A stretch of DNA of 64,000 bases from Methanosarcina sp. 2.H.T.1A.6 (GTDB taxonomy: Archaea; Halobacteriota; Methanosarcinia; Methanosarcinales; Methanosarcinaceae). Below, one piece after another: positions 1 to 64,000 of this stretch. The DNA lies in NCBI RefSeq assembly GCF_000979455.1, contig NZ_JJOY01000048.1, positions 62,001 through 126,000 of the forward strand, in the 5' to 3' direction. The notes beneath the pieces were generated by a model. That model did no database searches, was not told where the DNA came from, and saw nothing but the letters and a program-made list of their open reading frames with translations. The stretch's first letter is position 1; each line of letters begins with the position of its first letter. The translations under genes and the position numbers were made by a program.

Positions 1-594
1 ATGAGTAATGATAAGGGCGGATTTTCCCTTTTTGCATCTCTTACCCGGGCAGTCCATACCTTCTTCGAGAAGTCCTTTTATTGTCATTCCGACCTGTTCG
101 ATGCTTACAAGATCCACCCCGGACTCAGGCTCGTCCAGAAGGTAGAGGCTCGGATTCTGGGCTGCAAGCTGCAGAAGCTCAGAGCGTTTGATCTCTCCGC
201 CTGAAAAACCCACATTTACATCCCTGTCCAGAAAGCGCTTCATATCAAGGTTTTCTGCAAGTTTTTCAGGATCCTTTTTTCCTTTCGATGCTACTTTTAC
301 AAGGTCCCTCAGTTTAATTCCTGACATATCCGGAGGACGCTGCATCATGATACCCAGTCCGCGGCGGGCTCTTTCATCCACTGGAAGATTGGTAATATCT
401 TCTCCATTGAACAGTATCCTGCCTTTCACAATCCTGTACTCGCTAAAGCCCATGATTGTCCTCATAAGGGCTGACTTTCCGGCTCCGTTTGGTCCGAAAA
501 GTACATTTGTATACCCTTTTTCAACCTCGAGGTTCACGTCATGAAGCAAAATTTTTCCGTTGACCTCTACAGTCAGGTCTTCTATTTTCAGCAT
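1..594 (-). CDS. sufC: SufC-type Fe-S assembly ATPase, C-terminus cut by window edge
   Basis: ATPase of the SUF iron-sulfur cluster assembly machinery, which works with SufB as a scaffold complex in the cytoplasm. The minus-strand frame opens with ATG at 594 and stays open for 198 codons to the window edge. Seen: Walker A GPNGAGKS at residues 34-41, ABC signature FSGGE near residue 138, Walker B ending LLDEPESGVD, and an H-loop ITH at the last visible residues. The DEPESGVD form and an ABC subunit with no permease beside it fit archaeal SufC rather than a transporter ATPase. About 50 residues are missing; sufB would be expected beyond the left edge. Family assignment is confident; the partner is inferred. 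Confidence 0.85.
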   Translation of the reverse strand, partial: MLKIEDLTVEVNGKILLHDVNLEVEKGYTNVLFGPNGAGKSALMRTIMGFSEYRIVKGRILFNGEDITNLPVDERARRGLGIMMQRPPDMSGIKLRDLVKVASKGKKDPEKLAENLDMKRFLDRDVNVGFSGGEIKRSELLQLAAQNPSLYLLDEPESGVDLVSIEQVGMTIKGLLEEGMDCPGKRCKKGKSALIITH

Positions 595-1164
595 CGATGT
601 TTCTCCCTTAATCTCATTTTTGATACGGTTTCCCCGATTCCTTTTTCCGTATCTCAAGAAGTAGCCGTTCAAAGTGCGTTTATTTGAATTATATTATGTA
701 TGGCAGAAATAACGATAAAATCAGATTGTTCTGGCAGTCCTATCTGATTTCCAGTTCTCTGCATAAAGTCCTTTATTCCTGTTGGAGGACATTGTATTTC
801 TAACCATATGTTTTCTCAGTTTCTCCTTAACCTATTTTTTAATTAAAGTGCTAAGGTTAGGGGGCGTGGGGTTCAGTCACTGAAACATCGCAAGCAAGGG
901 GGGCGGTTCTCAAATCTGGACAAAGACGGTAGATGTTTCCGTTTTTCCAGATTTAATCAATAACTCACGGACACTGCCAGTTAGGGATCATGTAATAAAT
1001 TGAGATTACTATAGGATTAAAACGAAAGTAATTTCTCTTAAGCAGAAATGGTTTTTTGAAAAGAAAGTAATTGTTTGAAAAGAAAGTAATTGTTTGAAAA
1101 GAAAGTAATTGTTTGAAAAGAAAGTAATTGTTTGAAAAGAAAGTATGTTCCTTTTAATTCGCAT
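595..1164. other. Intergenic region with a strong stem-loop and a 19-bp tandem repeat
   Basis: No coding frame is supported. The region holds the sufC promoter side, a near-perfect long hairpin (arms 912-920 and 946-954, 9 bp perfect, with further pairing inside) and a tandem repeat directly before the 3' end of the next gene. A GC-rich patch at about 850-910 differs from the AT-rich surroundings and may be a decayed insertion. Confidence 0.5.
1055..1145. repeat. 19-bp tandem repeat, 4.8 copies
   Basis: The unit TTTGAAAAGAAAGTAATTG is repeated head to tail: four full copies at 1055-1130 and a 15-base partial copy to 1145. The copies are identical, so the expansion is recent or maintained. 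There are no spacers, so it is not a CRISPR. It lies just beyond the stop codon of the minus-strand gene at 1165. Confidence 0.95.
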
Positions 1165-1827
1165 TTACTGAAGTTCAAAGCGCATGCCAGCTCGAGTTTC
1201 CATATATTTTGAGGGGAAAGTATCTTTTATTTTTCCCTTATGGGTTGTGCAGTGCCCTGCTGCTATCAATTCCATCTCTTTAAGCCTCTCGAACCTATCG
1301 CTATCATGCAGCCCTCCAATAATTCCTTTAATATCCCCATAATAAAGAGCAGCATCCATAATTGCATCAATTCCCGGATGAGCACAGCCTGTAAGTACAT
1401 AGGAACCGTTTTCTGTACCCAGAACAAGGGACTGTTCTTTGATTTTATCTCCCAGTTCTCCTGTGCTCCAGACCCCATTAGATATCTCTAAGGCTTCCTT
1501 TACCTCTACAAGGTCAGCCCTTTTCTTTATTTCCCTTTTGAGTTTCTCTGAAAAAGATGAAGGTACATAAACAGTGAGTCCGGGATTTGCGTGAAGGATC
1601 TCGGGCAGACCTCCGATATGGTCCCAGTGTTGATGGGAAAGGACCAGTTTACTTATACAGGCAGGACTGATGCCAATTTTCTCCATATGCTTGAGAAGCA
1701 GAGTTCCATCCCATCCAGTATCGAAAAGGAGGATTTCTCTGCCTGTTTCAAGTAGAGCCGAAAATCCCCAGCTTCCTGTAAAACCTGGGTATGCTTCATT
1801 ATCATACAGCACTGTTAGCCTGAGCAT
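1165..1827 (-). CDS. Metallo-beta-lactamase-fold hydrolase (COG1237 type)
   Basis: Cytoplasmic metal-dependent hydrolase of 220 residues. The metal motif HxHxDH is at residues 65-70 (H65, H67, D69, H70). A TGCAH segment in the second half matches the COG1237 group, often annotated as 7,8-dihydropterin-6-methyl-4-(beta-D-ribofuranosyl)aminobenzene-5'-phosphate synthase-like. The substrate is not known from sequence. It is separated by 54 bases from nrpR upstream and shares its strand, so cotranscription is possible. A link to methanopterin chemistry would be inference from annotation habit only. Confidence 0.8.
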   Translation of the reverse strand: MLRLTVLYDNEAYPGFTGSWGFSALLETGREILLFDTGWDGTLLLKHMEKIGISPACISKLVLSHQHWDHIGGLPEILHANPGLTVYVPSSFSEKLKREIKKRADLVEVKEALEISNGVWSTGELGDKIKEQSLVLGTENGSYVLTGCAHPGIDAIMDAALYYGDIKGIIGGLHDSDRFERLKEMELIAAGHCTTHKGKIKDTFPSKYMETRAGMRFELQ

Positions 1828-1881
1828 CTGCCTGCCTCAAATTTTGAATATTCTTATTATTATGTTTCTAAACGTATCCGG

Positions 1882-2853
1882 TCATATTTCTGACATTGTT
1901 CGGTAATCCAGTACAGTGGAAATCGGGTTTGTTTCAATTTCAATTCCCGTTTCCTCAAGGGCACAGATCCCGTTAATTCCTCCCACTACTGCAACCCCGA
2001 ACTTTCCTGTTTCAACCGGAGCTCCAAGTAGAAACTCATCAATTTCTCCTGTAGTGATACATCCTGCCAAACCCACCTTTGCTGCCCTTTTCATAATTTC
2101 TCCTGCCTTCTCATAGGCCGAAGAATTTATCTGCCGCATATTGGCAAGGATTTTTCCTTCTCCTTTTTCAAGCACCTCAAGGACTGAGGTGGGAGCTCTA
2201 TTCATGAAAATCTTTATCGGATCAATGGAAGTCCCGCTGTAGGAGATCAGTTCAAGAAAACGCGCTGGTTTCCTGTTTTCTATCTGGAGGATCCCTCCAT
2301 AGGCGGGTTCTACAGGAATACCTGCTTTCAGGAGAAGCCCATCAAAAGTGACGCTACATACGGTAGCTATTCCTATTTTCCCCGGAGGGAGAGGTATTTC
2401 AGGTCCTGAATCCTCTTCGAAGATTCTAACCCTCGGGCTTATCATGTACCCTGAGTGGGCTGTATACGAAATCAAATCAATAACAGTTTCGAAATCGTCT
2501 TTGTCAAAATAAGAAATATTTGCCACTACATCCCCTGTATCTGTTTCGGGGTTATAAGTGGTTCTGAATGCCATTTCTTCGATCCTGGAGATTACAAAAC
2601 CAAAACGATCCCCTATGAGGGCATCATTCATCTCATTTTCTCCAAGGTCCGTAAGTGTACGCCCGGCATATCCGTGTTTGTGTGTAAACCCTCTCTCATC
2701 CAGGATCCTCAGGTGGTAGCGGACAGCCCGTTCTCCTATATCATAGCCCCGGTTGTTCAGTTCGTCAGCTATGGCCCGGGCACCTATGGGTTTATCACTT
2801 TCGTGAATCACCCTCATGATTTCAATGAGTTTTCGCTCTATTTGCGGATCCAT
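1882..2853 (-). CDS. nrpR: NrpR-type nitrogen regulatory repressor (HTH plus NrpR domain)
   Basis: Transcriptional repressor of nitrogen-fixation and assimilation genes in methanogens, which responds to 2-oxoglutarate. Seen: an N-terminal winged helix (about residues 1-70) followed by one NrpR (DUF128) domain of about 240 residues. A single NrpR domain attached to an HTH is the NrpRI arrangement known from Methanosarcina, where a second protein (NrpRII) supplies the other NrpR domain. The frame can be extended to 2934, but family members begin at the MDPQIER segment, so I start at 2853 (2856 is also possible); the upstream Met lacks a ribosome binding site. Synteny with the prenyltransferase-like gene nearby agrees with M. 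mazei as I remember it. Confidence 0.85.
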   Translation of the reverse strand: MDPQIERKLIEIMRVIHESDKPIGARAIADELNNRGYDIGERAVRYHLRILDERGFTHKHGYAGRTLTDLGENEMNDALIGDRFGFVISRIEEMAFRTTYNPETDTGDVVANISYFDKDDFETVIDLISYTAHSGYMISPRVRIFEEDSGPEIPLPPGKIGIATVCSVTFDGLLLKAGIPVEPAYGGILQIENRKPARFLELISYSGTSIDPIKIFMNRAPTSVLEVLEKGEGKILANMRQINSSAYEKAGEIMKRAAKVGLAGCITTGEIDEFLLGAPVETGKFGVAVVGGINGICALEETGIEIETNPISTVLDYRTMSEI

Positions 2854-3168
2854 CATGTCTATAACACCGTTATACCCTGTATCAATTCCGTGAACTTTAC
2901 GGATAATCGTGATAAAACCACAAAGACCACACATTGAATCATTTTGTGAGTGGTCTCAATGAGTAAATTTAAGTGGTTTCAGTAGAAGTTTCAGTAAGTA
3001 GTTTTCCGGGACGCCTCAATGAGTTTTTCAGTGAGTTCCGGTTCAGTATAATTATTTTTGAATATAATTGGCTATTTCTTGCTTGCTCCAAACGGATTCA
3101 ATCCTGCTTTTAAATACTCAATTATAGTAAATCTTTTCGTACTTAATATAAGTTTGTCTTATTCAACT

Positions 3169-3239
3169 TCATAAAACCTCAGCAGGAAACCCGTTAAATC
3201 TTTTGATTTAGCGGGTAGTTGGCAATAACTACTGCTGAG
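3169..3239. repeat. Dispersed nested hairpin element, copy 1
   Basis: Inner hairpin 3190-3215 (arms CCCGTTAAAT and ATTTAGCGGG) sits inside a perfect 8-bp outer inverted repeat, CTCAGCAG 3178-3185 and CTGCTGAG 3232-3239. The 25-base left flank is identical to that at 19734 and nearly so at 39577. It resembles the hairpin end structures of IS200/IS605 elements, but no transposase is near. The rest of the gap (2854-3453) shows no gene. Confidence 0.8.
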
Positions 3240-3417
3240 AATCTAGGAAAAGATCATTTTCCAGACAACAAAAAGTTCTTTAACAATCTCTTTATTAACT
3301 TTTTCTTTTATCTCTAAGGTGGGAAGATCCCTTTTCCTCAGCATATCCGGTTTACTGGATATGACAGGTAGGGGATGAGCCTGGGGATTTTCTGGCAATT
3401 AGCCGGAAGTATGAATC

Positions 3418-3456
3418 CGGAAGCCCGTTAAATCTTTAGATTTAGCGGGTAGTTCA
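3418..3456. repeat. Dispersed hairpin element at a gene 3' end
   Basis: Hairpin CCCGTTAAAT / ATTTAGCGGG (3424-3449) followed by GTAGTTCAC. It has the same inner hairpin as copy 1 but different flanks. It ends on the stop codon of the zinc-ribbon gene, so it could also act as that transcript's 3' hairpin. Confidence 0.75.
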
Positions 3457-3987
3457 CACCAGCTTTACAATTCCAGGTTCGGGAGAATAAAGCTCTCCTG
3501 TTTCCAGAAGTTTCTTCAAAATTAAATCAAATTTCTCCTTACTTATCCCTTTTTCCATAGCTTTCTCACAAAACTCTTCAATTCCTATTTTCCCATCCGA
3601 AACCTTAAGGATCTCATTGAGGATCGATTTCTGGTCTTTTTTCGCGGCTGTGCTTCCAGAAGAAGTTCCGGGTCCCGGTTGAGCTGTTCCTTTCAGGGCC
3701 TGGTCTCCGGGATTTGAGTTTCCAGATTCTTTCGGAAAGGTTTTCAGGGAAAAAGTTTCTGTTCCGTTTCCGGAAAGTTCAGCCTGCAAGCGAGTTCTGA
3801 AGTCCACAGCTTCGGATAATTCTTCGAAAGAGCCGAATATTCTGAGTTTTCGCGCTTGCAGGAGGGCTCCGCAGTGCTGGCATCTAAGGGTTTTCTTTCC
3901 GGTCTCTGTTATCTGGGCCTGCTGCCTGCATTTAGGGCACACTACCACAACATAACGTGAGTCTCCGGGGTTTTCTCCAAACTCCAT
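3454..3987 (-). CDS. Zinc-ribbon protein with C-terminal helical domain
   Basis: Small archaeal protein of 177 residues with an N-terminal zinc ribbon (C17, C20, C36, C39), a low-complexity Ser/Gly/Pro-rich linker (about 90-120) and a C-terminal region of about 55 residues that looks like a winged-helix or MCM-tail-like fold. The layout suggests nucleic acid or protein binding, but I do not recognise a characterised homolog. It starts 6 bases after the stop of the prenyltransferase-like gene, so the two are very likely cotranscribed. Confidence 0.7.
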   Translation of the reverse strand: MEFGENPGDSRYVVVVCPKCRQQAQITETGKKTLRCQHCGALLQARKLRIFGSFEELSEAVDFRTRLQAELSGNGTETFSLKTFPKESGNSNPGDQALKGTAQPGPGTSSGSTAAKKDQKSILNEILKVSDGKIGIEEFCEKAMEKGISKEKFDLILKKLLETGELYSPEPGIVKLV

Positions 3988-3993
3988 CTCTTC

Positions 3994-4668
3994 TCACCTT
4001 CCGTACCTTCTCTGCCTTTTCTGAAAATCCCTTATCACTCTCATAAGGTCTATTTTTCGTACATCTTCCCAGTTGACATCCGTAAAATAGAGTTCCGAAT
4101 ATACGGATTGCCAGACAAGGAAATCCGAAAGTTTCTGCCCTCCCGAACGGATCATTATATCAGGTTCATGCTTGACAAGGAGGTGTGATTCAAGCATTTT
4201 TTCGTCTACTTCTTCCGGTCTGATACTTCCCGCCTTGATCTCCTCAAGTATAGAAAGTACAGACCTAGTGATTTCCCCTCTTCCTCCAAAACCAAGTGAT
4301 ACATATACAAAAAAATCCCCGCCCTGCCTGCTGCTCTGTATTTCCCCTTCAAGGCCATATATTTCATAACCTGTTCCGGAAAGAAGATCTATGAAACCTT
4401 CTTCCAATCTGGTTCCAAGTGTTGACGCAAGCTCGGTTTTCACCGGCTGATCAGTCTTAAGAATATCAACATAAATGCTCACGAGTTCTACCTTAAACTT
4501 TTTAAACGTGAGAAGCGCGGCCAGAAGTTTTTCCATCCCTTTAGGGTCAAGGAGATCGGTTTCCTTGAGTATGATAGCCACGTGCGCAGGGGTCTTTGTG
4601 GTTGACCTCGTTATTTGCCAGGCCAGGTACCTCTCATAGAGGGGATAACCAAAAGAAAGCAGATCCAT
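3994..4668 (-). CDS. Cis-prenyltransferase homolog without catalytic motif (NgBR-like subunit)
   Basis: UppS-superfamily protein of 224 residues. The C-terminal region is well conserved (PDIMIRSGG, a LSDFLVWQ segment, ELYF and a basic RxQRRYG end), but the N-terminal substrate-phosphate motif DGNRRWA and its catalytic Asp are absent: the equivalent segment reads HVAIILKETD. Eukaryotic NgBR/Nus1 and archaeal partners (M. mazei MM_1083 with MM_0014, as I recall) behave the same way: a non-catalytic subunit retaining the RxG-type C-terminus activates a catalytic cis-prenyltransferase. Expected role: half of the enzyme making the polyprenyl carrier for glycosylation. The catalytic partner is not in this window. 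AGGAT upstream of ATG 4668 is a plausible ribosome binding site. Confidence 0.75.
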   Translation of the reverse strand: MDLLSFGYPLYERYLAWQITRSTTKTPAHVAIILKETDLLDPKGMEKLLAALLTFKKFKVELVSIYVDILKTDQPVKTELASTLGTRLEEGFIDLLSGTGYEIYGLEGEIQSSRQGGDFFVYVSLGFGGRGEITRSVLSILEEIKAGSIRPEEVDEKMLESHLLVKHEPDIMIRSGGQKLSDFLVWQSVYSELYFTDVNWEDVRKIDLMRVIRDFQKRQRRYGR

Positions 4669-4782
4669 CGAGTATTCATCCTAAAAAAGCCTTAAATGGC
4701 CTGGTATTTATTTCTCATTGTTTTTATCCTGTTTCAGGTTTTTCTCAGGTATGCAGTTTTTTTAGGCTCGTTTTACAACCAG

Positions 4783-5967
4783 TTATTTTGCAGTAGAGAC
4801 GATTTTGATTACATCCCCATTTTTCAGCTCGTGTTTTTCACCAAGTCTGAGTCTCGTCCTTGCATCCACAGCATACAGGAAACGATCTCCTATCTCGGTA
4901 TGGATCTGGTATGCAAGATCGTGGCAGGTAGAACCTCTTTTCATAAGGTAAGCATCTGGAAGCATATTCCCTACTTTGTCGGACCATTTTCCTTCGTCTT
5001 CTACGGGATATACTACAATAAGGTCCAGAAGTTCAAAGACAGTCCTGTTTATGCACTCCTGAACCCCGGTGGTGCCAAGCCGTTCAACTACTTTATGGAT
5101 GGCTTCAAGCCCTTTCTTCTGGGCATTTGTAAGATCTTCCGTAAGCACCTCGAAGTCTCCATTTCCTGGCGTGTACTTGATTATTCCACTTTTTGCAGCG
5201 GATTTCAAAGCCAGTTCGGCTGCTGCACTCGTAGGTACTACTATCCTGTCAAGTTCTTTGAGTTTTTTCAGGTTTTCTCCTGGGGCAATATCTGCCTTAT
5301 TTGCAGCGATAAGGAGAGGTTTACTGAACTCTCTCATAGTATCACAGAGCCGGATCATGTCTTCTTCAGTCCATTTTATATGATCCACCCTTGCAAGCCC
5401 GGTCTCAATTAAGGCAGCATTTACGTGAGATTCCTTTATCCCTGCCCCTGCAAGCTGTTCTGAAATTACGATTTCAAGCTTTAACCCTTCTGCCTGGATC
5501 TTTCTGGAAAGCTTCACCCAGTTCCTTTCCAGAATTCCATAGAGCCACATGGTAATTTCCCTGTTCAGGAAAGCCACATCCTCAAGAGGGTCATGGTCTC
5601 CTATTTCTACAGGGTTGCCCTCAGCGTCTGTCCCACCCGAGGCATCTACAACATGAATTATTGCCTGAGCCTGCCGGAGCTCGTCCAGGAAAGTGTTTCC
5701 AAGTCCTCTCCCTTTGCACGCGTCCGGCACAAGCCCTGCAACGTCAATGATATCAATCGGAACATGTCTGATTCCGTCCACACACTTTCCGCATGTTTTT
5801 TCCTTCTCTTTACAGGGGCACTCAGCCTGAACATATGTGACACCGTGGTTGGCGTTTATAGTTGTGAAGGGATAATTTGCAATCTCAACATCTGCGAGGG
5901 TAGCTGCTTTGAAGACGGTGGACTTGCCCGCATTGGGCTTTCCTGCAAGGCCTATGGTCATCGACAT
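4783..5967 (-). CDS. YchF/Obg-like GTPase with TGS domain
   Basis: P-loop GTPase of 394 residues. G1 GKPNAGKST at residues 9-17, G3 DVAG near 76, the NKxD-type G4 as NKAD near residue 222, and a C-terminal TGS domain (about 310-394) ending in a hydrophobic strand. A Cys cluster C50, C52, C59, C62 lies between switch I and G3, as in other archaeal members of this subfamily. Such GTPases associate with ribosomes or translation factors; the exact role in archaea is unknown. It lies 114 bases upstream of the prenyltransferase-like gene on the same strand, so it may head that operon. Confidence 0.85.
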
Positions 5968-6138
5968 AAATTATAAAAACGAACTTGTTGCATTTAATCT
6001 TTATTGATATTGAAGCCTTAGAAACAGGTTTTTTTCCTCACTTTTCAGAGAAAATAGACAGATGTGTTGCAGATTCAGCCTTATCTTGAGTAACAAAGTT
6101 TATATGCTAGAATGTGCTTATCAATGGTACTCGCTTGC

Positions 6139-6210
6139 GTCCCGATAGGGTAGTGGATATCCTTGAGGCCTGCGGAGCCTTAGACCTGAGTTCAAGTCTC
6201 AGTCGGGACG
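6139..6210 (+). tRNA. tRNA-Arg (GCG)
   Basis: 72-nt cloverleaf: acceptor GTCCCGA / TCGGGAC with discriminator G6210, anticodon stem GAGGC / GCCTT around loop CTGCGGA (anticodon GCG), T-arm CTGAG-TTCAAGT-CTCAG. CCA is not encoded. A TATA-like TTTATATG lies about 40 bases upstream. It is followed by a long T-rich tract that should terminate transcription. Confidence 0.9.
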
Positions 6211-6245
6211 TAAATTTCTATTTATTCTCTTTTTTCTAATTTCTC

Positions 6246-6316
6246 TTTCCTTTTACCTTTGTTTTTTTATTTTTCTTTACTTTTCCTTTTACCTTTGTTT
6301 TTTTATTTTTCTTTTG
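6246..6316 (+). repeat. T-rich direct repeat after tRNA-Arg
   Basis: Two copies of a 36-bp T-rich unit (about 6246-6281 and 6282-6316) containing TTTCCTTTTACC and T7 runs. On the plus strand this forms an extended U-tract downstream of the tRNA, so it probably works as the terminator. The duplication looks like slippage. Confidence 0.7.
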
Positions 6317-6391
6317 TTTGTTTTAAATATCTCTACAAGATAATGTGTATAAGTGAACTTATATTATAATGACTGAAAACTGGTGATATTC

Positions 6392-6811
6392 ATGAAAGGG
6401 AAAATTCTGGTTTTACTTCTGGTGTTTATGTTTTTGTTTGCCTCCGGTTGTGCCGAGGAAGACTCGGGGTCTGCGACTGAAGAATCCGATGCTTCGGAAG
6501 CCGCAGCAGAAACGCAAGAAAATATGTCGCAGGAAAATGTTGTTTCAGGGACTGGAAAAGACCATATTGTCCGCCTTGAGTATTATAAAGTAATAAGACC
6601 TTCAGAACTGGATGTCCAGGCAGGGGACACAGTTTCCTGGTGGAGCGGCAAAAGGCAGGGGACCTATGTCCTTGTAAGTGAAGAAGGACTCTTTTCGGAT
6701 CAGGAAATGGCTTACAGTGTTCCTTATAGCTATACTTTTAACACTCCAGGGACCTACCTTTTCACTGTAAAAGACACTCCGGAAATGAACGTAACTATCA
6801 GGGTGAACTGA
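6392..6811 (+). CDS. Cupredoxin-fold lipoprotein, no copper ligands
   Basis: Secreted, lipid-anchored protein of 139 residues: hydrophobic signal segment (residues 5-17) ending in a lipobox with FASGC, an acidic Ala/Glu/Ser-rich linker, then a cupredoxin-like beta domain (about 55-139). The Cys/His/Met copper ligand set is missing, so it is probably a structural or binding domain rather than a blue-copper electron carrier. The ATG at 6392 is preceded by GGTGAT at a suitable distance, which rules out the GTG at 6383 that forms part of that site. It is monocistronic between the tRNA and the convergent Msr gene. The ligand for this surface protein is unknown. Confidence 0.75.
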   Translation: MKGKILVLLLVFMFLFASGCAEEDSGSATEESDASEAAAETQENMSQENVVSGTGKDHIVRLEYYKVIRPSELDVQAGDTVSWWSGKRQGTYVLVSEEGLFSDQEMAYSVPYSYTFNTPGTYLFTVKDTPEMNVTIRVN

Positions 6812-7156
6812 GAATCTCTGTTCTCCCTTTTTTTAAAAACATCGCTTTTTTTCTACTGATATCCGTCTTCTGCGCGGTCGGGCAAAGTTTTATAAGGCAG
6901 AGTTTCAGGATTGACCAGTAATAATTACAGATGAATGATCGCCATAATGTCCGTTTATAGGCCGAGGTCTCAGGCTCTTTATGAACCCATCTGAAAAAAA
7001 AGGATACACATGATTGTTGTAATAATGCTCTTTTCGGAACAGGCGCCATCGACTGCTTTCAGGGACAGCACTCTTTTAAGAGCTATTTTTCTTTAAAAAT
7101 TAATCTGGTTAATAGCTATTTTATATCTGGAAATTTTGATCGAAGGAAGATTCCTC
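6812..7156. other. Convergent intergenic region, nothing clear
   Basis: Lies between two converging genes. There is a lone TATA-like TTTTATAAG at about 6889 on the plus strand and a C/D-box-like sequence around 6930-6990, neither good enough to call an RNA gene. I see no other structure. Confidence 0.4.
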
Positions 7157-7945
7157 TCAGATCCTTGTAATCGGCCTTGCCATGCCTTTATAATGGTCAA
7201 AAAGTTCTTTTCCCCATTTAAGTGCGCTGTCGTCAAAACTTACCAGATTATGGTTGTAATAGATCCCGCTATTGCAAAAGAGGGATAGAGACATAAATTT
7301 CTCTGTAACTATGCTTGATGCGATTTTCATATTATTGTTGTTACAGACATAGAGTTTAGTGTATTTTAAGTTCAGGAAGTGTTCAAGCTCTTTTTTGTAG
7401 TCGTTGAGCATCCTGTCATAAACATACTCAGTGAATACAAGTGTAATATCCGTACCCTTTGCTGCAAGCTCTATACAGAGCGAAGGATAGATCGGAAGGA
7501 AAAATGAAGATGAGATCATTACCTTCTCGGATTCTGAAAGGTGTTCTACGACTTCTTTTGGGTACTCGAACACGTGGTTTCTATCAGGGTTTACTTCACT
7601 ATAGTCTCCAAGCTTTCCGAGACTATCCAGGAATTCGGGAGGAATTGATGTCATATCCTGGTTTATCCAGTAATCGTGGTTTTTATCGAATACATTAAAA
7701 GTTTCAAGGATTGCTCTCATCTTGGGGACAAGAATCTCTCCGATGCTGGAAAGTTTGTAGAGCCTGTTGCTTTCGACAATTAAGTCATGCTTCATCAGGA
7801 TCTTTATCTGGGTCATTATGGGGCTTGAGCGTACATCGAGTGTATTTTTGATCTCTTCGATGTTCTTGGGTCCGTCCAGAAGCAGTAGAAGGAGGTTTTT
7901 CCTTTTTTCTGAAAGAAAGAGAACATCCAGTAATGATGACTCCAT
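7157..7945 (-). CDS. Msr-family methyltransferase regulator (DUF1724)
   Basis: Transcription regulator of 262 residues: N-terminal ArsR-like winged helix (about 8-70, SEKRKNLLLLL start) and the methanogen-specific DUF1724 domain (about 75-262, with a SFDDSALKWG motif near the end). Msr proteins of M. acetivorans activate or repress methanol (mta) and methylthiol (mts) methyltransferase genes. With the paralog next door this pair sits in the position I associate with msrD/msrE, the regulators of mtaCB2; which is which I cannot say. A TATA-like element on the minus strand lies at about 7980-8000, 40 bases upstream. Confidence 0.85.
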   Translation of the reverse strand: MESSLLDVLFLSEKRKNLLLLLLDGPKNIEEIKNTLDVRSSPIMTQIKILMKHDLIVESNRLYKLSSIGEILVPKMRAILETFNVFDKNHDYWINQDMTSIPPEFLDSLGKLGDYSEVNPDRNHVFEYPKEVVEHLSESEKVMISSSFFLPIYPSLCIELAAKGTDITLVFTEYVYDRMLNDYKKELEHFLNLKYTKLYVCNNNNMKIASSIVTEKFMSLSLFCNSGIYYNHNLVSFDDSALKWGKELFDHYKGMARPITRI

Positions 7946-8201
7946 CTAATTCCCTCTCTTATTTTTCATCTTATTATATCTAACATTATATATATCTCTA
8001 TACCCGGAATCTGTGCACCTGTCATGCTTTACTCGCAAAATTGATATTCTTTCCATAGATGGCTTTCAGAGCATGAGTGCGGGGACAGATCGAAAATTGC
8101 CATTTTTTTATGCAACGGATTACTAATATAATTATTTTTCATTATCTTTATTAGTTGTAGGGTTCATCTGCATATTTTCTCTTTTATGGGTCTTCTTCAG
8201 A

Positions 8202-8987
8202 TCAGATCTCTTTTACCTGCCTGGAAAGCCTTTTGAAATAATCGAATAATTCCTGGCCCCACCGAAGAGCGCTGGGCTCAAAGCTCATAATAAATTGCTG
8301 GTCAAATTTTCCATTCTTATCGAAGAGCCCCAGGAGCATTATTCTGTCAGTTACTGTAATTTCTGTAATTTTTACTCCTTCTTTGGAAACATACAGACTT
8401 ACATTATCCATGCCCATTACTTCTTTTATCATATTTGAGTGCTCGTTTGAGAGATGGTCCCAGACTGACTGTGTGAAATTCAGAGAAATCTCGGCATCTT
8501 TTCTTCCGAGTTCAACATACAGGGGTAGATAGGCAGGATTGAAATAAGAAGCAAGGGTCGAAGCTCGCTTTGCATTGACCATACTGTCTATTATTTTAGG
8601 AGATGGTTCATATATGTGATTCAGGTCGGGTTCGACAAGGATACAGTCTCCAAGTTCGGATATTCGCTCCAGAAGATGTCGGGGGATTGAGTTCAGGTCG
8701 TGGTTTGTCCAGTAACAGTTATTTTTTTCCACGACTTCAAGGGCACTTATCAGTGGCTTTACCTTCTTGATGATAAACTCTCCCAGCACTGTGAGTTTGT
8801 ACATCCTGTCTTCCTGCACTATAAGGTCACTGTCTATGAGTTTCTTTATCTGTGGAAGAATCGACGTGGCGGTAACATCAAGTTCTGTCCTGACCTCATC
8901 AATGCTTTTTGAGCCTCCATCCAGCAGTATAAGGAGGTTTTTTCTTTTATCGGAGCGGAAAACAAGATCAATAAGTGAAGATTCCAT
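8202..8987 (-). CDS. Msr-family methyltransferase regulator (DUF1724)
   Basis: Second of two tandem Msr paralogs, 261 residues, with the same winged helix (SDKRKNLL, residues 11-18) plus DUF1724 layout and the conserved SFEPSALRWG segment near the C-terminus. The 256-base gap with its own TATA-like element suggests the two genes are transcribed separately. Like its neighbour it is a candidate MsrD or MsrE acting on the mtaCB pair 7 kb away. Sequence divergence between the paralogs is large, so they probably see different operators or signals. Confidence 0.85.
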   Translation of the reverse strand: MESSLIDLVFRSDKRKNLLILLDGGSKSIDEVRTELDVTATSILPQIKKLIDSDLIVQEDRMYKLTVLGEFIIKKVKPLISALEVVEKNNCYWTNHDLNSIPRHLLERISELGDCILVEPDLNHIYEPSPKIIDSMVNAKRASTLASYFNPAYLPLYVELGRKDAEISLNFTQSVWDHLSNEHSNMIKEVMGMDNVSLYVSKEGVKITEITVTDRIMLLGLFDKNGKFDQQFIMSFEPSALRWGQELFDYFKRLSRQVKEI

Positions 8988-9139
8988 ATCTTCTTACTTC
9001 CTATGGTGTACTATCTTGCTATATGCCGCCGATCCTTTTTCCCGGCAGGCTGCTTCTTGGCTGTTCAATGTCAACTTCCGCATTTCTCCGGAGTTTTTCA
9101 AGTTAATCTTTTTTACACGGGGATACAGAATTGTCAATT

Positions 9140-11068
9140 TTAATCCTTTGAAAAACCAGGTGCACAGACTCCTACAAAGGTCATCTTTGTCTCCATTGGC
9201 GTATGCTTCCAGTCGGGTGGAGAGAGATACTCTATGCTGGTGTTTATCTTTATTGAGCTGGCCGGAAGCCCGAAATCTTTCATTGAATCCAGAATAAGTT
9301 CTTCTCCGACCCTGTGAGCGTATTCCACTGCTCCCCTGTACTGCTCGAATTTTTTCCTTCCAGCCGGGGTAAACACCAGAAAATTCTGGTCCGGATTTTC
9401 CATTAAATTGGGCCTTATAGTTATTTCAATTCTTTTGATTCCTTTTCCCACAAGGGCTCCAACCGCATTGCCTACTCTAGCCTGTTCAGGGACTATAATT
9501 TCTGCATCAATCAGAGCTTTCAGTTCTTCATGATAGGCTTTTACCGGCCCTCCCAGCAGGACGATGGGGATATTTATCTTATACTGGGCAGGGACTTCTC
9601 CCTCCAGCATCTTCTTTATTCCGTCTTTTCCCCTTCCTTCCATAATAAAGGACATCAGGCTGTAAGCCATGTTTCTGGCAACCTGCTGCTTCACTTTTTT
9701 GCAGAAGGCATGGATCCCCATCTGAGTAAAGCGGGAAAGTTTTTTGGCTCCTATCTGTGCGGTTTCGACATCCCATTCCGTATATTCCCCAAGGACATGG
9801 AGGGCATCCGTAGGTGTGAAGCCTATTGCATGGATCAGCCGCTGTTGCATCAGTGAGTCGAGAACTGCAGGAGAGGGGAAACGTTTCATTTTATTTAGGA
9901 TATCATGAATGGAAAGAGGTTCGTTTCCTATAACTTCCAGTAATTTCTTCTCACTTTCGGTGGGGTTGATGGGTGTAACACCGGTGCTGACAAAGAACTT
10001 TGTTGGCTGGATATGCTCATTGAGCATGGTTCTAAGGGGTACCGGGTTTTTTTCAAGTTTCTCCTTGAAATTGGGGTACTTTACTGCAGCAAAGCAGAGG
10101 GGCATGACTCTCCTTGGGCCTATCCTCACGCACTTTTTGAACCATACATGGCTGTCTCCCCCGTTTGCAGAGCTTTCCATTTTGATAGCCTTTATCCGGG
10201 TCTGCCAGCCTCCCACGATGGCGCCTCTCTCACAAAGTTTAGGGATTCCGTTTTCTATTATAGACACATCGGTGCTTGTCCCGCCTACATCGATTACGGC
10301 ACATGTGTCAAGTCCTGAAAGGTGTGAGGCTCCCATAATACTTGCAGCAGGGCCTGAAAATATCGTTTCGATGGGGCGCAGTTTTGCTCCTTTTATGTCT
10401 ATGACTGAGCCGTCACATTTCAGCATGAGGACCTTCGCATCAAGATCTCTTTCCTTTACTTCGGCGATAATTGAATGGATAAACTGATAGGTTATGGGAA
10501 TTAACTGGGCGTTCAGGACCGCGGTTGCTGCCCTTTCGTAGGCTCCCAGTTCCTGGGATAAGTCATGCCCGCAGACCACAGGATGCCCTGTCAGTTTAAG
10601 GATTACATTCTTTATCTTGAGCTCATGTTCCGGGTTTCTGGTACTGAAATAGGAAGAAACGGCAAATGCAGAGACTTTCTTTTTCATACTCACAGCAAAC
10701 TGTTCTACCGCAGTTATGTCAAGCGGGTGGAGTTCCTCTCCGTTGCTATCATGTCCGCCTCTAACCGTAATGTAGTAGTCGGCTGGGAGTTCCTTGGGGA
10801 TTGTGTAATCTCCTACAAGGATCAGGCCCACAGGATACCCTGTCCTTTCCAGGATGGTATTTGTTGAAAGAGTTGTGGAAACCGACACAAGTTTTACTTT
10901 CTTCAGGTATTCCGGATTCAACTTATTCATTGCATTTCGAATTCCGGTCATAAGGTCCGGATAGGTGGTAACCGCTTTGCTTGTATCAAGGATCCGGCTG
11001 TCCGAATCCCTTAAGATAACTGCATCAGTGTATGTTCCACCTGCGTCAATACCCAGACTATATTGCAT
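9140..11068 (-). CDS. HyuA-like ASKHA ATPase, copy 2
   Basis: Hydantoinase/oxoprolinase-A superfamily protein, about 642 residues, with an actin/Hsp70-like ATPase core: phosphate-1 loop GIDAGGTYTDA at residues 5-15, a STTLSTNT segment, and the phosphate-2 loop IDVGGTSTDV near 265. It lacks a HyuB partner, which argues against hydantoinase or acetone carboxylase activity. It is paired with a paralog of the same layout and sits between the Msr genes and mtaCB. ASKHA proteins include RamA and RACo, which reduce corrinoids using ATP, so a corrinoid-related role is a reasonable guess but no iron-sulfur motif is present. ATG 11068 is chosen over the upstream TTG at 11074. Confidence 0.75.
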   Translation of the reverse strand: MQYSLGIDAGGTYTDAVILRDSDSRILDTSKAVTTYPDLMTGIRNAMNKLNPEYLKKVKLVSVSTTLSTNTILERTGYPVGLILVGDYTIPKELPADYYITVRGGHDSNGEELHPLDITAVEQFAVSMKKKVSAFAVSSYFSTRNPEHELKIKNVILKLTGHPVVCGHDLSQELGAYERAATAVLNAQLIPITYQFIHSIIAEVKERDLDAKVLMLKCDGSVIDIKGAKLRPIETIFSGPAASIMGASHLSGLDTCAVIDVGGTSTDVSIIENGIPKLCERGAIVGGWQTRIKAIKMESSANGGDSHVWFKKCVRIGPRRVMPLCFAAVKYPNFKEKLEKNPVPLRTMLNEHIQPTKFFVSTGVTPINPTESEKKLLEVIGNEPLSIHDILNKMKRFPSPAVLDSLMQQRLIHAIGFTPTDALHVLGEYTEWDVETAQIGAKKLSRFTQMGIHAFCKKVKQQVARNMAYSLMSFIMEGRGKDGIKKMLEGEVPAQYKINIPIVLLGGPVKAYHEELKALIDAEIIVPEQARVGNAVGALVGKGIKRIEITIRPNLMENPDQNFLVFTPAGRKKFEQYRGAVEYAHRVGEELILDSMKDFGLPASSIKINTSIEYLSPPDWKHTPMETKMTFVGVCAPGFSKD

Positions 11069-11229
11069 TGTCAAAACAGCCCCATTTTTTACTCTATTTT
11101 AAGTGATCTATATCTTTTTTTAGCTGTATTCATTTCTCTTTTTAGCCGGATGTATTAAGATATTGCTTCAGATATATATATCTCTGCTTATATATTTCGG
11201 TCACGAAAGTTTGTTTTATTCTTTTCCTT

Positions 11230-13245
11230 TCAGCCTGTTACTGTGTTTTTCGGAACGCCGACCCCTACAAAAACAAGTTTTGTTTCCAGAGGTGCATCTG
11301 TCCAGCCGCTGGGCGCCAGGTGCTTCCTGCTGACATCTATCTTTATGTCCTCTTTTTCAAGCCCTGCACTGATCATGTAATCCATGACAAGCTGTCTCCC
11401 CAGCTTTTCTGCATATTCCAGAGCTTCGCCGTATATTTCAAATTTCTTCCTTTCTGAAGGGGAAAATACAATAAACTCGTTTTTCTTTTCTTGCCGAAGA
11501 GCACTTTCTATAATTTCACTCTCCGGAGCTATGCCGTATTCCTCATCATCTTCAGGTTTTTCTTCCCCTGACCTGGAAACAAGTCTTGTTTTTATGAGAA
11601 TCTCTACCCTTTTGATTCCTTTCCCAACAAGGGCGCCAACTGCATTGCCAACATCAGCGTGTTCGGGAACTATGAACCCGGCATTAATCAGTCTACTCAG
11701 TTCTTTCACATATGCCCATGCAGGCCCTCCTAGAAGGACCACAGGAATTTCTATTCTAAACCGCGTAAAGTTTTTTCCCATAAGTACTCTGTCAATCTCG
11801 GATCTGGGCATTCCTTCTATCAGATATGCGATAAGGTCTTCGGCAATGTTGTGCGCAACCCTGCGCTTTACTTCAGCACTGAAAGCCTCCGGGCTTAGCT
11901 TCAGTGGCCTCCCGAGTATGTAAGCCCCGATCCTTGCAGCTTCCACATCCCATTCGGTATATTCCCCAAGGACATGCAGGGCATCGGTGGGTGTAAAACC
12001 TATAGCCTGAATCAGCCTTTTCTGTATCAGTGAATCGAGCATTGAAGGCGAGGGGCGTTTTTTCAGTGCTATTAGCAGATCTCCGAAGGAAACAGGCTCT
12101 TTTCCGATATGCCTGTATATCTCACGTTCTCCTGCTTTCAGCTCAATAGGCCTGAAATCCGTACGAACAAAAAATTTCGTTACCTGGATGTTTTCACAGA
12201 GATAACCTTTTGCTACTCTGTTATGCTTAAGTTTCTCCCTGAATTCGGGATATATCTCAGAAGCCCTGCAGAGAGGAATAACCCGGCGGGGGCCTAAGTT
12301 GATCCGGTCGCCCTTAAGCCATATATGGCTGTCTCCTCCGGTTGCTGAGGTCTCCATACGGATAGCTTTTACGCGGGTCTGCCAGCCTCCGACTATCGCA
12401 CCTGTGCTGCTGAGTTGTGGGAGCCCGTTCTGCATCATGGCTACGTCCGTACTCGTGCCCCCAACATCAATAACAGCGCATGTGTCAAGCCTGCTGAGGT
12501 GAGAGGCCCCCACAAGGCTCGCGGCAGGCCCTGAAAAGATAGTTTCAATGGGTTTTTCCAGAGCCTCTTCGATTCCAACTACTGACCCGTCGCATTTTAG
12601 CATCAGCATGTTTGCGCTGATCCCGCGGCTTTCAAATTCTTTGATTATTGACTGGATAAACTTATGGGTAATCGGGATTAGCTGAGCATTCAGAAAAGCA
12701 GTTATGGCCCTTTCATAGGCCCCAAGGTCCTGGGACAGCTCATGGCCGCAAACAACCGGGTGCCCGGTAAGTTCCTTTACAGCTTTTTTGACGGCAAGCT
12801 CGTGTTCGGGGTTTCGGTTGCTGAAGTACGAAGAAACCGCAAAAGCAGAAACTTTATTCTGTACTTTGAGGGCGAATTCTTCTACTGAATCAAGGTCCAG
12901 GGCTTTTAGTTCTTCTCCATCGATGTTATGCCCGCCTGAGACTGCTACCCAGTAGTCTGTTGGAAGTTTCTCCGGGATCACATAGTCTCCGATCATGATC
13001 AGTCCTACCGGAAATCCGGTGTTTTCCAGAATCGTATTTGTGGACAGGGTGGTGGAGACGGATACGAGCTTTATGTCTTTAAGATAGCCGGGGTCCAGTC
13101 TGTCGATTGCATTTTTCATTCCCGGCAGAGGGTCGGGGTAGGTCGTCAGAGCTTTGCTCGCCTCAACTACTTCTCCATCAGAATCCCTTATGATAACGGC
13201 ATCAGTATAGGTGCCCCCTGCATCGATTCCAAGACTGAAGTGCAT
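11230..13245 (-). CDS. HyuA-like ASKHA ATPase, copy 1
   Basis: Paralog of the previous gene, 671 residues, with the same ATPase loops (GIDAGGTYTDA at 6-16; IDVGGTSTDV near 267) and GLVGK-type C-terminal strands. It has an acidic insertion of about 25 residues (EKPEDDEEYG region, about residue 575) that the other copy lacks. GAGGT precedes ATG 13245 at a good distance. A 160-base gap with TATA-like sequences separates the two genes, so each may have its own promoter. Tandem duplication followed by divergence is clear from aligned motifs. Function unknown; the substrate could be a small amide, or the protein could be an activase. Confidence 0.75.
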   Translation of the reverse strand: MHFSLGIDAGGTYTDAVIIRDSDGEVVEASKALTTYPDPLPGMKNAIDRLDPGYLKDIKLVSVSTTLSTNTILENTGFPVGLIMIGDYVIPEKLPTDYWVAVSGGHNIDGEELKALDLDSVEEFALKVQNKVSAFAVSSYFSNRNPEHELAVKKAVKELTGHPVVCGHELSQDLGAYERAITAFLNAQLIPITHKFIQSIIKEFESRGISANMLMLKCDGSVVGIEEALEKPIETIFSGPAASLVGASHLSRLDTCAVIDVGGTSTDVAMMQNGLPQLSSTGAIVGGWQTRVKAIRMETSATGGDSHIWLKGDRINLGPRRVIPLCRASEIYPEFREKLKHNRVAKGYLCENIQVTKFFVRTDFRPIELKAGEREIYRHIGKEPVSFGDLLIALKKRPSPSMLDSLIQKRLIQAIGFTPTDALHVLGEYTEWDVEAARIGAYILGRPLKLSPEAFSAEVKRRVAHNIAEDLIAYLIEGMPRSEIDRVLMGKNFTRFRIEIPVVLLGGPAWAYVKELSRLINAGFIVPEHADVGNAVGALVGKGIKRVEILIKTRLVSRSGEEKPEDDEEYGIAPESEIIESALRQEKKNEFIVFSPSERKKFEIYGEALEYAEKLGRQLVMDYMISAGLEKEDIKIDVSRKHLAPSGWTDAPLETKLVFVGVGVPKNTVTG

Positions 13246-13538
13246 TTTCTTACTTACCTCTTTTGTGAATTGGATAACGGCTTCTTCAGGCGTTTCGGAA
13301 AGTTATTAGTTTCTAGTAATGTTTCTGTTAAGATACTATTAAACAACCTGGCCAGTTTTCGGGCTCTGGCTCATGGTCAGATTCCGGCTGGTTAAAGCTT
13401 GTTATTATTATTTTAATCTGAATAGTTGTTAAACATGTAGTAGCTACATGGATATCTGATTTCAGAACTTCTTATCTTTTTCTGGAAAAAACAATTTCTC
13501 TCAAGGGCAGGTTCTGCTTTTATAAGGGTATATATGCC

Positions 13539-14402
13539 CTACCCATAGGCTGTTTTCAGTCTCGTTTCCACCAGGTCTGCAATCTCTTTAACTTCCTGAA
13601 TATTCAGAGAGCTATTTACAGTAATACAAGCATTAATTGCTATCCCGTTTCCTATCCTCCTTGTTTTAAGCTCGCCAGAATCCAGTACTCCTTCGGTTCT
13701 GTTTATTATCTCCCTGATCTTCCGATTGTTTTCTTCATCAAGGGAAGCTTCTATGAGTTCGTTGGCAGTACCGTAGAGGAGCTTGCTCGAGGTTCCGAGA
13801 AGGTAAAGGCTTAAAAGAACTGCAATAAGAGAATCAGCTATAGCCCAATTTTTTCCGGGGAGAAACGTGCATCCTATGCCCAGAGTAACAATACATGAAA
13901 AAAATAGACTTCTGATGTGAGTTTTTCTGGTATAAGAGTCAATTTCTGAGGAAATACCCTCAGTTTGCTTTCCGGCTCTCCTATTTAAAAAATGAATAAT
14001 TTCTTTTGATACAAGGGTAAAAGCAGCTGCGTAGAGTGCAAACATTTCAGGGGTTTCTGTCCCTCTTCCCTGTATAAACATAAGTAGCTCTCCTGAAGCT
14101 AGAGTTAATGATTGTACTCCAGCAAAAAGAAGCACACATGCTCCTGCTCCCGTAAAGAGGGTCGTAATTTTCCCATATCCATAATTATGGTTCCAGTCTT
14201 CGGGTTTGCTGGTGATAAAATGGTCCAGAAGTTTTACGGATTCGCCGATTAACTCTGAAAAGGAACGGATTGCATCCGCAAGAAGTGCTGTGCTGTTTCC
14301 CAACAGTCCTGCAATCAATTTAACAAAAGTTAGTACGAGACTAAAAAAAAGCCCTGTATATGATCTGTTCCGGAGGTTATTCAAATTTTTGTCCGCTTTC
14401 AT
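13539..14402 (-). CDS. Cation diffusion facilitator family transporter, atypical
   Basis: Membrane protein of 287 residues with about five or six hydrophobic segments and a C-terminal cytoplasmic domain of about 85 residues, as in CDF metal exporters. The N-terminal segment LLADAIRSFSE matches the CDF TM2 signature, but where most members have HS-x-x-D it has RS and a terminal Glu, and the TM5 segment HIRSLFFSC lacks the Asp of the usual HxRSDxxS pattern. It may carry a different ion or be inactive. It lies upstream of the acetate-transporter-like gene on the same strand, 370 bases apart, so it is probably independent. Confidence 0.7.
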   Translation of the reverse strand: MKADKNLNNLRNRSYTGLFFSLVLTFVKLIAGLLGNSTALLADAIRSFSELIGESVKLLDHFITSKPEDWNHNYGYGKITTLFTGAGACVLLFAGVQSLTLASGELLMFIQGRGTETPEMFALYAAAFTLVSKEIIHFLNRRAGKQTEGISSEIDSYTRKTHIRSLFFSCIVTLGIGCTFLPGKNWAIADSLIAVLLSLYLLGTSSKLLYGTANELIEASLDEENNRKIREIINRTEGVLDSGELKTRRIGNGIAINACITVNSSLNIQEVKEIADLVETRLKTAYG

Positions 14403-14772
14403 CCGAAATTCTCCTTAATGATTGTTTTAATCCTCCTTTATAAAGCGGGCCCATTTGACCAGGTTGAAAAGAGATTGCTTTATTATTGAAATAATTTTAA
14501 AAATTTATAAGACCTCGAAGGCCTACATTTTCCCTGCCGCGGTACATAACGCAGCATTTTCAGCCACTAAAATCCATATATCTCGGAGAGGGTGAGTATA
14601 TTGAAAACACAGATTTATAACCTGTGTCTTCAAGGGTTGAGAACTTTTTCGAGCTTTAGGTCCTGTTTTTGCCCTGTCGTTTTTGTGGGTTTTGTAGGCC
14701 GTCGAGGTTGGTGTAGGTATTCCTCAGATACCTTTTTTTTACTGAGGGTTTTATGCTATCATTACTTTATCT
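14403..14772. other. Intergenic region upstream of the CDF gene
   Basis: Contains TATA-like sequences near 14500 and a small hairpin (ACACAG / CTGTGT, about 14609-14630). No credible coding frame or RNA gene seen. Confidence 0.4.
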
Positions 14773-15357
14773 TCAGAGTGGAGCAACTGTCTTTCCATGA
14801 ACTTCATTCATTACCATGGCAAGAGCCGTATACAGAGATCCAAGACCCATAATAAGTCCAACGTATCCAGCCACTACAAGCAGCCCGGTACTTCCGGTTG
14901 CGTTTACAACGGCAAGCAGCATAAATAGTATAAATAATGTCACAAATACAAACTGAAGGGCTCTGACTCCGATCTTCATTGTAATGATCAACATAACAAA
15001 GGTGTACACACCCCAGATGAAGAGATATGCGGCCATAGCGACTCCAGAAGAGGCTTCCGCCCAGCCCATTGCAGGCATTACAAGCAGTCCGGCCAGTGAG
15101 AACCAGAAAAGGCCGAATGCCGAAAATGCAGTTCCTGCAAAAATATCTCCTTTCTTCCAGGACATGATTCCTGCAAACACCTGGGCAAATCCTCCCAGGA
15201 ATATTGCCATGGAGACAATCATTGACTCCACAGGGTATACGCCGATGTAGCTCAGACTCAACAGGACTGCAGCGAGACCCAGGCCGGTAAAGCCGAGAGG
15301 AGCGGCATTTGCAGTTTTGTCGATTATTATGGTAGAAGTTCCTACGTTTTCGCTCAT
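14773..15357 (-). CDS. GPR1/FUN34/YaaH acetate transporter family protein
   Basis: Integral membrane protein of 194 residues with six hydrophobic segments and the family signature NAAPLGF near residue 21 (usual form NPAPLG). Members transport acetate or succinate with protons; M. mazei AceP is the characterised methanosarcinal example as I recall. The start is set at ATG 15357 because the AGGGG site then has proper spacing; an ATG two codons upstream is too close. It sits just downstream of mtaB on the same strand but a T-rich terminator lies between. It may move acetate made during growth on methyl compounds, or serve acetoclastic growth. Confidence 0.85.
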   Translation of the reverse strand: MSENVGTSTIIIDKTANAAPLGFTGLGLAAVLLSLSYIGVYPVESMIVSMAIFLGGFAQVFAGIMSWKKGDIFAGTAFSAFGLFWFSLAGLLVMPAMGWAEASSGVAMAAYLFIWGVYTFVMLIITMKIGVRALQFVFVTLFILFMLLAVVNATGSTGLLVVAGYVGLIMGLGSLYTALAMVMNEVHGKTVAPL

Positions 15358-15379
15358 GATCATTCCCCTGAAGCCATTT

Positions 15380-15400
15380 TTAAAAAAAATTAAAAAAAGA
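15380..15400 (-). terminator. Oligo-T terminator after mtaB
   Basis: On the minus strand two T7-T8 runs follow the mtaB stop codon within 30 bases, the usual archaeal intrinsic termination signal. It overlaps the leader of the downstream transporter gene, so that gene likely depends on readthrough or on a promoter inside mtaB. Confidence 0.6.
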
Positions 15401-15410
15401 AGTTTGGGGC

Positions 15411-16796
15411 TTAGAGCCCGTAGTTTTCAGGTCTGAAAACTGCAACTTCCTGTTTGTATTTAGTCAGGCTTTCACTCATGAACTTGTCAGCATCATCGGT
15501 AAGGGCTACAAGGTCGGCTTTAACCTTTGCAAGAGCATTGGTTTCGAACCTTGTAAGTCTGAGCTTGCCGGAGTTGATGCCTTCTTCTACAATGTTACAG
15601 CACTCAATTGCAGCATTCTTGGAACGGAGGTAGTTGTTGTTTCCGTCCTTTGCAATTGCCTGGCCTACCTTGTAGGCGTTGTCATAGGCGAGGACATATC
15701 CCTGTGGGTCTCTGTACTTGTCAGAGAGTGTGAGGATGTCCCTGAGGTCCTTTCCTTTTCCGAGTTTCAGAGCGGTGTTCATCATGGAACAGTCGTATGC
15801 AAGAGTCTCGGACCAGCACTGAACTGTGGTACCGCCGAATTCACCGTGGTATTCAACGGATTCGTTGGACCAGAGGTCACAGCACTGCATGGTCAGGTTA
15901 CCCATTACGTCAGAGTGGGCGCAGGTGGAAGTCTTACCTTCCTGAGCAATTGGTACACCAGATATGGATTTTATGATGGTGTTTTCGTATCCGCAGTCCT
16001 TCCCGGGGCCAGTTGCGCCTGCTTCATATGCACAGAGGGACCTTGATGCAGATATTGCCCTTGCAACGATTGCAGTTGTGTGGGCAAGGTTCTTGTCAAG
16101 CAGGCCGCCTGCGATGAACATTGCAGTGTTTGCCTGGGCACAGTCTGTGTCACCGGCTGCAACTACTCCGTTCTTCTTTGCAATGTCTGCAATGTCGGAC
16201 CAGATCATTTCCATGTCCATGCTGCCGAGCACACCGATACCGAAGAGGATACCTGCAGTGTCGTTCCTGAGGATAGAGTAGTCGAATACTTCCTTACCAC
16301 CCATGCTCTCTACGGAAAGCATGTCAGCACCGTTCTGGGCACACTGTTCAAAGGCTTCCATAAAGGTTGTGTACTTGTCTCCTCTGAGCTGGAGATAGTC
16401 ACGGTCTTCACGGATGTCCCCGATTGTGTGGCGGAGTGCGCACTTTATGCCGTATTCATCGTGGTATTCTTCCATGATGGTCTTCTGGGCATGTGCAACA
16501 GCGCCTCCCCAGTCGGGGTTGTTGGACATCTGCTCGACGTGTTCGGTTTCGAGTACGATTGAAGGTGCACCGATCTGGACCATTCTTGCCATTGCGTCGG
16601 TGGTAATCCTTTCGTATTCTTTAATGAGTTTGTCTTTAGATTTGCCTGCCTGAGGTCTCGGGGCATAGTTCAGTTCAGGAGTTGTGTATCCAGCACCGAT
16701 CTCGAGGCCAAGGCCTGCCTTTACGGGGTATTTTGAGTTCCCGAAAAGCATGTCATCTGCTTTAGCGTAAGCCATTGAAGTGTATTTCTTTACCAT
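15411..16796 (-). CDS. mtaB: MtaB, methanol:corrinoid methyltransferase
   Basis: Catalyses methyl transfer from methanol to the Co(I) corrinoid of MtaC, the first step of methanol methanogenesis, in the cytoplasm. 461 residues, full length. The zinc ligands known in M. barkeri MtaB (Glu164, Cys220, Cys269) are present one position earlier: E163 (SVES), C219 (DTDC) and C268 (KDCG). It starts 13 bases after mtaC and forms its operon. The codon choice is that of a highly expressed gene. Position next to two Msr genes and mtsF suggests the mtaCB2 isozyme of M. acetivorans; the isozyme number is inferred from memory of that locus. Confidence 0.95.
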   Translation of the reverse strand: MVKKYTSMAYAKADDMLFGNSKYPVKAGLGLEIGAGYTTPELNYAPRPQAGKSKDKLIKEYERITTDAMARMVQIGAPSIVLETEHVEQMSNNPDWGGAVAHAQKTIMEEYHDEYGIKCALRHTIGDIREDRDYLQLRGDKYTTFMEAFEQCAQNGADMLSVESMGGKEVFDYSILRNDTAGILFGIGVLGSMDMEMIWSDIADIAKKNGVVAAGDTDCAQANTAMFIAGGLLDKNLAHTTAIVARAISASRSLCAYEAGATGPGKDCGYENTIIKSISGVPIAQEGKTSTCAHSDVMGNLTMQCCDLWSNESVEYHGEFGGTTVQCWSETLAYDCSMMNTALKLGKGKDLRDILTLSDKYRDPQGYVLAYDNAYKVGQAIAKDGNNNYLRSKNAAIECCNIVEEGINSGKLRLTRFETNALAKVKADLVALTDDADKFMSESLTKYKQEVAVFRPENYGL

Positions 16797-16809
16797 TTTG
16801 CTCCCTCCC

Positions 16810-17586
16810 TTAGTGCTTGTGGAATTCTGCTCTTAACTTCTCTATGTCGTTCCCACTGGCAAGGATTGCATCAGCAATCTTCACAGCGTCTGAAGCTTCT
16901 TCACCATAAACTCCGAGGTCATATTGTGCAACGAAGTCCTGGTTCACAGCACCGCCACCACATGCAAAGGGCAGTTTTAATCCCTTCTCAAGGAGCTTGT
17001 CATTGATTTCCTTGAATGCATACATGGTGGTTGTCATGAGAGCAGTACCTGTAAGCAGTATTGGTTTATCTTTTACAACAGCTTCAATGACTTCGTCAAC
17101 AGGGACATCTCTGCCCAGGTCAGTTACGTCATAGCCGGCTGCTCTCAGGAGGGCAGCAACAATGTTCTTTCCGATGTCGTGCACGTCACCTTCTGCAACA
17201 TGGCAGACAACCGTGCCCTTGGGCTCGGGTACTTCGGTGGTCTGGGATTTGCAGAATTCAATACCATTCAGCATGGCATCGGCAGACATCATAACATTGG
17301 GGAGGAAAATGATACCATCGTCGTAGAGCTTGGATACAACACCCATGCCTATCATCAGAGCATCATTGATAAGGTCGATTGGCTTCTTGCCTGCAGCGAT
17401 TGCGGCTTTGAGTCCGTCAACCACGTCTTCTTCTTCTCCCTCATAGATTGATTTTGCAATCGGATAGATGAGTTCATCCTTCGGGTAAAGCTCTTCTGCT
17501 GCTTCGTCAGGAGTCATTTCCTTTTCGAGGGCGACGTTGTAGCGTACTAATATGCCATCGATGTCTTCCAGTTTCAAATCCAACAT
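16810..17586 (-). CDS. mtaC: MtaC, methanol corrinoid protein
   Basis: Corrinoid-carrying protein of 258 residues that accepts the methyl group from MtaB and delivers it to a MtaA-type methyltransferase. N-terminal helical cap domain (about 40-120), then a Rossmann-like B12 domain with the DxHxxG motif D134-V-H136-D-I-G; His136 is the lower axial cobalt ligand. A GGAGG-like site precedes ATG 17586. It is first in the mtaCB operon, with a gene-free upstream region of about 1.1 kb that fits the long leaders known for Methanosarcina mta transcripts. No mtaA lies in the window, so the CoM methyltransferase step is supplied elsewhere or by the MtbA-like protein here. Confidence 0.95.
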   Translation of the reverse strand: MLDLKLEDIDGILVRYNVALEKEMTPDEAAEELYPKDELIYPIAKSIYEGEEEDVVDGLKAAIAAGKKPIDLINDALMIGMGVVSKLYDDGIIFLPNVMMSADAMLNGIEFCKSQTTEVPEPKGTVVCHVAEGDVHDIGKNIVAALLRAAGYDVTDLGRDVPVDEVIEAVVKDKPILLTGTALMTTTMYAFKEINDKLLEKGLKLPFACGGGAVNQDFVAQYDLGVYGEEASDAVKIADAILASGNDIEKLRAEFHKH

Positions 17587-18668
17587 ATTTTAACCTCCAT
17601 TTCATAATGAAGAGATCTCAGATTGCTCAGATCTTCGATCCTGCAAGTTACATCTTCCTGAACTTTCGGGTATTTCTTCCGAAATACTTTCTGAAACAAT
17701 GTAAATGAATTCGAAAACCTCCAGATCGAATTCTTTCCATTGTGGGGGTATGGATAACCTCTTGATGGTGTACTGGTTGCACAAATGTGCTGAATTACAG
17801 GTCAATTTTCCTGTTTTTCAGGCTTCTCAGGAATGTTACTGATTTCCCGGAATTCCGGATTTCCAGTTCCCATTTTCCTGTGCCAGTAGACCGTTTTTCC
17901 CAGTTTACTTATGAAAGGTGTACTCCCTTTACTATTCGGGAATTCACTTGCAATTTAAAGTTAGATTTCCTCGCATATACCTTCATCTATGCTAATTTTT
18001 GCGCAGCTATAATTTTATAGTTGTCACTCCAATTTTCTCCGCAAATGATTTTATAAAAAAGAATTGTTTTTTTGTTTCCATTGATTTGATCAATGGTATC
18101 AAAATTTATAGAGCAATTATCCTCTTTTCAGGGATATCTCTTATTGCGGATATTGAAGATACACAGGCTTTTATTTGAGCTATGAAAGTTAATCAAGTGG
18201 ATTTGTTTTTTCTGGAATATTTAATCAGGCAAAATAAGGTCCACCTGGATTTTATCTTGAACGCATGCAAGTATAGTTTACATGCTCAATTGTTTTTCTT
18301 CATTTTTCCAGATATTTTATTTTTCTTCCTAATATATAACTGGATTTTCAAAGTTCAGGTCTTTAAATTGTTCCTGAGTCTGGTTAAATCCTATTTTTTG
18401 CCTTTTTTCCGCCGTTTTTTAAAATATGGGCGAACTTTTCCCTGGTAAGTTATTGCATCTCTGTTTTTAATTTCTTCTTATGCTAACTTCCAAATATTTT
18501 CGGTAAATTTATTGCTCTCCAGAAGCCAGGTTTTTCCGGACGGCTGAAAGAGTACTTTACCTCTCTATATAAGGGGTTTCTTTCGGGTAAGGATCGAGGA
18601 CAATTCGATCCTATATAAAGTTGTTGTATGTCCGGTCAAGGCTTCCCTTGACCTGAAACGTATTTCCG
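17587..18668 (-). promoter_or_regulatory. Long upstream region of mtaCB
   Basis: About 1.08 kb without a supported gene. On the minus strand the best TATA-like element is CTATAAATT at about 18099-18107, which would give a leader near 500 nt; another lies at about 18050. Long mta leaders and Msr control are known in Methanosarcina, so operators are expected here, but I cannot pick one out. The distal part also carries 3' sequence of the COG0523 gene's transcript. Confidence 0.5.
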
Positions 18669-19736
18669 TCAGAGGTTATTCTGCTTAAAGGGGCTTATTG
18701 TGGCCTGGTGGTGTCCGTGGTCTCTTTTTTCCATCTTTATATATGAAAGTTGTCTGTTTTCCAGTTGCCCGGTTACTGCCACATCCACGGCTTTAACCAG
18801 TTCTTCCCTGGGTACGGACGTTATTGCCGAAAGTACTTTTATCCTTGACCTGGGATTTCCTTCTTTTTTAAGCACTTCTATTGCAGGGTTTTCATGCGCT
18901 GAGGTTACACTTCCCTTTACAAAGTTTCCGTTGTGGGTAAAGGAAAGCTTTATGTGCCCTACGAATTCGGGGTTCAGCTCTTTTGCTCTGTTTCTTATAT
19001 TCTCCAGGATCTGCTCGGAAACAGAGACCGCGGTTTCAAGGGGAATTTCCTGTGAAGTGATTTCAAATTCGGAGGAATATGCCGAAACTCCGGACATCTC
19101 GACTGAGTTTTTCGCTTCAGGAACTATTTTTTCCTGGCTGTCTCCTCCAAGCAGGTCCAGCAGTTTGTCAAAGTTTTCTCCTCCTTGCCTGGCTGAGAAA
19201 TGAACCATCCTTGATTTCGGGTTCAGTTTGCGCAGGAGTCTGCAGACCTCAAGAAGCTTCTCAGGTCCGATGAGATCAACTTTGTTGATGCCAAGGATCT
19301 CTGCGTCTTCGATCTGGTTTTTCATGAAATTGGGGATGTCTTCCGGGTCGGAGCCCAGACGGCTGGCATCTACGAGGTTCGCTATGGGAGCGAAGGTTAT
19401 CCCCGGCAGATCCATGCTTTCTATATTGCTTTTGAGCTGTCTCGGAAAGGCTATCCCTGTAGGCTCTATTATTATAGTATCCGGACTGTAGGAAGTTCTA
19501 AGGCTTTTTATGGTGTGCTCCATACTGATTCTAAGAGTACAGCAAACGCATCCGCTTGTAATTTCTCTGGTTTCCACTCCACCTTCCGAGATCGTGTCCC
19601 CGTCTATCCCTATCTCTCCGATCTCGTTGACGATAATTGCTGTTCGCTGCCCCTGTGCTCCAAGGTATTCGATAAGTTTTCTTATTGTAGTAGTCTTGCC
19701 GCTTCCAAGGAAGCCGCCGATTATCATGCACTTCAT
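18669..19736 (-). CDS. COG0523 (CobW/P47K) metal-chaperone GTPase
   Basis: G3E-family GTPase of 355 residues. Walker A GGFLGSGKTTT at 7-17, the family metal motif GCVCC (C63, C65, C66), NKVD G4 near 152, and a C-terminal CobW domain ending with a short His-containing stretch (HGHH). Relatives insert metals, usually zinc or cobalt, into target enzymes. It sits upstream of mtaC and a paralog sits beside msrC and ramA. Both neighbouring methyltransferase systems need zinc and cobalamin, so delivery to those is a sensible inference. A dispersed hairpin repeat begins exactly at its start codon. Confidence 0.8.
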   Translation of the reverse strand: MKCMIIGGFLGSGKTTTIRKLIEYLGAQGQRTAIIVNEIGEIGIDGDTISEGGVETREITSGCVCCTLRISMEHTIKSLRTSYSPDTIIIEPTGIAFPRQLKSNIESMDLPGITFAPIANLVDASRLGSDPEDIPNFMKNQIEDAEILGINKVDLIGPEKLLEVCRLLRKLNPKSRMVHFSARQGGENFDKLLDLLGGDSQEKIVPEAKNSVEMSGVSAYSSEFEITSQEIPLETAVSVSEQILENIRNRAKELNPEFVGHIKLSFTHNGNFVKGSVTSAHENPAIEVLKKEGNPRSRIKVLSAITSVPREELVKAVDVAVTGQLENRQLSYIKMEKRDHGHHQATISPFKQNNL

Positions 19737-19774
19737 AAAACCTCAGCAGGAAACCCGGAGTCTTTAGTTCAGGG
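19733..19774. repeat. Dispersed hairpin element, copy 2
   Basis: The first 25 bases (TCATAAAACCTCAGCAGGAA...) are identical to 3169-3193, then the sequence diverges into a shorter CCCGGAGTCTTTAGTTCAGGG hairpin. It overlaps the start codon of the COG0523 gene (ATG at 19736), so the element supplies that gene's 5' leader. Confidence 0.75.
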
Positions 19775-20299
19775 AAAGAATGCGTCAACTTCTACATCCT
19801 GCTCTATTGAATTAGTTTTTTATCAATGTAATGAGGGCGAGTAAATCACCCTCCCTCTCGTTTACTAATTTTCTTAAAGCTTATTGTGCATGATCGGAAG
19901 ACTGCTCCCTTCCTGCCATGATGATTCAGGAATGGGGGCACACCGATCTTACTGGTCTCAGATTTTAAAGTCTTTTCTCTTAAACCCTTTAAATGGCAAA
20001 AAGGGCCTGAAAAGTACCTTTTTCCTGATTCTTACGGTACTCTTTTACTTGCCATGAGGCTTGAAGTTGGGAGTACCGAACCATATTTTCTGATTTTTGG
20101 CTGACATTTGACCGGAGAATGGCAAAACCAGGTCTCAGCCGCCTTTTTTGGATTTTTTTTTTGATATAGGTTTTTTCCGGGAGGCACATCTAAAATGGCA
20201 AATCCGTGTCTTCCGGAAAGACATTGAAGGTCTAACTTCCTTCTTGGGTATGATAACAATGCCACGGAGAGAGGGTGAGGCATTGCAATCAGTGTGATA
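19775..20299. other. Intergenic region with a long-arm hairpin
   Basis: Perfect 8-bp arms CGGTACTC (20035-20042) and GAGTACCG (20071-20078) enclose a 28-base loop, beyond the 3' end of the chaperonin gene. Several ATGGCAAA segments recur at 19992, 20117 and 20194. No protein-coding frame is convincing. Confidence 0.45.
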
Positions 20300-21925
20300 T
20301 CATCTCTTCGGGACGATTTCATCAATTCTTAGTACGTTTCTTGCTGTTTCTGTACCTGCGATAATGGCTAGTTTCTTGACCGTTGCCGAATCGTATACTT
20401 TCGGCCCCTTATCAGTTACCTTTCGTGAGAGGTCTATCCTTGCCTCTACCCCTCTTGAATATGAATTCCTCATCTGCGCCATTGCATCAATTGCATTCAT
20501 TCCCATATTTCTGGCAAGAATCGTGGGAATTTTTTCGAGGGCTTCTGCATACGCCTGGATTGCAAGCTGTTTCTTTCCGGTCTGTGTTGCCGCAAACAGC
20601 CTGATCATGTGCGCCAGTTCAAACTCTATTGCCCCTCCTCCATTCACGATTTCCCTGTTTTTCATAAGGAATGCCGCATTATTCAGGGCATCGTCTATCG
20701 CTTCTTCGACCTTGTCAAGCCCATATTTGACAGGTTCCCAGATCAGGATGGTGGCTATTGCCTTCTCTTTCACGGCGATGAAAACAAAGTTTTCTCCGTT
20801 CCTTCTTTCAACCTTTATGCTGTCTGCCGTTCCCAGGTCGTAAGGGAGAATCTCATCCTGAAATACTTTCAGGGTTGTGCCTGTTGCTTCTGCAAGTTTA
20901 TCGAGGTCTTTCGCTTTCAGTTTCTTGAAAGCCAGCATATCATTGTCCCGGAGCAGAGTTTCGATATAAGGGTCGATATCTCCCTCACAGAAAAGGACGT
21001 TTGCTCCCGAATCAATGATCTTTTGGGCAATTTCCCTGCACATCTCCTTCTTTCTCTCCTCATACAGGAGCGCCGTCTGTACCGAGTCCATTTTCAGGTT
21101 GTGCTGAGGGTTTAAGTATCCGCTTTTAATCTTGAGGTCATAATTTATGATCAGGACGGCAGGGTTCTGGAAACTTTTCGGCATATCTTCCCTTGCCGGG
21201 TTTTCATCCATGATCAGACCTTCTATTGCAACGATTTCCGGTCCGCCTTTCTTTTTGAGGATTTTGACGTTCCTGTTAAGGTCAATTCTTCCGTCCTGTT
21301 TTTCGCTCAAATGTCTTACAACTTTCAGGACAACTTCAGTTATTGCCTCTGCCTGATACCTTTCGACTCCTTTTCCCGTTGCAGAGCACATAATTGTTGT
21401 GCGTACGTCTTCTTCTCCAGCCTGCTTTATGCTGTACTGGAGCATTTCATACGCTTTTTGAAGGGCAAGCTCATACCCCTCTATAACTGTTGTAGGGTGT
21501 ATCCCTGCTCTTATAAGCTGGATTGCGTTTTTTATAAGGTTGCTTGCAAAAATAACAGCTGTCTTTGTGCCGTCTCCGCAGGCTTTGTCCATTGATTCGG
21601 CAAGCTTTTTGAGTGTAGTTACTATCGGGTGGAGTACATCCATTTCCTTTAAAATTACCTTCCCGTCGCTAGTAACAAAAATGTCCCCTACAGGGTTTAC
21701 TATTATCTTGTTCATGCCTTTCGGCCCGAGAGATGAACCCAGCAGCTCATCAATTTCTATGGCTGCTCTTTCGAGCTGGTCTACCAGCTCATTTTCTTTT
21801 ACCGGTTCGTCAATGAGGATCTTGTCTTTTATAGTCCGGGCCAGTTTTGCCATTCCATCCTGGCTTTCCAGGTCAGGTGTTTTTAATTCGCTTGCCATGT
21901 TTTTCCCATTTGCTGCGGTTGACAT
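20300..21925 (-). CDS. Divergent group II chaperonin (thermosome-like) subunit
   Basis: 541-residue Hsp60/CCT-family protein. It keeps the LGPKGMNK start of the equatorial domain and the ATPase motif GDGT (in GDGTKTAV, usually GDGTTTAV), but the NDGAT loop reads SDGKV, and the Gly/Met-rich C-terminal tail is absent (ends IVPKR). M. acetivorans has extra diverged chaperonin paralogs, one next to mtsD and one next to mtsF as I remember; this fits the mtsF-linked one. Its location between mtaCB and mtsF suggests a client among corrinoid methyltransferases rather than general folding, which is inference. Confidence 0.85.
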   Translation of the reverse strand: MSTAANGKNMASELKTPDLESQDGMAKLARTIKDKILIDEPVKENELVDQLERAAIEIDELLGSSLGPKGMNKIIVNPVGDIFVTSDGKVILKEMDVLHPIVTTLKKLAESMDKACGDGTKTAVIFASNLIKNAIQLIRAGIHPTTVIEGYELALQKAYEMLQYSIKQAGEEDVRTTIMCSATGKGVERYQAEAITEVVLKVVRHLSEKQDGRIDLNRNVKILKKKGGPEIVAIEGLIMDENPAREDMPKSFQNPAVLIINYDLKIKSGYLNPQHNLKMDSVQTALLYEERKKEMCREIAQKIIDSGANVLFCEGDIDPYIETLLRDNDMLAFKKLKAKDLDKLAEATGTTLKVFQDEILPYDLGTADSIKVERRNGENFVFIAVKEKAIATILIWEPVKYGLDKVEEAIDDALNNAAFLMKNREIVNGGGAIEFELAHMIRLFAATQTGKKQLAIQAYAEALEKIPTILARNMGMNAIDAMAQMRNSYSRGVEARIDLSRKVTDKGPKVYDSATVKKLAIIAGTETARNVLRIDEIVPKR

Positions 21926-21974
21926 TCATAAAGCATTATTAATATTAGTATTAATATTAATTCTACTACTAATA

Positions 21975-22280
21975 CTAATTGTGAATTTTTGATGATTCGG
22001 AGAGCCTTCCTGTGTATTCGAGGTAGATATCAGGATCTTCCATTGTAAGGTCCACTTCTGCGGGCAGATCGGAACATCTGGAGTCCGCGTATATATCTGT
22101 ATATTCTATCGATCCCGGGGCTAAGCTCGATTCATAGTTCACAGGACTTATTTCAATAACTGAGTAACGGAAGAGGAACTTCTGAGATGAATGGTTCAAC
22201 TCCAGCTTATAGGATGCAGGGTGTACAGGACTAGAATAAAACCTTTTTTCCTCATTTCCGGGTACTTTCTGATATCCCAT
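21975..22280 (-). CDS. Small hypothetical protein between mtsF and the chaperonin
   Basis: 101 residues, acidic C-terminal half, no transmembrane segment, no motif I recognise. A strong GAGGTGA ribosome binding site lies 8 bases before ATG 22280, which is the main reason to believe it. It sits 49 bases upstream of the chaperonin on the same strand, so both may be one transcript. The composition (YT, SLAP, DIYADS segments) suggests a compact beta-rich protein. Confidence 0.6.
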   Translation of the reverse strand: MGYQKVPGNEEKRFYSSPVHPASYKLELNHSSQKFLFRYSVIEISPVNYESSLAPGSIEYTDIYADSRCSDLPAEVDLTMEDPDIYLEYTGRLSESSKIHN

Positions 22281-22495
22281 CCGGTTTCACCTCTTTTATC
22301 AGAATAGTTGAAAAGGTTCTCTGCCATCTTCTGCGGAAATTTTTACGTTTTTCGGCCCAAATGTGTTTTTATTCGTTTTTTATTCTCGTTTTTTTCCTTC
22401 CCAATGCTTTTTCTACCGTTTTTAGTTCGCTTGCACTTTTTGAGGCAAAGGGTGCAGGAAATAGTGAGAACCCGAATTTTTTATTGTGATTTAAT
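22281..22495. other. T-rich gap between mtsF and the small hypothetical gene
   Basis: About 215 bases (296 to the mtsF stop) that hold T-rich runs and the promoter side of the small gene. No gene seen. Confidence 0.4.
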
Positions 22496-22522
22496 AAAAA
22501 GAGGATGGGCCGGAAGCCCATC
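22496..22522 (-). terminator. Hairpin plus T-tract after mtsF
   Basis: GATGGGC-CGGAA-GCCCATC (22504-22522), a perfect 7-bp stem, followed on the minus strand by T5. It lies 55 bases beyond the mtsF stop codon and looks like a bacterial-type intrinsic terminator. Confidence 0.7.
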
Positions 22523-22576
22523 CCGTACCTGGCAAGCCCATGTTTTCCTTTTTTTCAGGAAATGGCTTCAGTGGGT

Positions 22577-24472
22577 TTATCCCATGATTTTCTTGTAGAG
22601 TTCCGGACCCTTCTCTGCCACGGTGTATGTCTGGGCAGTGATGGAGTCACAGGGTGCTCCTGGTGGTACTTCACAGCCGGTTGAAATCATGTACTTGGAC
22701 TGCAGGCCGTTCTCCTTGAGGGTGTTCAGGACGCTCTCCTGAAGGGCAACGGTGTTTGCTTTCATGGATGCGAGGCCTTCTGGGCTGTTGTCCAGGAAGA
22801 CGATCGGGCTGACTTCTCCGCCGAACATGGTTTTCTTGCCGTGGGTGCTGATCAGGTACTTGTGGTCCTTGGAACCCTTGTTGACTTCATCAGGGTAGAA
22901 GGTGTAGCTGTAGTACTCCGTGTTCCACTTGTCGATGAGGTCCCAGTGTGGGGCATCGGAACAGTTGTGGATAACAACTGGCTTGTTGTACTTCTTGTAC
23001 AGCGGAGCGATCCTGTTCTGCATGACCTTGCCTTCGGACTTCATGTATTCGTCAGCGCCGAGAATGACGTTGTTGGTCCAGAGGGTAACCATACAGAGGT
23101 TGTCCGGCTGAGCTTCCTCGAACATGCCCTTCATGATTTCTTCTACGTAGGTTGTGGTCTTGTCAAGGGCCTTGAGGACAACATCAGGGTTGGTTCTTAG
23201 GTCGGAAAGGATGCGGGTTGCTCCCATGATCTGGGTCAGAGCGACCATTGGGCCTTCGATCAGGGCAGTCATGGGTGCGCCGAGGGCATGTGCCTTCTCT
23301 GTTGCAATCTTGTTGCCCTGGATAAGGTTGTATGCACGGGTGCCTTCCTTAAGTTCGGGGATTTCAAGCTTCTCGTAGTCTTCGAGGTGGCCGATTGCTG
23401 CAGGGGTATCTTCCTCAGGATACCTGATTGTTGCACCGAAGTCTGCTGCGTCGACACAGAGGTCGGTCAGGCCGACGAAGGTGTCCATGTTGAAGTACTT
23501 TATACCTGCTTCGACACAGTCTGCGTACTTTTCGGCACTTGTTGAGTAGTCCTTGTAAGAGCAGGGCACGAACTTTCTGGATACACCGCAGGCGAGAGGT
23601 GCTACAGGGAGCCTGTCGACCTTCTTGTCCTGGAAGGCAGAGCCAAATCTCTCTGCTTTGGTCATGGTTTCCGTGAACTTCGGGACCACTGAGTCGAATT
23701 CGGCTTTGACTTTTTCAGCGGTTATGAGCCCTACATCGATCTTTTCCTTGCCGCCTTTCTGTGCGAGGGATTCCTTGTACTTCATCTTGCTTGCTGCAAT
23801 TGAGGAATCGCTCCATAAATCGACAGGAAGCTCGCTTACAAGAGAGGAAAGAGTCTCAACTGCCGCGCTTGCATCAAGGGCTGTGCCGTCTGCACCAATG
23901 CTGTCTGCAAAGGTCTTGGAAACAGGTGCACCGCCTACCATGACAACGAGGGAGTCTCTTATGCCTCCTTCCTGGAGCTGCTCGATAACGGTTTCCATGC
24001 CACCCATTGTTGTGGTCATCAGAGTGCTCATTGAGATTGCAGTTGCCTTGTTTTCCTTTGCTGCTTCTGCGAACTTGTCAAGGGGCACGTCACAGCCGAG
24101 GTCAATCATGTTGAAGCCAGCTGCGGTCATCATGGTCTTGACAAGGTTCTTGCCAATATCGTGTACGTCTCCTTCAACGGTACCGATAATGACATTTCTG
24201 GGGACTGAGGTTCCGTCTAATTTAATATAAGGGGTAAGGATGTCCATTCCGGCATACATTGCATCTGCTGCGAGCAGAAGGCTGGGGACAAAGGCTTCTC
24301 CCTTCTCGTACATATCACTGATGATCTTCATGCCTTTTGCAAGACCGTCAACGATTGCTTCATATGCGTCGAGGTCTTCATCAAGGACTTTCTGTGCAAA
24401 TTCTTCTGCAAGTTCGTCGTCGCCTTCAACGACAGCATCAGCTAAAGCGTTCAGAATATCTTCTTTTGCCAT
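22577..24472 (-). CDS. mtsF: MtsF-type fused corrinoid protein/methylthiol:CoM methyltransferase
   Basis: A 631-residue fusion that both carries a corrinoid and transfers methyl groups to CoM, used for dimethyl sulfide, methylmercaptopropionate and methanethiol metabolism. N-terminal half (1-215): helical cap plus B12 domain with D102-V-H104-D-I-G. C-terminal half (about 270-631): uroporphyrinogen-decarboxylase-fold methyltransferase with the zinc site HNC (in VIHNCSD) and a C-terminal GCEVPPG cysteine. M. acetivorans has three such fusions (MtsD, MtsF, MtsH); adjacency to an Msr gene transcribed divergently, to a chaperonin and near mtaCB points to MtsF. The paralog number is inferred from context. 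Confidence 0.88.
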   Translation of the reverse strand: MAKEDILNALADAVVEGDDELAEEFAQKVLDEDLDAYEAIVDGLAKGMKIISDMYEKGEAFVPSLLLAADAMYAGMDILTPYIKLDGTSVPRNVIIGTVEGDVHDIGKNLVKTMMTAAGFNMIDLGCDVPLDKFAEAAKENKATAISMSTLMTTTMGGMETVIEQLQEGGIRDSLVVMVGGAPVSKTFADSIGADGTALDASAAVETLSSLVSELPVDLWSDSSIAASKMKYKESLAQKGGKEKIDVGLITAEKVKAEFDSVVPKFTETMTKAERFGSAFQDKKVDRLPVAPLACGVSRKFVPCSYKDYSTSAEKYADCVEAGIKYFNMDTFVGLTDLCVDAADFGATIRYPEEDTPAAIGHLEDYEKLEIPELKEGTRAYNLIQGNKIATEKAHALGAPMTALIEGPMVALTQIMGATRILSDLRTNPDVVLKALDKTTTYVEEIMKGMFEEAQPDNLCMVTLWTNNVILGADEYMKSEGKVMQNRIAPLYKKYNKPVVIHNCSDAPHWDLIDKWNTEYYSYTFYPDEVNKGSKDHKYLISTHGKKTMFGGEVSPIVFLDNSPEGLASMKANTVALQESVLNTLKENGLQSKYMISTGCEVPPGAPCDSITAQTYTVAEKGPELYKKIMG

Positions 24473-25578
24473 TGAAAAATCTCCTTTTTTTTAGTGACGG
24501 ACCCAGACAGCCAGTTTTCGTCCTGCTTTTCCGGATCTCTATCTACTTTTACTTAGATCCTTAACGGGTTCCACAGCCCGTCAATTCCCTAAATCCAATA
24601 ATATACTCCTTAATTCACAACATGGCCATTTTTCCTGAAAATCAGAATCTTCCGGCCGCGGTACAGGCTGGAATTTCGCCTGAATTTAGTCCAGGTTATT
24701 CCTTCATTTCAGGTTTAAATGGTCACTATTGACAGATTAACTCAATGGTATATAGCTTAACCGACAGTGCTTTTCAGTCATGTGTCAATTTTTTCTCTCC
24801 CGGTAAAATATAGTTTTCCTCATATTTTGTATGGGCCTGATTTTTATCGGGCTTCTTATTTCAGGGGCCGGGGAAATTTGTTGTATCTTTATCTTTTAAG
24901 TTCACAGCCTTTTTGCAAACATGAGATTTTTACCGGGGGATGGAAAATTCCTTCCCCTTGAATAATAAAAGCCATTGAATATTATGGGAGCACATAAAAA
25001 TGAGGGGTATTGAAAATTTGAGGGTAATTGTCGGGAAAATACAGGTTGAAAGATCACAGATGCCGTCCCGCCGGCTGGTCCGCCCTATTGAGCCCATGGC
25101 ATTTATATTATTCGGTGTGAAAACAGATATTTTGTTTCTCAGTTATGCTGAAAACATTAGAATATCTCTGACGTTTGCTTTATATCTTTTGATTTTTTGC
25201 TGATTCTGATAATTTAAATATAATATCTGTAGTTTGTGTTATGCTGATCAGAATCATACTTTAAATATAATGCTCGTAATATAATTGGTATGATTTTTAT
25301 CTAAAGAGATTTTCCATTTTTAGATTAAAATTTTATATTGAAGATATGTTGATAACCACTCCTTTAATGCAGAGGTGTATACAACAAGAGCTAAAGTTTC
25401 AAAACGCTTTATTATACGGGCAATAATAATCCCGGTAAAGTACTGGATTTATCCAGTAATGCTCTTGGCTAAATGTTGAAACTATCCTTCCCGGAGGATT
25501 GAGGTGGGTTTATGGGCAAAGCTCCGGAAAACGGTAGTCCGACTTAACATAACAGATGATGGTTGGAAGCGGATAAAT
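24473..25578. promoter_or_regulatory. Divergent mtsF/msrC control region
   Basis: 1.1 kb between divergent genes. Near msrC it contains TATA-like TTTAAATATAAT twice (about 25213 and 25261) and a 10-bp perfect inverted repeat around the first. The mtsF side holds a leader of several hundred bases. A 67-codon frame at 25000-25203 has a GGGAG site but no other support. Confidence 0.5.
25201..25256. promoter_or_regulatory. Inverted repeat around a TATA-like box, candidate operator
   Basis: TGATTCTGAT (25201-25210) and ATCAGAATCA (25247-25256) are perfect reverse complements separated by 36 bases that contain AATTTAAATATAAT. Spacing of arms across a promoter fits a dimeric regulator, possibly MsrC itself. 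Confidence 0.45.
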
Positions 25579-26352
25579 ATGAGTTCCCTTATAGACTTGA
25601 TTTTCTTCTCTGAAAAACGAAAAAATCTCCTTGTACAGTTAGCTAATGGGCCGATGTATATTGATGAGATCAAGGACACCCTTAATGTAAAGGCATGTGC
25701 GGTAATGCCGCAGATTAAAAAACTGAAAGATATGGATATCATTGTGCAGAAAGGAAATGCCTATGAACTCTCGGACATCGGAGAAGTTATAGTTGAAAAG
25801 ATGCTCCCCCTTACTTCTCTTCTTGATGTTTTTGACGGGAACAAGGATTACTGGTCAAAACACGACAGGTCTCCGATCCCTAAGCACCTGATTAAGAAGA
25901 TGGATATGTTGGGAAAATGTACTCTGGACGAGCCTGATCTGGACCATCTCTTTGAATTTCCGAGGCATTTGCGGGACAAACTTTACAGTTCAAAAACCCT
26001 CAAGTCATTCTACTCTTATTTCTGTCCTGACTGCCCTTCGATACAGGCAAGCTGTGCAGAGAAAGGGGCCGAAGTGCACCTGATCCTCGATGAAAAGGTC
26101 TATAACAGGCTGAAAAATGACTTTGAGGAAGAATATAATACCTGCCTGGAAAATAAGGTGTCTCTTTACATCTATTCTGGAAAATTAAGACCATCTTCTT
26201 TTATGGTTGCAGACACTTTTATGATGCTGAAGCTCTTTGGAAAAGATGGAGAATTCGACCACAGGAAGATCATGAGTTTTACCCCAAGTGCTCTGGAATG
26301 GGGCAATGAACTTGCTCAGTATTATATAGACCACTCAGAGAAAATCAATTAA
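25579..26352 (+). CDS. msrC: MsrC-like methylthiol methyltransferase regulator
   Basis: Msr/DUF1724 regulator of 257 residues: ArsR-type winged helix at the N-terminus (SEKRKNLL, 10-17) and a C-terminal SFTPSALEWG motif. In M. acetivorans MsrC is the regulator next to mtsF, and this gene is divergent from an mtsF-type gene, so the name is likely. An extended frame begins at 25504, but the other Msr proteins here all begin within a few residues of the SLIDL segment, so ATG 25579 is preferred. It is the only plus-strand gene in the methylotrophic island. Confidence 0.85.
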   Translation: MSSLIDLIFFSEKRKNLLVQLANGPMYIDEIKDTLNVKACAVMPQIKKLKDMDIIVQKGNAYELSDIGEVIVEKMLPLTSLLDVFDGNKDYWSKHDRSPIPKHLIKKMDMLGKCTLDEPDLDHLFEFPRHLRDKLYSSKTLKSFYSYFCPDCPSIQASCAEKGAEVHLILDEKVYNRLKNDFEEEYNTCLENKVSLYIYSGKLRPSSFMVADTFMMLKLFGKDGEFDHRKIMSFTPSALEWGNELAQYYIDHSEKIN

Positions 26353-26513
26353 AAAGCATTACTGTCTGTCGGCCAGAATCATTCCGGGCAATTATTTACG
26401 GCAGCCAGACCGGAACTTTCTGAAAAAAATATTTTTGAAAATGGCGGAGCGGGAACACTTTTAATCTGACTCGCCCTTTTCTTTCTTCTTATTTTTCCTA
26501 CCTTTTTTTCTTT

Positions 26514-27674
26514 TTATTCTTTCCTGCCTTTAATACTCACGATTCTTTGCACATGTCCATGCTCGTGATGTACATGTCCACTCTTCTGGCCGTGTTCTGG
26601 ATCATGTCCATGTCTGGCTTTATGCACGTCTATTCCCCTTTTCTCAAAGGTTTCCTGTACCGAGCTGTTCACAGCATCTTTTAGAGCTTCCTTCTTAACA
26701 TTTGAGACTGCGGAGAGGATCTTTAATGTCGGGACAGCTCCTTCTTTTGATTTGATGATCTCTTCCTGGGGCTCTTCGTAATAGATAGTAACGCTCTGTT
26801 TCACGGTTTCAGATCCATTGTCCAGGAAGAGTTTGATATGCCCTACAAATTCGGGGTTTAGATCCAGAACCTTTTCTTTTATTGTGTTCATTAATTCTGT
26901 AGTGAATTCCCTTGCTGTTTCCGTGCTCAGGCTTTCTCCTTCCTTTATTGCAAATTCTGCAGCATAGCTTCCAACTCCGGAGGCTTCGACGGAATCTTCG
27001 GTTTCCTGAGACCCAGAAAAGTTGGACTTTTCTTCTGTGGTGGTTACCTGAGCTTTTTCCGGAACTTCTTTTATGTCAGGGAGAACTACCTGCATGAAAC
27101 TTTCAAATCTTTCCCCGGTATCCTTTCCTGAAAGCAGAACCACCCTGGCTTTAGGGTTCAGCTGCTGGACTGAAGCTTCCAGAATGGGGATTCTGATAGG
27201 TTCGATCAGATCTACCTTGTTTATTCCCAGAATCTCGGCATCTATAATCTGCCTCATGGCAAATTCTTTTACCTCTTTCATCAGATGCTTGAAGCGGCTG
27301 CCATCGATCAGGGTCACAAGGGGCGCGATTTTTACCTCATCTCCAAGATTCATAAGCTCTACTTCGTTCCTGATAATGTGCGGGAAAGCAATTCCGGTGG
27401 GCTCGATCATCAGGATATCGGGTTTGTATTCATTTGCGAGGAGGGTGATTGTTGTCCTCAGCCCTACTTTCAGAGAGCAGCAGATGCAGCCGCTTGTGAT
27501 CTCCTTGGTATCGAATCCGAACCTTTTGATCACGTCCCCGTCAATCCCTATTTCCCCTATCTCATTCACGATGATGGCAACTTTTTTTCCTTTTTCTGCC
27601 AGGTATTTACCCATATTGATAATAGTGGTTGTCTTCCCGCTTCCCAGGAAACCACCCACAACAATGACATCCAC
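26514..27674 (-). CDS. COG0523 metal-chaperone GTPase with His-rich tail
   Basis: Paralog of the gene at 18669, 386 residues, with the same Walker A and C63-x-C65-C66 motif. It differs in a longer Ser/Glu linker (about 205-240) and in a C-terminal metal-binding tail of about 30 residues with roughly ten histidines in HGH and HxH groups. That tail is typical of zinc or nickel chaperones and storage. It lies between msrC and the RamA-like gene, ahead of methyltransferases that need zinc, so zinc insertion is the favoured inference. Convergent with msrC. Confidence 0.8.
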   Translation of the reverse strand: MDVIVVGGFLGSGKTTTIINMGKYLAEKGKKVAIIVNEIGEIGIDGDVIKRFGFDTKEITSGCICCSLKVGLRTTITLLANEYKPDILMIEPTGIAFPHIIRNEVELMNLGDEVKIAPLVTLIDGSRFKHLMKEVKEFAMRQIIDAEILGINKVDLIEPIRIPILEASVQQLNPKARVVLLSGKDTGERFESFMQVVLPDIKEVPEKAQVTTTEEKSNFSGSQETEDSVEASGVGSYAAEFAIKEGESLSTETAREFTTELMNTIKEKVLDLNPEFVGHIKLFLDNGSETVKQSVTIYYEEPQEEIIKSKEGAVPTLKILSAVSNVKKEALKDAVNSSVQETFEKRGIDVHKARHGHDPEHGQKSGHVHHEHGHVQRIVSIKGRKE

Positions 27675-28176
27675 TTTCTTTCCTCCGTTTTCTGCCGCTT
27701 TCTGCTTATTTCCCTTTTCTTTCCTGTCATTCTAGAATGAATTGTAAACCCCCAGACCTCTGCTCCGGAGATATAAGCGTCAATTTTTCTATTCTCAAAG
27801 TATATTGTTTTATCTCTAAATCGGGGGTGATCAAAATCTTTTTTGTGTCTCTCAATCCGTTTTTGGCATCTATTCCCTCCGGGTTTATCCTGGCTTTCAT
27901 AGTAAAAAAGTCAAAAATTAAAAGAGACATAATAAAGTCAAAAATCAAAAGCAACTGAACAAACTTCGTGGGTACAAACAAAAAATAACTCTAGTTTTGA
28001 AGGTAAATATTTACGAGAAAGAAGGGAGAAAGCTCCTCTGCTTTAGCTAGGAGTAGTTCACTCACTCGACATCTTCTGACCACGGAAAATGAAGCAGTAA
28101 GCCCGCAAACTTTAGTTCACGGGCATTCTACTTTATTTCAGTTTTAATAAGTTTTTCTTACCTTCTTTTTTCCTTC
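27675..28176. other. Gap with an IS200/IS605-like hairpin fragment
   Basis: About 500 bases. No credible gene (the minus-strand frame at 27727-27981 lacks a ribosome binding site). The right part has AGTAGTTCAC at about 28044 followed by the hairpin feature at 28099-28127, the combination seen at the ends of IS605/IS1341 elements; the transposase and TnpB genes are gone. Confidence 0.5.
28099..28127. repeat. IS605-like end hairpin
   Basis: AAGCCCGCAAACTTTAGTTCACGGGCATT: a 10-bp stem with two wobble pairs around TTTA. It has the same design as the other hairpins at 3424 and 39598 but a different stem sequence. Confidence 0.6.
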
Positions 28177-29796
28177 TCAGTTGCCTGCAACAGTCAGGTT
28201 TTCCCATTTGAACCTGTCATCCGGGCAGGCATGCAGGCAGCGCTGGCAGTTTGCTCCGTCACAGAGGTCGGTCCTTATTTTTACAGTCCCGTTGTCTTCC
28301 ATCCTGAGAGCTCCGTTGGGGCATACTTTTGCACACTGTTTGCAACCTGTGCAGTTTTCGATGACCATGGTAAGGTAGGTCCCGACTTTTTCAAGCACTT
28401 CAAGTCCTTCTTCTCCGAGTTCAGGAATATCTCTTTCAACCTGGCGGTCGATTTTAAGGTTCGTTGAAGGCTCGCTGATCATGGGGAGACTTTTCTTTTT
28501 CAGGAACTTCTGTAGCATCTTGAATGCCATACCCTCGTTCCAGTAGGCAAGTTCAAGCATATATGCTTCCTTAAAGGCCTCGGAGGTTGCGAACATCACA
28601 TGCGTGCCCAGGATTTCCTTTGCAATTGCCTGCAGTTCCCGGAGCCTGTCTTCAGAAAGCAGGATTTCCCGGGCAACAGTCAGGGAAGTGTTCCCTATCT
28701 GGGAGACATAATTTGCGTTGTAAGGGATCATTCCTACCTGGTGGGCTTTTGCGGCATCCATGTAAGTCCCGGCAGCTCCTGACATGTGAGCTATCTTGAG
28801 GTCTTCCATCCCAATGCCTGCAGCTGCACAGAGGGTAATGTGCCCTGCCCTGAGTGCCCCTATGGCTCTTCCGGCCGCTATAAGGTCTTTATCCGTAAAC
28901 TTGATCCCATCCTGAAGGTGAATGATGCCCTCAGGAGTCTTAATTTTTGGCAGAACTATTAGTTTGTTCCTTATCCCGGCTTCGATAAGGGCAATAACTC
29001 CTGTCCCTGTAATGCCTTTTGCAGTGACCTCACCCTTTTCCACAACATCCCCTGTCTTCGGGTTTACGAGGTCTCCCATGGCTGTTTTCATATCCCTGTC
29101 GAGCACGTAACAGCGCAGGTTTTCTCCTTCAAATTCGACATCGCAGATGGTATGCGGGGATGCAATGGACCCGCATTCGATTTCCTGACCTTCGAGAGCT
29201 GGACCGGCAGCAGCCGATCCGGTGTAAATAATCCCGTTTGATTTCAGGGCCATTTCGGCGTTTGTCCCGTAGTCCGTAGCGATCGCAATCTCATCACTCT
29301 CGATCATGCCTGCCTTTACTATAAGGGCAAGTGCATCGGCTCCAACCTCGTGTTTTATGGAGGGGGGCACAAACAGTTTGCAGTTCTTAAACTCCTCAAA
29401 TCCCTCGATTTCGGTCAGAGGTATGATTCGAGCGTCTCTGTTTTGTTCCTCAATATGATACTTCTGTTTCTTACGCTCGCCTGCGTATGCCAGGTCTTCA
29501 ATGGGAATTTCCTGAAAGATAGAGAGCTGGATAGGGTTTCCGCAGATTGATAACTTCTCCATCTCTTCAGGTTTTACTCCGAGTTCCGTAATTATATTTT
29601 TTACTGCTGTTGCCGAGAGCCCATGGGCTTTGTCAAGCCCGTAATGGATTGCAAAGTCAAGGTGGTCCATTACGTTTGCTCCCGGCAGGGGGTTCCGGAG
29701 AGTTATCACGGTTTTCTTAATCTTGCTGTTTTCCAGGTCAATTTTCTGGGCCCTGAATCCGCTGGTTCCCAGGTCAATTGCAACTCCTGTTTTCAT
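28177..29796 (-). CDS. ramA: RamA-like corrinoid reductive activase
   Basis: ATP-dependent iron-sulfur protein of 539 residues that returns oxidised Co(II) corrinoid to Co(I). Seen: N-terminal ASKHA-type ATPase region starting VAIDLGTSG (residues 5-13), a TDYGTNAE segment near 170, and a C-terminal ferredoxin domain with two [4Fe-4S] motifs, CxxCxxCxxxCP at about 489-500 and a second with CDGxxCxxC near 516. It is a paralog of RamA of methylamine systems. Genes around it are mtbA-like and mtsF, so its clients are probably methylthiol and methanol corrinoid proteins. Confidence 0.88.
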   Translation of the reverse strand: MKTGVAIDLGTSGFRAQKIDLENSKIKKTVITLRNPLPGANVMDHLDFAIHYGLDKAHGLSATAVKNIITELGVKPEEMEKLSICGNPIQLSIFQEIPIEDLAYAGERKKQKYHIEEQNRDARIIPLTEIEGFEEFKNCKLFVPPSIKHEVGADALALIVKAGMIESDEIAIATDYGTNAEMALKSNGIIYTGSAAAGPALEGQEIECGSIASPHTICDVEFEGENLRCYVLDRDMKTAMGDLVNPKTGDVVEKGEVTAKGITGTGVIALIEAGIRNKLIVLPKIKTPEGIIHLQDGIKFTDKDLIAAGRAIGALRAGHITLCAAAGIGMEDLKIAHMSGAAGTYMDAAKAHQVGMIPYNANYVSQIGNTSLTVAREILLSEDRLRELQAIAKEILGTHVMFATSEAFKEAYMLELAYWNEGMAFKMLQKFLKKKSLPMISEPSTNLKIDRQVERDIPELGEEGLEVLEKVGTYLTMVIENCTGCKQCAKVCPNGALRMEDNGTVKIRTDLCDGANCQRCLHACPDDRFKWENLTVAGN

Positions 29797-30102
29797 ATCT
29801 TAACCTCCTCCAAAAAAGTTTAAGACTTACTCAACTAATTATCTCAGCATTTGTTATTTTTAATAAATTTCAATAAGTTTTATGGCGAATAAGCTGTTCC
29901 GGTAAGTTTTGCTGAATCACTTGCCTGGATCTAGCTTCCTAAAATAACAGCCTGTTAGGGACCCGGTTCCGGATCTCCTCATTCCTGAGGTCCCTTCCTG
30001 GAAAAGTAAAAAAAATATGAATCGGGACAGAAAATCCCGAAGTTCTAATTGTTTTAGAGCTCCGGGATTTGCCCCTAAAAAATAAAGAAAGTTTGTGCCT
30101 TT
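29797..30102. other. Gap between mtbA-like and ramA-like genes
   Basis: Holds a probable minus-strand terminator for the mtbA-like gene: hairpin CGGGACAGAAAATCCCG (about 30023-30039) with an eight-base T-run on the minus strand at 30009-30017, and further left the ramA leader. No gene seen. Confidence 0.5.
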
Positions 30103-31122
30103 TCAGGCGTAGTATTCGTCTCTTGCTGCGACCATGGCTTTGATGTTCTCGAGAGGGGTCATGGGTGCAATTCCACAGCCTGGTGCGAGTACATCGATAC
30201 CGTCTGCAAGAGCCTGCTTGGCTTCGGCGTTGATCTTGTCAACAGGTCCGGGCAGCAGGGTGAACGGACTGGAGATGTTTCCTACTAACCTTGCTCTGGT
30301 TCCGATGATTTCCTTTGCCTTCTTTACGCTGCCGATTTTTTCTTCAACGCTGAGGCCTTCAAATCCGCAGTCTGCCATATAGTCGAGAACTGCGTTCACG
30401 TTTCCACAGATGTGAAGGATGGTTACGGAGTTCACATTGGCGGAGAACTTCTGCAGCCTTGGCTGGAGATACTGCTTGAAGGAGTCAGGGCTCATGAGGT
30501 CAGGGGAAGCGACAGGGTCTGCAATGGCAATAACGTCTGCACCTGCTTCGACCATTGCGTTTGCATAGATGATTGAGGCTTCAGTTGCGAGGTCCAGGGC
30601 CTGTTCGAAGAGTTCAGGTTTTTTGATGGACCATTTCATGAAGGATTTTACACTTATAAGGTCGGAAGCGACTGTGATAGGGCCTTCCATACCGCCAACG
30701 ATTGGCACATCAGGACCTACTTTTTCCCTGACGATCTTGATTGCTTCAAGTACTGCTGGAATTCTGCCTCTCTGAAGGAGGTCTGCAGGGATTGTTGCGC
30801 CTTCAATTTCTTTGGGGTAGGGGTGACCGGTGACGGAGGGCTGCCTGTTCTTGGTACCCATATTGATCTCACAGCCCATGGCCTCGACCAGGACGGTAAG
30901 GCAGTAGGGAACCCTTACAGCTTCAAGTCCGCTGAGCTCGTGGTTGGCGAGTGCCAGCTTTGCCATAAGTTCAGGGCTGGTGTGGGATTCAGGCCAGGGG
31001 GCTCCGACTTCATCCATAAGTTCTACAATCCCCGTCTGGGTCACGGAACAAACTGGTGTTTTGTCAACGGGCTTGCCTTCAAGGGCAGCTAAAAGTCTTG
31101 TTTTAAGTGTGAATTCGCTCAT
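30103..31122 (-). CDS. mtbA: MtbA-type methylcobamide:CoM methyltransferase
   Basis: Zinc enzyme of the uroporphyrinogen-decarboxylase fold that moves the methyl group from a methyl-corrinoid protein to CoM. Starting at ATG 31122 the protein has 339 residues and the zinc ligands fall at H237, C239 and C316, the numbering of M. barkeri MtbA, which supports this start over Met codons at 31131 or 31158; the AGGT site also fits. It is followed by the RamA-like gene. In M. acetivorans this would be an MtbA paralog separate from the methylamine one; its likely donors are MtsF or MtaC-type proteins. Confidence 0.88.
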   Translation of the reverse strand: MSEFTLKTRLLAALEGKPVDKTPVCSVTQTGIVELMDEVGAPWPESHTSPELMAKLALANHELSGLEAVRVPYCLTVLVEAMGCEINMGTKNRQPSVTGHPYPKEIEGATIPADLLQRGRIPAVLEAIKIVREKVGPDVPIVGGMEGPITVASDLISVKSFMKWSIKKPELFEQALDLATEASIIYANAMVEAGADVIAIADPVASPDLMSPDSFKQYLQPRLQKFSANVNSVTILHICGNVNAVLDYMADCGFEGLSVEEKIGSVKKAKEIIGTRARLVGNISSPFTLLPGPVDKINAEAKQALADGIDVLAPGCGIAPMTPLENIKAMVAARDEYYA

Positions 31123-31262
31123 ATCGGTCATACCTTTTTTACTTCTATTCTTATACATATATTTTTATTCCAATTTAATTGTCTACTTGACAATATTATA
31201 TAGACCTTTTCAATCCAAAATGTTTCACACTCTGGACAAGAGTATCCAGAGTTCAAAATCTA

Positions 31263-31508
31263 TTAAAAAACTGTAGTTCTATACTGATGAATGGAGCCAG
31301 CTAGTGCCTTATGAATCAGCTTTTTTGTCTCGCCTGAGCAGGAGTGAGAATCATGGCAGTAAAAACAATTCTCTAGCTTCTCAATTGAGTTAGGATACGA
31401 ATATTTTTTAGTTACCAAATTATAAAAGCTAATTGCCGAGAATTTTTTTTGGCCGTTTTTTAAATAAATCATGTAATTAATTTTAACTCTATTATCCAGG
31501 TTCTTCAT
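31263..31508 (-). CDS. Possible small Cys/His protein
   Basis: 81-residue frame with a CHDSHSC cluster (CxxxxxC with His) and a basic start. The site before ATG 31508 is weak and nothing homologous is recognised. It could be a real small zinc protein or chance. It is read away from the P-type ATPase and downstream of nothing on its strand. The rest of the 31123-31681 gap holds only promoter-like AT-rich sequence. Confidence 0.35.
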   Translation of the reverse strand: MKNLDNRVKINYMIYLKNGQKKFSAISFYNLVTKKYSYPNSIEKLENCFYCHDSHSCSGETKKLIHKALAGSIHQYRTTVF

Positions 31509-31681
31509 TTCTTCCAATCTTTTTCCATCCTCTATTTTCTACTATCCGGTTCTGTAATCGGTAAAATCTCTATTAAATACCAGCCTCGGATAATTGATTA
31601 TTCTGGATTTTTGAAGTAATTCGGCAGATTCGTAACGTTAAGTTTCTTATTCTTGCGTCACATTGAACTATAGGGGATTGG

Positions 31682-34531
31682 ATGGAAAAGGAATTGGCTG
31701 GAAATACAAATAGGGTATGCTCTCCGCGGGGCGATGAACATCTTATTTCTCTTCCGGAATTTCTAAAAAGGTTCGAAACGGACGAAAACGGGCTCAATGA
31801 ACAGGAAGCTACACGAAGGCTTCAGGAATGCGGACCAAATATCCTCGAAGAAGCCGGAAAGGAAAGCATACTTAAGAGATACGTCCGTCAGTTCCGTAAT
31901 TTTTTCGCTGTCCTGCTGACCGTAGGAGCGATTCTATCTTTTCTTGGCGAGTACCTTGATCCCGGGCAGGGAAATATCTATATAGGGGTTGCTCTTTTCG
32001 CAGTCGTTCTCCTTAACGGGACTTTCACGTTTGTGCAGGAGTATCAGGCTGCAAAGACAATGGAAAGTTTCCGGCAGCTTCTACCTCCTCATGCAAAGGT
32101 CTTCAGGGATGGAAAAGTAAGGGATGTCCTGGCTTCGGAACTTGTGGCAGGGGATGTTGTCCTTATTGAAGAGGGGGATAAGGTTCCTGCCGATGGGCGT
32201 CTGATTGAAACCAATTCCCTGAAAGTGGACAATTCAACCCTGACCGGGGAATCAGAGCCGCAGTTGCGTTCTCTTGAATGCACTAATTCGAATCTGCTGG
32301 AATGCCGGAATATGGTTTTTTCCGGAACTCTCGTACAGAGCGGGAACGGTAAAGCCGTTGTTTTCGGTACTGGACAGGATACCCAGATCGGAAGCCTCGC
32401 AACGCTTACAGAGCAGACATTATCCGTGGACACCCCTATCCGAAAAGAACTCAACCATTTCATAAAGATTATTTCAGCAATTGCGATTTTCCTTGGAATT
32501 ACCTTTTTCCTGCTCGCATTCTTTCTCCAGAATATTTTTCTCGCAAGCCTTATCTTTGCCATAGGAATCATTGTTGCCAATGTTCCTGAAGGGCTTTTGC
32601 CCACAGTTACGCTTGCCCTCAGCCTTGCTTCCCGAAGAATGGCCTCCCGGAATGCCCTTATAAAACAGCTTGAGTCTGTGGAAACCCTGGGCTCGACTAC
32701 TGTGATTTGCACGGACAAAACCGGGACCCTTACTCAGAACAGGATGGCAGTAAATTCTCTTATCGTAGGGTTTGAAACTCTGGAGCCTAAAAAACCTTCC
32801 CTTTCTCAAGAAGGCTCTGCAGGGCAGGATGCAGAAGATGGTACAAAAAAAGGTCTTGCGGAGAAAGGTACTTACTCAGGCGCAAAAGGAGTTCCTGTTA
32901 CAGGAAATCCCGTATGGAATCCGGAAAAGATTCCTCCGGTTTTTATAAGGGTTGCAGGGCTCTGCAATAACGCGAAACTTTACGACTCGCCTCCCGGATA
33001 CACTGGCGACCCGACAGAAGGTGCGCTTCTTGTTTTTGCGAACAGTTTCGTAGATGTAAAAGAACTCCAGCAAGAGTATCCGAGGCTGGAGGAGTTTCCT
33101 TTCGATTCCCTTACCCGACGCATGGAAGTTGTCTGCCGCACTCCCGAAGGCAAACTTGAGGTATACCTTAAAGGCGCTCCGGAAGTGGTTGTGGAAATGT
33201 GCGGGTCAGTTATGGAGTCCGGAGAAATCCGAAAACTGGATGATGCCAGGCAAAAAGAGCTTCTGGAAAGGCACCTGAGGCTGGCAGAAAAAGGAGAAAG
33301 GATAATTGCCCTTGCGTTCAGGCAGGCAGAAGCACAGAACGAGTATACCGGAGATTTTATTTTTCTGGGTTTCATCGGGATTGTAGACCCACCGCGCCCT
33401 GAAGCCAGAGAAGCTATTGCGAAATGTCATGCTGCCGGGATCAAGGTTGTCATGATCACAGGTGACCACCCGGTTACCGCAGAGTCAATTGCCAGGGATG
33501 TAGGACTTGCGGTATCCGGAAAACCTGAGATTATTACCGGAGACGAGCTGAAATCCCTCTCCCGTACAGAGCTTGCTTCCCGGCTTAAAAACCCGAGTAT
33601 TGTTTTTGCCCGAACCTCTCCTGTACAGAAGTTGAAAATTGTACAGCTCTTCCAGGCAGAAGGAGAGATCGTGACCATGACCGGCGATGGGGTAAACGAT
33701 GCTCCTGCTATCAAGAATGCCGATATGGGGGTCGCTATGGGCAGCGGCACGGATGTGGCTCGCGAAGCCGCAGACATGGTGCTTCTGGACGACAATTTTG
33801 CTACGATAGTAAATGCTGTAGAAGAGGGCAGAACCGTCTTTGATAACATAAAAAAGTTTATTGTTTACATCCTTACAAGCAATATCCCCGAGATCCTGCC
33901 CTTCATAGCTTTTGTTCTCCTTTCTATTCCCCTTCCTATGACTGTCCAGCTTATCCTGGCAATCGACCTGGGGACTGATATCCTTCCTGCCATTACTCTG
34001 GGGGTGGAAAAAGGAGAGGGAGATATTATGAAGAGGCCTCCCAGACCAAGGAATGAAAAGTTATTAACTCCCCAGGTGCTTTTGACATCCTATGGAGTAA
34101 AAGGGCCTATAGAGGCTGCTGCAGGTTTCTTCTGTTATTTTGCCGTACTTTTTGATGGGGGCTGGAGTTTCGGTGAGCAGCTTGCAAACACTAATCCCCT
34201 TTATATGCAGGCAATAACCGCTTTCTTCTCCGCCGTGATCATTTGCCAGATCGCTAATGTGTTTGCTTCAAGAACCCGGTTTCAGTCTGTCTTCTCAATG
34301 GGACTGTTCAGCAACCGCCCGGTTCTCCTGGGAATTGCAAGCGAACTCCTGATTCTTGCCCTCATTATCTGGAATCCATTTGCTAACCTTATCTTCAACA
34401 CCGCTCCAATTGATCTCAGGTACATGTTACTCGCCGTTCCTTTTGCGGTTTTCCTCCTGGGGATCGATGAACTGAGGAAATATCTCCTGAGAACTAATGT
34501 GAACTGGGCAGCTAGATTCTTTAAATGGTGA
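31682..34531 (+). CDS. P-type ATPase of the Na,K-ATPase-like (IIC) group
   Basis: 949-residue cation pump: TGES at 188-191, M4 motif NVPEGL with E303, phosphorylation site D345 in CTDKTGT, hinge TGDGVNDAP, and M5-M6 TSNIPEI and IDLGTD segments. The run from the PEGL motif through DKTGT and the TSNIPE/IDLGTD/DIMKRPPR region closely match animal Na,K- and H,K-ATPase alpha subunits, including residues equivalent to Glu327, Asn776, Glu779, Asp804 and Asp808 of the K+/Na+ sites. No beta subunit is visible. Expected to exchange Na+ or H+ for K+ at the cytoplasmic membrane. The N-terminal extension is short (about 20 residues). Confidence 0.88.
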   Translation: MEKELAGNTNRVCSPRGDEHLISLPEFLKRFETDENGLNEQEATRRLQECGPNILEEAGKESILKRYVRQFRNFFAVLLTVGAILSFLGEYLDPGQGNIYIGVALFAVVLLNGTFTFVQEYQAAKTMESFRQLLPPHAKVFRDGKVRDVLASELVAGDVVLIEEGDKVPADGRLIETNSLKVDNSTLTGESEPQLRSLECTNSNLLECRNMVFSGTLVQSGNGKAVVFGTGQDTQIGSLATLTEQTLSVDTPIRKELNHFIKIISAIAIFLGITFFLLAFFLQNIFLASLIFAIGIIVANVPEGLLPTVTLALSLASRRMASRNALIKQLESVETLGSTTVICTDKTGTLTQNRMAVNSLIVGFETLEPKKPSLSQEGSAGQDAEDGTKKGLAEKGTYSGAKGVPVTGNPVWNPEKIPPVFIRVAGLCNNAKLYDSPPGYTGDPTEGALLVFANSFVDVKELQQEYPRLEEFPFDSLTRRMEVVCRTPEGKLEVYLKGAPEVVVEMCGSVMESGEIRKLDDARQKELLERHLRLAEKGERIIALAFRQAEAQNEYTGDFIFLGFIGIVDPPRPEAREAIAKCHAAGIKVVMITGDHPVTAESIARDVGLAVSGKPEIITGDELKSLSRTELASRLKNPSIVFARTSPVQKLKIVQLFQAEGEIVTMTGDGVNDAPAIKNADMGVAMGSGTDVAREAADMVLLDDNFATIVNAVEEGRTVFDNIKKFIVYILTSNIPEILPFIAFVLLSIPLPMTVQLILAIDLGTDILPAITLGVEKGEGDIMKRPPRPRNEKLLTPQVLLTSYGVKGPIEAAAGFFCYFAVLFDGGWSFGEQLANTNPLYMQAITAFFSAVIICQIANVFASRTRFQSVFSMGLFSNRPVLLGIASELLILALIIWNPFANLIFNTAPIDLRYMLLAVPFAVFLLGIDELRKYLLRTNVNWAARFFKW

Positions 34532-34599
34532 TCCGGTCACTTCCGAGGATAAATTACTCTGGACTCAAAATGGCTAGAAGGGTATTTTTAAAGGCAGGC

Positions 34600-34680
34600 T
34601 GGAAGAGAAAGCTGACATGCCGGAAAAGAAAGCTGGCATGTTGGAAAAGAAAGCTGACATACTGGAAGAGAAAGCTGATA
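34600..34680. repeat. 21-bp tandem repeat, 3.9 copies
   Basis: Units TGGAAGAGAAAGCTGACATGC at 34600, 34621, 34642 and 34663 (last partial), with one to three changes each. The period is a multiple of three, but no open frame with a start codon uses it. It lies 70 bases beyond the ATPase stop. The rest of the 34532-34956 gap is AT-rich and holds TATA-like TTTATAAAATATGC upstream of the kinase. Confidence 0.85.
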
Positions 34681-34956
34681 CATAACTTATGAGATAGTAT
34701 GATAGTAAATTATGTGACAATTAACACTTTTGGCAAGTTCTTTTTTTTGCTTCTTATTTAATATATTTTTTTATAAAATATGCTATATATCCGTTTTTTT
34801 GATAATAAAGCCTTATTATTCCCTTTAACTACTGACTCAGGATAAATTTTTATACTATGTATGTGGAGTATTTTATATATTTATCATCCCAAGTCTATCT
34901 GCTACAATTATTTTTTAACCCCCCCTATTCTGTTTCAACCCAGCCGAGTTCATAAT

Positions 34957-37900
34957 ATGAATGTAAGTAGAAAAATTTTTGTTATTATCTATATCATTTT
35001 TGCCCTCCTTACTTCGCTCGTCATTTTTGCGTCTCAGAATATCCTCTACTCGAGTTTTTCCGACCTTGAGGAGAAAGAGGCAATTGGCACAGTGGAAAAT
35101 ATACATAATGTAATTGATTTCCAGATCATACAACTGGATGAGACAAACTCTGCCCTTTCTTCAAGGGAAGACATCAGGGCTTTTATGCTAAGTGAGAATC
35201 AAGAAGATCTTGGCAGAACTGTGCTCACTGATCTTTTTACCCTGAGTGGATGCGACTTCATTTTTTTTGTAAATAGTTCTGGGCACATAATATACTCCCA
35301 GGTTTCGGATTCAATATACGCCAGTAATGCTTCTAATGACTCAATAATTCCTGAAATCAACCAACAAATAAATGCTGGAAGTCTTCTTTGCGGGGGGGAA
35401 ATGAGTCCTTTAAATGGGATGCTCCTGCTGAAAAACGGACCTGCAATTGTTTCCTGCCGTCCCGTATCTGCTGCATACGATAACAGGGAAATAATCGGCA
35501 CAATAATCCTGGGGATGAATCTGGATTCCGGTTTCGTCGAGTCCATCCAGAAAATTACAGGAAATCCGGTTTTGCTTTACAGTCCTGATAGCGTGCCTCC
35601 TGATTTCCAGCAAGTCTTTTTCGAAAATGGAAATGAGAGTTTCACACATATTGTAGAGGGGGACAGGTTAGCAGGTTATTATATCCACGAAGACCTTAAC
35701 GGAAATCCAACCGTCATGGTTCGGGCGGATGCTGACAGGAACATCTATGCAGAAGGCAGGAAGTCCCTTAAGTATATAGTACTCTTCCTCCTGTTTTCAG
35801 GTCTCATGGTCGGAGCAGTCTGTAAGTTCCTTCTTGATAGGGAGGTAGTATCCAGAATTGTTGCCATTGATAATTTTGTAGAAAAAGTGGGGAAGGACGA
35901 AAGTTTCTCAGCACATTGTATTATGAACGGGGATGATGAGCTCTCAAGGTTAACTGAAGGAATAAACCGGATGCTTGATCGTCTGAAAATAAATTCTGAT
36001 AAATCTAAAGCTCAGGAACACGAGAAGAGGGTTATTCTTAACTCTCTCAGCGAACTCGTGATCTTTATGGATATTGAGCTGAGAATCGTCTGGGCAAACA
36101 GGGCTTCTCTGGACCATGCAGGTCTTAAGCTTGAAAACATTATTGGGCACAGATATGAGGAATTTTCTCCAATGTCCGATGCTGTTTCCGGAGAATCTTT
36201 TGCACAAAAAGCGCTTGAATCCGGAAATGAGGAGTTCGGAGAGGTAGTTACTCCGGACGGAAAAGTCTGGATGATCCGTGCAAATCTGATAAAGGATAAT
36301 AACGGAAGAGTAACCGGAGTCCTGCAAACAGGGCTCGATATTACAGCATACAAACGTTCTGAAGAGAAGCTCCTTCAGGCAAAACTGGAAGCTGAGGCTG
36401 CCAGCTGTACAAAGAGTGAGTTCCTTGCCAATATGAGCCATGAACTGCGGACACCTCTGAATTCCATCATTGGTTTTTCAGACATACTGCTTGAGAGAGT
36501 TTTTGGGGAACTCAACGGAAAACAGCTGAGATATGTTAATAACATCTCTACCAGCGGAAAACATCTTCTGGGACTTATAAATGACATTCTTGACCTCTCA
36601 AAAGTAGAAGCCGGAAAAATGGAGTTGCACTACAGTGAGTTTTCTATTGACCCGGTTTTCGAAGAGGTGAAGGCTACTCTTTCTCCTCTTACCCAGGTAA
36701 AATCTCTTGAAATAAGCTTTAAGGTAGAACCGGATTTTGCAGCTATTCAAGCCGACAGAAACCGTTTTATTCAGATTCTTTACAATCTTGTAAGCAATGC
36801 GGTCAAGTTTACCCCGGAAGGAGGCAAGATATCTGTCCACTGTAAAAAAAGCGGAAACCGAGCTATTTTTTCTGTAACGGACACAGGGATTGGTATTTCT
36901 TCTGAAGACCAGAAAAAACTTTTCCAGCCCTTTACTCAGATCGATGCATCATCCGCCAAGCAGTACTGCGGGACAGGGCTTGGGCTTGCTCTCGTGAAGA
37001 AAATTGTACATCTACACCAGGGAGACATCTGGGTTGAAAGTGAACTTGAGAAAGGCAGTACTTTTATGTTTATAATTCCGCTCACTAAACCGCCTGAGTC
37101 CCGAAAAGCCGATACTAAGGAAATTGACGATTTAATGCTTGAGTTTGAAATGAATAAAGCAGCTACCTTTTCCGTGAAAGAGTGTGCCGAAGACCTGCAG
37201 GACGAAATCGAGCTTCCTGAGATACTTCTTCCTGAAAAGAGTATTGGAGCGCAGAATCTTGTTCTCGTAGTTGATGACGAGATGAATTCCAATGAACTTA
37301 TTTCAGTTGTTCTCAGGGAAGACGGGTACAGTACAGCCTCTCTATATAGAGGAAAAGATGTTTTATACGTTGCAAAGAAACTGAAACCTTATGTTATCAC
37401 GTTAGATGTTTTCCTTCCTGATACTAACGGCTGGGGTGTCCTGAGACAGCTGAAGAGCGATCCTGAGACAGCCCGCATTCCCATACTTATTATTTCAGTG
37501 ACAGATAATAACGAGCTGGGAATTGCCTTTGGGGCAACTTATTCCTTTACAAAGCCAGTAAAAAGAATCGAACTGCTGGATTCCTTAAGAGAGATCACAG
37601 GTAAGTTCAGGTTCGAAGAGCCAAGGATTCTTATCATTGACGACGATGATAATGCAGTGGAACTGCTGAGTTCAATGATTGAACCCGAAGGCTTTGAGGT
37701 GGTAAAGGCTTATAGTGGGCAGGAAGGTCTGGACAGCCTCTTTTCCGAGCAGCAGCCAGATATTCTTATCCTCGATCTACTGATGCCGGGAATAAGTGGA
37801 TTTGAGGTAATTTCCCGCATGAGAGCAGATGAGAAGACAAAAGACATTCCTTTAATTGTATGTACCGCAGGAGAGTTTACTGAGAAGAATATTGAAGAAC

Positions 37901-38040
37901 TGAACGGTGAACTTAAGGAGCGTTTTATTTCTATTCTTAAAAAGGGTACATTCGGAAGAAAAGAGTTAATTAATAGGATAAAACAATTAGCTATGCTGAA
38001 GAGGCGTGAAGATGAAAGAAATTCTTATTGTCGAAGATAA
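34957..38040 (+). CDS. Hybrid sensor histidine kinase with two receiver domains
   Basis: 1,027 residues from ATG 34957 (an upstream in-frame ATG at 34861 gives an unlikely N-terminus with no site). Order: TM1 (about 7-27), extracytoplasmic sensor of about 230 residues, TM2 (about 268-290), HAMP-like linker, PAS (about 350-460), HisKA with H495 in SHELRTPLNS, HATPase_c (N box NLVSNAVKF, G boxes DTGIGIS and GTGLGLAL), REC1 with D817 and REC2 with D940. REC2 has changed surroundings (ILKKGTFG instead of a KP pair), so it may be a poor phosphoacceptor. The cytoplasmic phosphorelay partner is likely the overlapping response regulator. Confidence 0.9.
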   Translation: MNVSRKIFVIIYIIFALLTSLVIFASQNILYSSFSDLEEKEAIGTVENIHNVIDFQIIQLDETNSALSSREDIRAFMLSENQEDLGRTVLTDLFTLSGCDFIFFVNSSGHIIYSQVSDSIYASNASNDSIIPEINQQINAGSLLCGGEMSPLNGMLLLKNGPAIVSCRPVSAAYDNREIIGTIILGMNLDSGFVESIQKITGNPVLLYSPDSVPPDFQQVFFENGNESFTHIVEGDRLAGYYIHEDLNGNPTVMVRADADRNIYAEGRKSLKYIVLFLLFSGLMVGAVCKFLLDREVVSRIVAIDNFVEKVGKDESFSAHCIMNGDDELSRLTEGINRMLDRLKINSDKSKAQEHEKRVILNSLSELVIFMDIELRIVWANRASLDHAGLKLENIIGHRYEEFSPMSDAVSGESFAQKALESGNEEFGEVVTPDGKVWMIRANLIKDNNGRVTGVLQTGLDITAYKRSEEKLLQAKLEAEAASCTKSEFLANMSHELRTPLNSIIGFSDILLERVFGELNGKQLRYVNNISTSGKHLLGLINDILDLSKVEAGKMELHYSEFSIDPVFEEVKATLSPLTQVKSLEISFKVEPDFAAIQADRNRFIQILYNLVSNAVKFTPEGGKISVHCKKSGNRAIFSVTDTGIGISSEDQKKLFQPFTQIDASSAKQYCGTGLGLALVKKIVHLHQGDIWVESELEKGSTFMFIIPLTKPPESRKADTKEIDDLMLEFEMNKAATFSVKECAEDLQDEIELPEILLPEKSIGAQNLVLVVDDEMNSNELISVVLREDGYSTASLYRGKDVLYVAKKLKPYVITLDVFLPDTNGWGVLRQLKSDPETARIPILIISVTDNNELGIAFGATYSFTKPVKRIELLDSLREITGKFRFEEPRILIIDDDDNAVELLSSMIEPEGFEVVKAYSGQEGLDSLFSEQQPDILILDLLMPGISGFEVISRMRADEKTKDIPLIVCTAGEFTEKNIEELNGELKERFISILKKGTFGRKELINRIKQLAMLKRREDERNSYCRR

Positions 38041-38377
38041 CCCCATGAACATGGAACTGATCCTGGACCTCCTTGAGTTTTACGGCCACCGTGTCACAGA
38101 AGCTGAGGACGGGATAAAGGCTCTTGAACGCCTTGCTGAGAAAAAGTTCGATCTTATCCTCCTCGATATGCAACTTCCTAAAATGGATGGGCTTGAGGTT
38201 ATGGACAGGATCAAAAAGAACCCTGCTATTGCAGATATTCCAGTGATAGCTGTCACAGCCCATGCTATGAAGGGAAGTGAAGAACACTTTATCGAAATGG
38301 GATGTGTGGATTATATCTCAAAACCCATAGATATCCACAGGTTCAGGTCCCTTATCGATAAATATCTGGGAGACTAA
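38012..38377 (+). CDS. Single-domain response regulator (DivK/Spo0F-like)
   Basis: 121-residue receiver domain with D9 and D10 region EDN, phosphoacceptor D52 in LLDMQLP, and K104 in SKPID; no output domain. ATG 38012 lies 29 bases inside the 3' end of the kinase gene and is preceded by GAGG, so translation is coupled. Expected to take phosphate from REC domains of the kinase and act by protein-protein contact, as no DNA-binding domain is attached. The Msr gene downstream is a possible but unproven target. Confidence 0.9.
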   Translation: MKEILIVEDNPMNMELILDLLEFYGHRVTEAEDGIKALERLAEKKFDLILLDMQLPKMDGLEVMDRIKKNPAIADIPVIAVTAHAMKGSEEHFIEMGCVDYISKPIDIHRFRSLIDKYLGD

Positions 38378-38739
38378 AGAGAGGACACAGAGCTGCAAGC
38401 TCAAAATATATATTTAATTATCTATATTTTATATATTTAAAAAATTGGTAATATATCAAAAAATATCACAAACACGCTGGTAATTAGAAGCTTTGAAATC
38501 TGAGACGATATTTACAATCTAAAGAGATTTACTGTCTGGAAAGCAGAGGACATCAGGAAAAGTAAGCTAACATTGGAAAACTATTGTAGTCGGAAAGATA
38601 TTTTTTCTATTTCGAGCTGAGGTATTTTTCCGAATCCCATTTCCAGTCCAGATTCGATTTTCGTCTCTATTCGGCTTCAGTCTTATGTTTCAAAAAGATG
38701 CTACTTCTGTCTTAAACAGACCATATTACCAGTGAAAAA
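38378..38739. other. Convergent gap, AT-rich
   Basis: Between the response regulator and the convergent Msr gene. It has runs of TATATATTTAATTA and degenerate GGAAAGCAGAG-like repeats resembling those at 34600. No gene seen. Confidence 0.4.
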
Positions 38740-39525
38740 TTATATTTTCTCCAGGCGTCTGGACATCTCTTTATAATATATAAAGAGCTCTTCGCACCAT
38801 TTAAGTGCGCTTTCATCGAAGCTCATCAACCGCTGATGGTCAAATTTTCCTTTTTTATCAAAGAGTACAAGAGAGCAGAAACGTTCTGTTACGACGTCTT
38901 TAAGTGTTACATTTTTGTCACAGATATATACTTCCGTATTCTTTGATTCTACAAGAGTCTTCAGGTCTTCAAAATAATCCTTTTTCATTCTATCAAAGAC
39001 CGGTTCTGTCAGGACAAGGCATATTTCTGCTTCTTTTCTTACGAGCTCTGAATAGATTTCAATATGGAGGGGATTGAAATATGAAAGAAACATTTTTATG
39101 TGTTTTGACTCAAGAAGATTCTTCTTAAAGTCTTCTGGAACTTCGAAAAGCCGGTTAAGATCGGCTTCAAGCATGAAGTAATTTCCGAGTTCATTAATCC
39201 TATTAAGAAGATGCTCAGGAATTGCGGTAAAATCATGGTTAATCCAGTAATCGTAGTTTTCCTCGAAAACCCTGACCGTATCAAGCAGAGGCTCCATCTT
39301 CTCAACAACTATTTCCCCCATATCCGTGAGCCTGTAGGCATTGTTTTCATCCAGCACGATCAGACGCCCTTCCTTTAATTTCTTGATCTGGGGCATAATT
39401 GAAGTCGAGGTAACGTTAAGGGCTGTTTTTATTTCGTCGCCTGTCTTGGGCCCTTCTTCCAGAAGGAGCAATAAATCTTTCCTTTTTTCAGATAGGAATG
39501 CCAGGTCAATAAGTGATATTTTCAT
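38740..39525 (-). CDS. Msr-family methyltransferase regulator (DUF1724)
   Basis: Fourth Msr paralog in the window, 261 residues, winged helix (SEKRKDLLLLL, 11-21) and DUF1724 domain with SFDESALKWC near the end. It is not adjacent to a methyltransferase gene; the nearest neighbours are the sensor kinase/regulator pair and the Ehr-like operon. Orphan Msr proteins may bind promoters at a distance. Target unknown. Confidence 0.85.
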   Translation of the reverse strand: MKISLIDLAFLSEKRKDLLLLLEEGPKTGDEIKTALNVTSTSIMPQIKKLKEGRLIVLDENNAYRLTDMGEIVVEKMEPLLDTVRVFEENYDYWINHDFTAIPEHLLNRINELGNYFMLEADLNRLFEVPEDFKKNLLESKHIKMFLSYFNPLHIEIYSELVRKEAEICLVLTEPVFDRMKKDYFEDLKTLVESKNTEVYICDKNVTLKDVVTERFCSLVLFDKKGKFDHQRLMSFDESALKWCEELFIYYKEMSRRLEKI

Positions 39526-39576
39526 TTTACTCCATCTCCCCTAGAAGCTTCTCAAGTATGCCGGATCGTTTCTCCT

Positions 39577-39629
39577 TCATAAACCTTCAGCAGGAAACCC
39601 GTTATATCTTTAGATTTAGTGGGTAGTTG
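39577..39629. repeat. Dispersed hairpin element, copy 3
   Basis: Starts TCATAAACCTTCAGCAGGAA, nearly identical to copies at 3169 and 19734, then hairpin CCCGTTATATCTTTAGATTTAGTGGG and GTAGTTG. It lies upstream of the Msr gene. Confidence 0.75.
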
Positions 39630-39790
39630 ACTTCTTTTCAGGAAGCAACCTTTATTGGCAAAAGTCCTTTCTTTCTCCCCGAAGAAAGCTGTGAGGGGGA
39701 CTTAGTGCCAACACTCATGCGCTACTTTTCAGTTGCTTCCTTATATTTTTTTCCAAAAAGCACTTACTTTTTTAAAGTTAAGCTCTTTTT

Positions 39791-39846
39791 CTTTGCTATT
39801 TTCCTTTTTCTTTGCTATTTTCCTTTTTCTTTGCTATTTCCCTTAC
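39791..39846. repeat. 19-bp T-rich tandem repeat, three copies
   Basis: CTTTGCTATTTTCCTTTTT repeated at 39791, 39810 and 39829 (last diverging), inside a 250-base pyrimidine-rich tract (39720-39950) before the 3' end of the methyltransferase gene. No coding potential. Confidence 0.8.
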
Positions 39847-39950
39847 TCTTCACCTTTTTTTCCTTTTTCTCTGCCTTTTTCACTTCCTATTTTTCTTCTC
39901 CCTCGTCTCTTTGCCTTTTTTATTTTCTGTCTGTCTTTCTAATCCTTTTC

Positions 39951-40853
39951 TCATTCCTTTATTCCGGTAGCAAGGACGTAACCCACATATTTTGATGTTG
40001 ACTTTTTTCGGAGCAGGATTTTTTTGCCTTCTCCCAGTCGGTTGAACCGGTACCGGATCGTTCTGCTGAACAGGTAATACTTTCCCATTTTCAAAATCAG
40101 CTCTGCAAAGTACCGGGAAAATTTCCAGCTTCCGCCCATCCCCTCCATAAGGGCTTTTACTTCTCCAGGGCTTGGAGAAGGCCTGAACTTTCGGATATTT
40201 ACATCTTTGAGCCCCCTTTCCTCAAGTCCCTTTTTCCATTCTTCCGGCGTGGAGGGGGAAAAGGGAAGCCCTGTTATTTCCCTGAATACTTTTTCTGCAT
40301 AAGCGATTTCTTCAGCGGCTTTCGGGGGAATCCTCTCCTCTTTGTACAGTTCGTTGATTCCCACGTAGCCCTCCGGTTTCAGGACCCGCGCGAATTCTTT
40401 GAAGGCCCTGCCCTTGTCCAGGAACTGGGACACAAACTCGGTTATCACTGCGTCAAAAGTCCCGGCTTCGAAGGGCAGGGCATAAGCGTCCCCAACCCTG
40501 AACTTCACCCTATCCGAAACTCCCTGCCTTCTGGCCCGTTCTTTTGCTTTCTCAATGGAAAGTTCTGCAATATCAATTCCCACCACCTCACAGCCGATTT
40601 TTCTGGCAAGGAAACAGGCCGAAAAGCCGGTTCCACAGCCTACCATCAGGACTTTTTTCGTCCTGTCAATCCGGCATAACTCTGCAAGTTTTTTGGTGGA
40701 TACAAGGCCGCCTGTATGATAATAGGGCACTCCCAGGTAACTCATGAAATCGTAGTAGCCAAGAGCTTCGGCTTCTTTAACTGAAAGCCACTTCTTGGCG
40801 GCAGATACTTCCTGTTTTGTTTGTGCATCTGGATTTCCCGAACTTTCAGACAT
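39951..40853 (-). CDS. SAM-dependent methyltransferase ending the Ehr-like operon
   Basis: Class I methyltransferase of 300 residues: SAM-binding motif I VGCGTGFSA (about residue 72), motif II acidic GIDIAE, motif IV FDAVITEF. The C-terminal 80 residues are basic and unlike small-molecule methyltransferases of the UbiE type, though sterol/ubiquinone-type enzymes are the nearest look-alikes. ATG 40853 has GGGAG 7 bases upstream; the frame is open up to 41042 but that start has no site. It follows the small subunit gene by about 200 bases and is on the same strand, so cotranscription is likely but not certain. Substrate unknown. Confidence 0.75.
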   Translation of the reverse strand: MSESSGNPDAQTKQEVSAAKKWLSVKEAEALGYYDFMSYLGVPYYHTGGLVSTKKLAELCRIDRTKKVLMVGCGTGFSACFLARKIGCEVVGIDIAELSIEKAKERARRQGVSDRVKFRVGDAYALPFEAGTFDAVITEFVSQFLDKGRAFKEFARVLKPEGYVGINELYKEERIPPKAAEEIAYAEKVFREITGLPFSPSTPEEWKKGLEERGLKDVNIRKFRPSPSPGEVKALMEGMGGSWKFSRYFAELILKMGKYYLFSRTIRYRFNRLGEGKKILLRKKSTSKYVGYVLATGIKE

Positions 40854-41057
40854 GCGTTCTCCCTTCGAGATTACTCCTTTCTGGGAGTTCACTTTTTCCT
40901 CTGTATTCTTCCGGTTTCCTGAGGTTCTCAGGTATATTTTTTCCCGAAATTGAGAGACTCGCAGTCCGATGAGGGAGGAATAAAAAGTACGTTTTAACAC
41001 TAAAAAAGAAGTCTCCTCTGCCAGAAGCAGAAGGAGTTCCACGATTATTGGATGCTT

Positions 41058-41570
41058 TTATTTGGAGGCGTTTTTTACAAGGGCAAAAATCCCTTTCAGG
41101 ATTTCTTTCGGAGAGGGCGGGTTCCCGGGAATTTTCATATCCACAGGCAGGATTTTATCAACCCCGCCGAGTACGGCGTAAGAACCCTTATAGATCCCGC
41201 CGTCACAGGCATCGTCTCCCACTGCTACCACAAATTTTGGGGAGGGCATGGCTTCATAGGTTTTTTTCACGGCTTCAGCCATGTTAAGGGTAACTGCTCC
41301 CGTAACCATCAGGACGTCAGCGTGTCTCGGGGAAGCAACAAAAGAGATCCCGAACCTCTCAACATCATAATGAGGATTTCCGAGGTTTGAGATTTCAATC
41401 TCTGTGGAATTGTCACTGCCTGAATCCAGTTCGCGGATGGCAAGGCTGTGCCCGAAAACTTTCGGGATCTCTTTTTTGATTTCTGCTCCAAGGGCTTCCA
41501 ATTCTTCATCCCGGAATTCAAAGGTCTCCGTAACCTTGGGCCGGAGAAAGAGGGAAAGAGGGTTTACCAT
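41058..41570 (-). CDS. Ehr-like small subunit (NuoB/HyfI family), cluster ligands lost
   Basis: 170 residues of the NuoB/HyfI family, which normally carries the [4Fe-4S] cluster nearest the NiFe site or quinone. The scaffold is well kept (ERFGISFVASPRHADVL, VTGAVTLNM, PSPKFVVAVG), but the four cluster cysteines are replaced: GSCNGC becomes GSDNST, GDCA becomes GDDA, and PGCPP becomes PGNPP. One Cys two positions after the third site cannot build a cluster alone. It should be a structural subunit without electron transfer. It lies 34 bases after the large subunit gene. Confidence 0.85.
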   Translation of the reverse strand: MVNPLSLFLRPKVTETFEFRDEELEALGAEIKKEIPKVFGHSLAIRELDSGSDNSTEIEISNLGNPHYDVERFGISFVASPRHADVLMVTGAVTLNMAEAVKKTYEAMPSPKFVVAVGDDACDGGIYKGSYAVLGGVDKILPVDMKIPGNPPSPKEILKGIFALVKNASK

Positions 41571-41604
41571 AATTATACCTCGTGTTTCCTAAGTTTTTGT
41601 ATAT

Positions 41605-43242
41605 TCAAAGGTCGGTTCCTGCATAGGAGAGGTTAAGGCTCTTGTTGATCAGGGGAAAGTCGGGAACAATATTTCCGAGTACTGCATGTTCTATAACTTG
41701 CCAGTTACAGAAAGATGCCGTTCTTACCTTATAACGGTCAACAATCCCGTTTTTCATGTAGACCCAGTGCAGGTTCTGTCCCCTTGGGGCTTCTACAAGG
41801 GCAAGGGAATATCCTGTAGCTCCAGGGCTATTGGCTTCTCTTAGATTATGCCCGGCGTATCCGGCGTATCCGGTACTTTCAGCAAATATGGGGCCCTGTG
41901 GAAGTTTTTCTGCGAGGCGCAGGATCAGGTCCGCAGATGCACGGATCTCATTGGCTTTTACCTCAAAGCGGGAAAATACATCCCCTATTTTCCTTACTGA
42001 AAGTTCCGGAGCAAAGTCTTTATAGGCTCCATAGGGCCTGTCGAGCCTGGTGTCGGCAGGACAGCCTGAAGCTCTGGCAAGAGGGCCTGTAAGGTTAAGC
42101 GGAGAGACAAGTTCCTTTTTTATCACGCCTGTCGTTGCAAACCTGTCAATAAGTGAAGATGAAGACATTGCCCTCTCGAAAGCAGTTTCAAATGCCCTGG
42201 AAAACTTTTCCAGGAAGGCAGGAAGGTCGTTCAGGAGTGAATCGGGGATGTCCTTTTTCAACCCCCCGGGAATGGTAATTCCGCGCAGGAACCTTGAGCC
42301 TGTCAGTTTTTCGTTCTGCCTGAATGCCTCTTCCCTCAGTATTAAAAAGGGGCTTGCCACAAGAGAAAAGCCTACATCTACAGCCATTCCAGCAAGGTCT
42401 CCGAGCAGGGAATAAACGCGTTCGAGCTCAAGCATTATTGCCCGCAGGCGTTCTGCCCTTTCAGGTACTTTTATTCCGCATACCTGCTCTACTGCCATAC
42501 AGAACCCTGTTGCATTTGCCATACTTTCGTCCCCGCTCACTGCTTCGGCAAGAGCGACGCATTCTGAGGGGCTTTTTCCTTCAGCCAGTTTCTCTATTCC
42601 CCTGTGCTTGTAAAAAAGCCGGATTTCCAGGCTGAATATAGGCTCTCCTATCACGCTGAACCTGAAATGCCCCGGCTCGATTATTCCGGCATGCACAGGC
42701 CCGACAGGGATCTGGTATACACCTTCGCCTTTAACCTGCCTGAACCTGTACTCTTTTCGGGGGAATTCAGAGGGGCGGATAGGCCCGTTTTTGAAGGTTT
42801 TTAGCAGAGGGTGGAAGCCTTCGGGGTAGCACTCGTGCAGGAAAAGCCTTCTGTTATCAAGGGCACCGGCAAAATCCAGCCCGAAACCATCCCTAATTTC
42901 CCGCTCAAACCAGGAAGCCGAGGGGAAGGTTCCTGCAACCGAGGGAACCTCTTTTTCTTTTTCTGCCTCCCGGACAAGTACAAGGGCAGGGGCCTGTCCT
43001 GCCTGTTTGAATACATAAAAGAGGGTAAATCCGCTCTTTTTTTCAAAGGCTTCTGCGCAAAAAAGCCCGATAAGGCTGAACTTCCTTTCCGCAAGCGCAA
43101 GAGCCGCATCTTCAAACCCGGTTTCCGAAAGCCTCAGGTATATTTCGTTTTCACGGGCATTGAGCAGTTCGGGCTCTTCTTCTACAATGCCCGAAATTAT
43201 TGAAAGCAATTCCGCTGTATCTTTATTCATTTTGATATCCAT
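41605..43242 (-). CDS. Ehr-like large subunit (NuoCD/HyfG family), NiFe ligands lost
   Basis: 545-residue fusion of a NuoC-like domain (about 1-165) and a NuoD-like domain. The quinone/hydrogenase core PVGPVHAGIIEPGHF and HRGIEKLAEG are kept. The N-terminal NiFe motif CGIC...H aligns with SGDE...N, and the C-terminal DPCxSC aligns with NLSYAG, so all four nickel ligands are absent. A GGGGCGG site precedes ATG 43242. The protein resembles HyfG/HycE in scaffold but cannot be a NiFe hydrogenase, and without a cluster in its partner it probably does not reduce quinone-like carriers. Confidence 0.85.
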   Translation of the reverse strand: MDIKMNKDTAELLSIISGIVEEEPELLNARENEIYLRLSETGFEDAALALAERKFSLIGLFCAEAFEKKSGFTLFYVFKQAGQAPALVLVREAEKEKEVPSVAGTFPSASWFEREIRDGFGLDFAGALDNRRLFLHECYPEGFHPLLKTFKNGPIRPSEFPRKEYRFRQVKGEGVYQIPVGPVHAGIIEPGHFRFSVIGEPIFSLEIRLFYKHRGIEKLAEGKSPSECVALAEAVSGDESMANATGFCMAVEQVCGIKVPERAERLRAIMLELERVYSLLGDLAGMAVDVGFSLVASPFLILREEAFRQNEKLTGSRFLRGITIPGGLKKDIPDSLLNDLPAFLEKFSRAFETAFERAMSSSSLIDRFATTGVIKKELVSPLNLTGPLARASGCPADTRLDRPYGAYKDFAPELSVRKIGDVFSRFEVKANEIRASADLILRLAEKLPQGPIFAESTGYAGYAGHNLREANSPGATGYSLALVEAPRGQNLHWVYMKNGIVDRYKVRTASFCNWQVIEHAVLGNIVPDFPLINKSLNLSYAGTDL

Positions 43243-43254
43243 ATTTACCGCCCC

Positions 43255-44805
43255 TTAAACATACCCGAGTTCAAGAATTATCGCATCAAGCAGATCCCTT
43301 AGTGAATCCGGGAAATAAAAGCCAAGGGCAAGGGCAAGAGCCAGCATGAAGATCGTTGGGACCTTCATTCCATCCTTTACCATATATTGACCCGCAAGCC
43401 TGCTTTTCTCATAGCCTGCTTTTCCTGTGGAGAGTTCCTTTGCGTTTTCTCCTGTTCCTGCAGGAGTCCTGGTTATGTGTCTGTGCTCCTCTTTTTCATT
43501 TTCTTCCTCTACAGTCACTTTTGAGAAGGCTTTTAACAGGAAGTTTGCAAAGGATGCAGCTGCAAGGATGAGCATGAGCAGCACTGCAAGGGTCATGTAG
43601 GGAGAAACTATCGCACTTTCCAGCAGGATGAAATATTTTGCCGGGAAGAGAGGAAAAGGCGGCATTCCTACTATTGCAATGCTCCCAAGGATCAGGCACC
43701 AGGCTGCCATGGGCTGGAGTTTGAAGACATCCTTCATATTTTCACGCATATTGCTTCTGTATTGCCTGTGCAGAATGCCTGCGGAAAACAGCAGAGTTTC
43801 CTTTACCAGGATATGGACGAGCATGTAATATAGAGTCCAGAAAAGGGCAATAGGCGTCCCGATCCCTATTCCTATGAGGAGAAGGCCCATATGCTCGACA
43901 CTTGAGAAGGCTATCAGCCTCTTTAAATTCCTCTGCTGGAACATGCTGAATGAAGCGAGAGCAATTGAGAAAACCCCTGCTGCAATCAGGATAGAAGACG
44001 CCTGTGGGGCGGCACTGCTCTCTCTAAGCAGGGCATACATCCTGATAATTCCGTAGATTCCCAGATTCTGCATTAAACCTGAAAGAATTGCACTTACCGA
44101 AGGTGCCCTTGCATAGGCGTCCGGGAGCCAGGTGTGGAAAGGAGCTACCCCTGCTTTTGCCCCGAAGCCTATGAACGTGAATGTAAAGCTTGCAAGGAGA
44201 AGGGCAGGGGAAAACTCAGAGGCATGAACTGCCAGTACTGTCCAGTTGAGGGTGCCCTCTCCGAGGGTCTGTTCAGAGAGGGTGAAGAGGAAAACCAGCC
44301 CGAGGAAAGCAAAGAGCATGGCTCCGGAGACTATGAAGACGTACTTTAAGGCTGCATCGATATTCTCCCTTGCTGACAGAATTGCAACAAGCATGGCAGC
44401 GCAGACCGTTGTGAGTTCTGCAAAGATCCAGAAAAGCGCCAGGTTATCCGAAAAGAGCGCAACAGTGGATGTAACAAGCAGGAGATTGAAGGCAAGGTAG
44501 AAGGTCTTCAGGTTTTTAGGGTCAAGTTCTCCCGCTTCCATAAGGCTGTCGGTATACCCTCTGGCATAGAAGGCTGCCGCCGAAAATCCCAGGGCCGTTA
44601 TTAGTTCCACATAAAGGTTAAGGTGGTCAAGATAGAGAGATTCTCCGAGCCTTCCTGGCAGGTCAAACATGAGCAGAGCTGTGCAGCTCATGACAAGGTG
44701 CAGCAGGCCGTTTCCTGCGGCAAGCGCATTCATGAGTCTATGAGATTTTGGAATAAGACCAAGTGCCAGGAATATCCCCATTACTAACAGGTAATACCGG
44801 ATCAC
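43255..44805 (-). CDS. Ehr-like antiporter subunit (HyfF/NuoN family)
   Basis: 516-residue multi-pass membrane protein of the proton-translocating antiporter family with about 14 helices. Conserved features of active members are present: a Glu in FAELTTV (TM5 position), Lys in FGAKAGVAPFH, and HILVKETLLF with the TM12-type Lys. The last 80 residues include a hydrophilic stretch rich in Glu and Lys before the final helix. Start overlaps the previous gene by 4 bases. It should translocate H+ or Na+. Confidence 0.88.
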   Translation of the reverse strand: MIRYYLLVMGIFLALGLIPKSHRLMNALAAGNGLLHLVMSCTALLMFDLPGRLGESLYLDHLNLYVELITALGFSAAAFYARGYTDSLMEAGELDPKNLKTFYLAFNLLLVTSTVALFSDNLALFWIFAELTTVCAAMLVAILSARENIDAALKYVFIVSGAMLFAFLGLVFLFTLSEQTLGEGTLNWTVLAVHASEFSPALLLASFTFTFIGFGAKAGVAPFHTWLPDAYARAPSVSAILSGLMQNLGIYGIIRMYALLRESSAAPQASSILIAAGVFSIALASFSMFQQRNLKRLIAFSSVEHMGLLLIGIGIGTPIALFWTLYYMLVHILVKETLLFSAGILHRQYRSNMRENMKDVFKLQPMAAWCLILGSIAIVGMPPFPLFPAKYFILLESAIVSPYMTLAVLLMLILAAASFANFLLKAFSKVTVEEENEKEEHRHITRTPAGTGENAKELSTGKAGYEKSRLAGQYMVKDGMKVPTIFMLALALALGFYFPDSLRDLLDAIILELGYV

Positions 44806-45488
44806 AGGGATTCCACTCCTGTCCAGATCTGCAGTTTTCGGAATTTCTGCCTGTATTCTTCAATGCTCGAGTCCATCCCCACAGCCAGAATAGTGGTCAG
44901 CATGACCAGGATAATAAGGTCGATTATAATCAGGACTTCGATGATAAAGGGAAGCTCCGTAACAAAAAGCCCGAACATCAGGACCCCATTTTCCATGCTT
45001 AGGTAGCCAAGCGCTTTTGTGATTACCTTTTTTCTGCTGAACATCACAAGCATGCCCATCAGGGTCAGGGAAAGGCCTATCACAGCCCCGAAGAAGAAGA
45101 GCCTCGAGAGGGGCAGTCCTTCGAAGACCCTTGAAAGGAACGTATAGGAGAGGAGGATAAGGCCTATGCTCAGCAGAAGAGAGGGAGTAGGCTCCAGATA
45201 CGCAAAGTGAAGGTCTCTTCCGATTTTGATTTTCTCTTCTATTCTGGAGATAAAGTAAGGAATAAGAATTACCTTGCTTGCCAGGGTCAGGCCTGCCAGC
45301 AGCAGAAGCTGACCTTTTCCGTCTATCATGTAGAGGAGAAATGAGACTGCAGATAGCAGGAAAGATTGGATTGTGTATGTGGTAAGGACCGAACTCAGGT
45401 TGCGGGTTGAGATGATCAGCCCTGCACTGATAAGGACAAAGACGAAAAGGACCTTTATTATGCCTTCAAGGAAGAGCGGGTCAATCAT
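44802..45488 (-). CDS. Ehr-like membrane subunit (HyfE family)
   Basis: 228-residue membrane protein with about seven hydrophobic segments, family of HyfE, which contains the MrpC/NuoK-like fold at its C-terminal part. Overlaps neighbours on both sides by 4 bases (ATGA junctions). No catalytic motif expected; it links the antiporter subunits. Confidence 0.8.
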   Translation of the reverse strand: MIDPLFLEGIIKVLFVFVLISAGLIISTRNLSSVLTTYTIQSFLLSAVSFLLYMIDGKGQLLLLAGLTLASKVILIPYFISRIEEKIKIGRDLHFAYLEPTPSLLLSIGLILLSYTFLSRVFEGLPLSRLFFFGAVIGLSLTLMGMLVMFSRKKVITKALGYLSMENGVLMFGLFVTELPFIIEVLIIIDLIILVMLTTILAVGMDSSIEEYRQKFRKLQIWTGVESL

Positions 45489-46426
45489 GCAAACACCTCG
45501 ATAAGGATGGTAAGGGCTGAAAAGAAAAATGCCATCACGTAAAATGCAGGAAGCCTGAAGAGCCTCATCTTTGCAAGGGCTGATTCAAAGAGCCCGATTA
45601 TTATTGCAAGCAGCCCTGCTTTCAGGAGGAAGAGAATGGCTGAGACCGCAATTTTTCCGGCATCTATCTCAGTACTGAGCCCTACTGGAAGAATTGTGTT
45701 AATCAATATCCCCATAAGCAGGAACTGTTTAAGAGCATGGGCAAGTTCAAGCAGGGCAAGATTTTTTCCTGTCTGTTCAAGGATCATTGCCTCATTAATC
45801 ATGGTAAGTTCAAGGTGAGTTGCCGGGTTATCCACAGGGAGCCTGCCGGTCTCCACGATCAGGATAATGAAGAGCGAGATTGAGACCAGGACAAGGGTCG
45901 GGCTAATGGGAAGGACCGTGCCTGCAGTAAGTGCGAACATATGGTGCAGATTGAGGCTTTTCAGAACAAAAGCCAGAGCTGCAAAAGCAACTACCATCGT
46001 TGGTTCGATCACGGCTGCAAGGCTCATTGACCTTGAACTGCCCATGCCTCCGAAAGCACTTCCTGCGTCAAGTCCGCCAAGGGCGGTAAAGAACCTTTCA
46101 AGTGCAAGAAGGTACAGGAAGACAATGATATTCCCCAGCCCTCCTGCAGGTTCCGGTACAAAGACCAGAGGTACGAAAAGGGAACAAACTAGCAGAGTCG
46201 AAAGGTTGAGGTATGGGGTAAACCGCATGACCCAGGAGGAGGTAGGGGAATAGACCGCTTCCTTCTTCATGAGTTTTCTTAAATCGTAATAAACCTGAAA
46301 AAGCCTCGGGCCCTTTCTTCCCTGGGCGTATGCCTTTACCTTCCGGATCAGAGCCATGTATAGAGGGGCTGCCAGCAGGGCAAAAAGCGGATTTAAGAGG
46401 GCAAAGAGCAGGAACGACGTGTTCAT
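45485..46426 (-). CDS. Ehr-like membrane subunit (HyfC/NuoH family)
   Basis: 313-residue NuoH/HyfC homolog with eight hydrophobic segments. The conserved cytoplasmic acidic loop is present (ETGRLPVDNPATHLELTMINEA) and an RKGPRLFQ segment near residue 37 that faces the soluble arm. This subunit joins the membrane and peripheral arms in group 4 hydrogenases and complex I. The acidic residues that carry the proton signal are retained. Translation coupled with overlapping ATGA junctions. Confidence 0.88.
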   Translation of the reverse strand: MNTSFLLFALLNPLFALLAAPLYMALIRKVKAYAQGRKGPRLFQVYYDLRKLMKKEAVYSPTSSWVMRFTPYLNLSTLLVCSLFVPLVFVPEPAGGLGNIIVFLYLLALERFFTALGGLDAGSAFGGMGSSRSMSLAAVIEPTMVVAFAALAFVLKSLNLHHMFALTAGTVLPISPTLVLVSISLFIILIVETGRLPVDNPATHLELTMINEAMILEQTGKNLALLELAHALKQFLLMGILINTILPVGLSTEIDAGKIAVSAILFLLKAGLLAIIIGLFESALAKMRLFRLPAFYVMAFFFSALTILIEVFA

Positions 46427-48363
46427 ACAAGGCCTCCGGTTGCTATAATCAATGCAATTACTGCCAGAAAGGCGTAAAGGACGTAACTGTCAAGTTTTCC
46501 GTTCTGCAGGCTTGAAACATATTTTGAAAAACTCTCGATTGCCTGCGCAGGAGGGATGTAAAGGTACTCTTCAAAGAAGCGAAGAAGGCGGATTTCCACG
46601 TTCCCGTTTTTAAAGAGGCTTTCCTGTTTGTCGAGGTACTCAGCTTTGTGCACAATCTTTGTCCTGTAAATGTTTTTGAAGATCATTACAAGAGGCTCGG
46701 AAAAGCCTGCAGAGCTGTATTCCATGTAAGGGGCAAGGGTCGGACTTCCGCATCCCCAGGTTTCGCTAATCCTGGCAGGGCTCGTTTCTTTTGAACGGAT
46801 TATCAGGAAAAGGGCTGCGTATATTAACCCAAGCAGAAGCCCCAGCAAAAGCAGGTCCGGGAACTCAATCTCCCAGCCTGCAAGAGAAAGGAGCTGCTTT
46901 GAGAAAAGCCCTGCAAGTATGCAGAGAGCTGCTGGCACTGCGGATCCTATCAGCATGGGTTTCTGGACTTCTACAGCAAGGCGGCTCTTTTCCGAACGCG
47001 GCATGGCAAGACAGGTGATCCCGAAAAGTTTTACGAAAAGAGCAGCTGCCAGTGCTCCGGTAAGGGCAAAGCTTGAGAGAGCAGTTATCAGAAATACGGT
47101 GAGAAGGGGGTCAGTTACGGCAAACGACTGGAAGAAAGCCTGGTAGAGCAGGAGTTCACCAGCAAAACCGTTTGTTGGGGGCAGGGCTGCAATCGAGACT
47201 GAACCTATCATGAAAAGGGCTGAGGTTACAGGCATCGTTTTTACAAGGCCTCCGAAGGCTTCGATATTCCTTGTGCCTGTAGCATGGACTATCGAGCCTG
47301 CACAGAGGAAGAGCAGGCTTTTGAAGAGGGCATGGTTAAAGGCATGGAAGCAGGCTCCGGCAAGGCTTAACAGGGCGAGGGATTCAAGCCCTTCAACTTT
47401 GAATATAACATAAAGCCCTATTCCCGTGAAAATGATTCCTATGTTTTCAATGCTGCTGTAGGCAAGGAGCCTTTTTATGTCGTTTTCCTTAAGGGCATAA
47501 ATTACCCCAAAGAGGGCTGAAAGGCTGCCTACTGTAAGGATGAGTACTCCCCACCAGAGTTCAGGTGTGAAGACAGAGAGCAGGAAACGCAGGAAGCCAT
47601 AGACTGCAACCTTCAGCATGACTCCGGACATCAGTGCCGAGACACTTGATGGGGCTGCAGGGTGAGCATAGGGAAGCCATTTGTGGAAAGGAACAAGTCC
47701 TGCCTTGACCCCGAAACCAATAAAAAGGGAGAGGAAGGGGAGAGCCAGCTCGCTTGCAGAGTATTCAAGCGGTCCGAACTCGGCCGAGCCTGTCAACTTG
47801 AAGAGGCTTATGAAGCCCACGAAAAGAAACGCCGTGCTGATGTTGGTCATCACGAAGTAGAAAAAGCCTGCTTTTTTATTTTCCTCAGAGGAATAGTCGT
47901 GAAGCACAAGCAGGAGAGATGAAAGGGACATTATTTCCCAGAAAATAAGGAAGATGACCATATTGCCTGCAAGTACAACCATAAGCATGGCAAGGATGAA
48001 GAGATTTGTCAGGGCTGTCTGCAGGTTTTTCCTGGATTCACTTTTAGCGTGTTCCACATATTCTACCGAATATATTGAAACACCGGGCACGACTGCTGCA
48101 ATTAGCAGGATAAATCCGGCTGAGAGCCGGTCTGCAGCAAGGGTAAAATCCAGGCCCGGAAGATATCTAATGGCTGGAAATACAGGCTCTTTTCCAGTGT
48201 AGAGGATCGCGCCTGCAAAACCCAGAAGCAGGATTGATGAGATCAGAGAAAGGCCAAAAGAAGTCTTTCTTGTGTTTTTACTGCGGTACAGGAGAGGGAG
48301 GACAGTTCCGGATATAAGGGCGGCAATTGCACCGTACACTAAGGCTTCGAGCAATGTATTCAC
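46423..48363 (-). CDS. Ehr-like antiporter subunit (HyfB/NuoL family), operon head
   Basis: 646-residue NuoL/HyfB-type membrane protein with about 15 helices and a C-terminal extension of about 100 residues ending in a final helix. Motifs of active antiporter subunits are kept: FWEIMSLSS (Glu of TM5), VKAGLVPFHKWLP, and FNHALFKSLLF (His and Lys). First gene of a six-gene complex (B, C, E, F, G, I) followed by a methyltransferase gene. No HyfH-type ferredoxin subunit is encoded, again unlike a working hydrogenase. Confidence 0.88.
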   Translation of the reverse strand: MNTLLEALVYGAIAALISGTVLPLLYRSKNTRKTSFGLSLISSILLLGFAGAILYTGKEPVFPAIRYLPGLDFTLAADRLSAGFILLIAAVVPGVSIYSVEYVEHAKSESRKNLQTALTNLFILAMLMVVLAGNMVIFLIFWEIMSLSSLLLVLHDYSSEENKKAGFFYFVMTNISTAFLFVGFISLFKLTGSAEFGPLEYSASELALPFLSLFIGFGVKAGLVPFHKWLPYAHPAAPSSVSALMSGVMLKVAVYGFLRFLLSVFTPELWWGVLILTVGSLSALFGVIYALKENDIKRLLAYSSIENIGIIFTGIGLYVIFKVEGLESLALLSLAGACFHAFNHALFKSLLFLCAGSIVHATGTRNIEAFGGLVKTMPVTSALFMIGSVSIAALPPTNGFAGELLLYQAFFQSFAVTDPLLTVFLITALSSFALTGALAAALFVKLFGITCLAMPRSEKSRLAVEVQKPMLIGSAVPAALCILAGLFSKQLLSLAGWEIEFPDLLLLGLLLGLIYAALFLIIRSKETSPARISETWGCGSPTLAPYMEYSSAGFSEPLVMIFKNIYRTKIVHKAEYLDKQESLFKNGNVEIRLLRFFEEYLYIPPAQAIESFSKYVSSLQNGKLDSYVLYAFLAVIALIIATGGLV

Positions 48364-49072
48364 TCCTCAAACCGAGATTCGGCAGCTAAAAGAAAAGCTG
48401 AAAACAGTTTATCAGTCCGGGTAGAGAGTTCTGGCTTTCCAGATCCCATCCCGCTTAAAGCAAGACTTTCGAAACTATCCTCTGTATATGAGATGATAGG
48501 GTTAGTTTTGTAATTCGTATTGAGATTCCACCGTAAATTTCATCCGGGTTTACTCTCCCCGGAAACGTTTCTGCCTAATACTTCATAATATTATATAGAT
48601 TTACATTATAAAGTTTATTGAACTGATTAATAATTATTATTCATTACATATATTTTCGCTACAGGGAAAGAATCAGGGGCTTTAACACAATAAAATAATT
48701 TATTTTTTTGTATCTCCAGAGGGAATTCCTGATATCTAACTCTTATCACAGGAGGATTGGAATAATCAGAACTATAATAATCTTACGCAGCCTATTCCGC
48801 TCTCAACAGAATTACTTTTAAGTTCAAAACTCTATCTGGATATTTCATATGTCCTAAACATCCCAAAGTACTGCAAGAAAGTGCAGCAATTTATTGCCGT
48901 ATCTGTGGCATAGTCAAAACTATCGTCAGTTGCCTACAAAAAAGTACAGAATATAGAAAGGCGCAAAGCAGTTTCAATAGACTAATTTTTAATCCGTGGA
49001 CGCATGGATTGGTATGACTACTCTCAAATCTGTTTCTTTCAGTAACCTTTCAGTGGTAATGATGTTGGTTTT
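48364..49072. other. Ehr operon upstream region with a cryptic zinc-ribbon-like frame
   Basis: AT-rich; includes promoter-like sequence before 48363. A plus-strand frame from 48781 to about 49017 reads CPKHP...CRICG, which looks like a small zinc ribbon, but it has no ATG, GTG or TTG start in frame. Probably decayed or chance. Confidence 0.4.
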
Positions 49073-49205
49073 TATTCCTTTCTTATTCCTTTCTTATTCC
49101 TTTCTTATTCTTTTCTTATTTTTTTTCTTATTTTTTTCTAATTCTTTTCTTATTTTTTTCTAATTCTTTTCTTATTTTTTTCTAATTCTCTTCTTATCCT
49201 TTTTA
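49073..49205. repeat. T-rich tandem repeats (12-bp and 22-bp units)
   Basis: About four units of TTATTCCTTTCT followed by three units of a 22-bp TAATTCTTTTCTTATTTTTTTC block, ending at the stop codon of the next minus-strand gene. Pyrimidine-rich on the plus strand only. Confidence 0.8.
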
Positions 49206-49874
49206 TTCTTTTAAAACCCTGTACACCAGATGCACATACTTCTTTTCCACAATTTCATTTTTTAAAAGTTCAAGTTGAATCCCGCTTTTCTCAATGCCTC
49301 TGAAAAGATTTGTCCCGGGTTTTCCCACAATCTCCGGAGTCAGGACCAGGCTGATTTCCTCAACGAGCCCCTGTTCGAGCAGAATGCTGTTCAGTATTCC
49401 TCCGCTGTCCGAGACTACAAGCTTAAAACCATACCGTTCATTTGCAATTTCAAGTGCTTGCTTGACGTCCACGCGTTCTGCTCCTGCCCGGATAAAGTCG
49501 TAGTTCCTTTCCTTTAGATAATTGATGTAAGGCTCAGGAGTTTTCTCCGATACAAGGACGATCACATCTTTACTGTACTCGGAACGCCTGAAAACGTGCA
49601 TCAGCCCTTCAAGAATTCCCCGGGAATCAGCGATCATCCAGTATGCCCGGGTGTCGTTAGGCTGAATTTCAGGTTTCTTGAAGTCCAATTCATCTTCCGG
49701 AGGGACTTTTTCGCAAAAAAATTGTGTTCCCGCCTTTGCGGTGTTTGAGCCGACTATCATGGCATCAGGCTCGTAATTGCCCAGGATTCCATAGTGAACA
49801 TCAAGGTTTGCCGTAAAGCCGGTAGTTGAGCCGTCGAGACTTATGGTGTTGTGTATGACCAGTCTGGGTAGCAT
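49203..49874 (-). CDS. RibD C-terminal-type reductase (DHFR-like fold)
   Basis: 223 residues of the RibD_C/DHFR-like family that reduces 2,5-diamino-6-ribosylamino-pyrimidinone phosphate in riboflavin and F420/FAD-type pathways, NADPH dependent. Seen: start PRLVIHNTISLDG, VGSNTAKAGT, and a GGILNSILLEQGLVEEI segment typical of the family. It may be the archaeal arfC-type enzyme or a paralog with another substrate, since the central segment is diverged. Divergent from the ABC transporter, so shares its promoter region. Confidence 0.78.
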   Translation of the reverse strand: MLPRLVIHNTISLDGSTTGFTANLDVHYGILGNYEPDAMIVGSNTAKAGTQFFCEKVPPEDELDFKKPEIQPNDTRAYWMIADSRGILEGLMHVFRRSEYSKDVIVLVSEKTPEPYINYLKERNYDFIRAGAERVDVKQALEIANERYGFKLVVSDSGGILNSILLEQGLVEEISLVLTPEIVGKPGTNLFRGIEKSGIQLELLKNEIVEKKYVHLVYRVLKE

Positions 49875-49942
49875 ATTGTCACCTATTCCCCCAAATTAAA
49901 CATCCAATAAAGTTATTCTATATTGGAATATATTTAATCTGG

Positions 49943-50854
49943 ATGCATACTCTGGAATTTGAAGGCGTATCAAAGTCTTTCGCAGAAAAAAATGTTATCA
50001 GAGACATCTCTTTTTCAGTCGAACAGGGTGAGATCTTCGGGCTGCTGGGACCAAACGGGGCTGGAAAAACCACCCTTTTAAGGCTGCTTCTTGATATTAT
50101 AAAACCGGATTCGGGAGAAATCAGGGTCTTTGGGGGTTCTCTGGGTCCTGCTGCAAAAGATAGGATAGGCTACCTTCCTGAAGAAAGGGGGCTGTACAGG
50201 AAAACAAAGCTTCTGGATATGCTTGTCTATCTCGCACAACTTAAAAACGTCCCTAAGAAAGAGGCACAGGCGAATGCAGAGTCTCTTCTGAAATCCCTGG
50301 ACCTGTACGAACACAGGGGGAAAAGGGTAGAAGAGCTTTCAAAAGGAATGCAGCAAAAAATTCAGTTTCTTTCTTCTATTATCCATGAGCCTGAACTTAT
50401 TATTCTTGACGAGCCGTTTTCCGGGCTTGACCCCATAAGCACGAAAACCGTTAAAGACAAAATCCTCGAGTACAGAAACTCAGGCAGGACTATTATCCTC
50501 TCCACGCATATGATGGAACAGGCGCAGAAGCTCTGCGACAGGATCCTTATGCTGAATAAAGGTGAACGAGTGCTTTACGGCACCGTTGCAGGGATACGAA
50601 AGGAGCACGGGAATAACTCCCTGCTTGTGGAGTTCGCCGAAAAAAGGAGTTTGAGCATTATTCCAGAAATTCAAGGCATCAGAAAAATTACAGAGCATGA
50701 AGGGTCAGTTGAGATCTTTCCTGAGGAAGGCATAAGCGCACAGGCAGTTCTGCAGGAGCTTATACGGAGAGCTGATGTCCTGCGGTTTGAGCAGGCTTTT
50801 CCTTCCCTTAACGAGATTTTTATTGAGACTGTGGAGAGTGCTTCTGGTGAGTAA
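49943..50854 (+). CDS. ABC exporter ATPase (NatA/CcmA type)
   Basis: 303-residue ABC ATPase: Walker A GPNGAGKT at about 36-43, signature LSKGMQQK (variant), Walker B LIILDEPFSGLD, H-loop STH. The C-terminal 90 residues form the extra domain of NatA/DrrA-like exporters. The permease gene overlaps it by 8 bases. Likely exports sodium, a small drug or a lipid; the substrate is not determined by sequence. Confidence 0.88.
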   Translation: MHTLEFEGVSKSFAEKNVIRDISFSVEQGEIFGLLGPNGAGKTTLLRLLLDIIKPDSGEIRVFGGSLGPAAKDRIGYLPEERGLYRKTKLLDMLVYLAQLKNVPKKEAQANAESLLKSLDLYEHRGKRVEELSKGMQQKIQFLSSIIHEPELIILDEPFSGLDPISTKTVKDKILEYRNSGRTIILSTHMMEQAQKLCDRILMLNKGERVLYGTVAGIRKEHGNNSLLVEFAEKRSLSIIPEIQGIRKITEHEGSVEIFPEEGISAQAVLQELIRRADVLRFEQAFPSLNEIFIETVESASGE

Positions 50855-52100
50855 CTTTTCCGGAAAAACCTTTGTTGTTGCCAAGTATGAGTTCCTGAAA
50901 ACCGTAAGGCGTAAAGAGTTTCTCTTCATGACCTTTGCTTTTCCTCTTCTCCTTGCCGGAATCGCTATTATTCCCTCTCTGCTTGCCGGCACCACTCTTG
51001 CCGAAGATCAGAGGGTAGGCTATATTGACATGACCGGTTCCTTCGATTTTCCGGAATCTTTAACTCATGAAGGTTTCTCTGTAGGACCGCTGGGAGCAAA
51101 GCCCTCAACTATAGAGTTTATAAGGTACGAAGAAAGCTCTGAAGCCAGGGAAGCCCTGCAGTCAGGGCAGATTTCTTCCTATCTTATAGTCCCTGCAGAT
51201 TTCCTTGAGACCGGCGTGATCGAACTTTATGCCTCCGAAAAGGGAATGTCAGTTCCGGGGGCTGAACTCTCGGCTGAGCTTTCAAATATCGCGATCAATT
51301 CTCTCCTGAAAGATCGGGTGGATGAACCCGTACTTGAGAGGGTCAAAGATCCGATTAACCTTAATATGTATAATGTAGGGGATAATGGAGAATCTTCAGA
51401 GCAGGGTATAGCCGAGATCCTTACCAGCTTTGGTCTGCCTTTTCTTATGGCTTTTCTCCTCTTTTTCAGCATTTTTTCGGCTTCAGGCTATCTCCTCCGG
51501 GGGGTTGCTGAAGAAAAGGAAAATAGAATTATGGAGGTTCTTCTTTCTTCCGTAACCCCTTCCGAGCTTCTTACCGGCAAAGTAGTGGGGCTTGGGGCAG
51601 TTGGCCTCCTGCAGATTGTCGTGTGGCTCTCAGTAATCTTTCTGGGAGGTGGCTATGCCCTTCCGGTAGATCTCGAACCCATGCTCCTTTTTATTGCCCT
51701 TATCTATTTTCTGCTCGGCTTTCTCTTCTTTGCCAGCATGATGGCAGGAGTCGGGGCAGTAACCGGTTCCCTTCAGGAGAGCCAGCAGGTAGCAGGAATT
51801 TTCACATTTGTAGCTGCATTTCCTCTTATATTCATGCAGGTGATCCTTACAAGCCCCGACAGCCCGCTTGCAGTTTTTCTGTCCCTATTTCCTTTCACCT
51901 CTCCTGCATCCATGCTTGCAAGGATCGGGGCTTCGGAAGTTCCTTTCTACCAGATCGCAGCGAGTTTCTTTATCCTTTTTGTTTCAATTCATGTAGTAAT
52001 CGTGATTTCAAGCCGGTTGTTCAGGGTTTACCTGCTCATGTACGGAAAAAGGCCCGGGGTAAAGGAAATCCTGAAAAATATTAAAGCAGGGGGACGGTGA
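50847..52100 (+). CDS. ABC-2 type permease (NatB-like)
   Basis: About 417 residues beginning at GTG 50847 (GGAGAG site; the frame opens earlier at 50775 inside the ATPase gene, so those residues are rejected). Layout: one N-terminal helix (about 25-45), an extracytoplasmic domain of about 150 residues, then five or six helices from about 195 on. NatB-type fold. Together with the ATPase it forms a two-gene exporter. No signal about substrate. Confidence 0.85.
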   Translation: MSNFSGKTFVVAKYEFLKTVRRKEFLFMTFAFPLLLAGIAIIPSLLAGTTLAEDQRVGYIDMTGSFDFPESLTHEGFSVGPLGAKPSTIEFIRYEESSEAREALQSGQISSYLIVPADFLETGVIELYASEKGMSVPGAELSAELSNIAINSLLKDRVDEPVLERVKDPINLNMYNVGDNGESSEQGIAEILTSFGLPFLMAFLLFFSIFSASGYLLRGVAEEKENRIMEVLLSSVTPSELLTGKVVGLGAVGLLQIVVWLSVIFLGGGYALPVDLEPMLLFIALIYFLLGFLFFASMMAGVGAVTGSLQESQQVAGIFTFVAAFPLIFMQVILTSPDSPLAVFLSLFPFTSPASMLARIGASEVPFYQIAASFFILFVSIHVVIVISSRLFRVYLLMYGKRPGVKEILKNIKAGGR

Positions 52101-52638
52101 AGTAAAGAAAACACGATATCTTTTGATTTATATCCGGGATTTGAGGCAGATTAAGTTACCTTTTCTCAGGTATGCAAGGGCGATCGATTCGTAAATATAG
52201 GGACTGATTAAATAAACAGAAATTCTATCATCAGTATTTTATAATATGACTTACATATTTATGATTGGTTCATGAGGGATTACTGTAGAATGGAGCAAAT
52301 GCAGGACAGCCTCAAAACTGATCCAGTAATATACTTCATGACACAGGATACTGTAAATGGAGTAAAAGCAGGGCAGCCTCAAAACTGATCCGGTAATATT
52401 CTACTTCATGATGCAGGATAAACCTTGTGAACCACCTAACTGACTTTCTTACTCAACGCTCAAGTTTCTTAACTACTGATTTTCTCAACTTTTATTTCCT
52501 GTTGCGACTTCGGGTCATTACTTTTGTTTCCCCCCGGCACTTTATGAATGATGACTTCTCCGAAATTTCGATTGAGATAGCCCCCATCTCCCAATCATCC
52601 ACATAATCCTTTTTCAAAGATTACCGGGTTTCAAACAC
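52101..52638. other. Gap with a 70-bp direct repeat
   Basis: Between the convergent permease and the exported B12-domain gene. Holds the direct repeat listed at 52281-52420; the remainder is AT-rich with no gene seen. Confidence 0.5.
52281..52420. repeat. 70-bp direct repeat, two copies
   Basis: Copy 1 at 52281-52350 and copy 2 at 52351-52420 share the GCAGCCTCAAAACTGATCC-type core and a common CAGGATA end, with about 85 percent identity by eye. Head-to-tail and adjacent, no coding frame. Confidence 0.8.
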
Positions 52639-53187
52639 TTATCTGTGGCAGTTTCCGCAACTTGTACTTTCATTAGCCGAAATATGAGTTCCGGGTATGC
52701 TGCCGTTCAACAGGGTCGATTTTGCCTTGAAAACAGCGTCTTCAGGGCCTGCAGCGTATATGTCAGCTCCGATCTTGTCAGCCCAGGCCTGAGTGACCAG
52801 CGATCCTCCTACACCTGTTATAACTTTATCCCGGATACCTGCAGCTTTGAGCTGCTCCTCAATCTGGATCTGGTGGAGCATGGTGGTGCTCATGGAGGCG
52901 GAACTGAATACAAAATCAGCTTCCTTCTCTTTGGCGGTTGCGGCAAGGCTTTCAGCAGAAATACTGTCTCCAAGATTAATTACTTCAAAACCTTCTTTTT
53001 CAAACGCAGTCGCGATACTATCCTTCCCAAAAGTGTGAGAGTCTCCTTCAACAGTGGCGATTATAACCGTTCCCACACTTTCATTTTCCTGCCTGCAAGA
53101 ATCTCCTGCTGACACCGGGAAGACGAATTGATAAACAATCATACCCAGAATTAATAAGCCCAATAAATTCCAATTTTTTCTGTACAT
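52639..53187 (-). CDS. Exported B12-binding-domain protein with CXXCH heme motif
   Basis: 182 residues from ATG 53187 (AGGAGAT site 8 bases away). Signal peptide (hydrophobic 8-23, cleavage about VSA-GD at 27/28), then a Rossmann-type corrinoid domain homologous to the MtsF/MtaC B12 domain: D49-S-H51-T-F-G54 (DxHxxG kept), a SASMSTTM segment and VGGSLV. The helical cap domain of methyl-carrying corrinoid proteins is missing. The extreme C-terminus is C177-G-N-C180-H181-R, a c-type heme motif. So the protein should lie outside the membrane, may bind a corrinoid and may carry one heme. It lies 28 bases after the beta-helix gene. I know no described protein of this layout. Confidence 0.78.
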   Translation of the reverse strand: MYRKNWNLLGLLILGMIVYQFVFPVSAGDSCRQENESVGTVIIATVEGDSHTFGKDSIATAFEKEGFEVINLGDSISAESLAATAKEKEADFVFSSASMSTTMLHQIQIEEQLKAAGIRDKVITGVGGSLVTQAWADKIGADIYAAGPEDAVFKAKSTLLNGSIPGTHISANESTSCGNCHR

Positions 53188-53214
53188 ATCTCTATCTCCT
53201 TTCTTTATCACGGA

Positions 53215-55161
53215 TTACCTGCTCTTCCCACACTTCTTCTCGCTTGCAGTCTTCTCATCTGCAGTCTTCTCACCCGCATTTTTGTTTTTTTCTAAAGGCT
53301 TCTCGGATACGAGGGGGAGATAGTCATAGTTCGTTTCCGTTACGTTGTATGGGAAATCCGAAATCATGTCTTTGTCCTCATCCAAAGCTGTTTCTGAAAA
53401 ACCATCTCCTCCAGGAGAAGCCCAGAAATTCCCACCCAGATAAGGTCCTCCTGCGATATTCACTCCGTTAGTTTTTGAAATGTTCCAGGTATTTGTTCCG
53501 TAGTCTTCGGCATTTTTGCTATTATTCAGGTAATTGTTGTAAATGATATTGCAGTCCGAATTTGTCCCATCGGTCCAGTCCAGGTTAAGAGATATGCCTA
53601 CATCATTTCCTGACATTCTATTTCCTGAGATTGTATTGTTGCCGCAGCCTTCCGTAAATAGTCCATAGGAACTGGCTGTGATAGTGTTGTTTTTCAAAGT
53701 ATTTTCTTCACTTGCCCCGTAGAGATAGATCCCTTCATAGGCTTCTGAAAGGATGTTTCCTTCAAGAGTATTGTTGCAGCTTGTGTCCCCGAGGTCTATA
53801 CAGCACCAGCTATTCGAAGTAGCTGTGTTTTCTTTCAGGACGTTGTCTCTGCTGGCATCGCAGAGCCAGATGCCTGCCATGTTGTTTGATGCATTGTTAT
53901 CTTCTACGAGGCAGTTCCTGCAGCTGCTTAAGATGAAAGCATCTCCTTCATTTGAATTGACAGCATTGCCTCTGAGAGTTGTAATAGAACAGTTTCCGAG
54001 GTAAATTCCATGTTCGTTGTTTGAGATGTTGTTTCCTTCAATAAGGGAATTTTGAGTATTATACAGGTAAATCCCAAAACTGCTGTTTTCAAGATATAGG
54101 TCTTTGAGGGTAATATTCTCACAGTTAATGCAGTAGACAACTCCTGCATTGGAATCTGAATCAAGAGTCTGGTTTGAAACCCCTACAAGATAGTATATCG
54201 GTTTTCCATCTACCATGTTGCTGGTGTCAATGGTGTTGTTCATTTCTCCTCTGTAGTGATAAGTATAAGCCCCGAAATTCCTGCTGTTGCAAGACATTGT
54301 GTTGTTCTGAAGTGTGTTAAAACTTGAGTTGAGGTAGATTCCCCACTGGTTCGAATTTGCTTTGTTTCCTCTCAGGACACTTTCATTTGAGTTTCCCAGG
54401 TATATCCCGTACATCTCGTTTGAGTTTGCAGTGTTGTTTTCGAGAAGGCTTTCCCCAGAGTCGATAAGGTATATTCCGTAAAAGTTGTTTGATGTTTTCG
54501 AGTTAAGTATACGGCATCCGGAAGAGTTTTCCATGTATATACCAACTGCTTCCCCGGAGGCGCAGTTATTTTGGAGGGTATTGTTTTGGGATGAATTCAG
54601 ATAGAAGCCGTAATGGCGGTTAGAGGCTGCCCTGTTATCTTTTATTATGTTCTGTTCTGAACTTTCAAGCCAGATACCGTTGTCGCTGTTAGCTAAGCGA
54701 TTATTTTCCAGAGTGTTCTCATGCGAATCTCTTAACATTATGCTTCTCCAGTTCTCCGAAAAATAGTTGTTACTGATTTTACTTCCAGAAACCCCTTCTA
54801 GATAGATCCCATATGTTGAATTCGCTCCTTTAAAAGTAAATCCGCTGATTTTTACGAAATCAGAAGTCACATGAAACACAGGGGTTTCAGGATCCTGAGC
54901 AGTAATTACGGTTTTATTAGGGCACTTATTCTCAGAGATTATCTCAAGAGATTTATTTACAAGTACGTTTTCACTGTATCTTCCTTCCCCAACAAGGATA
55001 ACATCCCCTTCATTGGCGGCATTTATTGCTTCTTGCAGGCTACCGTATTCTCCTGTATCTCCTCCTTCCTTTACATAAAGAGTAGACGCGGATGCAGAGC
55101 TTGATATAAGGATAAGCAGTGTGAAAACGGCAGTTAATATGAGTATTCTCTTCCCTTTCAA
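53215..55161 (-). CDS. NosD-like right-handed beta-helix surface protein
   Basis: 648-residue secreted protein: signal peptide (1-25), then more than 20 parallel beta-helix coils seen as Asn-rich GIYL-x-x-S and NTLxNN repeats, and a charged Lys/Glu-rich C-terminus after about residue 615. Family of NosD/PbH1 proteins, common in Methanosarcina as cell-surface adhesins or polysaccharide-binding proteins. Near the end an ASPGGDGFSETALDEDKDMISD segment resembles an EF-like calcium site. The next gene is the exported B12/heme protein, so the two may work together at the surface. Confidence 0.82.
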   Translation of the reverse strand: MKGKRILILTAVFTLLILISSSASASTLYVKEGGDTGEYGSLQEAINAANEGDVILVGEGRYSENVLVNKSLEIISENKCPNKTVITAQDPETPVFHVTSDFVKISGFTFKGANSTYGIYLEGVSGSKISNNYFSENWRSIMLRDSHENTLENNRLANSDNGIWLESSEQNIIKDNRAASNRHYGFYLNSSQNNTLQNNCASGEAVGIYMENSSGCRILNSKTSNNFYGIYLIDSGESLLENNTANSNEMYGIYLGNSNESVLRGNKANSNQWGIYLNSSFNTLQNNTMSCNSRNFGAYTYHYRGEMNNTIDTSNMVDGKPIYYLVGVSNQTLDSDSNAGVVYCINCENITLKDLYLENSSFGIYLYNTQNSLIEGNNISNNEHGIYLGNCSITTLRGNAVNSNEGDAFILSSCRNCLVEDNNASNNMAGIWLCDASRDNVLKENTATSNSWCCIDLGDTSCNNTLEGNILSEAYEGIYLYGASEENTLKNNTITASSYGLFTEGCGNNTISGNRMSGNDVGISLNLDWTDGTNSDCNIIYNNYLNNSKNAEDYGTNTWNISKTNGVNIAGGPYLGGNFWASPGGDGFSETALDEDKDMISDFPYNVTETNYDYLPLVSEKPLEKNKNAGEKTADEKTASEKKCGKSR

Positions 55162-55491
55162 CAGTTATCATCTTCCTGTAACCGAACCCGGGGTTAGTCT
55201 TCGCTTATGAGTTCTAAAAGGAAGGCTGGGCGAGTCTTCTCCTCATTACATCCTGCGGTTTGAGCAGACTCCACAGGACAAATAATTAACAGTCTACTTG
55301 TCGATCAATTCAGCAAATCCTGCGCCCAACTAATCCCAAAAACCGAATCTTAAATGGGTTCAGCTGATTAAAAAAGAGTTTTAATTTTATTATTTAGACC
55401 TGATTATTTGGGTAACAAATGTTTTCTTTTACTGCTCATTGAGATTCGATAAATTAAGGAGAAAACCAGTGGACCTTAGTTTGCGAGCGGT
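55162..55491. other. Gap upstream of the beta-helix gene
   Basis: Contains the promoter of the beta-helix operon and a 17-base match to the ABC ATPase gene (55251-55267 against 50777-50793) that is probably a chance or tiny fragment. No gene seen. Confidence 0.4.
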
Positions 55492-57123
55492 TTATGATAG
55501 GTCCGCCTGGATACAGACCGGAGCGATATGGTTTACTGCCTGGAGAGCGATGCTTTCAAGGAAGTTGCGGATACTCCAGGGAATCTTATCCAGAGTATGG
55601 GAGGCAAAATTCAAGCTGCCTACGATTTCGTTACTATACTTAAGAGGAATTATCGCTACTGCTGTAATTCCTTCTTCCCTTGCCGCTTCAGCCATATTTT
55701 CGGAGTAAAAATCCAGCGAGTAAATGGGCTTTTCGATCCAGATCTGTTTTGCCTCATTTGATTCTGCCTTATATCTTGAAACCTTTTCTTTAAATTCGGG
55801 TGAAATTCCCCTGGATGCAACAAGATTTATCTGGTCCATGAGTTCGTCCTTAATATATACACCCCCGGCGTCCAGTCCGTTTATCTGCAGGCAGGCATCA
55901 AGTACCAGGTCAAGAATGGTATGGAGATTCCAGGTAGTATTAAGGTTCATTCCCAGTTCCCGCTGGATTTCGAGCATTTTCTGGGCTTCTTTTTGTTCGG
56001 TAATATCTACAACAAGGCCCTGAAGATGTGTTGCTTTGCCTTCTTTATCCCTCTGGATAAAGGTTTTCTCATCCACCCAGAGCATTTTTCCGTCTCCTGT
56101 AAAAATCCTGTATTCAATATCGAAAGATTCCTGTTTCTCGGCGATGTTGCGTTTAAGGGTTTCAATAACCGTGCCAATGTCATCCCTATGAATTATACTC
56201 CCGTAAGCCACTTTCCCTGATGTGAAATCTTCTACAGTGTAACCTAATTGGGTCACGTTTTCTGAAACGTATTCTGCAGGCAGGTCTTCTTTGTTTTCCC
56301 ATAAAAATGCCACTGCCTGGCTGTTGTTGATTATGGTTCTCAACAGCTTCTGCATTTCAAAAGATTTCCCGAGGGCTTCTTCATTCTCTTTCCGTTCGGT
56401 TATATCGAGGACAAGCCCTTGCAAGTGGGTTATCTCTCCGTCTTCATTCCGCTGGATAAATGTCCTTTCGTTGACCCAGCGCAGGTCTCCGGCTTTTGTG
56501 AATATTCTGTACTCCGCATTGAAGTCAACTTCACCTTTTCGGATACGCTGTTCTAACATCTCTTCAACTTTTTTCTGGTCATCGGGGTGGATGATGTCCC
56601 CATAAAGGATATTGCCGGAAATAAAGTCCTCCACCGTATATCCAAACTGGACGACGTTTTCCGACACAAATTCGGACGGCCATTTTGCCTCCTTTCTCCA
56701 CAGGAAAACAACTGCAGGGCTATTGTTTACTACGGTCCTGATTATTTCCTGCATCTTAAGGGCAGATAATAGGTCCACAATTCCTATTACTGCAATCACC
56801 TTCCCGTTCTCCGAGAAGATCGGGCAAACAGCCACGTTTCTGCCCAGGTAAGTGCCCTCCTTCGGAACTCCCCTTATGGTCTTTCCGGTCCTGAGCACCT
56901 CTTCGAGTACCGGCCCTGTATAGTCCCTGTCAATTATTTTTCCTTTTTCGAGGCGAAGCCCCTTCTTCTTGAGGCTGCGGATGGTGGTCGGAAGCCCTAC
57001 AAGGGAATGTACTGCCACTGCTATTGCTTCAAGTTCCTCTGGTCCCGCATCTTCATATATTAAAGATGTAATTCTTTCACCCCCAGAAAGATTCTGATTT
57101 TTTATAACTAAAGGTAGAAACAT
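55492..57123 (-). CDS. DUF2111-PAS-PAS-GAF sensor protein without output domain
   Basis: 543 residues. Order: an N-terminal domain of about 125 residues that looks like methanogen DUF2111, PAS with PAC (about 130-250), a second PAS with PAC (about 260-380), and a GAF domain (about 395-540). No histidine kinase, ATPase, GGDEF or DNA-binding domain follows. The two PAS domains are close repeats (WVNERTFIQRN and WVDEKTFIQRD). It probably signals by protein contact or by pairing with a separate kinase. Ligands could be redox or heme; no obvious heme ligand is visible. Confidence 0.8.
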   Translation of the reverse strand: MFLPLVIKNQNLSGGERITSLIYEDAGPEELEAIAVAVHSLVGLPTTIRSLKKKGLRLEKGKIIDRDYTGPVLEEVLRTGKTIRGVPKEGTYLGRNVAVCPIFSENGKVIAVIGIVDLLSALKMQEIIRTVVNNSPAVVFLWRKEAKWPSEFVSENVVQFGYTVEDFISGNILYGDIIHPDDQKKVEEMLEQRIRKGEVDFNAEYRIFTKAGDLRWVNERTFIQRNEDGEITHLQGLVLDITERKENEEALGKSFEMQKLLRTIINNSQAVAFLWENKEDLPAEYVSENVTQLGYTVEDFTSGKVAYGSIIHRDDIGTVIETLKRNIAEKQESFDIEYRIFTGDGKMLWVDEKTFIQRDKEGKATHLQGLVVDITEQKEAQKMLEIQRELGMNLNTTWNLHTILDLVLDACLQINGLDAGGVYIKDELMDQINLVASRGISPEFKEKVSRYKAESNEAKQIWIEKPIYSLDFYSENMAEAAREEGITAVAIIPLKYSNEIVGSLNFASHTLDKIPWSIRNFLESIALQAVNHIAPVCIQADLS

Positions 57124-57447
57124 TTCAACCGGAAAAATATCGTGCTGAAAACCAGTATCCGGCCTTTTATACTATATTTTCAGAGAATATATAGTCGTTC
57201 TTTGTTTTTACCGGATATCCAACATATAGACATTCATGTATTGATTATGAAATCCCTGTATTAGTTATGACTTCCGAACAATTACGATTAATGTTGATAT
57301 ATGTGAAGAGATCAGTTAAAATACCCTGTGTACGATGGCTCTCAGCTGGATCAATAAGGATATGCTTGGACTCGTTTCGTAGAAATTCTTGAGGTCGAGT
57401 ATTATATCTAGCCATTTTTATACTACATGGATGAATATATTAAAGCT
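57124..57447. other. Divergent promoter gap
   Basis: About 300 bases between the sensor and the flavoprotein. TATA-like TTTTATACTATATTTTC lies at about 57165 for the sensor, and another TATATCTAGCCATTTTTATAC at about 57402 for the flavoprotein. No gene seen. Confidence 0.45.
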
Positions 57448-58239
57448 ATGAAAATTCTGGTTATCATGGGAAGTCCGCGAAAAGGTAATACTTATAGGGC
57501 TGCAAAAAAAATCGAAGAGTCCATGCAGTCAATGGGTAGTGTTGAATTTGAATACTTGATGCTCAAAGATGCAAATCTATCGCAGTGCCGTGGTTGTTAT
57601 GTCTGTATTATGGAAGGAGAAGATCACTGTCCATGTAAAGACGATGCCTTTGTTATCTAGCAGAAGATGCATGCTGCCGATGGAGTAATCTTTGCTACGC
57701 CTGTTTATAGTATGAATGTTTCCGCACTCCTGAAAACTTTCATAGACCGTTTATTTTATATTTGTCATCGACCCCTCTTTTTCGATAAAAAAGCTCTTCT
57801 TCTGTCTACCACAGGTGCGCTGGGCCTTAAGGGGGTTCTCTATTATCTCAAACTGATAGTTGGTGTATGGGGTTTTGAAGTAGTTTGTTCTGTTGGACTC
57901 AAAAATAATCCTATACAGATTTCTGAGATGAAAAAGCAGGAGAACAATCAGAAGCTTGAGAAAGCTGCATCTGCGTTTTATAATTCTTTTCAGAAAAAAC
58001 GCCGCTCTCCGGGGCTTAAAGATGTATTAATTTTTCATTCCCAGAGGGCGAGTTTTGGTGACCCTGAACAGAGTTCTCTTGTTGATTATACATACTGGAA
58101 AGAGAAAGGCTGGCTCAGATCGGAAGCAAAATATTACGTGGATATTCCTGTTAATCCTGTTTACAACGCTATCGGCTGGATGGCTGAACAGGTGCTAAGA
58201 AGAAATATTCAAAAGGAACTGGCTAAAACACAAAAATAA
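57448..58239 (+). CDS. Iron-sulfur flavoprotein with in-frame TAG (candidate pyrrolysine protein)
   Basis: NADPH-dependent FMN reductase/iron-sulfur flavoprotein family. Two halves in the same frame, 57448-57657 and 57661-58239, are separated by a single TAG at 57658-57660 (codon 71 from ATG 57448). Before it: flavin loop GSPRKGNT and a CX2CX2CX7C iron-sulfur motif. After it: ADGVIFATPVYSMN, which continues the family fold with no missing residues, and a full C-terminal domain. UAG is decoded as pyrrolysine in Methanosarcina, so the product can be a continuous protein of 263 residues; a simple nonsense mutation is the alternative. Confidence 0.7.
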
Positions 58240-58289
58240 ATTCTTTATTATGATACATCTCTTGATTTAAGACCAGATGAATATTTTTA

Positions 58290-58362
58290 TAGTCCTGAGC
58301 GGATTTGAACCGCTGTCCCGGGCTCCAAAGGCCCGAAGGATTGACCACTACCCTACAGGACT
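58290..58362 (-). tRNA. tRNA-Gln (TTG)
   Basis: 73-nt cloverleaf on the minus strand: acceptor AGTCCTG / CAGGACT with discriminator A, anticodon stem CGGGC / GCCCG around loop CTTTGGA (anticodon TTG), T-arm GCGGT / ACCGC type with GTTCAAATC. CCA is not encoded. Confidence 0.92.
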
Positions 58363-58470
58363 ACGCATGTAAGCTTTTACTTATAGCTTAATTCATGTAC
58401 TTAATTTTTGTGCCTTATTGGGACTTTTTTGCGGGATTTTCAGGTCAAATATTCATTTATATAAAAATTC

Positions 58471-58567
58471 GTATGCCGGCTTTGAAACTTTTTACATGAT
58501 AATATTTTTTGTTTGAAATGAATTTTTTGTATAATTAATTTAAAGTAATTTACATTATTACTATATA
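58471..58567 (+). promoter_or_regulatory. Conserved upstream module of sRNA copy 1
   Basis: The block TATGCCGGCTTTGAAACTTTT ... TATAATTAATTTAAAGTAATTTAC...TATATAATG recurs before all three RNA copies (59022 and 59549 on). It contains an AATTAATTTAAA box and a TATATA box; which is the TATA element is unclear. The length of the shared block, about 95 bases, exceeds a plain promoter. Confidence 0.55.
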
Positions 58568-58745
58568 ATGGAGCTGGAAGAGATAGGGATGACCGAATAG
58601 AAGTATTAGCGGATTGTTAAAGAATCGCCCGGAGTTACTCGTTCCTGCTCTGGCGGTATGTTGATGGGAACATATTTTCAGAGCTGTTGTGTTGGGGGAC
58701 ACCGTAAGGGATGAGAGTTACACCGGGCTTCTTCTTCTTACAGTA
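58568..58745 (+). ncRNA. Probable small RNA, G5-loop family, copy 1
   Basis: Non-coding by any frame. It begins near GGAGCTGG and ends near CTTCTTCTT followed by T-rich sequence. Hairpins: TATGTT-GATGGG-AACATA (58658-58675) and GTGT-TGGGGG-ACAC (58689-58702). It aligns with copies 2 and 3 in the start, the second hairpin and the end. The most diverged of the three. Ends are estimated, not mapped. Confidence 0.55.
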
Positions 58746-58778
58746 TTTATTTTTTTGAGTGCTTTCAAATTTGTTTAT

Positions 58779-58907
58779 GAGCTCATCCCAAAACCAATTT
58801 TATTTTCAAATCAGTAAAGTTTCAGAACTATTTTCATGATCAGAAACTCTATTGATTATTCTGAATACGGGATTTAGAGAAGCAATTTTGAGTTTTGGGA
58901 TCGGCTC
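58779..58907. mobile_element. MITE-like element with terminal inverted repeats
   Basis: Terminal repeats GAGCTCATCCCAAAAC (58779-58794) and its complement GTTTTGGGATCGGCTC (58892-58907), 14 of 16 matching, enclose about 97 bases without an ORF. It lies between sRNA copies 1 and 2. No transposase with these ends is in the window. Confidence 0.5.
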
Positions 58908-59021
58908 TATATTAATTTTTGATCGATTTCGATCTGTTTTTGCTGTATTCTCAATATTCTTTTGCTCTTCTATGAGCACTCTTGCTGATATTTCTGGTTA
59001 AAAATTAGAATCGGCGCAAAA

Positions 59022-59118
59022 TTTATGCTGGTTTTGAAACTTTTAGCGTAACAATATAATTTGTTACAGAACAATTTTTGATATAATTAATTTAAAATAA
59101 TTTACGCTATTAGTATAT
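59022..59118 (+). promoter_or_regulatory. Conserved upstream module of sRNA copy 2
   Basis: TATGCTGGTTTTGAAACTTTT ... ATATAATTAATTTAAAATAATTTAC...TATATACTGG, about 75 percent identical by eye to the copy-1 block with the same spacing of elements. Confidence 0.55.
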
Positions 59119-59305
59119 ACTGGAGTTGGGAAGTGAGATTGGTTAATCTACCGACATAATCTACCACCTGAAGAATTGCCTGGGGGCCGCTGATCCTTTC
59201 TTCGAATTAATGTGCTTGGGGGAGCATATGATATTCGGAGAGGCTATGTTGGGGGACACGGCGAACGGATGTAGTACCTCCGGGCTTCTCTTATACTTTT
59301 TTTCC
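59119..59305 (+). ncRNA. Probable small RNA, G5-loop family, copy 2
   Basis: Begins near GGAGTTGGGAAGTGAG. Hairpins: TGCT-TGGGGG-AGCA (59213-59226) and TGT-TGGGGG-ACA (59247-59258); a further TGGGGG occurs at 59181-59186. Ends GGGCTTCTC before a T-rich tract. About 187 nt. Confidence 0.6.
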
Positions 59306-59548
59306 TTACTCCATCTTTTCTCTTCTGTCTGTCTCTATTTTCTTCTCTATTTCCTTCTCTATTTCTTTTCCGATTTCTATCCATTTTTTCTTGAATATGG
59401 CTTTTGAGACTTACATTCATAAAATATATTTTTCACAGGTCAAAAGGGTAAAAGACCCAGTACCGAAATGCCTTCCAGGTTGATCGTTTAAGTAACAGGC
59501 ACCTGTAGACGACAGTTCTAATTTTGGCAGTTGAGCTTTTACACTTAA

Positions 59549-59651
59549 ATCCTTATATTGCTTTGAATTTTTTAACGTTGAATTAATTTTTGTTTAAGAA
59601 CAAAATTTTGGGTAATTAATTTAAAATAGTCAATGATATAATGTTATATTC
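59549..59651 (+). promoter_or_regulatory. Conserved upstream module of sRNA copy 3
   Basis: TATATTGCTTTGAATTTTTT ... GGGTAATTAATTTAAAATAG ... GTTATATTCG, the most diverged of the three blocks but with the same element order. Confidence 0.5.
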
Positions 59652-59812
59652 GTGGAGTTGGGAAGTGAGTAGGGTATATACAATAAGAAATGCTTGGGGG
59701 CCATTGATCCTGCTCTGGATCAATATGCTTGGGGGAGCATATCTTCAGGGCTGCTGTGTTGGGGGACACAGTAGAAAAGGATAATCGTGCCTCTGAGCTT
59801 CTTCTCACAACG
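59652..59812 (+). ncRNA. Probable small RNA, G5-loop family, copy 3
   Basis: Begins GGAGTTGGGAAGTGAG (identical to copy 2). Hairpins: TTGATCC-TGCTCT-GGATCAA (59704-59723), ATATGCT-TGGGGG-AGCATAT (59723-59742), CTGTGT-TGGGGG-ACACAG (59754-59771), with an extra TGCTTGGGGG at 59691-59700. Ends GAGCTTCTTCTC. The stems are perfect and differ between copies while the loop TGGGGG is fixed, which is evidence for structured RNA. Confidence 0.62.
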
Positions 59813-59818
59813 TTTTCT

Positions 59819-60058
59819 TCACTGCGCTTTTTTCTCTCCAGGTCTTTTCCTTGTTACTTTAAAAGTTGTCAAAAAAGGGCGTTTGATCGGAAGGTTGATG
59901 TCCTCTTTTTCGATATGAAGTTCGACCGCTTCTTTCAGGTTCGAAACTGCTTCTTCAATCGTTTTTCCCTGGCTTGATATATCCAGTTCCAGGCATGAGG
60001 ATACGTACCGCTCTTTCTCCTTTTGCACCACTGCCGAAAATGTAAACATTTCTGTCAT
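59819..60058 (-). CDS. HicB-like antitoxin, orphan
   Basis: 79-residue HicB-family protein (the first 50 residues match the HicB RNase-H-like fold: FSAVVQKEKERYVSSCLELDI, GKTIEEAVSNLKEAVELH). GAGGT precedes ATG 60058. No HicA toxin (60-80 residues, dsRNA-binding fold) is found on either side, so it is an orphan. Its 3' end touches the end of sRNA copy 3 on the opposite strand, so the two transcripts converge or overlap. Confidence 0.75.
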   Translation of the reverse strand: MTEMFTFSAVVQKEKERYVSSCLELDISSQGKTIEEAVSNLKEAVELHIEKEDINLPIKRPFLTTFKVTRKRPGEKKAQ

Positions 60059-60270
60059 GGTTCGTAATACCTCAGTGCCTATGTTAAATATTTCGCAGCT
60101 AGCTATTTTTGATTGAGCTTATCTATTGACTCTAAAAGATCTGAGAAAGGAACTATAAAGTAAATATCGTAATTTTTCAGCTACCTTTGCTCCGAACTTC
60201 TTTTTCTGCTATATTCAATGCTGCTTATTTTCATACTGGTTAATACAAAAATCATTAATTTCGTGTTTTT
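60059..60270. other. Promoter gap for HicB
   Basis: About 210 bases; TATA-like sequences on the minus strand at about 60085-60160, no gene. Confidence 0.4.
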
Positions 60271-60846
60271 ATAGGGCGTGATGATATTCTATTTATCTGT
60301 TACTCTAATCCAGAGGCTATTCTTGACAATATAAAGAGTCTCGAGATTGAATTGAATTATGTTAAGATTGAATTGAGTGAGATTAAAGAAGAAGTTAGGG
60401 ATCTAAAGGCTCTTTTTAATCCGAACAGTCAATACAGCAATAAGCTTCCTTTTACCGATACTTTTGCCAAGAAGAAAGCTGAACGTGAACCTTACTTGAG
60501 TGTTAAACGTTTTGGTGGTAAGCAGGGGCATCATGGATCTACGCTAAATATTTTTGATCCCCCCATGAAAGCGTAAACCATCGGCTCTGCAATTGTAAAT
60601 TCTGCGGTTACAACCTTTAGATGACTGGAGTAAAGGGTTGCGAGAAGAGACCGGAAGTTGATTCCTTATGCACGAATCTCAAAAGCGCTTAAGGACCTTT
60701 TTGAATTGAGAATAAGTCCAGCTACGGTAAAGAGTGCAGAAGATGAGTGTTTCCACAATTTAACAGAAGTCCGCAACTACATCAAGATTTCTAAATATTA
60801 TATCCAATGTTCTATATATTTATATATTTTACATGTGAGCCATTGA
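60271..60846 (+). pseudogene. IS66-like transposase remnant
   Basis: Frames that together read as the N-terminal part of an IS66-type transposase: RDDILFICYSNPEAILDNIKS, then KRFGGKQGHHGST (the Gly/His-rich segment of these proteins), a stop, a broken zinc-finger-like CKFCGYN stretch, and a second frame IPYARISKALKDLFELRISPATVKS typical of the following domain. No ATG, at least two frameshifts, and the DDE catalytic domain is missing. Clearly dead. Confidence 0.75.
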
Positions 60847-60958
60847 CCTGTTTCTGGCTCTCTCTAAACTTGAAGTCCAAAATTCTGAGTACGATCTGAG
60901 ATAAACCTGCTCTCAAAAGCTGTTCTTAATAAGATGCTTTAAAGTTTGAGGTAATTTC

Positions 60959-62683
60959 ATGGAGACCAAGAAACGATATGTTTTGTTTACTCTATCAATC
61001 GTCGGTCTGCTGCTGCTCGGATATATTACTTCGGCGGTGGACTCAATCGATTCCAATGCAAAAAGTACTGTTTTAAACATTAATGGCAATTCTATAACTT
61101 TGGCAGACCCGGATGCCAAAATCAAAAACATTATTGTCCTTGTCCCTGATGGGTGTTCCCAGAGTGTACAGACCCTTGCTCGATGGTACAGCGGGAAACC
61201 CCTGCAGCTTGATGAAATGATGGTTGGAGCAGTATCAACTTATAGTGCTGACTCAGTTATCACAGATTCTTCTGCTGCTGCAACGGCATTAGCTACAGGT
61301 CATAAAACAACAAATGGGTTTATAAGCGTCGGTCCAGCTGATGATTCTGTGTTAAGCATACTGGAAGCCCCTTCCGAAGAAGTCCAATACCGACCGCTTG
61401 CAACAGTGCTTGAAGGTTCAAAACTTGAAGGCAAAGCTACCGGGCTTGTGGTAACTTCTCGCGTCACTCATGCCACACCTGCGGCTTTTGCTTCTCATGT
61501 CGATGACAGAAATAATGAAAACGAAATTATGGAACAGATGGTTTATGGGGATATTGATGTCGTTTTCGGCGGCGGTTCCCGTTATCTCTTACCTGTAGCT
61601 GAAGGGGGAAAAAGGATGGATGGGGAAAATCTGACCGAAGTACTTCTTGACAGAGGCTACCAGTTTATTGACAGCAAAGACGAAATGTTGGACCTGACCT
61701 CCGGCAGAACCTGGGGTCTTTTTGCCAAAAGCCACATGGAATCGGACATTAACCGCCCCCTACTTGCACCTGAGGAGCCTTCTCTTGCAGAGATGACTGA
61801 AAAGGCAGTCGAGCTGCTCTCCCAGGACAAGGACGGCTTCTTCCTTATGGTGGAAGGTAGCCAGGTTGATTGGGGAGACCACACCAATGACCCTATCTAT
61901 GCTGTCACCAGTTTTCTGGCTTTTGATGAAGCTGTTAAAGTTGCGGTTGATTTTGCTGAAAAAGACGGGCATACCCTTGTCCTGGCTTTCCCGGATCATA
62001 ACACAGGCGGCATGATTATTGGCAGTTACTCAGATTCAGAATATACCTCCACAACAGTAAAAGATGTTATTAAGCCTTTGAAAGGCATGAAGCTCAACTC
62101 TCCAGGTGTTGCGGCAAAAATAGGGAAAGATCTTTCTCCCAAAAATATCAAAAACCAGTTGAAGACCTGGTGGGGCATTGATGCAACTGATGAAGACATA
62201 ACTGAAATTCTTGAACTTTACAATGATGGGAAAGGCCTCTCACTCGACTATGCTATCAGTGAGGTAATCAGCCGAAATCATACAGTCATTGGGTGGACTA
62301 CTCATGGGCACTGTGGAGAAGATGTCCCTCTGTGGGCTTATGGCCCTGGCAGTCCTTCAGGCCACATGGATAATACTGAAATTGCGGAATATGTTGCTAA
62401 AGAACTGGGCTTTGACCTGAATGAAACCAGCGAATATCTGTTTGTCGAAGCAGGTGAGGTTTTCTCCAGAGACAACGGAGATGGGCAACTCGATGAAAAT
62501 GAGTATTCTCTGGATATGACAGATCCCTTAAACCCTGTACTGAGAATCGGAGATGCCGAATTGCCCGTGAGCAAGAACCTTCTTATTAAGGATGGAGTTA
62601 CTCATGAACTCGACGGAATAGTTGTTTATACTCCTGAAACCGATAAAGTCTACATTCCTTATGAGGTTCTTTCATCAGTCTGA
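60959..62683 (+). CDS. Alkaline phosphatase (PhoA family), membrane anchored
   Basis: 574-residue phosphatase. N-terminal hydrophobic anchor or signal (8-24), metal Asp D64, nucleophile S104 in ITDSSAAATA (the PhoA-type DSAASA motif). The C-terminus carries D-N-G-D-G-Q-L-D-E-N-E, an EF-hand-like loop at about residues 506-517, then a beta-rich tail. GAGGT sits 7 bases before ATG 60959. Expected to release phosphate from organic phosphates outside the cell. Whether pho-type control exists is not visible. Confidence 0.88.
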   Translation: METKKRYVLFTLSIVGLLLLGYITSAVDSIDSNAKSTVLNINGNSITLADPDAKIKNIIVLVPDGCSQSVQTLARWYSGKPLQLDEMMVGAVSTYSADSVITDSSAAATALATGHKTTNGFISVGPADDSVLSILEAPSEEVQYRPLATVLEGSKLEGKATGLVVTSRVTHATPAAFASHVDDRNNENEIMEQMVYGDIDVVFGGGSRYLLPVAEGGKRMDGENLTEVLLDRGYQFIDSKDEMLDLTSGRTWGLFAKSHMESDINRPLLAPEEPSLAEMTEKAVELLSQDKDGFFLMVEGSQVDWGDHTNDPIYAVTSFLAFDEAVKVAVDFAEKDGHTLVLAFPDHNTGGMIIGSYSDSEYTSTTVKDVIKPLKGMKLNSPGVAAKIGKDLSPKNIKNQLKTWWGIDATDEDITEILELYNDGKGLSLDYAISEVISRNHTVIGWTTHGHCGEDVPLWAYGPGSPSGHMDNTEIAEYVAKELGFDLNETSEYLFVEAGEVFSRDNGDGQLDENEYSLDMTDPLNPVLRIGDAELPVSKNLLIKDGVTHELDGIVVYTPETDKVYIPYEVLSSV

Positions 62684-62937
62684 TGCAGGCACTGTCACAA
62701 CAATGAAACCTACAAACGGGTGAATAAGCCATATTGAAATCTCAGGAAACCCTGAAGAAAAACGGAAGATTTTTTCCTTTATACCTTTTTTTATTCATTT
62801 TGCTCTTCTCCACCCTTTATGAGCTGGAAATTGGTTGAATTTCCTCCTCAGGATTTTTTCTTCTGCCTTAAACCTAGGTGGTATTTATAAAACTACTTTT
62901 ATACTGATATATGGAAGCTTAAAAAAGGAGATCCTAT

Positions 62938-64000
62938 ATGGAAGCGGAAATGACCTCAAGGGAGCGTTTTATTAACGCACTAGAAGGAAACTATGTTGAC
63001 CGTGTCCCATACGGCTACCTGTGGTTCGGAGCAGGGCATGCGGTACTGGAGCGGCTGGGCGCAAGCCTCAAGGACGCTTACGGTTCTGCAGAGGGAATTG
63101 CAAGGGCACAGATCCTTGCGCGGGAGATGTATCACCAGGATAATGTAATGTCCCCCTGGGGCTGCCTTCTGGTGGAAGCCGAGGCACTCGGGACAAAGGT
63201 AAACATAAAGGAAAATGCCTATCCTACAGTTGCAAAATATGTACTCAAATCCGCGGCTGAGCATGAACTGATAAACCCCGATGACATCGAGAAGTCCGGG
63301 AGAGTGAAGACCATTGCCGGATCGGTTGAGATTCTCAAGAAGGAAATCGGGGATGAAGCATTTATCACAGGGGCAACTATGTCTCCTCTGATGCTCGCAT
63401 CTCAGGTCATGGGAGGGAGCAGGCTCTGCATTGACATGCTGAAGGACAGGGACAGTTTCCACGCCCTGCTGGAAAAACTCACGGAAAGCTGCATCCTTTT
63501 TGCCGATGCCCTGCTTGAAGCCGGAGCTGACGGTATTTTTGTCGAAAACGGGGAGAACACGGGAGACCTTTTCAGCCCGCAAATGGCTGAAGAATTCATG
63601 CTGCCATATACGAAGAAACTCTATGATCATATCAAAGCCGGAGGAGGCTATGTAATCTCCCATAACTGTGCAGCCCATGCTTTCTATGACCTGGAAATGA
63701 AACTTGAACCCCATGCCCTTAACTTTGCCTTCGGGGATGTCAGGCTGCTCGGAAAAAAGTATGGGGTTGAATGTAAAAAGCTCCATAACCACAAAAACAT
63801 CGGGTGCGGTCCAAGGCACTGCTTCAAGGAATTTAAGGTATTTTCGGACGCAGGCATCTGCCTTATGGGAAACATTATCCCGGATGCTCCTCTCACCGGT
63901 TCCCGCGCCGAGATCGAGCATGAGGTAAAAAGCTGTCTCTCCGCGGCACCGAAAAAAGGTTTCATTCTGTCGACAGGCTGCGAAATCCCTCTTAACACCC
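62938..64000 (+). CDS. MtaA/MtbA-like corrinoid:CoM methyltransferase, 3' end cut
   Basis: Uroporphyrinogen-decarboxylase-fold protein, 354 codons visible to the window edge. ATG 62938 is preceded by AGGAG 8 bases away and TATA-like TTTATAAAACT at about 62886. The zinc motif HNC appears in SHNCAAH and the C-terminal cysteine in STGCEIPLN, so the active site is complete. The N-terminal half differs from MtaA and MtbA (for example an ATMSPLML segment and HNHKNIGCGPRHC), so it is a paralog with an unknown methyl donor. No corrinoid protein is next to it inside the window. Confidence 0.78.
   Translation, partial: MEAEMTSRERFINALEGNYVDRVPYGYLWFGAGHAVLERLGASLKDAYGSAEGIARAQILAREMYHQDNVMSPWGCLLVEAEALGTKVNIKENAYPTVAKYVLKSAAEHELINPDDIEKSGRVKTIAGSVEILKKEIGDEAFITGATMSPLMLASQVMGGSRLCIDMLKDRDSFHALLEKLTESCILFADALLEAGADGIFVENGENTGDLFSPQMAEEFMLPYTKKLYDHIKAGGGYVISHNCAAHAFYDLEMKLEPHALNFAFGDVRLLGKKYGVECKKLHNHKNIGCGPRHCFKEFKVFSDAGICLMGNIIPDAPLTGSRAEIEHEVKSCLSAAPKKGFILSTGCEIPLNT

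Follow-up and report, generated by a model that had tools for sequence, protein, structure and literature searches.

A long-standing problem is how electron transfer in the head of complex I drives the movement of ions at a distance of tens of angstroms. The locus described here, from Methanosarcina sp. 2.H.T.1A.6, bears directly on it, as it encodes a natural complex in which the coupling path is kept and every redox centre is lost, separating electron transfer from ion movement. What, then, could drive or gate such a complex, and is it functional at all?

Subunit composition of the operon

The operon lies on the reverse strand of the window (the whole 64,000-nucleotide stretch of DNA analysed) at 41058..48363, the boundaries first given for it, and comprises six ORFs that overlap by 4 bp or are otherwise separated by gaps of at most 34 bp. 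These encode HyfB-, NuoH-, HyfE-, HyfF-, NuoCD- and NuoB-like subunits. The HyfB/NuoL-like antiporter subunit (46423..48363, reverse strand; 646 aa, with an ND3-like C-terminal part) scores 1044 bits against NF006418/PRK08667 in a profile search (cut-off 794), and alignments with HycC and MbhH together with residue counts show that it retains E143, K220, K251, H344, K348 and E403. The second, HyfF-like antiporter subunit (43255..44805, reverse strand; 516 aa) scores 764 bits against NF006427/PRK08676 (cut-off 511) and retains E130, K217, H331 and K335. The original prediction held that both subunits keep the Glu, Lys and His of active pumps; this is true of HyfB and mostly of HyfF, except that the TM8 position of HyfF is N247, where NuoM, MbhH and most Ehr HyfF proteins have Lys. 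The TM12 position of HyfF is K390, in place of the Glu found in cluster-bearing Ehr complexes.

The NuoH/HycD-like membrane anchor (45485..46426, reverse strand; 313 aa; PF00146) matches HycD with E=2.6e-38, and residue counts agree with the expectation that its acidic residues are kept (E141, E192, E206, E212 and E217). The HyfE-like, NuoK-type membrane subunit (44802..45488, reverse strand; 228 aa) matches NF008556 below its cut-off (E=1.6e-16) and carries E166, E178 and E184. The head consists of a NuoC-NuoD fusion resembling a hydrogenase large subunit (41605..43242, reverse strand; 545 aa; PF00346 and PF00329), which retains H184, E189 and D289, coupling residues of the complex I type, together with R487 and D544, and a NuoB-like small subunit (41058..41570, reverse strand; 170 aa; PF01058). 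In an AlphaFold2 model of the latter (pLDDT 92) the NuoB fold is intact, with 132 residues matching complex I NuoB at a Z score of 21 and an rmsd of 1.4 Å.

Loss of the metal ligands

Alignment with HycE places the former RxCGxCxxxH motif of the large subunit at residues 234-243, now AVSGDESMAN (42514..42543, reverse strand), and the former DPCxxCxxR motif at residues 537-544, now NLSYAGTD (41611..41634, reverse strand). The NiFe cysteine positions are thus S236, E239, S539 and G542, and the motif His is N243, as predicted; the protein has seven cysteines, which form no CxxC pair and all lie outside the ligand columns. In the small subunit, alignment with MbhJ identifies the former CxxC ligand loop as GSDNST (41403..41420, containing D53 and T56), the third-ligand loop as GDDAC (41205..41219, with D120 at the ligand position and C122 outside it) and the fourth-ligand loop as PGNPP (41115..41129, with N150), all on the reverse strand. 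The predicted loss of all four [4Fe-4S] cysteines is therefore confirmed, with D53, T56, D120 and N150 in their places. Displaced cysteines that might rescue the cluster are ruled out, since C122 is the only cysteine in the protein.

A ferredoxin-type subunit was also predicted to be missing, and a motif scan of the window finds none near the operon, the sole match lying at 28180-29799. The host genome encodes four NuoB-family proteins, namely the operon NuoB, FpoB and two Vho/Vht-like small subunits. A separate NuoB or ferredoxin gene supplying the missing cluster was considered; no suitable NuoB was found in the genome, and no ferredoxin gene adjoins the operon.

Conservation and selection

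Across 31 of the 392 genomes sampled from the host phylum, the altered small-subunit motif (GSDN[SA][TA]E / GD[DE]AC / PGNPP) is almost invariably fixed. The same motif is found in Dehalococcoidia, so that conservation of the replaced ligands, which had been proposed as a check across Methanosarcina, extends well past the genus. Sequencing error or chance as its cause is ruled out by the conservation of the exact motif across genera. M. acetivorans, which is genetically manipulable, carries a HyfB of the cluster-free group.

All six subunits are under strong purifying selection, with dN/dS values of 0.07-0.14, and the head (NuoB 0.087, NuoCD 0.115) is constrained equally to the membrane subunits. 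These values bear on the possibility that the head is dead weight, either a decaying hydrogenase relic kept as a scaffold or part of an operon that is being lost as a whole. Two successive cofactor losses would fit such decay, as would the absence of the operon from several Methanosarcina genomes. The purifying selection acting on NuoB and NuoCD nevertheless contradicts it, and dN/dS near 0.1 in every subunit, the strict fixation of the residues that took over the former ligand positions and the intactness of the six genes in many genomes make decay very improbable.

Conservation is equally evident along the presumed coupling path. The antiporter Glu, Lys and His and the NuoH Glu residues are present in close to 100% of cluster-bearing and cluster-free complexes alike, and in 40 cluster-free complexes H184 is found in all and D289 in 39. 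Within the emptied NiFe pocket of these 40, residues S236, G237, D238, E239, N243, R487, Y540, G542 and D544 are nearly invariant, and the conserved core (SGD and LSYxGxD) is the same whether the cluster is present or absent, an indication that use of the pocket is independent of electrons. Retention of the pocket after loss of the cluster further raises the prospect that it may be no redox site in Ehr generally.

Phylogeny and repeated loss of the cluster

In the large-subunit tree, the methanogen-Dehalococcoidia group and Micrarchaeota form one clade (SH-aLRT 99) amid Ehr complexes that keep the cluster; its exact sister is not settled in this tree, which leaves out Geobacter Ehr. Alignments, residue counts and tree together bear out the original prediction of an Ehr-like complex that lacks the NiFe site, the proximal cluster and a ferredoxin subunit and keeps its ion-translocation machinery. 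Nearly all members of the methanogen-Dehalococcoidia group have Lys for Glu in TM12 of HyfF and Glu or Asp at position 178 of HyfE. We considered these changes as results of cluster loss and rejected this, because cluster-free complexes of CPR bacteria and Micrarchaeota keep the HyfF Glu; they are instead features of a single lineage.

CPR bacteria and one Chloroflexi MAG have lost the cluster independently and have reached similar residues (GDDA and PGDPP in CPR; GDEAC and PGDPP in the Chloroflexi MAG, whose complex appears to have retained NiFe). This convergence, with Asp or Asn as three of the four replacements, could reflect a metal site, and redox activity might then be hidden in a cluster or mononuclear metal on D53, D120, N150 and T56, or lie in electrons that a docking partner delivers to a phenazine or quinone bound to the complex. 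Against this, position 56 varies to Ala or Pro among cluster-free complexes, the small subunit has but one cysteine, no ferredoxin-motif gene lies inside any cluster-free operon examined, and we know of no precedent for an all-oxygen-ligated [4Fe-4S] cluster. We regard hidden redox activity as quite improbable.

The downstream methyltransferase

A methyl-transfer reaction had also been suggested as the driver, and a SAM-dependent methyltransferase gene (39951..40853, reverse strand; true start probably at 40853) does lie downstream of nuoB in the window, in the same orientation, as it does in several relatives. With the corrected start, however, 204 bp separate the two genes. Examination of 15 Methanosarcinaceae loci failed to recover it at seven and found it split at another (L049), and beside most Methanomicrobiales-type operons examined it is absent, the sole match (L181) lying 5 kb off on the opposite strand. 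The protein matches no methyl-carrier or corrinoid family above cut-off. The methyltransferase is an inconstant neighbour and probably lies outside the complex, and we find it scarcely credible as the driver.

A proposed redox-independent exchanger and its main rival

We read the operon as encoding an intact and functional complex of six subunits that belongs to the Ehr branch of the complex I/group 4 hydrogenase superfamily. It would most likely work without electrons, as a proton/cation exchanger whose head serves as a gate, a reading to which we would give slightly less than an even chance. The NiFe site would have been lost first, in all Ehr, followed by the last redox centre in the cluster-free clade. 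The membrane arm (HyfB, HyfF, HyfE and NuoH) would move protons, perhaps in exchange for a second cation in the manner of Mrp, with the NuoCD-NuoB head as the gate. The trigger could be a proton or a ligand taken up in the former NiFe pocket (S-G-D-E...N and LSYAGTD) and at the acidic former cluster site (D53, D120 and N150), and the signal might pass through the β1-β2 loop (H184, E189) and the acidic channel of NuoH to the antiporter-like subunits. That such (de)protonation or ligand binding replaces electron transfer as the trigger of translocation, in what would be a cofactor-free complex I, seems to us a tentative but real possibility. We infer the direction of transport, the ion and a head that gates rather than catalyses. 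The earlier suggestions of a Mrp-like antiporter, or of a conformational or ligand driver, would both be plausible.

Catalysis would fit the strong conservation of the emptied active-site pocket equally well. The main rival is an ion-driven, non-redox catalyst, in which inward ion flow would drive or gate a reaction in the former NiFe pocket. Precedent comes from the DAB complex, in which a NuoL-like subunit uses the proton-motive force to power hydration of CO2 on a cytoplasmic partner; DAB2 establishes that non-redox reactions can be linked to complex-I antiporter subunits (PMC13144422). The near-invariance of the pocket residues is consistent with such a role. However, the only families matched by the two head subunits are those of complex I and the hydrogenases, with no hit to any known hydrolase, lyase or carbonic anhydrase, there is no candidate substrate, and no conserved catalytic partner gene was found among the neighbours of related operons. 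Neighbours named from the sequence by eye as alpha/beta-hydrolase-like (260 residues), HisD-like and acetyltransferase-like proteins were rejected as partners, as they are not common to related operons. On balance we consider a catalyst of this kind somewhat unlikely.

In favour of the exchanger, a second set of the four membrane genes without head genes (four intact ORFs) lies 3.8 kb from a complete cluster-free operon in one Altiarchaeales MAG. This copy retains the ND3-loop Cys, which touches the large subunit in FHL (PMC9474812), and it may therefore share the single head. Head-less modules are not general, since no sampled genome of the phylum has more than one HyfB copy above cut-off.

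Comparison with known systems

Like Mrp, the complex has ion-translocating subunits without redox chemistry, and its antiporter subunits carry Glu in TM5 and Lys in TM7. Mrp, however, has no NuoH/NuoCD/NuoB head, and MrpB, C, E, F and G are not encoded in the operon. The putative Na+ carriers of Mrp, namely MrpB, E, F and G together with the C-terminal domain of MrpA (PMC9568556), are without counterpart in the operon, a point that counts against an exchanger. With DAB it shares a complex-I-type antiporter subunit working without redox chemistry (PMC13144422), whereas DabA, with its β-carbonic-anhydrase-like fold, has no counterpart gene in the operon. Complex I and Fpo share with it the NuoB fold, the His-Asp coupling pair and the acidic residues of NuoH, but the operon has two antiporter-like subunits and neither N2 cluster ligands nor an electron input module.

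Among the hydrogenases, the small subunit has its best sequence hit in MbhJ from Mbh of Pyrococcus furiosus, but the operon has neither NiFe nor Fe-S and no counterpart of the Mrp-like sodium module MbhA-G. Of the relatives with solved structures, HycC, HycD and HycE of Hyf/Hyc (hydrogenase-4/FHL, group 4a [NiFe]) are the best matches to HyfB, NuoH and NuoCD; the operon differs in having no NiFe site, proximal cluster, HycB/HycF ferredoxin subunits or formate dehydrogenase. Of the hallmarks of group 4 [NiFe] hydrogenases, NiFe CxxC pairs, proximal [4Fe-4S] ligands and a ferredoxin-type subunit are all absent, and the database labels "hydrogenase subunits" (PRK08667, PRK08676) mislead metabolic models.

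Ehr complexes are defined by a large subunit without NiFe-binding cysteines (PMC6349859, PMC10432482, PMC10284858). The four [4Fe-4S] ligands of the small subunit are usual in Ehr and are not given as defining in the Ehr literature searched. That literature, which excludes Marreiros et al. 2013 and Coppi 2005, mentions only NiFe loss and no loss of small-subunit ligands. All four ligands are kept in 59 of the Ehr-type complexes compared and lost here. In other respects the complex agrees with Ehr in gene set and order (HyfB-NuoH-HyfE-HyfF-NuoCD-NuoB), in the loss of the NiFe cysteines, in the SGD and LSYxGxD motifs and in the placement of its large subunit among Ehr on the tree. It looks to be a cofactor-free branch of this known family, one undescribed in the literature searched, with the defining Ehr papers (Marreiros et al. 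2013; Coppi 2005) outside that search.

Operon structure and lost metal ligands

A six-gene operon (48363-41058, minus strand; source genome 4.07 Mb) encodes, in order, HyfB-, NuoH-, HyfE- and HyfF-like subunits, a NuoCD-like large subunit and a NuoB-like small subunit. The HyfB, NuoH, HyfE and HyfF genes overlap by 4 bp each and the later gaps are 12 and 34 bp. Five of the six genes have clear Pfam and NCBIfam assignments, with HyfB above the PRK08667 cut-off and HyfF above that of PRK08676; HyfE is recognised, but under its family cut-off.

The small subunit and Pyrococcus MbhJ align over their full lengths, with GSCNGC replaced by GSDNST, the third ligand by D120 and PGC by PGN; its sole cysteine, C122, lies two residues past the third ligand position. 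Against HycE, the large subunit has AVSGDESMAN for RVCGICGFAH and NLSYAG for DPCYSC. These alignments bear out the original prediction that the NiFe cysteines and motif histidine, together with all four small-subunit [4Fe-4S] cysteines, have been lost, and neither a NiFe site nor a Cys-ligated proximal [4Fe-4S] site can form. The AlphaFold2 model of the small subunit (pLDDT 92) has the NuoB fold and matches that of complex I at Z 21, with an rmsd of 1.4 A across 132 residues, so the former ligand loops would sit where the cluster would be.

An unseen metal or partner could keep the complex redox-active, an explanation that we rank third. As predicted, a motif search found no ferredoxin gene in the operon or adjoining it. 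A separate gene supplying the clusters was also considered; the only other NuoB-family proteins of the genome are two Vho/Vht-like small subunits and FpoB, which is encoded on the same contig as three antiporter subunits of Fpo.

Conservation and distribution of the cluster-free complex

All six genes occur together at 15 Methanosarcinaceae loci, with approximate median dN/dS values (NG86, pairs with dS below 2) of 0.087 for NuoB, 0.115 for NuoCD, 0.117 for HyfF, 0.109 for HyfE, 0.069 for NuoH and 0.136 for HyfB. At most Methanosarcina loci the operon is flanked by a FilR1-type regulator and a RibD_C-domain reductase (38740-39525 and 49203-49874 in the window), both under purifying selection.

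Replacement of the ligands is conserved across Methanosarcina and in the wider phylum: a small-subunit search of 392 genomes gave 31 with at least 210 bits (next, 170), and the ligands are absent in every inspected member above this drop (28 by regular expression, three read from sequence). The HyfB family shows a similar gap: 30 genomes, each with a single copy, score at least 787 bits and the next scores 594; Methanosarcina acetivorans is the only control genome above the cut-off. Within this phylum, PRK08667 is thus effectively a marker of the cluster-free group. Its curated cut-off approximates the cofactor-free clade in the sampled phylum despite the name "hydrogenase membrane subunit", which is also all that PRK08676 is called.

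We scanned genome contigs with the large-subunit alignment, a search that may miss rare or distant relatives. Among the best 80 of 573 loci, NiFe ligands are absent in nearly all and small-subunit cysteines are kept in most, including Methanoperedens, Nitrospira, ammonia-oxidising archaea, Acidobacteria and Rokubacteria; they are lost in Methanosarcina and its sister genus, Methanoregula, an Altiarchaeales MAG, Dehalococcoidia and Micrarchaeota. These latter form one clade in the large-subunit tree (15 rows, SH-aLRT 99; 13 rows without Micrarchaeota, SH-aLRT 99), a quick tree without bootstrap whose deep order is weak and whose midpoint root serves for drawing only. CPR genomes form a separate clade (SH-aLRT 99) with TCDD or related states at the four ligand positions, and one Rokubacteria locus has lost one of the four ligands. 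Loss requires about six changes on the tree, of which four or more fall on branches with strong support, and in most cases the separate losses ended with Asp or Asn at the third and fourth ligand positions.

A Chloroflexi MAG (L079, JAMCWX010000034.1; 11247-12323 and 9122-11419) keeps four NiFe cysteines and has a ferredoxin-like domain fused to a small subunit without proximal ligands (GSDNSCD, GDEAC, PGDPP; state DCED), a combination that may reflect independent loss or an assembly problem. In four loci from CPR and other bacteria (L125, L126, L131 and L118, the last with a partly covered small subunit), the small-subunit gene comes first in the Ehr operon and the Fe-S ligands are mostly or all lost, independently. 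Two Micrarchaeota Ehr operons (L099, L110) have no recognisable HyfE gene; it may have diverged beyond what the model recognises, or may be genuinely absent.

Pump and coupling residues and the proposed mechanism

We compared 41 cluster-free sequences (the window included, also present as locus L040) with 59 cluster-bearing ones. HyfB E143, K220, H344, K348 and E403 and HyfF E130, K217, H331 and K335 do not vary in any aligned sequence of either set. The predicted retention of Glu, Lys and His in both antiporter subunits therefore stands, except that the HyfF TM8 Lys is missing (N247), as in most Ehr HyfF; the acidic residues expected in NuoH (E141, E192, E206, E212) are fixed.

Cluster-free large subunits conserve H184 (40/40), E189 (38/40) and D289 (39/40), and we take H184 and D289 to be the counterparts of Nqo4 H38 and D139. 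The HycE residues aligned with H184 and E189 are H188 and E193 of the beta1-beta2 loop; in FHL and complex I, this loop connects the acidic channel with the active site (PMC9474812). A protonic or conformational coupling path is therefore kept, although the electron path is gone. At the emptied NiFe pocket, cluster-bearing and cluster-free Ehr large subunits have S-G-D and LSYxGxD in common, and E239 and N243 are fixed within the cluster-free clade (38/40 each). Since these residues are fixed after loss of the only nearby cluster, conservation argues for a pocket role there independent of that cluster's electrons.

The redox ligands are absent, the complex is intact and selected, and its pump and coupling residues are kept. 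We propose that it would carry out redox-independent ion exchange, gated by the NuoCD-NuoB head. The main rival is a DAB-like ion-driven reaction in the complex, for which DAB2 provides a precedent (PMC13144422). The suggested methyl-transfer drive was not borne out and is unlikely, as the methyltransferase starts 204 bp from the operon and is split or not recovered at 8 of the 15 loci. At one of these loci (L049:10485-11177) the downstream methyltransferase gene is split into two ORFs and is apparently a pseudogene. Elsewhere in the window, a protein at 28177-29796 (minus strand) combines N-terminal sequence like corrinoid-activating ATPases with a CxxCxxCxxxC ferredoxin motif; presumably it resembles methanogen methyltransferase activation proteins.

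Gated ion exchange can be set beside a head-less copy in the Altiarchaeales MAG (L057:15832-20858, JAHEXG010000007.1). Situated 3.8 kb beyond a complete cluster-free operon, with a superoxide-dismutase-like gene next to it on the opposite strand at its far end, this intact HyfB2-NuoH2-HyfE2-HyfF2 set has no large or small subunit gene and is 57, 64, 60 and 50 percent identical, respectively, to the first copy. It fits a membrane arm acting as an ion transporter. The whole MAG genome has a single close large subunit, and because the copy retains the ND3-loop Cys, a residue in contact with the large subunit, it may share that single head.

Relation to known complexes

Ehr complexes without NiFe ligands are already known from Geobacter, Nitrospira, ammonia-oxidising archaea, CPR and Sulfobacillus; the literature on these yielded no demonstrated function, and Ehr literature outside the founding descriptions yielded no mention of small-subunit cluster loss. 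Its gene set, its loss of NiFe and its place on the tree make the complex described here an Ehr member; it is not a hydrogenase, and is neither complex I nor Mrp.

Follow-up and report, generated by a model that had tools for sequence, protein, structure and literature searches.

Multi-copy structured RNAs with twin GGGG hairpin tips in Methanosarcina and one sister genus

Three tandem RNA genes in a 64,000-nt stretch of the genome of Methanosarcina sp. 2.H.T.1A.6 (the whole stretch analysed, hereafter the window) belong to what appears to be a previously unlisted RNA family without an Rfam match, and we regard it as virtually certain that this is a real, selected family of structured RNAs. 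Its members fold into a long rod ending in a junction from which two hairpins emerge, and both hairpins carry the same short G-rich tip. The reading that we prefer, at a probability of roughly 0.4, is a multi-copy small RNA that presents its twin GGGG tips to a putative RNA-binding protein as a decoy or scaffold, with its expression tied to two-component signalling.

The array and the distribution of the family

The array is part of contig C44, in a genome of 4.07 Mb whose relatives are Methanosarcina. The covariance model places the three genes in tandem on the plus strand of the window, at 58569-58746 (copy 1, paralog group A; 106.9 bits, E 2.7e-19), 59121-59303 (copy 2, group B; 151.6 bits, E 1.2e-28) and 59653-59816 (copy 3, group C; 143.0 bits, E 7.8e-27), with a spacing of about 530-550 bases and a conserved block of about 100 bases ahead of each RNA. 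A fourth copy in the same genome was found by the model search at C54:84223-84383. Three tandem copies with a shared start and with stems that vary yet stay complementary had been proposed in a preliminary description of this DNA; both points were confirmed, the start common to all three copies being TGGAG[T/C]TGG. Dinucleotide shuffles of each copy also give less stable folds than the copy itself (z = -2.79, -2.75, and -3.06 for copies 1, 2, and 3, respectively).

Of 60 related genomes searched by BLAST with copy 2, 29 contained relatives, all in one genus. From 44 copies, aligned with MAFFT, a consensus fold and a calibrated covariance model were derived, and applying the model to the fetched loci and to the window yielded 120 copies of about 160-185 nt. 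The model detected the family in all 31 genomes of Methanosarcina, with 1-22 copies each (one detected copy in G005 and in G019), and in each of the four genomes sampled from a sister genus (g20), which belongs to the same taxonomic family. It was not found in the other 37 of the 39 genera sampled (238 genomes of the class), in a large scan whose stricter filters could lose weak members. The covariance model search of relatives that the preliminary description had called for therefore places homologs in two of the 39 genera sampled in the class. Regarding known families, a scan of the window at the Rfam 15 gathering thresholds returned two tRNAs and nothing else, and a relaxed Rfam 15 scan of 58400-59850, with E up to 5, gave no match. 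No description of the family was found in the literature searched; the original M. mazei sRNA catalogue lies outside that search and may list single members unrecognised.

The three copies are old paralogs that have been inherited vertically, with the order of the array kept across species. In a tree of 60 copies, copy 1 falls in an orthologous group of 8 rows (support 100/99), copy 2 groups with those of genomes G028, G004, and G015 (98/93), and copy 3 is nearest to the group-C orthologs of G003, G015, and G028, group C being less well supported. The window copies thus occupy three different groups, each made up of the same array position in other species, which indicates that the array is old and that its members have been kept separately. 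Solitary copies likewise form position-specific groups. Tandem arrays of 3-6 copies, with a spacing of about 500 nt, occur in the family. The array of G027 has a further copy after the listed ones (L153 4806-4840, with two extra tips; in the 44-copy alignment as L035:1620-1786), so arrays can exceed their listed size. Duplicated 5' blocks, in which TGGAGTTGGGAAGT... stands twice ahead of the rod, are seen in L106 3986-4161, L101 4544-4720, and L017 1492-1669, and suggest that the 5' end of the RNA can be repeated.

Between copies 1 and 2 lies a MITE-like element of about 129 bp (58779-58907) with imperfect terminal inverted repeats; its own genome yields 25 BLAST matches (71-100% identity, a few of them fragments), and three M. 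barkeri plasmids carry relatives of it. The plasmid matches are to this spacer and not to the RNA, and spread of the RNA by plasmids was accordingly rejected. A viral origin was also discarded: 115 stretches share a 14-mer by chance, and the model gave nothing significant on 80 of them. The many copies per genome and the true MITE-like repeats that adjoin the RNA would fit a selfish MITE-like repeat without host function, which we nevertheless consider the least credible of all the explanations, given the compensatory evolution, the conserved promoter, the orthologous positions across species, the lack of viral relatives in our searches, and the mere four copies in this genome.

Other neighbours of the array include a tRNA gene directly upstream on the opposite strand (58290-58362, minus), a neighbour that may be conserved in other species, as small open frames at the corresponding place suggest. 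A 79-aa open frame (59819-60058, minus) abuts copy 3; it has a weak likeness to DUF7387, below the cut-off, and, judged by eye, a likeness to the HicB-type antitoxin fold. In L100, L101, L110, and L151, the arrays are likewise followed by short frames on the minus strand. Further downstream, a URO-D family protein (corrinoid methyltransferase-like; 62938-63999, plus) is encoded, and the same holds in many species, among them members of the sister genus.

Fold and hairpin tips

In the consensus fold, the rod P1, in which AAGAA...CC[U/C]GGRGG...GAUCC pairs with GGAU...CCUC[U/C]GGG..UUCUU, opens into the junction that bears the hairpins P2 and P3. Changes on both sides occur at 38 of the 42 proposed pairs (rod extended at both ends; n = 120), and compensatory cells number 369 versus 107.5 ± 10.5 in column shuffles, in an alignment of 120 copies that was fitted to the core of the structure and therefore leans towards it. 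Paired cells make up 91.2%, versus at most 50.9% when partners are slid by 1-3 columns, in which case compensatory cells drop to at most 123. The first fold, obtained on the unfitted MAFFT alignment of 44 copies, had 19 of 32 pairs compensatory. The preliminary description had taken compensatory variation of the stems as a sign of functional RNA structure around a constant loop, and would have abandoned this view had further homologs lacked covariation; across the 120 homologs, covariation lies far above the controls.

While the stems vary, GGG is kept in the P2 tip of 117 of 120 copies, in the P3 tip of 112, and in both tips of 110. The commonest tips are C-U-U-GGGG-G-A-G in P2 and A-U-U-GGGG-G-A-U in P3, that is, U[GGGG]G closed by a U-A pair in each case. 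The outermost pair of the tip is UG in 99 copies, UA in 8, and CG in 5 for P2, and UG in 82, CG in 13, and UA in 13 for P3; because this U-G wobble is replaced by U-A or C-G in part of the copies, the bases left exposed are for the most part GGGG. Therefore, the conserved and repeated tips on variable stems stand as first described, whereas the fixed UGGGGG hexaloop gives way to what is probably a GGGG tip with a covarying U-G closing pair.

All motifs in the array are on the plus strand. In copy 1, the P2 tip is TGATGGG (58662-58668), a variant characteristic of paralog group A and also present in the group-A homologs of the 44-copy alignment, and the P3 tip is TGGGGG (58693-58698). Both tips are TGGGGG in copy 2 (P2, 59217-59222; P3, 59250-59255) and in copy 3 (P2, 59730-59735; P3, 59760-59765). 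A third TGGGGG in each of these two copies (59181-59186 in copy 2 and 59695-59700 in copy 3) belongs to the 5' strand of rod P1, where it is base-paired and forms no loop. The earlier count of up to four TGGGGG per RNA, all in loops, thus has to be revised to one in copy 1 (the P3 tip) and three in copies 2 and 3, with two tips per RNA as the rule.

The strictness of the G, with GGG kept even in variant tips, could also reflect G-tetrads, in which the GGG tracts of both tips, together with a 5' tract or a second RNA, would assemble into a quadruplex able to bind a ligand or to dimerise the RNA. Of the 120 copies, 65 have four or more GGG tracts when the 5' domain and the tips are counted together; however, the 5' tracts range from 0 to 4 without a conserved number and hairpin GGGG tips are short for tetrads, and we consider this explanation improbable.

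Promoters and sensor-kinase neighbourhood

The family members are, as far as their sequences tell, independent small RNA genes with their own promoter and usually a U-tract at the 3' end. Alignment of the upstream regions of the 120 copies revealed a long element, ending in AATTAATTTAAAATAATTTA, that is common to nearly all copies, and a TATA-like TTTAAWRTA at -30 in 71 copies (at -30 to -33 in 95). In the window, the conserved block of about 100 nt ahead of copy 1 (58472-58568, plus) belongs to a 106-nt direct repeat family (D1) and has a TATA-like TTTAAAGTA about 30 nt ahead of the RNA start; the block ahead of copy 2 (59024-59120, plus) is part of the same repeat family, aligns with the other upstreams, and carries the core promoter pattern, while that of copy 3 (59553-59652, plus), recognised by the direct repeat and the aligned upstreams, is a diverged form common to the group-C orthologs. 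In this genome, the core promoter pattern matches solely upstream of family copies. A run of at least five T near the 3' end is found in 88 of 120 copies versus 22 of 120 random stretches, and the predicted independent transcript would start at TGGAG and end at CUUCUUCUU. Given a separate BRE/TATA-type promoter for every copy, with the long upstream element in common, all copies should respond to one signal.

These features bear on the possibility that the RNA is a cis element, i.e., a leader, attenuator, or terminator module for the next downstream gene. In 91 of 118 cases, the first ORF downstream shares the strand of the RNA, and some positions are fixed across species, such as DUF711 - RNA - TPP enzyme. 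A promoter of its own for each copy, the usual U-tract, and tandem arrays of 3-6 copies about 500 nt apart are difficult to reconcile with such a role, as are downstream genes that lie up to about 3 kb away, are unrelated in function, and are on the opposite strand in 27 cases. We therefore hold a cis function to be rather improbable, though slightly less so than G-tetrads.

A HisKA_2 kinase gene lies within 3 kb of 14 of the 30 loci in four genomes, where 1.1 would be expected, and none of 5000 rotations gave as high a count. The surroundings differ among sites. Where a kinase gene directly flanks a copy, the two nearly always share a strand; exceptions are L121 and a DUF2111-PAS-PAS-GAF sensory protein encoded beside the main array of the window (55492-57123, minus), on the strand opposite to the RNAs; a similar protein is encoded beside the array in G004, G008, and G028. 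Either joint duplication of kinase and RNA genes or regulation may explain this proximity.

Candidate partners and mode of action

We favour a protein decoy or scaffold on account of two identical short tips, many co-regulated copies, and tips that are fixed while the stems are free. A protein partner is preferred over an mRNA because the tip exposes no more than 4-6 nt, and its complement is unenriched genome-wide (for the exact 8-mer) and, in modest samples, not clearly enriched before genes. It should be noted that strict G tips would be equally expected from pairing with C-rich RNA or from G-tetrads, which speaks against the decoy reading.

Pairing with C-rich mRNA ranks next. Under this explanation, the RNAs would be trans-acting antisense regulators, the mirror image of sRNAs with C-rich loops such as sX13 and LhrC. 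Pairing to C would call for a strict G, the complete complement of 8 nt would pair well (-14.4 kcal/mol), and other Methanosarcina sRNAs work by base-pairing (PMC3510493). With the RNA copies masked, CCCCAA is also slightly over-represented in 5' regions (6 versus 2.4 ± 1.6); a first, larger excess of C-rich targets had partly been the antisense of the RNA copies themselves. However, the whole-tip complement is unenriched, so that the simplest prediction fails, although pairing through shorter seeds may still occur: the exact 8-mer TCCCCCAA occurs 110 times in the whole genome versus 109 for the reversed control, and 15 of the 30 sites inspected are antisense to genes, 10 are in coding sense, and 2 are in a 5' region, just upstream of a gene in sense. 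In addition, tips often have A at some positions. The suggested pairing with C/U-rich messages is weakened accordingly, and we judge antisense action possible but doubtful. A single TCCCCCAA site among the 30 is close to a start, at L296 1501 (plus), 30 bases ahead of a 491-aa frame whose beginning, judged by eye, resembles archaeal glycyl-tRNA synthetase. Isolated TGGGGG hairpins, considered as marks of mRNA targets, are few, and the best of them (upstream of purH, L140) is not conserved in orthologs.

The preliminary description had also raised pairing of the tips with the 16S anti-Shine-Dalgarno CCUCC, which would make the RNA ribosome-directed. GGGGG can indeed pair with CCUCC, with one G-U, at -8.4 kcal/mol, but GGAGG would pair better (-9.3 kcal/mol) and yet is rare in the tips, which stay G without drifting to GGAGG. 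Moreover, it is GGAGG, not GGGGG, that peaks at the Shine-Dalgarno position in this lineage; GGGGG itself was dismissed as a Shine-Dalgarno sequence on the grounds of its wrong position. These observations weaken the proposal and leave a ribosome-directed role very unlikely. M. mazei sRNA41 has been reported to mask ribosome binding sites (PMC5867862), an action that would not be expected of GGGG tips.

Returning to the protein decoy, its closest parallels are CsrB/CsrC and RsmX/Y/Z, which likewise occur in several copies with repeated identical G-containing tips on variable stems, and the Rsm RNAs of Pseudomonas are under two-component control (PMC4132741). Unlike these RNAs, the family has two tips, GGGG instead of the GGA motif, and a rod with a junction instead of a string of hairpins. 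CsrA (PF02599) is absent from 8 genomes, with control matches in E. coli, B. subtilis, and T. maritima, and the family is therefore not a Csr RNA. The likeness to CsrB in the preliminary description accordingly holds for the architecture (identical tips, covarying stems) but does not extend to CsrA.

Some ANTAR systems are controlled by histidine kinases. A search for ANTAR proteins gave no match in 8 genomes, nor in any control genome. The target RNAs of ANTAR proteins resemble the family in having two hairpins, with loops of six nt, but these loops have A1 and G4 (PMC8164766), whereas the position is U1 here and the tip is U[GGGG]G. Listeria LhrC1-5, four copies of which lie at one locus under the control of a two-component system, are also multi-copy sRNAs with a repeated recognition motif (PMC4132741); in contrast to the GGGG described here, with its unenriched complement, the LhrC motif is UCCC, CU-rich, and base-pairs with target mRNA. 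Xanthomonas sX13 (PMC3771888) and 6C RNA share stable stems and apical homopolymer-like loops with the family, but their C-rich loops act on 4G motifs in mRNA, so the polarity is reversed. Among M. mazei RNAs, sRNA162 and sRNA154 are likewise genus-restricted; however, sRNA162 folds into three stem loops, includes a single-stranded linker of 39 nt, and has sRNA171 as its one homolog (PMC3510493), the promoter of sRNA154 contains an NrpR operator (PMC3177094), and neither is described as a multi-copy RNA with twin GGGG tips.

Taken as a mechanism, the protein decoy would comprise a lineage-specific, stand-alone structured RNA family of Methanosarcina and one sister genus, whose two identical GGGG tips would be paired docking sites for the RNA-binding protein. 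The number of co-regulated copies would set the amount of decoy or scaffold RNA available for titration, and expression would be tied to sensory two-component signalling, an action like that of Csr/Rsm decoy RNAs without the family being one of them. More broadly, and in our view less plausibly than either the decoy itself or antisense pairing, the twin-GGGG RNAs and the putative protein that they capture might constitute a new archaeal RNA-protein system, a convergent counterpart of Csr/Rsm and an output of the expanded PAS/HisKA_2 sensor kinases of the genus.

Few archaeal regulatory RNAs are understood. To our knowledge, the outputs of archaeal PAS/HisKA_2 sensor kinases are largely undescribed, and we know of no archaeal equivalent of a CsrB-type decoy. 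The family is present throughout a genetically tractable genus, frequently with many copies per genome, and its fold is well supported. It also has an obvious recognition element, a dedicated promoter common to all copies, and a statistically strong association with sensor kinases. Its parts are testable in M. acetivorans or M. mazei, and a binder of the GGGG tip would be the first of its kind in archaea, whether it is a protein, an mRNA, or a tetrad partner.
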